From a virus: a stretch of DNA of 28,252 bases. The notes below the pieces were generated by a model that saw nothing but the letters and a program-made list of their open reading frames with translations, was not told the origin of the DNA and did not search any database. How positions within the stretch are numbered: position 1 is the first letter of the stretch; each line of letters opens with the position of its first letter. The position numbers were made by a program, and so were the translations under genes. The stretch covers positions 1-28,252 of the IMG/VR virus record IMGVR_UViG_3300046028_003526; one strand, given 5' to 3'. This document shows positions 1 through 28,252 of the stretch, in pieces.

Positions 1-207
1 GGCGACGGCGACGGCGACGACACCGGCAACGGCGACGGCGACGGCGACGGCACCGGCGACGGCAACGGCTACGGCGATGGCGACGGCTACGGCTACGGCG
101 ACGGCGACGGCTACGGCTACGGCGACGGCGACGGCAACGGCAACGGCAACGGCTACGGCGATGGCGACGGCTACGGCTACGGCTACGGCTACGGCGACGG
201 CGACGGA
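1..207 (+). repeat. Imperfect 6-bp tandem repeat GGC(G/T/A)AC
   Basis: About 34 consecutive hexamers of the form GGCGAC, GGCTAC or GGCAAC, with a few GGCGAT and GGCACC variants. Longer blocks recur, such as the unit GGCGACGGCTACGGC. Such a tract is prone to replication slippage and to misassembly, so its true length may differ from what is shown. It lies at the window edge and may extend upstream. Confidence 0.9.
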
Positions 208-210
208 TAA
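1..210 (+). CDS. Gly-X repeat protein, C-terminal end (5' end outside window)
   Basis: Reading frame 1 is open from the first base of the window to a TAA at 208-210 and encodes 69 residues. They are almost strictly alternating Gly and Asp, Tyr, Asn or Thr, for example GDGYGYGDGDG. There is no start codon, so this is the tail of a longer gene. The next genes run on the same strand, which supports the + reading. The opposite strand is also open here, reading as Val-Ala repeats. No function can be assigned. Gly-Asp-rich tails can be flexible linkers or bind calcium, but nothing here shows that. Codon use is extremely uniform (GGC, GAC, TAC, AAC), which suggests expansion of a 6-bp unit. Confidence 0.5.
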   Translation, partial: GDGDGDDTGNGDGDGDGTGDGNGYGDGDGYGYGDGDGYGYGDGDGNGNGNGYGDGDGYGYGYGYGDGDG

Positions 211-273
211 CAACACATACACCACTATGGCGCGTCAATCCTGACACGCTAACAACACACACGGAGCAATAAC

Positions 274-735
274 ATGGGCCTTCTCGACAACTACACACAC
301 AACCCCGACAACGCGGATACCGGCGGCGATTACTCACCAATTCCTGACGGGGAGTATGTTTGGGTCATCAACGCGGCGGAAGATCACGTTTCAAAGAGCG
401 GCAACGCCTCAACTAAGTTTGAATTTGTCATTGAAAACGGTGAGTACGAAGGTCGCAGATACTTCAAGTACCTGTCATCAAAGCCCGAAAACCTCGCCAA
501 GTCACACGCACAGCTTGATGCGCTGTTGCTGCTGGTCGGTCCAAAGGGCTTCAATAACACTCTTGACTGGTTTGTCGGAAAGACCTTCAAGCAGCATATC
601 ACGGTTAAGAAGAATGCCGAAGGTAAGCTCGAGAATCAAATGTGGCTTTCGGTAAAGAAGGGTCAGGCGCCCGAGTCCGCTGCACCTGCTAAACCTAGTA
701 CACGTCCCGTTGCGGCACCCGCCGCTTCGTGGTAA
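274..735 (+). CDS. DUF669-type phage ssDNA-binding protein
   Basis: This 153-residue protein resembles the DUF669 family, small phage proteins found next to replication and recombination genes and often annotated as single-stranded DNA-binding. The family pattern is visible: an N-terminal GGDYSPIPDGEY segment (residues about 18-29), then SKSGN (40-44), then FEFVIENGEYEGRRYF (49-64), then a GKTF beta strand region. The C-terminus is a Pro/Ala-rich tail (PESAAPAKPSTRP). The start has GGAG at 263-266, eight bases upstream of ATG. It would coat ssDNA exposed by the helicase and polymerase encoded downstream. The 63-nt gap before it (211-273) holds only this ribosome site and a weak 4-bp hairpin. 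The family call is moderately sure; the ssDNA role is inferred from the family. Confidence 0.7.
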   Translation: MGLLDNYTHNPDNADTGGDYSPIPDGEYVWVINAAEDHVSKSGNASTKFEFVIENGEYEGRRYFKYLSSKPENLAKSHAQLDALLLLVGPKGFNNTLDWFVGKTFKQHITVKKNAEGKLENQMWLSVKKGQAPESAAPAKPSTRPVAAPAASW

Positions 736-764
736 CCCCTAACAAAAGAAAGGAGAATAACACC

Positions 765-863
765 ATGGTTAAGAAACCCGCTAAAGACACCTACGCCAAG
801 CCAGTCAAAGAAGGCAAGGCCGTCAACTTGAAGCCGATGAAGCCCGGCAAAAAGGGCTGCTGA
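765..863 (+). CDS. 32-residue Lys-rich miniprotein
   Basis: ATG at 765 is preceded by a strong AAAGGAG ribosome site (749-755). The frame ends at TGA 861-863 and encodes MVKKPAKDTYAKPVKEGKAV followed by NLKPMKPGKKGC. It is highly basic, with repeated KP steps and a terminal Cys. It sits 29 nt after the DUF669-type gene and is the last gene before the 393-nt noncoding stretch. The strong ribosome site argues that it is translated. A nucleic-acid or protein-binding peptide is possible from its charge, but no family is recognised. Confidence 0.65.
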   Translation: MVKKPAKDTYAKPVKEGKAVNLKPMKPGKKGC

Positions 864-1256
864 TCACTACAGGCTTGAGATCCGTGGCAGCGGCTCCGAC
901 CGTTTGCTAGAATGTTCTCCGCGTGGTCCCTGCGATATGGGCTTACTGAAAGAGTCGAAAACCAATCGACACTCGTTTAGCCGTTAGGATACCGAGGGCA
1001 CGAGATAGCTACCGTGGACGCACAGAGTAGCAGGCGACAGGTCGGAAAGACGGCCATTTATGGTGGGAAGTGGCAAGCTGCGGACATCGGCAGCAGGTAA
1101 AGCAAGCGGGTGATGCCACGCTAATGTTGGTTCGAATCCAACCCCCGCCACCACATATGCAAGACCTCCGCACCGCCGCTTAAATCCTCTGGCACCTCCG
1201 CCAATTTGATGGGCGACTTCGCCCAATGCTACGCAACATCCTACAGAGACTGAAAT
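864..1256 (+). other. 393-nt noncoding stretch with structured RNA potential
   Basis: No open frame here has both a start and a ribosome site. Visible structure includes the tRNA-like element at 1062-1153, a hairpin GTCGA/TCGAC around 954-970, and a perfect 6-bp hairpin TGGGCG-ACTT-CGCCCA at 1210-1225 without a T tract. No clear sigma70 promoter pair was seen; TAGAAT at 908-913 lacks a well-placed -35. In an otherwise packed operon a gap this long is unusual and suggests a retained RNA or control region. Confidence 0.6.
1062..1153 (+). tRNA. tRNA-like element: T-arm and CCA acceptor, no normal anticodon arm
   Basis: The 3' part is canonical. The T-arm is GTTGG-TTCGAAT-CCAAC (1126-1142), followed by acceptor strand CCCCGCC (1143-1149), discriminator A1150 and an encoded CCA (1151-1153). 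The 5' strand GGTGGGA (1062-1068) pairs with it at six of seven positions, including one G-U. A D-arm-like AGCAGGTAAAGC occurs at 1092-1103. No 7-nt anticodon loop with U33 could be found. Instead GTGGC (1070-1074) pairs with GCCAC (1115-1119), and GCTGC (1077-1081) with GCAGC (1090-1094). At 92 nt it is long for a class I tRNA. It may be a class II or decayed tRNA, or a tRNA mimic. The isotype is not assigned. Confidence 0.45.
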
Positions 1257-1709
1257 ATGACCAACACTCACCAATATCCTTCAATCGAAATCAAACACCG
1301 CTGGACCAATGATGTTTTGTTTTCATCGGCCAAAGCGAAGTCGCTTCGCGATGCGGTGATTGAGGCCGTTGCTAGCGGTGCCAACCTGAGCTACGCCAAC
1401 CTGAGTGACGCCAACTTGAGTGACTCCAACCTGATCAGTGCCAACCTGTACGGTGCCGACCTGAACGGTTCCAAGATCGTCAGCGTTGCGCAAATAGCAT
1501 TCACCGGTCACGAAGAATTCGGGCGTACGTTAATCGCAATCCAGACCGAGACGGCAATTTATATCCGTTGCGGATGTTTCGCGGGATCACCAGATGAACT
1601 ACGCGCATGGATCACAGGCGACGAAAAGCGATTAGCTAAGACCAGGACGCTTGCCCTTGATACGGCACTCATCCTGCTGGCTGCGAAGAATGACGAGGTG
1701 GGAGAATGA
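1257..1709 (+). CDS. Pentapeptide-repeat protein
   Basis: A 150-residue protein with six consecutive pentapeptides at residues 42-71 (ANLSY, ANLSD, ANLSD, SNLIS, ANLYG, ADLNG), matching the A(N/D)LxX pattern of right-handed quadrilateral beta helices. A short alpha/beta domain follows, with the segment IYIRCGCFAGSPDEL, which recurs in phage pentapeptide proteins. Two turns of helix are too few for a DNA mimic of the Qnr/MfpA type. The ribosome site is weak (AGAGAC before ATG). It is the first gene after the noncoding stretch and overlaps the next gene by 4 nt (ATGA). Function unknown; similar small proteins are common phage accessory genes. Confidence 0.75.
   Translation: MTNTHQYPSIEIKHRWTNDVLFSSAKAKSLRDAVIEAVASGANLSYANLSDANLSDSNLISANLYGADLNGSKIVSVAQIAFTGHEEFGRTLIAIQTETAIYIRCGCFAGSPDELRAWITGDEKRLAKTRTLALDTALILLAAKNDEVGE
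1380..1469 (+). repeat. 15-bp repeats encoding six pentapeptides
   Basis: Six imperfect 15-bp units beginning GCCAACCTGAG, one per pentapeptide, in the middle of the pentapeptide-repeat gene. Third-position variation between units indicates an old expansion rather than recent slippage. Confidence 0.8.
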
Positions 1710-2104
1710 GCACCTCGGCTGCGGATAATTCTCAGACTCATTTTATCATGACAGATAAAATCACCACCGAAGAACTACGCGAACTCGCATCGTCAACGCA
1801 CCCGTTGCATGGTGACCTTGTGCGGGTGGCGAAAGAACTGCTAGCTGAAAATGAAGGCGTCCTAACTATCCTGCACCAGTGGGAAGAGCGATGCGATAAG
1901 GCTGAGGCCGAACGCGACGCGCTGCGGGCTGAGGTTGAGCGACTAAAGTCTTCCCCGGTGGTCGAGGTCACTGATGAAATGGTTGAGCGTGCGTGTGTCG
2001 AGTTGGCAGAAGGCGATTGGGCACTTTATGGCGAGGAATGGCAGGAAGTGACCCGTCGCGTCATGCGCGCCGCTCTCGTCGCCGCGTTTGGGGGGCAGTT
2101 ATGA
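1706..2104 (+). CDS. Phage coiled-coil protein, unknown function
   Basis: 132 residues. Residues about 50-80 form a charged coiled coil (CDKAEAERDALRAEVERL). The C-terminal part, VTDEMVERACVELAEGDW through VMRAALVAAF, is a segment seen repeatedly in small proteobacterial phage proteins of unknown role. The ATG at 1706 overlaps the previous stop as ATGA and has GAGG seven bases upstream, so it is preferred. A second in-frame ATG at 1748 lies in the loop of an AT-rich inverted repeat and could be an internal start. It overlaps the next gene by 4 nt. Confidence 0.7.
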   Translation: MSTSAADNSQTHFIMTDKITTEELRELASSTHPLHGDLVRVAKELLAENEGVLTILHQWEERCDKAEAERDALRAEVERLKSSPVVEVTDEMVERACVELAEGDWALYGEEWQEVTRRVMRAALVAAFGGQL

Positions 2105-2217
2105 GCAACCGCACAATCTCAATAAATGCCGCGATGCTGTCGGTACTGCTGCCGGTTATTTTTTTTTGTACCTTTATCGGTTTTGGAGAAACAAATGAGC
2201 CGCGTGAAGCCATATAA
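2101..2217 (+). CDS. 38-residue single-pass membrane protein
   Basis: ATG at 2101 overlaps the previous stop (ATGA) and the frame ends at 2217. Residues about 10-28 (AAMLSVLLPVIFFCTFIGFG) are one hydrophobic segment flanked by a short N-terminus with one Arg and a charged C-terminus. The open frame extends upstream to 1993, but the upstream part lies inside the previous gene and the coupled ATG is the natural start. A T9 run (2159-2167) falls inside the membrane segment. It could be a small inner-membrane effector; there is no lysis context to support a holin. Confidence 0.55.
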   Translation: MSNRTISINAAMLSVLLPVIFFCTFIGFGETNEPREAI

Positions 2218-2599
2218 AGCCAAGCGTCGGATCGCTGATTACGCTGCCATTGCATCGGCATGCAATCAAGCCGTCGAGCAATATCGTCACTCTATTCAAC
2301 GGGCATTCGATCTAAGGAAGCCGGAATGGCCTATCTGCTTCCCTGATATAATGTCCAAGAAAAAGACATCTCTGATTGGTCGTGTTATGCAGGCAGAGCT
2401 TACCGCAATCATCGAGGATGAGCCACCATGGTATAAGCCGAGGACAGATGTTATGATTGAGAACGCACAACGCGGAGCCGTTATGCAGCTTGCAAAATAT
2501 CTTAGCGAAAACGGTCTGGTATCTGAGGTGCGCGAGTCAGTTCCAGGGATTGGAGCTCGTTTAACCTTCACCTGTTTTGCCTGTAAGATTACGGAGTAA
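2195..2599 (+). CDS. Hypothetical phage protein
   Basis: 134 residues starting at ATG 2195, with GGAGA at 2185-2189. The frame is open from 2126, but only the 2195 start has a ribosome site. The protein is basic at the N-terminus (VKPYKAKRR), then mainly helical, and ends with a beta-rich stretch (IGARLTFTCFACKITE). No family is recognised. It overlaps the end of the membrane miniprotein gene by 23 nt in another frame. Confidence 0.65.
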   Translation: MSRVKPYKAKRRIADYAAIASACNQAVEQYRHSIQRAFDLRKPEWPICFPDIMSKKKTSLIGRVMQAELTAIIEDEPPWYKPRTDVMIENAQRGAVMQLAKYLSENGLVSEVRESVPGIGARLTFTCFACKITE

Positions 2600-2601
2600 C
2601 C

Positions 2602-2643
2602 ATGACTGAACCTGAATCCATATCGCAGAGCTTGTGCGATTAA
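2602..2643 (+). CDS. Possible 13-codon minigene or duplicated gene start
   Basis: ATG at 2602 has GGAG at 2593-2596 and a TAA at 2641, giving MTEPESISQSLCD. Its first 20 bases match the first 20 of the gene at 2938 at 17 positions. It may be a remnant of a duplicated gene start, a leader peptide or a phage minigene. Translation is plausible from the ribosome site, but the length gives no coding signal of its own. Confidence 0.3.
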   Translation: MTEPESISQSLCD

Positions 2644-2659
2644 TTAAAGAGAGAATCAA

Positions 2660-2941
2660 ATGAAGACCGGCGACTTTTACCACAAAATGAAATCTACCGA
2701 CAGACTTCGCGGGGTCGCCTGCGAAAAGTACGTCCTGCAAGAGGTGTATGCTTCCCCTGCTGAGATAGTTGCAGACCTTAAGATTATGGTCGCTCAAATC
2801 GACGCGCTAGAATCAAAGTTGTGTGATTCAAAGACTTCTTTGTCTAGGCTGATAAATGCGAGATTTGAGATTGAAACGGAAATTTCCGCCGCGTTTAAGA
2901 AATGGCAGTTCCTTTATGCTGAAACGAAAGAAATCAAATGA
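2660..2941 (+). CDS. Small coiled-coil hypothetical protein
   Basis: 93 residues from ATG 2660, with AAGAGAGA at 2647-2654. Residues about 35-80 are predicted by eye to form a long helix with heptad-like spacing (VAQIDALESKLCDSKTSLSR). The stretch is more AT-rich than the replication genes downstream, which suggests a separately acquired accessory gene. It overlaps the next gene by 4 nt (ATGA at 2938). No family recognised. Confidence 0.6.
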   Translation: MKTGDFYHKMKSTDRLRGVACEKYVLQEVYASPAEIVADLKIMVAQIDALESKLCDSKTSLSRLINARFEIETEISAAFKKWQFLYAETKEIK

Positions 2942-3141
2942 GTGAGCCTGAATTCATCATGAAGCCAATCAATGATCCTGATAAAGTCGTCTGCATCAGC
3001 TTGGAGTTGCTGGAGGCGTATGTTGAGCTTCAGCGAGCGGCTGAGGCTTGGGAAGACGCTGGGGATATTTGCTGGGGCGAAGAGAAGCGGCTAAGTGTGG
3101 CTATTTGTAACGTGCGTAAGGCTGTGGGCTCCCATGAATAG
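2938..3141 (+). CDS. Small acidic hypothetical protein
   Basis: 67 residues, acidic and largely helical (LELLEAYVELQRAAEAWEDA at residues 22-41). The start overlaps the previous stop as ATGA, and its end overlaps the following zinc-ribbon gene by 8 nt. Its first 20 bases are nearly repeated at 2602-2621. No family recognised. Confidence 0.6.
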   Translation: MSEPEFIMKPINDPDKVVCISLELLEAYVELQRAAEAWEDAGDICWGEEKRLSVAICNVRKAVGSHE

Positions 3142-3304
3142 CTGCACACGCTGCGGATCATACGCAATAAACCCGGCAAGTCATGGCCGCAAAAAAGATG
3201 CTGATTTGGATTTGTGCGATGTTTGCTATTGGCGGAAGCGGGAGGAAGAGTTGCGGGCCGTTATGTTGCGTGGGGCGATTGCGGATATGGAGAAGGAGAA
3301 ATGA
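3134..3304 (+). CDS. 56-residue zinc-ribbon miniprotein
   Basis: ATG at 3134 overlaps the previous gene by 8 nt. Residues 4-7 (CTRC) and 27-30 (CDVC) form a CxxC...CxxC pair typical of a small zinc ribbon, followed by a basic-acidic helix (YWRKREEELRA). The frame is open from 3095, but those bases lie inside the previous gene. It overlaps the next gene, another zinc ribbon, as ATGA. Likely a nucleic-acid or protein-binding accessory factor; the exact role is unknown. Confidence 0.6.
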   Translation: MNSCTRCGSYAINPASHGRKKDADLDLCDVCYWRKREEELRAVMLRGAIADMEKEK

Positions 3305-3447
3305 GCCTAGCTTGTACCAAGTGCAAAGGACCAACAAAGGTCTACGACACACGAAAAGCAGGAGCACACGGTATCTGGCGAAGACGTAAATGCAAAACTT
3401 GCGATAATAAATTTACTACTGTAGAAAAGCCCGTTAATCATGAGTAA
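3301..3447 (+). CDS. NrdR-like zinc-ribbon miniprotein
   Basis: 48 residues from ATG 3301. The sequence CTKC at residues 5-8, then TKVYDTR, then WRRRKCKTC, then NKFTTVE, follows the N-terminal zinc ribbon of the ribonucleotide reductase repressor NrdR (CPxC, DxR, RRRRxCxxCxxRFTT.E). NrdR has an ATP-cone after the ribbon, and here it is absent. The protein could bind DNA as a stand-alone ribbon or act on host nucleotide-metabolism control; both are inference. ATGA coupling to the preceding gene and an 8-nt overlap with the next show a shared transcript. Confidence 0.7.
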   Translation: MSLACTKCKGPTKVYDTRKAGAHGIWRRRKCKTCDNKFTTVEKPVNHE

Positions 3448-3592
3448 AGATAACGCAGAAGAAATTGCCAAAATAATGTGCGAAACAATGCAATACGTGT
3501 ACCCGAATAAAAAGAAAGTTTCTTCAAGCGAAGAGGGGCTTGCGTACGCAGAAGCTCTAATGTCTTTGGTAAAAACAGATTTTACAAAATAA
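3440..3592 (+). CDS. 50-residue hypothetical protein
   Basis: ATG 3440 overlaps the previous stop by 8 nt, and TAA is at 3590-3592. It encodes MSKDNAEEIAKIMCETMQYV and a further 30 residues, AT-rich and lysine-rich, ending in VKTDFTK. It continues the chain of overlapping small genes and precedes a 37-nt gap before the helicase. No family recognised. Confidence 0.5.
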   Translation: MSKDNAEEIAKIMCETMQYVYPNKKKVSSSEEGLAYAEALMSLVKTDFTK

Positions 3593-3629
3593 ACCTTTTA
3601 ACTCCTACTCACGGACACCTTGAGAAAAC

Positions 3630-5285
3630 ATGAAACTAAGACCGTATCAAGAAGCAGCTATTGACGCTTTGCGTGGCGCATTAAATGACGGCATGGCCCG
3701 CCCCCTGGTGTGCATGCCTACCGGCAGCGGAAAAGGCCCGACAATCGCAACGCTGGTGCATCGCGTTCATCTTAAAGACCCATCTTCTAAGATCGTTATT
3801 GCCGTTCACACGCAGGAACTGGTCGAACAGCTTTCCAAGACCTACGAAGCGATCAGCGGGAAAAAGCCTGCGGTGTACTCGGCTTCGCTGGGGGTAAAGA
3901 AGATCGGACCTGTGACCTTTTGCCAGATCCAATCGATTGCAAAAAAGGCGTGCGATTTCGGATCTATTAAATTGCTGGTGGTAGACGAATGCGACCGCAT
4001 GCCCCTTACCGGGGAAGGCCAATACCGTACGTTTCTCAAAGAAGCCGCTATCATTAACCCGAAGATCCGTATCGCAGGTTTCACGGCCACGCCGTACCGC
4101 ATGGGATCGGGCTTGGTGTATGGAGAAGGCCAGCCGTTTTCCGACATGGTGTACGATATCGGCATCAAGGAGCTGGTTCACGAGGGCTACCTGTCGCAGT
4201 TGGTATCAAAGGATGGCGGCGCTCCCGACCTGACCGGCGTTCATGTACGTCAGGGAGACTTCGTGGCGAGCGAACTGGAAGCGATCATGTCCGACGAGGA
4301 CACCGTCGCCAAGGCATGCGCCGAGATCATGCGCTGCGGTCACGACCGCAAGGCGTGGTTATTAAACGCATCCGGCATCAAGCACGCCAATCTCATCAGC
4401 GCTGTCTTAAAGACATACGGAGTAGACGCTCCGGTTATTGAGGGAAACATGGAAAAGCCCGAACGCGCACGGCTCCTTGCCGCCTATCGCAATAAAGACC
4501 TAAGGGCTTTGATTAGCGTCAATGTGCTTTCAGTGGGTTTTGATGCCAGTCACATTGATCTAGTAGGGTTGATGCGTCCGACAAAATCTGCTGGATTGTA
4601 CTACCAACAGATTGGTAGAGGGTTTCGTCGTGCCGAAGGCAAACAGAATTGCATGATTCTTGACCTTGCTGGCAACATCGCACGTCACGGGACTATCGAC
4701 ACGTTGAACGAGCGCATAAAAAACAAGAAGAAGTCTGACAAGAAAGGCGTTGCGCCGACCAAGACATGCCCAAAGTGCCAAGAGATCGTCGCAGCCGGCG
4801 TTCGGCTATGTCCGTGCTGCGAGTTTGAGTTTCCGCCACCGGAGATTGCCAAGCACGACACCGTTGCTGCGTACGACAGCCCCCTATCTAACTCTGAAAT
4901 ACGCGAAATCCCGGTAGACGCCATGACGATTCGCGTGCATTCCTCTAAAGATCCGAGCAAAGCGCCGACGCTGTGCGTCAACTACATGTGCGCATCGACC
5001 AAGATCAGCGAGTGGCTGTCGGTTGACGAAAAGGCGCATACGTGGGCACGACACAAAGCCAAGCAGTGGTTTCGTGATACGCCATTGGAAAACGCCGACG
5101 GAAAGCAGATTGTCGTTCGTGATGATGGATTGTACGGAATTACCGCAGAAAGCGAGATTCGGTTAACGACCGCTATGGCGTGCGTTCAGTTCCTGGCTTG
5201 CATTCCGAAACCCACACGCATACGCTTCCAGACCACACCGGAATCGTCCAAGTTCCCCAAGGTGTTGGGCCGGAGCTTCGCGTGA
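3630..5285 (+). CDS. SF2 DEAD/DEAH-box helicase
   Basis: A 551-residue superfamily 2 helicase of the type III restriction/RAD25-like phage group. Motifs in order: Q-like start LRPYQEAAI (3-11), Walker A PTGSGKGPT (30-38, Lys35), Walker B DECD (119-122) in place of DEAH, motif III TATP (152-155), GFD (303-305), and motif VI QQIGRGFRR (326-334) with its arginine finger. After the helicase core comes a four-Cys zinc site (C380, C383, C394, C397) and a roughly 150-residue C-terminal domain of unknown fold. It would hydrolyse ATP to unwind or remodel duplex DNA during replication or recombination. The ribosome site is weak. Its last codons overlap the primase start (GTGA). Confidence 0.9.
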   Translation: MKLRPYQEAAIDALRGALNDGMARPLVCMPTGSGKGPTIATLVHRVHLKDPSSKIVIAVHTQELVEQLSKTYEAISGKKPAVYSASLGVKKIGPVTFCQIQSIAKKACDFGSIKLLVVDECDRMPLTGEGQYRTFLKEAAIINPKIRIAGFTATPYRMGSGLVYGEGQPFSDMVYDIGIKELVHEGYLSQLVSKDGGAPDLTGVHVRQGDFVASELEAIMSDEDTVAKACAEIMRCGHDRKAWLLNASGIKHANLISAVLKTYGVDAPVIEGNMEKPERARLLAAYRNKDLRALISVNVLSVGFDASHIDLVGLMRPTKSAGLYYQQIGRGFRRAEGKQNCMILDLAGNIARHGTIDTLNERIKNKKKSDKKGVAPTKTCPKCQEIVAAGVRLCPCCEFEFPPPEIAKHDTVAAYDSPLSNSEIREIPVDAMTIRVHSSKDPSKAPTLCVNYMCASTKISEWLSVDEKAHTWARHKAKQWFRDTPLENADGKQIVVRDDGLYGITAESEIRLTTAMACVQFLACIPKPTRIRFQTTPESSKFPKVLGRSFA

Positions 5286-7360
5286 CACCAATTGAGCTTT
5301 CCCAAAAAGGCTGGCACCTTATCCCGTGGTCAAAGCGTGCTTCCTCAAGCCGCCAGCCGATGGTGAAGGGGTATCTCGGAACACTGCCAACACCGGAAGA
5401 AGTCTCTGAGTGGCATCGCAAGTGGCCGTCGTGTGATTGGGCAATCAAGCCTACGTTCCACGTCGTGCTTGATATCGAGATGAAGAATGGCCTGGATGGG
5501 GAAGCTGAACTGATCGAAAAGTTTCAGTCGCTAGAGGGTTTCCCTAGTACCAAGACTTTCAACGGGGGCCGTCACGTCTGGATGCGCGTACCTCACGACT
5601 GCACGCTCAAGGGCGGCGTGTGGATCGGTGACGCCCTGGAAGTTAAATTCAAAGCGAGCGTTCACATACCTCCATCGGAAGGGTACGAGTGGATAAGCCC
5701 GCTTGGATCGCTGACCGATGTTCCGATGGCTCCCGATTGGTTTATGGAAGCATGGGCTAAGGCTGCTCCCGTAAGCATCAAGGCCACGGAAACGGCATCG
5801 TTCCCCGAGGGTCAGCGGCATGCGCTGCTATGCTCGGCTGCGGGCGCGTTGCGTAACCTGGGGTTGGGCGAAGAAGGCATCTTCCTTGGGTTGCAGGGCG
5901 TGCGTGCCGATCGCTGCGAAAACCCCGAGACGGTCACCGATGACGAGTTGCGTGGAATCGCCAAGTCGTACGCGGAAAAAGAAGCCAGCGAATCGTTTGA
6001 TATGCGGCTCGCACGAGGCGAAGAGCGGGCTGTGATGGTCGCCAATTTCATGGCGCGTAAGATTGTGCATAAGGACGAGCCCGACCGGCACGCTGACGAA
6101 AGCTGCCCCAGGCTGAACGATAGGCAGTTGCGCCCTACACCGATGATTGCTGCGTGGGTTGATTGGGTTCTAGGCAACGCTGAGTGTCGTCAACCGGAGT
6201 TGACTTTACTTGCTGCGTGCGTAGGCATAGGTTGCGTTATGGGGCGTCGTCCGACGTGGAAGTTCACCCATGCGAATGTCTACGGGCTTGGGATGGCGTC
6301 ATCGGGATCGGGTAAAGACGCTCCGCTTCACTCTATTGAGGAGGTTCTACGTGCCGCTGGATGGGACGACCTTATAGGCGCTGCAAACCTAGGCTCCGAC
6401 GTGGGTATGCTCGACCAAATCACCCAGCATCCAGACATCGTGTGGTCTATCGACGAGATCGGTATTCTGCTTGAAAACTTGAACAAGACGCAGGTTCCGA
6501 CATACATTTCTAACATCATCTCATACCTGTTGCAGTTGTCGTCATGCAAGGCGTTCAACGGACGTGCTTTGAAAGGGGTAACTCCACAACGCATTGAGCA
6601 ACCGTACCCGTGTATCTTCGCATGCACGCAGCCGAAGATATTCCTTGGTGCGTTCAATGAGCGCATGGCCGACAACGGGTTTTTCAATCGTTTCACGGTG
6701 TTCTTAGGCGAAGACCTCCCAGCGCAACAGATTGACGTTTTGCGTGCCGCGCCACCCGAGGATCTGATTGAAGCCTTGAAGTCGGCACGCGAGAAAGCAA
6801 CTAATCCGTTGATGAACGGATCGCACGGCGGAAAGCCGGGACCGGCTGAGATTGCTGCAACACCGGAAGCCCTGGAACTGTACCGAAATAAGATAATCCA
6901 CTACAACAGCATCAAGATGGAGCTGCGCAGTAAGGACGTGATGCGTGCCACCCTCGCAGCGCGTACCCTGGAGCGGGCGAACAAGTTCACGCTCATATAC
7001 GCATGGACGCTTGACCCCGCAAACCCTGTTGTCACACCTGAAGCCGTAGAGTGGGGCTGCGAGATCGCCGAATTCAGCAACGCATGCTTGCTTCACTGTT
7101 TAAAGAACCGTATCGCATCGCCGCATGATGAACTAGCGCGAAAGATATTGACCATCATTGAGAGCTACGAGCAGACAGGCGTCTCTCAAAGCGACTTCAC
7201 TCGACACGCACAAAGCATCGAGCGAAACAAACGCGAGTCGATAATAGCGGACCTACAGCAGAGCGGGAAAGTGTACGTTCTTACCAAGAAGAACGAATCA
7301 GGCCGCGTAGTTAAACGATACAAAGCCGCTAAGTTTACCACACAAGAGGAGCGAACATGA
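5282..7360 (+). CDS. Prim-pol / DUF3987-type primase-helicase
   Basis: 692 residues from GTG 5282, which overlaps the helicase stop as GTGA and has GGAG at about 5272-5275. The open frame reaches back to 5180 inside the helicase gene, but that part has no domain. The N-terminal domain matches bifunctional primase-polymerases: metal site DIE (64-66), GGRH (95-98), and ALEVKF...IPPS (118-132). The C-terminal half is a DUF3987-like P-loop ATPase with Walker A SSGSGKDA (Lys345) and Walker B IVWSIDE (Asp391, Glu392). It likely makes primers and drives or loads onto the fork, working with the polymerase at 8869. The P-loop has Asp where Ser or Thr normally follows Lys. Confidence 0.85.
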   Translation: MTPIELSQKGWHLIPWSKRASSSRQPMVKGYLGTLPTPEEVSEWHRKWPSCDWAIKPTFHVVLDIEMKNGLDGEAELIEKFQSLEGFPSTKTFNGGRHVWMRVPHDCTLKGGVWIGDALEVKFKASVHIPPSEGYEWISPLGSLTDVPMAPDWFMEAWAKAAPVSIKATETASFPEGQRHALLCSAAGALRNLGLGEEGIFLGLQGVRADRCENPETVTDDELRGIAKSYAEKEASESFDMRLARGEERAVMVANFMARKIVHKDEPDRHADESCPRLNDRQLRPTPMIAAWVDWVLGNAECRQPELTLLAACVGIGCVMGRRPTWKFTHANVYGLGMASSGSGKDAPLHSIEEVLRAAGWDDLIGAANLGSDVGMLDQITQHPDIVWSIDEIGILLENLNKTQVPTYISNIISYLLQLSSCKAFNGRALKGVTPQRIEQPYPCIFACTQPKIFLGAFNERMADNGFFNRFTVFLGEDLPAQQIDVLRAAPPEDLIEALKSAREKATNPLMNGSHGGKPGPAEIAATPEALELYRNKIIHYNSIKMELRSKDVMRATLAARTLERANKFTLIYAWTLDPANPVVTPEAVEWGCEIAEFSNACLLHCLKNRIASPHDELARKILTIIESYEQTGVSQSDFTRHAQSIERNKRESIIADLQQSGKVYVLTKKNESGRVVKRYKAAKFTTQEERT

Positions 7361-7638
7361 ACACTGCTAAAACTAACATGACGCGATTAGCAGCTATGGC
7401 AGAAGAGGCGGTTCGAGATCACGCGCCGCGCCTGATCTTTAATACACTGAACCGAGTTAAATACCCTTTTGTGACCATCTACAAGGGAGAGTATATGATC
7501 GGTAAAGTCGAATGCGGCCTTGAATCGCCCTACGTTGCCACCTTCCTGAGTCCAGCAGGATTGACATCTGAAGATGTGCGTGCGGTAGCCGATGTGATTG
7601 ATAGGATGAACGAACAAACCTCTGAAAGACAAGGGTAA
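7357..7638 (+). CDS. Small hypothetical protein of replication operon
   Basis: 93 residues, start overlapping the primase stop as ATGA. Layout by eye is an N-terminal helix, a beta-rich centre (FVTIYKGEYMIGKVEC) and a C-terminal helix (TSEDVRAVADVIDRMNE). No family recognised. Tight coupling suggests co-expression with the primase, not necessarily interaction. Confidence 0.65.
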   Translation: MNTAKTNMTRLAAMAEEAVRDHAPRLIFNTLNRVKYPFVTIYKGEYMIGKVECGLESPYVATFLSPAGLTSEDVRAVADVIDRMNEQTSERQG

Positions 7639-7643
7639 AAGAC

Positions 7644-8093
7644 ATGAACACGGAACAAGCTATCATTTGGTTTACCGCTATGGTAGACCGCACGCACGAA
7701 GCCCCGCCTGAGATTGTGGCTAAGTTACTGCCACACGTCGGCACATTGAAGAAGTTTGCCGAAGCGATTGCCGAACGCGCCAACGAACTGGCACGTTCTG
7801 ACGAATTGCCGGGCTATACCAAGGGCGAAGGGCGCGCTAAGGCACTGGCATGGGTAGACGACGCAGATCTGCCTGCTTTCCTGTATGAGAGCAAGCCCAT
7901 GTCGCCAGCTCAAGCAATTAAGTATAAGCTCATTTCGGAAGATGCGGCAGTCAAACAAGGATGGGCCGTGCGTGGTGCTAGCGAAATGGTTGCTGTAAAG
8001 CTAGAAGAGGCGACGCCGGTTGCTGCCCCGCGTAGGGTTGCGCCACCGCGTAAGGTTGTAGAGCCCGTTATTCCTGATGATTGTCCGTTCTGA
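7644..8093 (+). CDS. Replication-operon protein with SSB-like acidic C-terminal tip
   Basis: 149 residues with AAGGG just upstream of ATG 7644. The body is helical (VAKLLPHVGTLKKFAEAIAE) followed by GYTKGEGRAKALAWVDDADL. A Pro/Ala/Arg linker (residues about 125-142) leads to a final PDDCPF. Bacterial and phage SSB proteins end in an acidic tip plus Pro-Phe (DDDIPF in E. coli), which recruits replication and repair proteins. The tip and linker are alike, but an OB-fold is not obvious in the body. It may be an adaptor that borrows the SSB docking site. Family not recognised. Confidence 0.65.
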   Translation: MNTEQAIIWFTAMVDRTHEAPPEIVAKLLPHVGTLKKFAEAIAERANELARSDELPGYTKGEGRAKALAWVDDADLPAFLYESKPMSPAQAIKYKLISEDAAVKQGWAVRGASEMVAVKLEEATPVAAPRRVAPPRKVVEPVIPDDCPF

Positions 8094-8095
8094 TC

Positions 8096-8299
8096 ATGCA
8101 GCACGATAACTACCAATACGATGAAGGCTTTAGCGCCGGGCTTGCGGCTCGCCGTGACGAAGTACGGTATTGCAATCGCGATAAGGCTGTTGTTCTGCGT
8201 GACCACATCGCAACTTACATAAAATACGCACGCTTCGTCAAGACTTCCGATGCGGAGATACTGGACGGTGTTGTCAAGCTGTTGGAGATGGAAAAGTGA
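8096..8299 (+). CDS. Small hypothetical protein
   Basis: 67 residues from ATG 8096, 2 nt after the previous stop. A TTG at 8081 in the same frame is an alternative start with no better ribosome site. The protein is charged and helical (GFSAGLAARRDEVRYC). It is coupled to the next gene as GTGA at 8296. No family recognised. Confidence 0.55.
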   Translation: MQHDNYQYDEGFSAGLAARRDEVRYCNRDKAVVLRDHIATYIKYARFVKTSDAEILDGVVKLLEMEK

Positions 8300-8481
8300 T
8301 ACAAACTACTTTCAGCTTTATAAATCAGTACAAGGCATCACAAGGAATCTTTGAGAGCTATGAAGAAACCTTCAATAGTTTAATGGAATCGCCTCGCGCT
8401 ACCTACATGGGCGACGGATGGTTTACGATCTACGAAAAGATTGAAGAAGGACACGCCTCTAATTGGGAGCCGCCCACATGA
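8296..8481 (+). CDS. Small hypothetical protein, GTG start
   Basis: 61 residues from GTG 8296, which overlaps the previous TGA and has GGAG at 8284-8287. Contains GDGWFTIYEKIEEG near the C-terminus. It overlaps the next gene as ATGA at 8478. No family recognised. Confidence 0.55.
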   Translation: MIQTTFSFINQYKASQGIFESYEETFNSLMESPRATYMGDGWFTIYEKIEEGHASNWEPPT

Positions 8482-8660
8482 ACAAAGCAACCGTTGCTGA
8501 TCTGCAAGCATTGCTCAGCCACTTCAGGCCAGAAGATCCGCTAGTCATCGAATACACCAAGAGTGCGGACGAGGACGGCTACGAATACCGCAAGACGCAG
8601 CAAGTTGTACGCATATACCTACACGGAAACACTATAGCCTTTTTGACGAGTCGCGAATGA
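8478..8660 (+). CDS. Small hypothetical phage protein
   Basis: 60 residues from ATG 8478, with GGGAG at 8465-8469 and ATGA overlaps on both sides. The segment VADLQALLSHFRPEDPLVIE followed by RIYLHGNTIAFL resembles small phage proteins with a 'pedPLvi' motif of unknown role. The open frame begins at 8463, but the coupled ATG is the better start. Confidence 0.6.
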   Translation: MNKATVADLQALLSHFRPEDPLVIEYTKSADEDGYEYRKTQQVVRIYLHGNTIAFLTSRE

Positions 8661-8872
8661 ACCACACTACCGACTACCTAGACATCATTGGACCGGAGCC
8701 CGATCTATCCGACTACCGGGATTTGCACCGATGGGATAAATGGGGCGTGTGGTTCAGACGATTCTCAAAGCTAGCTCCGTTCTCCAACGGAACAGTTAAC
8801 GAAGACGGAACCGTACATTACACGCCCGTGCTACGGTCACAACGCACACGGATTTTTAGAGAGAATAAATGA
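8657..8872 (+). CDS. Small hypothetical protein upstream of DNA polymerase
   Basis: 71 residues, with ATGA overlaps to both neighbours (8657 and 8869). Rich in Trp, Arg and Asp (DLHRWDKWGVWFRRFSKL at residues 23-40), ending in a basic tail. Translation is linked to the polymerase gene. No family recognised. Confidence 0.6.
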   Translation: MNHTTDYLDIIGPEPDLSDYRDLHRWDKWGVWFRRFSKLAPFSNGTVNEDGTVHYTPVLRSQRTRIFRENK

Positions 8873-10860
8873 AACTCAGTATCGACTTTGAAACTCGTAG
8901 CTTAGCAGACCTGTCCGAAGTCGGTGCATGGAACTATTCGCTGCACGAAAGTACGGTCGTGCTGATGTGCGCTATTTCGGCTGATGGGGGGAAGGCTACG
9001 TGCTTTGATTGCCGCCAGCCGGATGTGCTAAACGTCGTCAAGCTCATGCTGCAAGACGCAGACGAGATCCACGCTTGGAATGTCGGCTTTGAGTACGCCT
9101 TGATTACGAACGTGCTTAAGCTGGACATTCCGCTGCTGCGGTTCTTTGACACGATGGCAAAAGCGTGTGCGTTTTCAGTGCCCGCGTCTCTCGGCAAGTG
9201 CGGTGCGGCGTTGAACCTACCGATACAGAAGGACAAGGAAGGCGACCGGCTCATGAAGCTGTTCAGCATGCCCGCTACGGCAGGCAAGCTGAAAGGGCAA
9301 TTGCGCGAGATGACGCCGGAGCTCGAATCCGAATATGCCCGCTATATGGACTACTGCCGCCAGGATGTGGAAGCCGAGATGGCGATTGATGCAGCGTTGC
9401 CGGATCTGACGGGTGACGATCTGGCGTTCTGGCGCACAACGTGGATTACGAACCTGCGCGGAATCCCTATTGACATGGAGTTGGTTACGTCGCTGCAAAA
9501 GATGGTCGAGCGTGGCGAGAAGGTTATCGGTTCTGCCGTCAGCGAGCGTACTGACGGAGCCCTTGATGGGTACGTGCTCAAGAATAACCACAACAAAGTG
9601 TCAAAGTATCTTGACTTGCCAAGCGTGGCTAAGGCGTACGTCAAGGAAGTTCTAGCGCGTGCTGACGTTGATCCCAAGACACGCGAGCTGCTAGAAGCAC
9701 GGCAAGCGTTGGGCCGTACCGCCGTGGCGAAGCTGCCGAAGTTCAAGAACTACGCATCTGTCGTGGATCACCGCGTACGGGATGCACACCGGTTTAACGG
9801 CGCACAGTCGGGCCGCGATACGAGTCTCGGCATTAACCTGATGAACTTGCCACGCGGTGCGAAGTTCGATGTGCCGAAGCTAATTGCGTGTGCTAAGGCG
9901 GATGATTGGGAAGGCTTCTTTGAGACGGCAAAGTACCACGTCGGAAAGAACGGGCCGGTTCCGGTACTGTTCGATCCGCTAGGAGCGGTTGTCGCATGCC
10001 TGCGTGGCTGCATCGCACCAAAGCAAGGAGTCCTGTATCAGTGCGACTATGCGAGTATCGAGCCGCGTGTGCTAGCTTGGTACTCGGGCCAGGAGTGGGA
10101 GCTAGAGGCGTGGCGGAAGTACGATGCAAAGCAGGGGCCGGACTTGTACAAGGTGTTTGCCGGTAAGTTGTGGGGGATTGAACCTGACGCAGTATTGGGC
10201 GACCAACGACAGCTCGGTAAATGTGGAAAACTAGCGGCATCCTATAGGACCGGGTGGAAAACTTTGCAAACGCAAGGCAAGGACGTCTACGGACTAATTC
10301 TGTCTGACGCGGAAGCGCAGTTCATCATCGACGGATACCGTGCAACGCACCGTGAAAACGTGGCGTTCTGGCACAATACCGAGAAGGCCGCAGAGAAGGC
10401 CGTTGACAATCCAGGTTCCGTATACAGCATAGGCAAAGCAGCGTACCGATTCGACGGCTTGCATCTGCAATGTCGTCTCGCTTCTGGTCGCAAGATCACC
10501 TACCCGTATGCCACCATGGAGACCGTTGTGCATCCTGAGTACGGCACTAAGCGCCAGTTGCACTACATGTGCGAAGACGGCCCCGGTAAGGCGTGGCGTA
10601 AGATCAGCACGCATGGTGGGGTTCTTACGAACCACATTGTGCAGGGTACTTCTGGCTGCCTGCTACGCTACGCCTGTAACAACCTGGAAGCGGCGGGCTT
10701 CAAGGTCATCCTTCGTATCTACGACGAGATCGTAGCCGAGATGCCCGACGCTTCACGCTTTGACGAGTTTCAACGCATCATTCTCCAGCTTCCAGAATGG
10801 GCAGAAGGTCTGCCTGTCAGTGGCGCTGGTTGGGTTGCTGGATGCTACAAAAAGGATTAA
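8869..10860 (+). CDS. polA: Family A DNA polymerase with 3'-5' exonuclease
   Basis: 663 residues. The N-terminal DnaQ-like proofreading domain has Exo I DFE (Asp6, Glu8), Exo II NVGFE (71-75) and Exo III YCRQD (162-166). The polymerase domain has SGRDTS...NLPR (314-329), motif A QCDYASIEPR (391-400, Asp393), motif B RQLGK...SY (447-459), and motif C IYDE (617-620), with Tyr where most family A enzymes have His. There is no 5'-3' nuclease domain, as in other phage replicative Pol A enzymes. ATGA coupling to the previous gene; GAGAG lies just upstream. It is the phage replicase, using primers from the prim-pol protein. Confidence 0.95.
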   Translation: MKLSIDFETRSLADLSEVGAWNYSLHESTVVLMCAISADGGKATCFDCRQPDVLNVVKLMLQDADEIHAWNVGFEYALITNVLKLDIPLLRFFDTMAKACAFSVPASLGKCGAALNLPIQKDKEGDRLMKLFSMPATAGKLKGQLREMTPELESEYARYMDYCRQDVEAEMAIDAALPDLTGDDLAFWRTTWITNLRGIPIDMELVTSLQKMVERGEKVIGSAVSERTDGALDGYVLKNNHNKVSKYLDLPSVAKAYVKEVLARADVDPKTRELLEARQALGRTAVAKLPKFKNYASVVDHRVRDAHRFNGAQSGRDTSLGINLMNLPRGAKFDVPKLIACAKADDWEGFFETAKYHVGKNGPVPVLFDPLGAVVACLRGCIAPKQGVLYQCDYASIEPRVLAWYSGQEWELEAWRKYDAKQGPDLYKVFAGKLWGIEPDAVLGDQRQLGKCGKLAASYRTGWKTLQTQGKDVYGLILSDAEAQFIIDGYRATHRENVAFWHNTEKAAEKAVDNPGSVYSIGKAAYRFDGLHLQCRLASGRKITYPYATMETVVHPEYGTKRQLHYMCEDGPGKAWRKISTHGGVLTNHIVQGTSGCLLRYACNNLEAAGFKVILRIYDEIVAEMPDASRFDEFQRIILQLPEWAEGLPVSGAGWVAGCYKKD

Positions 10861-10864
10861 ACGC

Positions 10865-11158
10865 ATGAACAACTATAGAAACGACTGCCCGCATTGTGGC
10901 ATTCAACACAGTCAAACCAAAGGCTTTATAAAACAAAAGCGTCAAATAGCTTGCGTTGTTTTAGAAATGCTCAAAGAGTGTGGAGTAAAAAACTCGTTTG
11001 TAAAGTGTGTTGAAAACAAGCTAAATGGCGCAATAGAAAGCCTCATAGTAGACGTACGTAAAGAACTGCTACCAAAAACTGCGTATAAAGAAGTATCTAA
11101 AATCCACGCAAGCGCAATAAGCGCGGCGATTGAGATAATAAACCGGAAAAACAAATGA
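10865..11158 (+). CDS. Hypothetical protein with N-terminal CxxC
   Basis: 97 residues from ATG 10865, 4 nt after the polymerase stop. The frame is open back to 10760 inside polA, but no upstream start is needed. It starts with DCPHCGIQHSQ, a half zinc site or redox CxxC, then a long helical region with more Cys (CVVLEMLKECG, KCVENK). It is more AT- and Lys-rich than polA, which hints at separate origin. Overlaps the next gene as ATGA. Confidence 0.6.
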   Translation: MNNYRNDCPHCGIQHSQTKGFIKQKRQIACVVLEMLKECGVKNSFVKCVENKLNGAIESLIVDVRKELLPKTAYKEVSKIHASAISAAIEIINRKNK

Positions 11159-11421
11159 GTGAAAACACTATGCCTGTATGGATTATGGCAGGGGGTAATT
11201 GCAAAAATCTACCCGATGTCGTCAACCACCCACCGCACTACACGTCACACCCAAGCGGCATCGAGTGCATTCAAATCACGGAACACATGGGCTTCAATTT
11301 GGGTAACGCGATTAAATATGCGTGGCGGGCTGATCTAAAGAACAATGCGATTGAGGACTTAAAGAAGGCCGTCTGGTACATTCAACGAGAGATCGCTAAA
11401 CGCGAGAAGACAAATGGCTGA
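11155..11421 (+). CDS. DUF3310-family phage protein
   Basis: 88 residues containing the family pattern VNHPPHYTSHPSGIECIQIT (23-42) followed by NLGNAIKYAWRA and DLKKAVWYIQREI. DUF3310 proteins are widespread in phages, sometimes labelled nucleotide kinase-like, with no settled activity. ATGA coupling to the previous gene and an 8-nt overlap with the following one. Confidence 0.85.
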   Translation: MSENTMPVWIMAGGNCKNLPDVVNHPPHYTSHPSGIECIQITEHMGFNLGNAIKYAWRADLKNNAIEDLKKAVWYIQREIAKREKTNG

Positions 11422-12070
11422 TACCGAACAACTACCTAACGAATGCGCGTTGTGCCTTGTTTGCGGCACCCCTGTCAGTAGAGGACGAAACATTTTTTGC
11501 TCGTCTGAATGTAGTTCAGAGGCGAAAATAGAGGCACACGCCTTATCAGTGCAATGCGAAGTCTGTAAGGCCTGCGGAGTTATAAAGGGGTCGGCTGCAA
11601 TACAGGCATACCGGAAAACGGGCTACTGGACTTGTTCTAAAGCGTGCGGTGCGGCACAGAGATCAAAAGTAAGCAGAGCACGCATGTTGGCCAAAAGAAA
11701 AACTACCGACGTTCCTGAAAACACACCCTGTCACGTGTGCGGTAAAGATATTACGATAGACGACACTACTAAAATAGGTCTTTTGCGGAGAAGCCGCTAT
11801 GTTCGAGGGGTGCCACAAACATGCAGCCGCCAATGCTCCGCTGCCGCAGGGCATGCGGTTCGATTTGCTGCGATAAGGGCTTTTGAAGCGTCTTGCCCCG
11901 AAACTACACCTTGTGGATACTGTGGCGCGGCTATTGAAATAAAAAGTGGCACAAGGTCAAAGCAACAAAGAAGACTACGTCTTCTGTTTCAGAAAAAAAA
12001 CATATTTTGTAGCACATCATGTTCCTTAAAACACACGAAAAGATATGAAAATCCAACTACCCGGTCTTGA
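11414..12070 (+). CDS. Protein with four CxxC-CxxxC zinc modules
   Basis: 218 residues with four similar Cys4 sets: C14/C17/C29/C33, C51/C54/C74/C78, C106/C109/C137/C141 and C167/C170/C199/C203. Each has CxxC, a spacer of 11 to 28 residues, then CSxxC. Basic segments lie between them (SRARMLAKRKT, RSKQQRRLRLLFQKK). This looks like tandem treble-clef or HNH-type zinc ribbons, but the His/Asn catalytic residues of HNH nucleases were not seen. DNA or RNA binding is likely by charge. It overlaps the RusA-type gene by 26 nt. Confidence 0.6.
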   Translation: MADTEQLPNECALCLVCGTPVSRGRNIFCSSECSSEAKIEAHALSVQCEVCKACGVIKGSAAIQAYRKTGYWTCSKACGAAQRSKVSRARMLAKRKTTDVPENTPCHVCGKDITIDDTTKIGLLRRSRYVRGVPQTCSRQCSAAAGHAVRFAAIRAFEASCPETTPCGYCGAAIEIKSGTRSKQQRRLRLLFQKKNIFCSTSCSLKHTKRYENPTTRS

Positions 12071-12392
12071 ACCCTGTGCTAAAGCTCGCCCCCGTGTCAC
12101 AGCACGGGGTACGTACATGCCCAAACGCTACCAAGACTGGCGCAAGAAGTTCGTGGCGATGTGGCGATCTACGGTTCCACATTACCAATGGAACGAACCC
12201 GTGGGTATTAACGTGCGGTGGACTACGCCGACCGGCAAGTGCAAGCCGGACCTGGACAACGCGATTGCGGCCATCTTTGATGCGTTGCAAGACGCAGGCG
12301 CGTTATCAAACGACTCGCTTGTGCGGTCAGGAAGTTTCCGTATCGACGTAGGCCCGTTGGCGACCTACGTTGAGATCACTCCTCACGTGTGA
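12045..12392 (+). CDS. rusA: RusA-type Holliday junction resolvase
   Basis: 115 residues with the family layout: KARPRVTARGTYMPKRYQDW (13-32), KPDLDNAIAAIFDAL (67-81) and a late Asp90. Asp69, Asp71 and Asp90 match the three catalytic aspartates of E. coli RusA. The enzyme cuts four-way junctions symmetrically, clearing recombination and replication intermediates before packaging. It starts inside the zinc-module gene (26-nt overlap) with a weak ribosome site. It is the last gene of the + operon, and its final 17 bases overlap the end of the convergent late operon. Confidence 0.9.
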   Translation: MKIQLPGLEPCAKARPRVTARGTYMPKRYQDWRKKFVAMWRSTVPHYQWNEPVGINVRWTTPTGKCKPDLDNAIAAIFDALQDAGALSNDSLVRSGSFRIDVGPLATYVEITPHV

Positions 12393-15300
12393 ATTGTTCT
12401 ACAATACGTTTAGCGTCGCTATCATGGCGCATGATGTAGCGACGCGCCTTTAACGGCATCGCTTCAAGGATTGCGGCCATGCGCTTAGTACCAAAAGTAC
12501 TCACGTAGGGAAGCCCCCTCAAGAACTTCTTTTTGTCGGCTTCGCTAAGCGTAGGTAGGTAGCTGCTCAAGACGGCTTGTGCTCCGTCTTCATCACCGGC
12601 AAGCAGGCGCTTGCGAAAATCGGAACGCGCTTTGGCATCGTCTGATTGTTCTGCTGCCCCCATACGGCTTCCGTAGAGCTTTGAAGCGGCGCTATACATT
12701 ATCTGCTGCGCTAGTTTTCCGCCGCGATCATCGCTGGACAATGCTTCCTTAACACGCCGTGCCGCAGGGAACAGACGCGACGGTTCGCCTTTGCTTGCTG
12801 CCGTGTATACTAAGTTTCCGACCATAACGGGCCACGACAACATCGATGCCACCGCTACGCCTGGGCTAGAGGAATCACGACTCATGTAGTTGAGCATGCT
12901 ACCGGGAACAGCTCCGCCTACGACGTTGGCCAAAAGAGGAATGTTTGACTCTTTGCTTTCCCAAAACATCCCCAAAGCGGATATGCCGTAGGTAAGCGCG
13001 GTACCGATGGCGGTTGCGGCGGATGCGCTGACGCCAAGACCTGCGGCAGATTGAGCCAGCATAGCCGATGCGGTCGCTAAGCGTACGCGCATAGGTGCTT
13101 TTTCGTTAGCAATGATGGCCTTGGCTCCGTCTATTGTTCGTAGCATATTGCGAACGCGGTTTTCACCGTAACGACGGAAGAGCGCCCCCATCGTGTTAAC
13201 TATTTCAAGACGCGATCCGCGAGCGGTTTGTGCAAGGTTCCTTTTAGCGCCGGTCATGTTCTCTGCGATCATAGTCGCCAAGACTTTAACGTCCGTATCC
13301 GATGCACGCTTTTCACGAAAACGCGCCTGCATTTCAGGCGAAACCCGATTCATGGTTAAGAAACCTTCGTCAAGTAAAGTTACGCCCTCTTCTTGCAAAT
13401 GCTTAGCCCACGCACGGCCACCCTCGTAGCCTACCGTGTGCGTATAGCGGTTAACGATATTACGCCCGGCTGCGCGCTGAACCCCTGCTGCAAAGTTGCC
13501 GGTAGCTTGAGTCATAGCACCGCGTAAGTCTACGCGGTTTTTAACGTCCGAATCAAGACCTCCCTCAGCCACTGCTCGCTTGTTACGAACAGCACCGTTT
13601 GCAAGCCCCTCTAGTGCGTAGGTCAGTGGAACGTGGTTAACGATATTAACTACTTCCGACACGTCCACGGGAGCAGTTGCGCTAGTCAGTAGTGAGCCAA
13701 CAACGCGCTTGGCGTTGTTAATACCCTCAACCGCGCCTCGATCACCCGCATTCCATCGCAACTCGCCAAACCCGTTGTACGCATTGATCGCGCGGACTAC
13801 GGCAGCTTTTTGTGCATCGGCCACACCGTTCAGTTGCGGCATCAATTTACTCAAATCGCTAACGTCAACAGCCCCGCCAAACGCCTTATAGAATCCGATA
13901 CGCCGGGCAGTGCCTTCGAACGTACTGCGCACGTAACGTGACGGGTCTGTTTCTAGCAGGCGGATGTAGTTGTCGCCGTCGCGCAAGTGTGATGGAAACT
14001 CTTTGTACTTGCGCCCTATTTCCATAGGGTCGAGCCGCACCCCTGCACCCTTGCCGAGCGCATCTAATCCAAAGAAATCCTTCTTTATCTGCTCAGGCGC
14101 TACGCCGTTAAGTTCGGACATAGCGCGAACAAACTTAGATCCAAGGACGCTATCAGAGCCGCTAGCCAGGATGCCGTGCGTGTCTCCCGTAAAGTGACGG
14201 ATGAACACGTTTTTTCCGGTGCCTTTGCCAATCGGTACGCCTGCTGCGAGAGCTTCGTCGCGAGTAGATTGGTTGGCTAGATCTTTAGCATCGACAAACT
14301 GTTGGAGATTTTCAGGAACCTCTAGCTTGCCTTCAAGCATCATCTTCCAAGGGCTGTTAGCGTACTCCTGCTTAGGGTCCATCGGCCTTGAAGGCTGATC
14401 GGCTTCGTGAAGTGCCTTGGCCTTACTAGCGTCCATGGTAGCTGCGCCAGTCCGTGCTGTCTCCATGGCTTTGTGCATACGCTGCTGTGCAATATGCGAC
14501 TCTTCAATAGCTTGATTGATACGGTCGCCCGCATCGCGCACGGGAGCCGAACTACTACGTTTAAGGCGATCTGTGGAGTCATCACCAATCATTTCCATAA
14601 CGGTACGCACTGCGCGGCCCGTATGTGTTCTATCTCCACTCAGCGCCTCCGACGCATTGTCTACTATCCGACCGACGCCGCGCTTAGTTAAACGACCTAC
14701 GACTTTAGCCCCCTTGCCTAGGGCCTGCATTCCTTCAACAAGCGGAATAGCCGGATTAATAGCTGCGCCGGAGCGCGTTACGTCACGACCTGCAACCCGG
14801 CGTGACAGATTCTTGGCAGCTACATCAACACGATTCTTCTGCTCTGGCGTCAGATCGGAATACGCGACCGTCTCCTTAGGATCTACGGTCATGCGATCGG
14901 TGACAAGGCGCGCTTTGCCAGTGGCGGGTTCTACGAGATAGCGCGGCTCGGGCGCTTGAACCGGCGTTCCTTCCTGTACCGGAGCGGTATCCGCTGCCGT
15001 ATCAATAAATAAAGACGCCTCTGACGGTTGCGTATTTTTACCTACCGACTTTTTAATGCGCTGCTCCATTTGACTCTGAATTACTTCAGCGATTTGATTT
15101 ACTTCTTTAACAGTACGTAACCCACTGGATATCTGATCTGCGCCAGCTTTGCGCATGACTTCTACTGGATCAAGCCCCGCAGCACGAATCTTATCGGAAA
15201 CAAGAACCATGGCTTGATTGCTAAGTTTTCCAGAAAGCGTATCGCCGCTTTTACTCAAAGTATCTGATAAGTTGTTTATGAGAAAATAACCCATATCTTC

Positions 15301-16932
15301 AGGAGATTGAAGGTTTTCAGCTTCTTGAAGGTTACTTAATTCTTTACGGTAATCCCTAGCATCGTAGCCGTATTGGTAGATTGCCGCATAATCAGGTGAG
15401 TTTGTACCTAAGTCTACGTTGTGCTTATTTAAAAGATTATCGTTGATTTCACCCGTTCTATTAAGTTGTTTTTTTGCCTTTTCCCAGTCTTCCTTAAACA
15501 AACGTTGAAGGTGCTTATCGCCGATTGCTGCATCGGCTACGAACATGCCTTCAATTTCTTTAGCCGACTTGTTACTTAATGGCCCATCAAGGGGTGATTT
15601 TTGTAGGTATGGGGAAGAGTACGAAGAGACTGATTCATTTACCGCCTCTGAGGGAGGAAGTACTTCCGAAAGCGTCTGCGCTTCCGCATCGCGCTGCGCC
15701 ATTTCGGCATCCTGTTGCGCTTGCTCGCGAGCATACTGCTCTTGATCAGCAGCGTTGAATGCTTCTCGATCTGCCGCCATACGCTCGCGTAGTATGCGAT
15801 CAGCTACGGACGTATTATCAACAGCACCCGCAACGCCTTCGTATTGCGCTTGGCGAATGTCGGCATCTATTCTTGCGCGTTCGGAAGCTACTTCTGGCGT
15901 AGTTGAAAGCGCTTCTTGTGCTTTTGCTACGGCTTGCTGTTGCGCATCTTCAAGGTCGATACGCTTACTCACAGCAGCATCATTTGCAGCAGCGTCCGCC
16001 AATGCAGCATCCCCCTGCTTAGCGGCAAGGAGCTGATCCATGTTGACTTGGCGTCTGCCTTCTGCTGCGCGCAATGCGCCAGCAACACCCGTCCGCGCCA
16101 TAGCCATAGCCGGAACTGCGGCATTCATGCCCGCGTTCACTAGGTAATCTTCCGCACCAGGGGCAAACTGCTCGTTGCCTGTGGCGTAGTCGAGACCTGC
16201 CTGTGCGCCAGTGGCCGCCAATCCAGCCGCCGCGCCCGTGCCTGCGAGTGCCGCTTGTCCGGCAACGCCGCGTAAGCCAAAGGCCGTTCCTCCCGCTACC
16301 GTACCCAGACGTGCAGCACCCGCGCCAACGCCAGCACCTGCTGCCGTTAAGCCTGTTTGTAGTGCGGCTGTTCCGCCGAGATTGATGCGATTTGCCAAAT
16401 CAGTAGGGTTCTGCCCCTGCTCTTGCATCTGCGCGCCTTTTTGCGCAACTCCTCCTAGTATAGCAGCAGGAGCAAGAGGCCCCGCCATCATCGCACCAGC
16501 CGCTGAGTTTAAGCCGCCCGCACGTTCTTGAGCTACGCCTAAATCGCTGGCTTGCTGGCGTACCGTATCGGACCAGCGCGCACCCGTTTCATTACTAACA
16601 AATGGAAGAGCGACGCCGCCAACTGCCGCCGTTGAGCCAAGGGAGATTGTTTTACCTGCGACATTAAGCGCATCCGCAACACCGCTGCCGTACTCTCCAG
16701 CGACTTCTTTAACTCGCTCCCACGATCCCGGCGCGGTTCCATTCTGCGTAGGTGCAGCTAAGCGACGACGTGCCGCATCGCTGAGGCCCGCCATGTGATT
16801 GGCATCAACCTGCACTCCCTGCTTTTTGATGATCCTTGCCGACACGCGCATAACCGCAGCGGGATCAGGGGTTTGCCCGCGATCCTCGAACTTGCGAGTA
16901 ACGTAGTCAACCATTTCATCGTAATTAGGCAT
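12376..16932 (-). CDS. Giant internal virion / DNA-ejection protein
   Basis: 1518 residues, last gene of the late operon. Position after the fibre and three small Gln-rich or coiled-coil proteins fits the internal core proteins of short-tailed phages, which enter the cell with the DNA. Residues about 90-280 are Ala/Gly-rich and hydrophobic (AALAGTGAAAGLAATGAQAG), then comes a charged helical region (about 330-420). A second hydrophobic stretch (VSASAATAIGTALTYGISAL) lies near residue 1330. Such segments could insert into the cell envelope. No lytic transglycosylase motif was recognised. The C-terminal coding end contains a long near-palindrome and overlaps rusA by 17 nt. Role inferred from context, size and composition. 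Confidence 0.75.
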   Translation of the reverse strand: MPNYDEMVDYVTRKFEDRGQTPDPAAVMRVSARIIKKQGVQVDANHMAGLSDAARRRLAAPTQNGTAPGSWERVKEVAGEYGSGVADALNVAGKTISLGSTAAVGGVALPFVSNETGARWSDTVRQQASDLGVAQERAGGLNSAAGAMMAGPLAPAAILGGVAQKGAQMQEQGQNPTDLANRINLGGTAALQTGLTAAGAGVGAGAARLGTVAGGTAFGLRGVAGQAALAGTGAAAGLAATGAQAGLDYATGNEQFAPGAEDYLVNAGMNAAVPAMAMARTGVAGALRAAEGRRQVNMDQLLAAKQGDAALADAAANDAAVSKRIDLEDAQQQAVAKAQEALSTTPEVASERARIDADIRQAQYEGVAGAVDNTSVADRILRERMAADREAFNAADQEQYAREQAQQDAEMAQRDAEAQTLSEVLPPSEAVNESVSSYSSPYLQKSPLDGPLSNKSAKEIEGMFVADAAIGDKHLQRLFKEDWEKAKKQLNRTGEINDNLLNKHNVDLGTNSPDYAAIYQYGYDARDYRKELSNLQEAENLQSPEDMGYFLINNLSDTLSKSGDTLSGKLSNQAMVLVSDKIRAAGLDPVEVMRKAGADQISSGLRTVKEVNQIAEVIQSQMEQRIKKSVGKNTQPSEASLFIDTAADTAPVQEGTPVQAPEPRYLVEPATGKARLVTDRMTVDPKETVAYSDLTPEQKNRVDVAAKNLSRRVAGRDVTRSGAAINPAIPLVEGMQALGKGAKVVGRLTKRGVGRIVDNASEALSGDRTHTGRAVRTVMEMIGDDSTDRLKRSSSAPVRDAGDRINQAIEESHIAQQRMHKAMETARTGAATMDASKAKALHEADQPSRPMDPKQEYANSPWKMMLEGKLEVPENLQQFVDAKDLANQSTRDEALAAGVPIGKGTGKNVFIRHFTGDTHGILASGSDSVLGSKFVRAMSELNGVAPEQIKKDFFGLDALGKGAGVRLDPMEIGRKYKEFPSHLRDGDNYIRLLETDPSRYVRSTFEGTARRIGFYKAFGGAVDVSDLSKLMPQLNGVADAQKAAVVRAINAYNGFGELRWNAGDRGAVEGINNAKRVVGSLLTSATAPVDVSEVVNIVNHVPLTYALEGLANGAVRNKRAVAEGGLDSDVKNRVDLRGAMTQATGNFAAGVQRAAGRNIVNRYTHTVGYEGGRAWAKHLQEEGVTLLDEGFLTMNRVSPEMQARFREKRASDTDVKVLATMIAENMTGAKRNLAQTARGSRLEIVNTMGALFRRYGENRVRNMLRTIDGAKAIIANEKAPMRVRLATASAMLAQSAAGLGVSASAATAIGTALTYGISALGMFWESKESNIPLLANVVGGAVPGSMLNYMSRDSSSPGVAVASMLSWPVMVGNLVYTAASKGEPSRLFPAARRVKEALSSDDRGGKLAQQIMYSAASKLYGSRMGAAEQSDDAKARSDFRKRLLAGDEDGAQAVLSSYLPTLSEADKKKFLRGLPYVSTFGTKRMAAILEAMPLKARRYIMRHDSDAKRIVEQFTREE
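12413..12445 (+). terminator. Near-palindrome beyond convergent genes, candidate terminator
   Basis: GCGTCGCTA-TCATG (12413-12426) pairs with CATGA (12430-12434) and TAGCGACGC (12437-12445), with a 3-nt loop GCG and a 2-nt bulge, giving a 14-bp stem. It begins 20 nt past the rusA stop on the + strand and is followed by GCCTTTAA, a short T tract. It lies inside the C-terminal codons of the late - strand gene. The stem is strong but the T tract is weak, so it may be a barrier or RNA end rather than a textbook terminator. Confidence 0.45.
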
Positions 16933-16940
16933 GAAGAACT

Positions 16941-17876
16941 CTAACGCTTGGGGTTGAATAACGGTGCGCCGTTGTCGATATCGTCTTCAATATTTCCAGT
17001 ATTGGAAGGGGTCACTTGACTCGGGGCACCAAGTGCGCCTGCCGCTCCGCCCATTGCTTGAAGCACCGCCAACTCAGTTTCGAGCTTCTGCAATGCCGGG
17101 TCTGGCGCACTTTCGTGCGCTTTTCTAGCTGCTGCAATGTTCTTAAGCGCGGTATCCCTTGAAGTAAGCCAGCCGTCTTGCTCCCCGAGCGTCATGCCTT
17201 CAGCTAAAAGAGCGTCCTTGATACGCTGTTCTTTATCCTTTTTAGCGTTATTGATTTCTTTCGTAATCTGTTCCATACGATTTGCGCGTGCTCGGGTAGC
17301 ATCGCGCTCCATTTGGAATCGTCGCGCGGCTTCTTGAGCTGCGATACGCTGCTCTTCCGTACGCCCGTAGAACGGCTTCGGTTCCATTTTCTGCGTCAAA
17401 GCCTGAAGCGCATTGGAAGCAATCTTCCCCTCAGGGGTGTACTGTCGTGCGCCTTCGCCCCATCCAGGGGGCGGATCGTTTGGCCCAAACCTACCGAAAG
17501 CCTCTTGAGGATTTGGGTCTTTAAATTCAGCAACGCCCTCTGGAACAACACCTCTGTCCAAGAAACCCATATTTCTACGATAAGTAGCTTCTTCCTGTGC
17601 GCGCTGCCGATCTTCAAGAGCCAACTGATCCATGCGACCAAGGCGTGCCTGCTGTTCGCCATACCGGCGATCCTCAAGCGCCATCCGTGCATCGGCACGT
17701 TCCTGCGCCTGCTGACGTAACGCCATCTCGGCAGTGTAGCGATCATCCGCCATGCGATCACGCTGGCCCTGATAGCGTAACTCTTCACGACGTGCAAACG
17801 ACTGGCCAAGACCAGAGAGGCCGCGAGTGAGCTGGTCGGCAATGCCGCCGGGGGTCATAATGGCTTCAGGATTCAT
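16941..17876 (-). CDS. Charged coiled-coil internal virion protein
   Basis: 311 residues, very rich in Arg, Gln, Glu and Ala. Residues about 28-105 are a long heptad-like helix (LRQQAQERADARMALEDRR). A Pro/Gly patch around 117-145 (PNDPPPGWGEG) separates it from a second coiled coil (about 165-275). It starts with an ATGA overlap (17873-17876) with the preceding gene and ends 8 nt before the 1518-residue gene. Location fits a core or ejection protein; no family recognised. Confidence 0.65.
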   Translation of the reverse strand: MNPEAIMTPGGIADQLTRGLSGLGQSFARREELRYQGQRDRMADDRYTAEMALRQQAQERADARMALEDRRYGEQQARLGRMDQLALEDRQRAQEEATYRRNMGFLDRGVVPEGVAEFKDPNPQEAFGRFGPNDPPPGWGEGARQYTPEGKIASNALQALTQKMEPKPFYGRTEEQRIAAQEAARRFQMERDATRARANRMEQITKEINNAKKDKEQRIKDALLAEGMTLGEQDGWLTSRDTALKNIAAARKAHESAPDPALQKLETELAVLQAMGGAAGALGAPSQVTPSNTGNIEDDIDNGAPLFNPKR

Positions 17877-18706
17877 GCGGACCTCATATCGTAGCCCGAC
17901 ATGTCGGAGTTACGGTACTGTTGATTAGGAGTCAAAGCCGGATTGCCGTACGCTTCTTTACGCAAGTTTGCTTGACGCTGCGCACTACCGTAGGCGTTGG
18001 CAAGCTGTAAGGCGCTATTAGCGAATCCGCCGTACATCATCTGCTCGCTGCCGACGTTCTGAGCACGGGCGCGCTCGTTGCCGTAGTTCGCTTCTGCGAT
18101 AGCGCGATCGCGATTGCTCAACGCAGATCCGACACCGGCCTGCTGCTCAAACAGATTACGCTCACGGCTCAAGGCGCTGTCCGCCATCTCGTAGTTGCGA
18201 TTGTTCGCATCACCTGCGAAGTCTTGCTGACCAGCCGAGTAGTTCAACGCCATTGCGTTAACGTTACCACCTACGCGCTGATTCATTTCTTGCTGGTACT
18301 GCCCTGCAAGAGGTCCCGCAAGCGCCGGTGTAGGCGCCTGTGCTGCGTACAGCGCTGACGATTGATTGGCGGCATCCTGCTGCAAAGCGGCGGTCTGATC
18401 GCCGGGCTTTTGGCCCATGTAGGTCTGAAAGTTATTGTGCGCTTGTTGGCTCTGCTGGATAAGCATCGCTTCACGTTGCGCGTTACGGGCAAGCTCCCTT
18501 TGCTGATACTGCGCAAGGGCGGCTTGGTATTTCCGCCGCGCTTCGGCCTGGGCTTTACGCCGCTTCTTTGCGCCCAGTCCACCAAGGTATCCAGATGCAC
18601 CGCCGACAACAGCGCCTATAGCTGTGCCAACACCCGGCGCGATCATTGTGCCTGCTACAGCTCCACTGGCCGCACCTGCGCCTGCTGCACCGTATTCATC
18701 AGCCAT
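17873..18706 (-). CDS. Gly-zipper, Gln-rich internal virion protein
   Basis: 277 residues. The N-terminus is a Gly/Ala zipper (residues 6-46, GAVAGTMIAPGVGTAIGAVV), a feature of membrane-inserting segments, followed by a basic patch KKRRKAQAEARRK and a Gln/Asn/Ala-rich body. ATG 18706 overlaps the previous stop as TAATG. The composition parallels the next upstream protein, suggesting related roles in the ejection complex. Function inferred from context. Confidence 0.65.
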   Translation of the reverse strand: MADEYGAAGAGAASGAVAGTMIAPGVGTAIGAVVGGASGYLGGLGAKKRRKAQAEARRKYQAALAQYQQRELARNAQREAMLIQQSQQAHNNFQTYMGQKPGDQTAALQQDAANQSSALYAAQAPTPALAGPLAGQYQQEMNQRVGGNVNAMALNYSAGQQDFAGDANNRNYEMADSALSRERNLFEQQAGVGSALSNRDRAIAEANYGNERARAQNVGSEQMMYGGFANSALQLANAYGSAQRQANLRKEAYGNPALTPNQQYRNSDMSGYDMRSA

Positions 18707-19476
18707 TAGCCACCTCCGTAGTAGTTAGCCGCTGCACCAATTCCAGTACCGATAGCCTGACCGTAGAGCTGGCTCATATTGTTCTGATAGCTCTGTTCGT
18801 CTTGCATGCGCGACTGCTCAAGAGCGGCATTGTTAGCGTACCCGCCGCCCTGGATGTTGGCGCTGTTGGCCATGTTCTGAGCGAGGGCGTTCGTGTAGGG
18901 GTTGTTGTTCTGCTGCATGCGAAGCGACTGCGCCTGCGACTGATCGTTACGGCGAATACCCTGCACGTAGTTCTGGTTCTGCTGCGCGGCTTGCGAGTCA
19001 CGAAGCGCCTTTTCAGCGCCAAGCGTAGCGGTGTTGTACTGCTCTTGCGAGCCTCCGCGAGTTCCGCGCCCGGCGTGTTGAAGCTGCATGCGCTTAGCCG
19101 CATCGGCATACGCCTGCTGATTGCTGGCCTGTGCGGCTTGGTTCTTCTGCTGATACAAAGAAGCGTAGTACGGATTGCGGGATTGTTCCCATTGATTGAT
19201 CTGACCGATGCGCTCCGCGCGTTGAAGCTGATCTTTGTACTGAGCCTGAGCTAGCTTGTACTGCTCTTTCGACCAAGCTGGACCGCCCTGCGCCATACCG
19301 CCTTGCTCTTGGTTGGTATACCAATCCCGCTCTGGTTGTGAGAGTTGTCCGTACTCGTCTTGCGCACGATACGCCGGAACATATGCTGTGCCGCCGCCCC
19401 CATCCTTGTTTCGTTTTAAAACGGCTCCTGCTATTGTAGTGCCCGCTATAGTACCGGCAATTTTACCTAACTTCAT
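18706..19476 (-). CDS. Gln/Asn-rich internal virion protein
   Basis: 256 residues, ATG 19476 with AGGG overlapping the fibre stop. Short Gly/Ala N-terminal segment (GTIAGTTIAGAVLK), then strongly Gln, Asn and Tyr rich (QQNQNYVQG, MQQNNNPYTNA), and a C-terminal GIGAAANYYGGG. It resembles the following protein in layout: a glycine segment at one end and a Gln-rich helical body. It could be a core protein ejected with DNA; no catalytic motif seen. Confidence 0.65.
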   Translation of the reverse strand: MKLGKIAGTIAGTTIAGAVLKRNKDGGGGTAYVPAYRAQDEYGQLSQPERDWYTNQEQGGMAQGGPAWSKEQYKLAQAQYKDQLQRAERIGQINQWEQSRNPYYASLYQQKNQAAQASNQQAYADAAKRMQLQHAGRGTRGGSQEQYNTATLGAEKALRDSQAAQQNQNYVQGIRRNDQSQAQSLRMQQNNNPYTNALAQNMANSANIQGGGYANNAALEQSRMQDEQSYQNNMSQLYGQAIGTGIGAAANYYGGG

Positions 19477-19487
19477 GGTGCTATACC

Positions 19488-20882
19488 CTAGGTCTTGATG
19501 ATGTAGGAAACAACCACGAACGAAGGAGTCGTATTGTGTGCGGTGTTTAGTCCCTGTGTTCCCGTTTGCGCGCCATACAAATTGTCTCCTATTGCCGCTT
19601 CGCCATCCGGACCAGGACCCGCACCGGCGGCCGTTCCCCAGCGATATTCGTGGCTATGCGTAGCAAGCTCGGCAACGGTTAAAACATGGTCCTCTTCGCC
19701 ACCAAACTGACCCACTGTGCGAGCTGCAAGCGCATTTCCACCCGTAATTATTCCAGATCCGCTGACGTTTTTCTGTGCACCATTTCCCGCTCCAATAGGG
19801 AAGCGCCCTTGCAGATTAGGCACATTAAACGTAGTCGTGCCGTCGCCAGCGCCGTACGTAGTACCGAGAACTGCAAAAAGAGCTGCCGTGGTTCCTGTGC
19901 GCAATGCAGTTTGCCCATTGCAGAGCAACCAGCCTGTAGGGGCCACCGCACCGCCAAAAGCCACGATTGAACCCGATGGCGCCGCACTACCTAGCAGTCC
20001 GTCAACATACCCTTTGGTCGTTACGTTTGTAGAAGGATCGCCAGAAACAGTAGCGCCGACGTTGGTTATCTTAAAGTTACCGGCGTTGAATGTACCGGTC
20101 ATCGTGGTCGTTCCATCCTTACGGACGAACGTATTACCAAGATTACTGATAGTCGAATTGAGGGCCGACACCTGACCGACGGTAGCCGAATCCGTAGAAG
20201 CCGAGCCGTCTACCAAGCCGGTAAACTTGAACCCACCCATTGGAATGTTGGCACTGGCAGCATTGGTTCCGTCACGCTTCCACAGATTGCTGATCGTACC
20301 GAGATTTGACAGCAGGGTATTGAGGCTGGTGACAACTTCTGTCAGTGCGCCTTCCACCGTGGTAGCTGCGATCAGCGCGCCCGTGTCCTGAATGCCGATC
20401 ATGTTCGCGCCATCAGCACCGGAGCCGGTGTTTGCCAATCGCGTCAGCAATCCAGCGCCAGACTCAAAAGCAGCGACAAAAATAACATGCCCGGCATTCT
20501 GAACCGGAATCGTTACTTGCAGGAACCCAGCGTTGTTAGCTACGGTAACGAGATTCGAATCGATCTTGATGCCACGGTCGAACACTTCAACGTTTGTTGA
20601 GGTAAAGCTGGCCGAGTAGACGATGGTCGTGACGAAGACCGTCTGGCCCGCAGTCGCGACAAAACGCTGAGCGCCCGCAAGAGCCTGTGCTGTGGCTGCT
20701 GACTGATTACGAAGCTGACCCGTGCTGGTCGTGATACCACGCACGAAGGTGTTGAGCTGGTCGATCTGCTCAACGAAGTCGTTGTGCTCCGCATCCAACA
20801 TGGACGGAGAAGGCGTAGTGGTACCGGCATTGGCTGCCTGCTGGAAGCTCGTCCGGCGTGAGGGGCGGGGAGGGTAGGGCAT
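19488..20882 (-). CDS. Tail fibre with phage collar domain
   Basis: 464 residues. The N-terminal part (about 70-140) is a beta-rich domain of the kind found at the start of podoviral fibres. Two fibre repeats follow: GGFKFTGLVDG...ATVGQV (216-238) and NFKITNVGA...TKGYVDG (269-295). Residues 301-366 are a tail collar domain (PTGWLLCNGQ, TTFNVPNLQGRFPIG), followed by DHVLTVAELATHSHEY. Collar domains sit near fibre tips and take part in receptor contact. It starts at ATG 20882 with a weak ribosome site after a 74-nt gap. It likely sets host range. Confidence 0.85.
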   Translation of the reverse strand: MPYPPRPSRRTSFQQAANAGTTTPSPSMLDAEHNDFVEQIDQLNTFVRGITTSTGQLRNQSAATAQALAGAQRFVATAGQTVFVTTIVYSASFTSTNVEVFDRGIKIDSNLVTVANNAGFLQVTIPVQNAGHVIFVAAFESGAGLLTRLANTGSGADGANMIGIQDTGALIAATTVEGALTEVVTSLNTLLSNLGTISNLWKRDGTNAASANIPMGGFKFTGLVDGSASTDSATVGQVSALNSTISNLGNTFVRKDGTTTMTGTFNAGNFKITNVGATVSGDPSTNVTTKGYVDGLLGSAAPSGSIVAFGGAVAPTGWLLCNGQTALRTGTTAALFAVLGTTYGAGDGTTTFNVPNLQGRFPIGAGNGAQKNVSGSGIITGGNALAARTVGQFGGEEDHVLTVAELATHSHEYRWGTAAGAGPGPDGEAAIGDNLYGAQTGTQGLNTAHNTTPSFVVVSYIIKT

Positions 20883-20956
20883 GGCGTTTCGTTAGTGTGC
20901 GTTCACTTACTTGGAGATCAAGCCTAAACGATCAGAGGTAGGTTGGGGTAGCGATA

Positions 20957-21517
20957 TTATACCGGATACAGGGTGAAGTATGCGTTGCCAGTGCAATACG
21001 GATTAATCGTATTTTGCACCTGGACCACAAGCGTTTGCCCAGCGGTCAGCGTTGCGACCAGCGTGTTATTGGGGATGGCTGCGGCGGGGGCACCTGCGTC
21101 GTACTTAACCCCGTTAAAAAACAAATAGTCATCGCCAAATGCCGCCACCAGCGATGTGAGCAATAGCCCCGTACGCACTGCAAAATTGCTCGTATATGGT
21201 CCTAGGGTAACCGTCATCGGATGAAAGCTGACGGGGGTGGGGTAATCGGGTGAAACACCTTGCGTCTTTACTGGGAAAATAATCGCAACCTCAAAAGGCT
21301 CGGGGATCGTATCCCCGCTGCGAACGGCCTTTTCATCAATGGAAAACACCAGTTGCCCCGGCCTACCACCAAGAACTACTTCGCTTGACACAACGGAACC
21401 ATTAAACACCGACAGCCGATTCCGCCCACGCATAGCCGACCACCAGCGTGTACCCGTGTCGCCTTCTCTTGACAAGTAGCGAGCATCTAAGATACGTTCG
21501 TCACGCTTGATGATCAC
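20957..21517 (-). CDS. Tail accessory protein, paralogue copy 2
   Basis: 186 residues from GTG 21517, which overlaps the previous stop as GTGA. It is clearly paralogous to the protein at 22140-22682: shared blocks include REGDTG (17-22), GQLVFS, QPFEV/EPFEV, KTQG.SPDYPTP.SFHP, AIPNNTLV.TLT.GQTL and the end YFTLYP. It is beta-rich. Placement between the nozzle and fibre genes suggests a tail-tip or fibre-attachment role. No named family recognised. Confidence 0.7.
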   Translation of the reverse strand: MIIKRDERILDARYLSREGDTGTRWWSAMRGRNRLSVFNGSVVSSEVVLGGRPGQLVFSIDEKAVRSGDTIPEPFEVAIIFPVKTQGVSPDYPTPVSFHPMTVTLGPYTSNFAVRTGLLLTSLVAAFGDDYLFFNGVKYDAGAPAAAIPNNTLVATLTAGQTLVVQVQNTINPYCTGNAYFTLYPV

Positions 21518-22140
21518 GGCACGCTCACGATAGCGCCATCTGCCAGATAGTATTTGGATGCTCCAACTACGATGCCGCCAAACAAGGGCAACGTCACGTC
21601 ACCGCCCAGCGCCGTAGCGTTGTTATCAAGTCGCGTTACCGTGGTTGCGTCAACAACGCTTGTCAGCGTATCCGCTTCGTACCGTACCGCTGAGACGAAC
21701 ACCGGCACATCGGGGTCGGTTAGGCTGAACGTGGCGAGGTAGTCGCGGTTTTCGCATGCGATGTACAGACTTGAGCCAGAGATGACGGCATTAAGTGGAT
21801 CGACCACAGCGGGCGCGTTAAATCGCTCCCCTACCGTAATGCGTCCATTTGTAGCCACCGTAACTACGCGACCTTTGCCCTTGCCATCAAAGCAGTAAAC
21901 ACGTCCAGAAGCGCCGCCAATGGCCCATTCTACACGGTCCATGACCCAGCGCCGAGACCTCTCCACGCCGTTGCCGTCCAGTACGACGATTGACCCAGTT
22001 GGACCAGGAGCCACCATCAGCAGATTGGTCGCGGTGAGCCAGGGTTCCGTCGCCCTGATGTCGACCGTCATACTGATGGTCGTGCCGTCGGTCTTGTAAA
22101 GTTTGCCGTCGTCGCAGACGGTCCAGGCGAAGGTTGGCAT
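21514..22140 (-). CDS. Beta-rich tail accessory protein between paralogues
   Basis: 208 residues from ATG 22140, overlapping the previous stop as TAATG; the frame is open to 22179, but the coupled ATG is preferred. Repeated short strands with Gly-Asp turns (WTVCDDGKLYKTDG, SIVVLDGNGVER, GRVYCFDGKGKGRV, SSLYIACENRDYLATFSL) suggest a beta-propeller-like or beta-sandwich protein. It is sandwiched between two paralogous genes and coupled to both. Probably a virion tail component; function inferred from position. Confidence 0.65.
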   Translation of the reverse strand: MPTFAWTVCDDGKLYKTDGTTISMTVDIRATEPWLTATNLLMVAPGPTGSIVVLDGNGVERSRRWVMDRVEWAIGGASGRVYCFDGKGKGRVVTVATNGRITVGERFNAPAVVDPLNAVISGSSLYIACENRDYLATFSLTDPDVPVFVSAVRYEADTLTSVVDATTVTRLDNNATALGGDVTLPLFGGIVVGASKYYLADGAIVSVP

Positions 22141-22682
22141 TATTGCGGATACAGGGTAAAATACCCTTCTCCATTGCAAAAAGGGTTTTGTGTGTTCTGT
22201 ACTTGCACCGTCAGCGTCTGTCCTGGCGTCAGAGTTCGCACGAGCGTATTGTTTGGTATAGCGGTAGACGGGGGGCCGACGACATACGGCACGCCGTCGA
22301 AAGCGATGTAGTCGTCCCCCGCCGCAGGTGCTAGGGTCGTTAGCAGCAACCCCGATCGTACCGCCACGGTGTACGGGTACGGACCTATGACCATCGTCGT
22401 AGGGTGAAAACTGATGGGTGTCGGGTAGTCGGGAGACGAACCTTGTGTTTTTAGTGGAAACAGCGTCGCAACCTCAAATGGCTGCGGTAAGGCGTCGCCG
22501 CTGCGGTACGCATTAGCGCCGAAAGAAAACACGAGTTGCCCTGGCGCGGCTGGCACGCTCACACGCGCCGCACCTTTAGACACCAACAACGCATCACGGC
22601 TGGACGCCCACACGAAACTGCCGGTATCGCCTTCGCGTGCGAGGTACCCGCGCCCGATCCGACTGTCACGGGCAATCGTCAC
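22140..22682 (-). CDS. Tail accessory protein, paralogue copy 1
   Basis: 180 residues from GTG 22682, which forms GTGA with the stop of the tail nozzle gene. The open frame extends to 22727, but alignment with the paralogue at 20957-21517, also GTG-started in a GTGA overlap, fixes this start: VTIARD matches VIIKRD. Identity runs through almost the full length, about half of positions by eye. Beta-rich with Pro-rich loops (SSPDYPTPISFHP). Likely part of the tail or fibre-attachment complex. Confidence 0.7.
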   Translation of the reverse strand: MTIARDSRIGRGYLAREGDTGSFVWASSRDALLVSKGAARVSVPAAPGQLVFSFGANAYRSGDALPQPFEVATLFPLKTQGSSPDYPTPISFHPTTMVIGPYPYTVAVRSGLLLTTLAPAAGDDYIAFDGVPYVVGPPSTAIPNNTLVRTLTPGQTLTVQVQNTQNPFCNGEGYFTLYPQ

Positions 22683-24127
22683 GAATTGCCCACTTGCAGA
22701 CGGAAGCTGAACCCGTCCATCTGCCACGGCAGCGTGCCAGTCATCTTCGGACTGATGGCGTCGGCTACGATGGTCAGCGGAATGTGGTTAATCCCGATGG
22801 TGCTGCCCGTCACGGTAGGACCGGGATGGGTTATCGCTTCGTTCCTGACGTTCGGGTAGATGGTAAGGTTTTGTGTTCCCGATTGCTGCGTTTCATAGGC
22901 AATCCATTGCTTTTTACGCCCTGGTTCCCCCGCGTAGAGATATGGGAATCGCGCCGTCCAAGCATAGCCGCTTTCTCCTGAATAGGCGTTGTCAAACACG
23001 TAGACCGTGTTGCCGCTGCGCACGTAGACCTTACCACGGAACTCAACCATGTGGGTAATCGTGAACGGCAGCGTGTACTTGGTCCAACCCTTTACGTTTG
23101 CCTGCCGCGAGTTGGTCATGACGTACATAACCGAGCCGACAGCACACAGATACTGCGCACGAGAAGACGACCACAATGACACGAGCTGCACCGTCGACGT
23201 GTCAATAAGCACCGTCTCGGCTTGGATGTTAGCCCCGATGTCGCCGTCTTCAGCTTGGCCGGATGACACCGCCACGCTTAGGCTACGGAAGCCACCTTGT
23301 GCAAAATAGATCGAATCGCCCATCATGTTGGCAACCGATCCGCTTTGATCCGTACCCGCGCCGCCGATGATGTCAGAAACTTCGTTATCGGCGGGATCGG
23401 TAAAGAAGCCCCAAAGTTGTACGTTATCGCGGAAGAATACCGCCAACTTGTTGCCAAAGTACGAGAATCCGCGCACCTCGGGGTCGCCGTTCACATGCTG
23501 CGTAACTGGCAAATACCCCGCATCGCCGCTGGAGCTCCAGTCAGTCGGTCCGTTGATCGATGACGAATACCATACGTCGTTCGTCGATTGATCGTGTGAA
23601 ATCAGCTTGCGCGCCATGGCGAACAGGAACGGTCCCGGCGTAAACGGGGTCGTGACCGCCGTCTTACCAATCACCGCAATGCTGTAGGTCGATACTTCGG
23701 GGATGTAGTGGTGCTCGTACTGGAATCCAAGGCCCGGGTTTGCCGGATCAAGGTACTTCTCAATTACAACGTACGGAACCCGGTCCCACACCTGCGATGC
23801 CGTCAGCCGTAGTGCCGTACCGAGATCGCCGCCAGTCGCCCGATTGCTGAACCAATCGTAGCGCATGCCGGGAGGCGGATTGGTAAACACGCCAGAGGCC
23901 GGTACAGGAAGCGCCGTACGCAAAAACCCATTAGCGACGTACAAGCCGAGACTCGTGGAATCCAGCACGGCAAAGGGTCGCAACTGCGCACGCGACCTTA
24001 AGCCGCCGCCCGTGGTCAAATCCAGATTCGTCGCTTCGCGCAACGAGTTGGGTGCGCTGGCATCGACACCGCGACGAAGGTCGAGGCCGACAAAGTCGCC
24101 TACGGTTACGACAGGAGGTTCACCCAT
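22679..24127 (-). CDS. Tail nozzle / stabilisation protein (P22 gp10 or T7 gp12-like)
   Basis: 482 residues from ATG 24127, which overlaps the adaptor stop (TAATG). The frame is open to a TTG at 24142, which is less likely. The N-terminus LDLRRGVDASAPNSLREATN and the segment NKLAVFFRDNVQLWGFFTDP...GAGTDQSGSVANMMGDSIYF (about 240-290) are typical of podoviral nozzle proteins, where surface and start-up checks of a beta-propeller precede GG(F/L)R motifs. It would form the hexameric tube below the adaptor. Position right after the adaptor supports the call. Confidence 0.8.
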   Translation of the reverse strand: MGEPPVVTVGDFVGLDLRRGVDASAPNSLREATNLDLTTGGGLRSRAQLRPFAVLDSTSLGLYVANGFLRTALPVPASGVFTNPPPGMRYDWFSNRATGGDLGTALRLTASQVWDRVPYVVIEKYLDPANPGLGFQYEHHYIPEVSTYSIAVIGKTAVTTPFTPGPFLFAMARKLISHDQSTNDVWYSSSINGPTDWSSSGDAGYLPVTQHVNGDPEVRGFSYFGNKLAVFFRDNVQLWGFFTDPADNEVSDIIGGAGTDQSGSVANMMGDSIYFAQGGFRSLSVAVSSGQAEDGDIGANIQAETVLIDTSTVQLVSLWSSSRAQYLCAVGSVMYVMTNSRQANVKGWTKYTLPFTITHMVEFRGKVYVRSGNTVYVFDNAYSGESGYAWTARFPYLYAGEPGRKKQWIAYETQQSGTQNLTIYPNVRNEAITHPGPTVTGSTIGINHIPLTIVADAISPKMTGTLPWQMDGFSFRLQVGNS

Positions 24128-24828
24128 TACCAAGGATTCCAATCAGTACGCCAGTAGCGCGAGCCACGTAGGCGCAAGTTATCGTACACCACCGGAACAT
24201 ATCCGCGCATGCTGATAGCACGAATCTCGCCCTGCTCTTGCGAAGTGCGTTGCAGGTAGCGCATGTGGTCGGCCATGTCGGCCTTGTAGTCACCGCCGAG
24301 GCCCGTGTGGCGCTTCAACAGATACGCCGCACGCTGGATCAATGCTTCAGGATCAACGTTAGTGCGATCCGTTTCGGACAGCAAACTAGCCGGATTCTGG
24401 TAGTACTCAATAACCAGCGTTACCCACGTAGCTGTCGGAGCCGGGTACAGGCGCAAGGCCCTATCCACAATCTCATAAGCGTACGGCATGCCGCTTGTCT
24501 TGGTAATGTTCCGCAACTGTGCGCCGTGATAGGCGGTAAGGTCGAACTCATTCCCTGAGTCATTGATGACGGCAATACGCCCAAGCCGGGACATCAATGC
24601 ATCGTCTGGCGTGTCGTAGACTGCTTGGTCCGTAATCAGGCTGTACGTTGCCCGCGTGCGTTGCGTTAGCCACGGCGCTTCAAGGTGCAATTCGCGCTGT
24701 GCTTTTCGCAGCAACTCGTCAACGAGCGGATAGGCGTCAGCCGCCTGCCCGCCCGAGACCGAGTAGCCACCTCGCACCAACACGGAGTTGCGTAGTTCAA
24801 CAAGCGTAGGTGCGAGGGCTTCTGGCAT
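24127..24828 (-). CDS. Head-tail adaptor (tail tubular protein A-like)
   Basis: 233 residues. The N-terminal helical part (DELLRKAQRELHLEAPWLTQ, residues 37-56) followed by TRATYSLITDQAVYDTPDD and a C-terminal YYQNPASLLSETD with the helix ALIQRAAYLLKRHTGL matches podoviral adaptors of the T7 gp11 type. These sit as a ring between portal and nozzle. The start is 2 nt from the previous stop. It is followed by the nozzle gene in a TAATG overlap, the standard order. Confidence 0.8.
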   Translation of the reverse strand: MPEALAPTLVELRNSVLVRGGYSVSGGQAADAYPLVDELLRKAQRELHLEAPWLTQRTRATYSLITDQAVYDTPDDALMSRLGRIAVINDSGNEFDLTAYHGAQLRNITKTSGMPYAYEIVDRALRLYPAPTATWVTLVIEYYQNPASLLSETDRTNVDPEALIQRAAYLLKRHTGLGGDYKADMADHMRYLQRTSQEQGEIRAISMRGYVPVVYDNLRLRGSRYWRTDWNPW

Positions 24829-24830
24829 GA

Positions 24831-25391
24831 TTACTTCTTGGCTTCGACCTTGACTTCAGCCGCTGACAAGCGACCGGCAACGTCAATAGTGATGGTAGGC
24901 ACACTGGCGAGATCCACAAGACTCTGACCGACGCAGGAAGCGCGATCCACGAATCCGGCAGCTTGCAAAGCGCGGGCTTGATCTTCGGTAAGACCGAATG
25001 CAAGGAAGGTCGGATTAGCCGCCACCTGAGCGCGAGGCTTAGCCTGTTGACGCAAGCGATCGTGTTCCGCCACCAGCAAACGTTCAAATTCTTTCTTCAG
25101 GCTCTCAGGATTCCACACGGCATCGACATGGTACATGCCGTTCTCGCCCTTGTAGACCTTGCGAAGCCATCCGATTTCTTGCTCAACGCTGCTGACATCA
25201 CGGTAGCGCATAGACGGATCACCATCTTCAGGATACGGCTGTACGTCAACGCCGTTGCCTGCTGCGGTTGGTTCCAAGCGACCACTGAATACACGACGCA
25301 ACACGTTAGAAACGTACGACGGGTAAATCAACGGGCCGTAGCCCATGCCGCTATGGCATCGAATGGTGATAAGGGAATTAGGGATATCCAT
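24831..25391 (-). CDS. Head-neck region hypothetical protein
   Basis: 186 residues from ATG 25391, with GGAG about ten bases upstream. The N-terminal half contains GMGYGPLIYPSYVSNVLRR, the middle is charged (LKKEFERLLVAEHDRLRQQA), and the end (GLTEDQARALQAAGFVDRAS) looks like a helix-hairpin. First gene after the capsid terminator and just before the adaptor. It may be a head completion or decoration protein; no family recognised. Confidence 0.6.
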   Translation of the reverse strand: MDIPNSLITIRCHSGMGYGPLIYPSYVSNVLRRVFSGRLEPTAAGNGVDVQPYPEDGDPSMRYRDVSSVEQEIGWLRKVYKGENGMYHVDAVWNPESLKKEFERLLVAEHDRLRQQAKPRAQVAANPTFLAFGLTEDQARALQAAGFVDRASCVGQSLVDLASVPTITIDVAGRLSAAEVKVEAKK

Positions 25392-25417
25392 AAAGGGTTT
25401 GCTCCGCGTGTCACGCT

Positions 25418-25452
25418 ACAAACAAACTCCCCCGTGGCAAGCCACGAGGGAG
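25418..25452 (-). terminator. Intrinsic terminator after the major capsid gene
   Basis: Read on the - strand, CTCCCTCGTGGC pairs with GCCACGGGGGAG (25427-25452 on the + coordinates; one mismatch in a 12-bp stem, very tight loop) and is followed at once by TTTGTTTGT. It lies 38 nt past the capsid stop. A terminator at this place, as with T7 T-phi after gene 10, keeps capsid mRNA in excess over tail mRNA. Confidence 0.75.
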
Positions 25453-25489
25453 AACCTGTCGGGAGCAACGACGTACGGTTTTTTACGGA

Positions 25490-26626
25490 TCAAGACGCCA
25501 AAAGAATAACGGCGTTCGCGTTCGGAGCCTTCGGCAGCAAGACGGCCTTGCTGTCGAGCGAGATACGGGTGACGCGAACGTCGCCAGCATCGGGCGGGAA
25601 GCTCATAACCTTCTTCTTGGCCGGGGCGTACGAGAGCTGCCACGTCTTGGTATTCAGCATGTACATGCGGCGAGTCCACGCAGCGGCTGGGGCGAGCAGG
25701 GTATCCAGAACCTCAAAGGTCGGGTTGTGGATAATCGGGGTGCCTTCAAAGCTGACGCCGGTATCGGGGAATCCGATGTCGGCCATACGCTTCTTATCGG
25801 CCAGCGTGGTCGTGAACTGGATGTTGTTCGTGGTGCAGTAATTAACGTAACGGTCGATGGCGCCAGCACCGGCCATGATGAAGTCAACGCCATCGGTGCC
25901 CATTTCCATGCCGCGAAGCGACAGGTTAGCCTGACGACGAGCACGGGTGAGACCAGCACGCAGGGTGCCAGCAGCGCCGTAGGTCAAGCCGATTTCAGCG
26001 TAGTGCTGGAGAACCGAGCTGGACGCGCGGAGCTTGGTACCGATAGAGCCGGTGGTGACGAGGCCGGTAGCAGCCGGGAACGGCAGGTACGCATCCAAGC
26101 CCTGGGCGAGCTTAGGATTAGCCGAGTTGTCGGACAGGAGCATCTGATCAAAGGCGATATCGAACTTGTCGTCCATCGCTTCGAGCTTGGCCATCCAGTA
26201 ATCAACAAGCACCTGCGCCTGAGACTCAGAATCAACCTTGCCGATCTTGGTGCTGCGGGACTGATTAGGGACGATGGTCAGACCGCAAGCGGCTTCGATG
26301 TCCTCGTGGACGAACTCTTGGCCCATGTGCAGATTGGCCCACTGGAACTGCGTTTCGAGTTCAATTGGCGACTCAGTAAAGCCGAGAACGTCACGACGCT
26401 CAAAGCCTTGCAGGTCGAATTCAGCGGTGAGCTGGTACTTGAGGATAGGGCCGTTGATACCGGCAGCCGAGACACCGGCAACAGGGGCCGAGCCTTCCAG
26501 CTTTTCCAGCAGGTTAAACCAAGGCATCGCTTTGCGATCAGCCTTGATCTGTTTCTTACGGTTGAGCACGCCAGGGTAGGCGGCGTAGGCGATGGATTGA
26601 AGAGCTTCGGGAGTGAAGGTAGTCAC
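25490..26626 (-). CDS. Major capsid protein
   Basis: 378 residues. GTG 26626 is chosen because AAGGA lies 8-9 bases upstream. The frame is open to a TTG at 26677, but those codons fold into an intergenic hairpin. Size, a lack of hydrophobic segments, the position after the scaffold gene and before a strong terminator, and the ELETQFQWANLHMGQEFVHE segment typical of phage coat proteins support the call. It would build the icosahedral shell around the scaffold. Fold (HK97 type) is assumed from the group, not seen directly. Confidence 0.85.
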   Translation of the reverse strand: MTTFTPEALQSIAYAAYPGVLNRKKQIKADRKAMPWFNLLEKLEGSAPVAGVSAAGINGPILKYQLTAEFDLQGFERRDVLGFTESPIELETQFQWANLHMGQEFVHEDIEAACGLTIVPNQSRSTKIGKVDSESQAQVLVDYWMAKLEAMDDKFDIAFDQMLLSDNSANPKLAQGLDAYLPFPAATGLVTTGSIGTKLRASSSVLQHYAEIGLTYGAAGTLRAGLTRARRQANLSLRGMEMGTDGVDFIMAGAGAIDRYVNYCTTNNIQFTTTLADKKRMADIGFPDTGVSFEGTPIIHNPTFEVLDTLLAPAAAWTRRMYMLNTKTWQLSYAPAKKKVMSFPPDAGDVRVTRISLDSKAVLLPKAPNANAVILLAS

Positions 26627-26648
26627 GAGACGATCCTTACCGCATAGC

Positions 26649-26666
26649 GGCGGGTTTGACCCCGCC
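26649..26666 (-). other. GC-rich hairpin in the scaffold-capsid gap
   Basis: GGCGGG (26649-26654) pairs with CCCGCC (26661-26666) around loop TTTGAC. No T tract follows on the - strand, so it is not a terminator. It sits about 20 nt upstream of the capsid ribosome site and could protect the 5' end of processed capsid mRNA. Confidence 0.5.
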
Positions 26667-26686
26667 GATATGGGCAAGGGTCGGGT

Positions 26687-27772
26687 TTAGCGAACGAACT
26701 TCCCAGCCGCGATGTCCCGAATGAGCTGTGCTCGGGAATCTATCTCGACTGGCTTAGGAGCGGGTGCGGAGCTAGAACGGACCTGAGTCCCAGCTACCGG
26801 CTTGATTGGTTTTCTCTCGGTCACGGGCGACGCCTTACGGACTTCATCGCGCACAATGTCCTGATAAACCGCAGTCCACATGAGAGGGTTACTAGTGCGA
26901 CTGGCTTGGCTAAGACGTTCGTTGACCGCAGTGGCGATCTTGGCGAAATTGGGAATCTTCGCCTCGTACTCTTTTTCCAAACGCACTACCTCCGCAATAG
27001 CAGCTTCCCGGATAGGGTCGTGCCGTTGCTGGTCTTGTGGTGCGCGAGGCTGGATTTTTTCGGGTTCGGGGGCGGGTCTCTCGGCCTTGATTTGCAATTC
27101 CGCCAACCGGCGTGATTGCTTTCGGGCGACCTGCTCACCGATCTGAAGATCGTCTACTTCGGAAGCGAACTCCGCGTCGTAGATTTCCTTCGCAACATCG
27201 TCTACTGATTTGACCTTGGGGGCTTCTACCGGGGCCGACTCTTTCCAGCCGAACGCCTTAGCCGTTGCAATCAAGGTACCGATAGCCTCTTTGTCACCAT
27301 TCTTGACCTGCGCCGCGAGAGCCGTCCAATTGGCGAACTCTTCTGGGCTGATCTTGTTTTTGGTGAGCATCTGCGTAATCACGTCGCCAAAGGCGGCAGC
27401 TTTTCGCAGCTCGTCAATCGTCTTCTTGGTACGTTCACCAAGCCGCTTATCAGCAGCAAGGTCAGCACCAACAAGCGACTTAGGCTCATCGTCGTCCGAC
27501 TTCTTCGAGACAGGTGCCGAGTCGCCTTCCGGCTCTTCGTCATCGTCGTCTTCGGAAACCTCTTCGGAAACTTCTTCTTCCGCCTTTTCTTCAACAGGCT
27601 TCTGAATTAGCGACTGGATGAGGGATTCCCGCGAATGTTCGGCGGTATCAATAGCGTCGTTGCCGATTTCCGGCTTCGTGCTTTCCTCACCCTGGGACGT
27701 AGGGGCGGCTTGATCGTTAACGTCCACTTCCCCGTCAGGGGTGATCTGTTCTGTATTCATAGCGGCTTGCAT
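26687..27772 (-). CDS. Capsid scaffold protein
   Basis: 361 residues, highly charged and helical. The N-terminal third is extremely acidic (EVSEEVSEDDDDEEPEG at residues about 68-84) and the rest has coiled-coil stretches (QVARKQSRRLAELQ, AIAEVVRLEKEYEA). A basic Pro-rich tail ends in AGKFVR. This composition, between portal and major capsid genes, is typical of podoviral scaffolds, which guide shell assembly and then leave. AGGAG lies only 2 nt before ATG 27772 and 14 nt before a second ATG at 27760, so the exact start is uncertain. Confidence 0.8.
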   Translation of the reverse strand: MQAAMNTEQITPDGEVDVNDQAAPTSQGEESTKPEIGNDAIDTAEHSRESLIQSLIQKPVEEKAEEEVSEEVSEDDDDEEPEGDSAPVSKKSDDDEPKSLVGADLAADKRLGERTKKTIDELRKAAAFGDVITQMLTKNKISPEEFANWTALAAQVKNGDKEAIGTLIATAKAFGWKESAPVEAPKVKSVDDVAKEIYDAEFASEVDDLQIGEQVARKQSRRLAELQIKAERPAPEPEKIQPRAPQDQQRHDPIREAAIAEVVRLEKEYEAKIPNFAKIATAVNERLSQASRTSNPLMWTAVYQDIVRDEVRKASPVTERKPIKPVAGTQVRSSSAPAPKPVEIDSRAQLIRDIAAGKFVR

Positions 27773-27787
27773 TGCTCCTGCAAGGGT

Positions 27788-28252
27788 TTATTGACCGAGG
27801 CGATTGCCCGGGTTGTTGGGAAGATTTTCAGGTGAAGGAACGCCGTCCATAGGGGGCGCTCCGCCCTCTTGACCCCGCGGTCCTTGTGCATTGGGATCGC
27901 CGCCAGGGGCTGGCGCATTAGGCATTCCCCCTGGTTGCGCCATCATCGGGTTCCAGAAATTGCGGATGTCTTCGGAAATGCCGCCAAGGGCCATGACCTT
28001 AGCCATCACGTTGCCGACATTGATGCCGGGGACGCTTTGCAGCTTCATGATGATATCAGGGAAAGCAGTCCAAAACTGCATTTTTCCAGCGAAGTCCGGT
28101 GGTCCAGAAACAGCACCTTGAATTTCAATCTGGAAGTTGACCGACAGCTGCTCCGCCGATAGGGCGAGCCACACCGACTGCATGCCGCACATCGCCTTGA
28201 TATTATCGGCGGGGAATACCTTAACGGCAACTTGCCCCATCCATTCCAGCAG
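27788..28252 (-). CDS. Portal protein, C-terminal part (5' end outside window)
   Basis: The frame is open to the window edge and ends with TAA at 27788-27790; 154 residues are visible. The last third is Pro/Gly/Gln-rich and disordered (QGPRGQEGGAPPMDG). The visible helical part (QLSVNFQIEIQGAVSG, FWTAFPDIIMKLQSV) fits the crown end of a podoviral portal. Being directly upstream of scaffold and capsid genes is the main support. The portal ring is the DNA entry and exit channel. Confidence 0.7.
   Translation of the reverse strand: MLEWMGQVAVKVFPADNIKAMCGMQSVWLALSAEQLSVNFQIEIQGAVSGPPDFAGKMQFWTAFPDIIMKLQSVPGINVGNVMAKVMALGGISEDIRNFWNPMMAQPGGMPNAPAPGGDPNAQGPRGQEGGAPPMDGVPSPENLPNNPGNRLGQ

What the first reader, a model, noticed from the sequence alone, without database searches (positions are those of the whole stretch)
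1062..1153. tRNA-like RNA with perfect T-arm and CCA end but no anticodon arm
The 3' half is exactly tRNA-like with an encoded CCA, and the acceptor pairs at six of seven positions. The rest folds into a GTGGC/GCCAC stem and a GCTGC/GCAGC hairpin instead of D and anticodon arms. It sits in the only long noncoding gap of the window. It could be a tRNA mimic that engages host tRNA enzymes, a reduced tmRNA-like acceptor domain, or a decayed tRNA.
Basis: partly seen in the sequence, partly recalled or inferred. Interest (0 to 1): 0.65.

Follow-up and report, generated by a model that had tools for sequence, protein, structure and literature searches.

The report
Remodelled phage tRNA, probably non-decoding
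A small phage RNA keeps the part of a transfer RNA that host tRNA enzymes recognise (acceptor stem, T arm, CCA end), but its other two arms are rebuilt so that it probably cannot read codons, and at least eight related phage contigs carry it.

Summary
The observation largely holds. Window 1062-1153 carries a perfect T arm, an encoded ACCA end and a 6-of-7 acceptor stem. Only 2 such motifs arose in 300 random windows of equal length. No tRNA, tmRNA or Rfam family is called at standard thresholds. All eight contigs that cover the locus carry the element at 92-96% identity. Acceptor and T stem stay paired in all of them, with one two-sided change in the T stem.

'No anticodon arm' is only partly right. 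Positions 1092-1153 map one-to-one onto tRNA positions 14-76, with one base deleted: D-loop signature AGCMGGTA, a 4-bp anticodon stem, a six-base loop containing U-GAU, a 5-nt variable loop, T arm and CCA. What departs is the 5' side: 17 extra bases, with a GCTGC/GCAGC hairpin replacing the D stem.

Best reading: a tRNA-derived RNA, possibly from an Ile(GAU)-type tRNA, probably matured by host RNase P and serving as a non-decoding mimic. The target is inferred. Constraint is supported but partly confounded, because neighbouring DNA is also conserved. The element is confined to one small phage group.

The parts
1062..1068 (+). acceptor stem, 5' strand (GGTGGGA; GGCGGGA in relatives)
   Evidence: pairs with 1143-1149 at six of seven positions; changes at 1064 and 1144 keep pairing
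1069..1091 (+). segment between acceptor strand and D-loop signature, 17 nt longer than in a canonical tRNA
   Evidence: cols 1-30 stand where tRNA positions 1-13 should be
1077..1094 (+). hairpin GCTGC-GRACATCG-GCAGC in the place of the D arm
   Evidence: invariant stem in seven distinct variants, in the best fold of six of the seven
1092..1099 (+). D-loop signature AGC[A/C]GGTA (A14 R15 Y16 N17 G18 G19 U20 A21)
   Evidence: sequence; spacing to A26, anticodon stem and T arm is canonical
1101..1122 (+). arm in the anticodon position: AGC-AA-GYGG-[RTGATG]-CCRC-GCT, hexaloop with U-GAU
   Evidence: RNAalifold consensus; 98% of cells paired, one C.A mismatch in the window itself
1121..1125 (+). 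five-base variable loop CTAAT in the canonical reading
   Evidence: spacing to T stem
1126..1142 (+). T arm
   Evidence: 5/5 pairs; pair 1127/1141 is U-A, C-G or U-G in different relatives
1143..1153 (+). acceptor 3' strand, discriminator A1150 and encoded CCA 1151-1153
   Evidence: sequence, identical CCA in all eight contigs
864..934 (+). conserved leader with a sigma-70-like promoter match 884-913 (GTGGCA-18-TAGAAT, extended -10)
   Evidence: 11 of 70 columns variable; promoter scan 1 found against 0.4 expected; L008 has lost the -10 match
936..1055 (+). about 118-nt segment present in window, L002, L003, L004, L007 and absent from L005, L006, L008
   Evidence: alignment; found only in these phages among viral contigs

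Best explanation
The element is a phage-encoded RNA of about 92 nt descended from a class I tRNA, with an Ile(GAU)-type anticodon as a guess. It keeps the acceptor stem, T arm, D-loop GG and CCA end. The D stem has been replaced by an extended hairpin and the anticodon loop cut to six bases. Proposed working: it is transcribed with or near the replication genes; host RNase P cuts at 1061/1062, as it does on acceptor/T-stem substrates; the encoded CCA gives a ready 3' end; the folded elbow is recognised by host tRNA-binding enzymes; and because it should not decode, it acts as a mimic or decoy (for example of a tRNA-targeting defence enzyme or a tRNA-handling protein) rather than in translation. 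Shown here: sequence, motif, conservation of acceptor and T stem, absence of a standard tRNA call. Indicated: tRNA descent. Inferred only: transcription, RNase P cleavage, failure to decode, the target.
For: Motif rare by chance. Present in all eight contigs that reach the locus. Acceptor and T stem paired in all variants, with the T-stem pair seen as U-A, C-G and U-G. 11 of 92 columns variable against 43 of 72 fourfold sites of the adjacent DUF669 gene, Fisher p = 1e-10. No codon periodicity: 5, 4 and 2 changes in the three phases. tRNA descent: Rfam tRNA at 12-15 bits aligned to about 1092-1150 in relatives; blastn E = 0.02 to tRNA-Ile of Streptomyces phage Gilson over 1096-1145; the model built from this RNA scores intact tRNAs up to 33 bits; canonical spacing from A14 to A76 exceeds shuffles at p = 0.007-0.026. 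Processing precedent: RNase P cleaves acceptor + T-arm model hairpins (PMC11143913), and mascRNA, with a reduced D arm and no conserved anticodon loop, is matured this way (PMC11693755). Defence precedent: phage tRNAs altered in the anticodon loop are proposed to evade tRNA-targeting defences (PMC10264068).
Against: No expression or processing data. Only seven distinct sequences, too close for real covariation: control (a) is not exceeded. Low divergence extends to the neighbouring small ORF (2 of 11 fourfold sites variable) and leader (16%), so part of the constraint may be a property of the block. The canonical mapping is only modestly better than shuffles. In all variants the base just 5' of 1062 (U) could pair with A1150, which may disturb RNase P cleavage. 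No target is known.
Confidence: 0.45

Rival explanations
1. A working but eccentric tRNA, for example tRNA-Ile(GAU), that tolerates an enlarged D region and a six-base anticodon loop and takes part in translation, perhaps protected from anticodon nucleases by its altered loop.
For: Canonical spacing from A14 to A76, U33 and GAU invariant in all variants; altered anticodon loops are known in phage tRNAs.
Against: No D stem in canonical register; position 38 missing; ARAGORN finds nothing at default, and when relaxed gives two incompatible readings (undetermined/GAUG and Leu-CAG) at thresholds where the window alone has 7-25 hits.
Confidence: 0.17
2. A tRNA pseudogene still drifting; conservation reflects the recent common ancestry of these phages and of this DNA block.
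For: Neighbouring small ORF and leader are also little diverged; interior stems show few informative changes.
Against: Phages with 40% divergence at fourfold sites of the adjacent gene differ at 5 of 92 bases here; every change in acceptor and T stem keeps pairing; DNA just 3' of the CCA is 40% variable.
Confidence: 0.17
3. A tRNA-like punctuation signal: host RNase P and 3' processing at this element separate the upstream transcript from the downstream ORFs, and the RNA itself has no further role.
For: An ORF (MQDL...) begins 1-4 nt after the CCA in all but L007; mascRNA precursors are cut at tRNA-like elements.
Against: That ORF is broken by a stop in the window (MQDLRTAA*); L007 has 128 extra nt and a terminator-like site between CCA and the ORF; punctuation does not need the conserved interior.
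Confidence: 0.1
4. An integration site (attP) carrying the 3' end of a host tRNA gene.
For: The 28 bases 1126-1153 equal the 3' end of an initiator tRNA gene in one genome (L134), and at L188 in another such an end stands alone, apparently at an integrated element.
Against: No tyrosine or serine recombinase in the window or the relatives tested; 5' acceptor strand present and kept paired; identity stops at the T stem; four variants of the 28 bases exist among relatives.
Confidence: 0.05
5. A reduced tmRNA acceptor domain.
For: T arm and acceptor resemble the tRNA-like domain of tmRNA.
Against: No tmRNA call at default thresholds; tmRNA models match only the T arm at about 10 bits against cut-offs of 47-84; no room for a tag frame and pseudoknots between 1068 and 1126.
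Confidence: 0.02

Closest known systems
Phage-encoded tRNAs altered in the anticodon loop (mycobacteriophage cluster C1, T5 tRNA-Lys; PMC10264068, PMC11455837)
   Same: phage gene, tRNA acceptor/T arm, altered anticodon loop
   Different: those are full tRNAs that decode; here the D stem is gone, 17 nt are inserted and no standard tRNA is called
mascRNA / menRNA (tRNA-like RNAs of MALAT1 and MEN beta/NEAT1; PMC11693755)
   Same: acceptor and T arm kept, D arm altered, no conserved anticodon loop; that RNA is matured by tRNA enzymes, as proposed here
   Different: animal nuclear lncRNA 3' ends; CCA added, not encoded; no shared ancestry implied
Streptomyces phage Gilson tRNA-Ile(UAU), NC_048742.1 94175-94247
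   Same: closest sequence match from D-loop to T arm (80%, E = 0.02)
   Different: a standard 73-nt tRNA found by ARAGORN, without the insertion
tRNA-OTHER (pseudo) of Serratia phage BF, KY630187.1 296567-296691
   Same: phage tRNA frame with a rebuilt arm, not called by ARAGORN
   Different: there the anticodon arm, not the D side, is replaced; no sequence kinship beyond the T arm

Membership tests
tRNA (Rfam RF00005 / ARAGORN) | score above curated or default threshold | tested here: not met
   ARAGORN 0 genes; RF00005 12-15 bits against 29
tRNA (Rfam RF00005 / ARAGORN) | acceptor stem, T arm and CCA end | tested here: met
   6 of 7 acceptor pairs
tRNA (Rfam RF00005 / ARAGORN) | D arm with D stem in register | tested here: not met
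   D-loop signature present but positions 10-13/22-25 do not pair; GCTGC hairpin instead
tRNA (Rfam RF00005 / ARAGORN) | anticodon stem of 5 bp with seven-base loop and U33 | tested here: not met
   4-bp stem, six-base loop; U33 and GAU present
tRNA (Rfam RF00005 / ARAGORN) | aminoacylation and decoding | not testable with these tools
   needs experiment
Class II tRNA / tRNA-Sec | covariance-model match with long variable arm | tested here: not met
   tRNA-Sec 15.3 bits against 47, E = 3; ARAGORN Leu(CAG) only when relaxed and only in L006/L008
tmRNA | tmRNA model match and tag reading frame | tested here: not met
RNase P substrate (functional class) | cleavage at the 5' end of the acceptor stem | not testable with these tools
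   anatomy fits known model substrates
phage attP at a tRNA gene | adjacent integrase | tested here: not met
   no PF00589 or PF00239 match in the window or the relatives tested, which are fragments

The most novel reading that the evidence does not exclude
A phage has turned a tRNA into a dedicated non-decoding mimic: an RNA that passes through host tRNA maturation, keeps the elbow and CCA end, and neutralises or diverts a host tRNA-binding enzyme such as a tRNA-cleaving or tRNA-sensing defence.
Probability: 0.3. Interest if true: 0.68.

Novelty: new variant of a known kind. Interest (0 to 1): 0.42.

Why it matters
Odd phage tRNAs tend to fall below annotation thresholds or to be labelled pseudogenes. 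A case in which the rebuilt form is kept across diverged phages suggests that some of them are working RNAs of another kind, and phage tRNAs are now linked to escape from tRNA-targeting defences. The element offers a small, testable tRNA-shaped RNA: does RNase P cut it, is it charged, and what binds it?

Tried and rejected
Standard tRNA, class II tRNA, tRNA-Sec, tmRNA and permuted tmRNA. A tRNA with an anticodon-loop intron (ARAGORN intron options: nothing at the default score). Protein coding through the element: one sense and two antisense frames are open in all variants, but the changes show no codon phase and leader frames shift between relatives. attP. Distant homologues: four pattern scans of IMG/VR, 80 helicase relatives and 9 polymerase relatives gave only the same group; blastn to phages and plasmids gave mostly T-arm matches and one tRNA-Ile. 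Contigs of the group without the element begin downstream of it, so they are not counter-examples.

Full report
Setting. The window is a 28,252-bp virus record of IMG/VR. The first 12 kb carry a replication module on the + strand: a DUF669/single-strand-binding-like protein (274-735), helicase (3630-5285), primase (5180-7360), family A DNA polymerase (8869-10860) and a RusA-like resolvase (12045-12392). On the - strand lie a gene with a tail-collar domain and one with a weak match to a virion structural protein. The element lies in a 393-base gap (864-1256) between a 32-residue ORF (765-863) and a pentapeptide-repeat ORF (1257-1709).

The observation. The 3' part, GTTGG-TTCGAAT-CCAAC-CCCCGCC-A-CCA (1126-1153), is a perfect T arm and an encoded CCA end. 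The acceptor 5' strand GGTGGGA (1062-1068) pairs at six of seven positions. A T arm + CCA + acceptor of this kind occurs once in the window; 2 arose in 300 random windows of the same length and dinucleotide habit. ARAGORN and Rfam at curated cut-offs find nothing; the best sub-threshold match is tRNA-Sec at 15.3 bits, E = 3.

Relatives. Seven other viral contigs encode a 92-98% identical DUF669 protein, and every one has the element at 92-96% identity in the same place. Contigs of the same phage group without it (L017, L019, L021, L023, L024) start downstream of the locus, as judged from the position of helicase or polymerase in them. More distant helicase relatives lack it. No other locus in IMG/VR was found by four patterns, and the extra loci hit by one pattern look like chance matches in coding DNA.

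Structure. Consensus folding gives a cloverleaf-like shape: acceptor 1062-1067/1144-1149; arm I with the GCTGC/GCAGC hairpin (1077-1081/1090-1094); arm II 1101-1122, two helices with an AA bulge and hexaloop RTGATG; T arm. In acceptor and T stem every change keeps pairing: 1064 is U or C opposite G; 1144 is C or U opposite G; 1127/1141 is U-A, C-G or U-G. The A.C mismatch at 1068/1143 is constant. The data cannot prove arm I or II by covariation, because their columns hardly vary.

Descent. Positions 1092-1153 correspond one-to-one with tRNA positions 14-76, with position 38 missing: AGC[A/C]GGTA as D loop, A26, anticodon stem 28-31/39-42 (GYGG/CCRC), U33, GAU as 34-36, purine 37, a five-base variable loop ending in U48, T arm, A73, CCA. 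This spacing beats shuffled middles at p = 0.007-0.026. The Rfam tRNA model aligns the same stretch in four relatives at 12-15 bits. blastn finds tRNA-Ile of Streptomyces phage Gilson at 80% over 1096-1145, E = 0.02. A model built from the element gives intact tRNA genes up to 33 bits, largely through the T arm and acceptor. The departure is on the 5' side: 30 bases stand where positions 1-13 should be, and the D stem cannot form in register. I therefore read it as a tRNA with a 17-base enlargement between acceptor strand and D loop and a shortened anticodon loop.

Constraint. Over seven distinct variants 11 of 92 columns vary, against 43 of 72 fourfold sites in the DUF669 gene (p = 1e-10). 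Phages that differ at 40% of fourfold sites differ at 5 of 92 bases here. The changes fall 5/4/2 in the three phases, so this is not protein-level constraint. A caution: the leader (16% variable) and the neighbouring small ORF (2 of 11 fourfold sites variable) are also little diverged, so the block as a whole may be young or exchanged; the DNA just after the CCA is 40% variable.

Expression. A promoter-like site with extended -10 lies at 884-913; the hexamer is intact in all variants but L008. A segment of about 118 nt between it and the element is absent from three relatives. In L007, 128 nt inserted right after the CCA end in a hairpin followed by TTTTTT, which could terminate the RNA. None of this shows transcription.

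How it may work. [quoted passage not shown] mascRNA is matured by tRNA enzymes although its D arm is reduced and it has no conserved anticodon loop (PMC11693755). The element has the parts that such enzymes are known to recognise, plus an encoded CCA. With a six-base anticodon loop and no D stem it is unlikely to decode. Phage tRNAs are linked to escape from tRNA-cleaving defences (PMC10264068; PMC11455837). The most likely role is a non-decoding mimic or decoy of host tRNA-binding enzymes; the target is a guess.

Verdict. The element is not a member of the tRNA family by standard tests, but it is probably a tRNA descendant and has the anatomy of a tRNA mimic. I file it as a new variant of a known kind.

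Noticed in passing
L245 (Gordonia phage GodonK MK620899.1, reverse strand near 81,500-81,680): An unannotated tRNA 3' half with T arm and CCA (CCCCTGCACCA) is followed three bases later by what looks like a tRNA 5' half (GCGGGGGTAGCCCAACGGTAGAGGC) with a complementary acceptor strand: possibly a circularly permuted tRNA or tmRNA.
   Followed up: no
L247 (Erwinia phage Berlingot OQ818695.1) 4,900-5,200: A stretch without annotated genes carries three T-arm/acceptor units; one passes the Rfam tRNA cut-off (30.7 bits) with a shortened anticodon arm, and ARAGORN reports none at default.
   Followed up: partly
L246 (Serratia phage BF KY630187.1 296567-296691): A tRNA frame whose anticodon arm is replaced by about 50 extra bases, annotated as pseudo tRNA-OTHER.
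   Followed up: no
window 1157-1183 and relatives: An ORF (MQDLRTAAQILWHLR..., about 50 residues) starts 1-4 nt after the encoded CCA in all but L007, without an obvious ribosome-binding site; in the window it is cut by a stop after eight residues.
   Followed up: partly
L007 4040-4167: A 128-nt insertion exactly after the CCA, ending in a terminator-like hairpin and TTTTTT; it shares about 30 bases at 80% with the 118-nt segment upstream of the element.
   Followed up: partly
L188 1535-1585 (genome contig): The 3' end of an initiator tRNA-Met stands alone without the rest of the gene, probably one end of an integrated element.
   Followed up: no
window 1-210: Low-complexity GGCGACGGC/GGCTACGGC repeat just upstream of the DUF669 gene; other sequence stands there in L006 and L007.
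   Followed up: no
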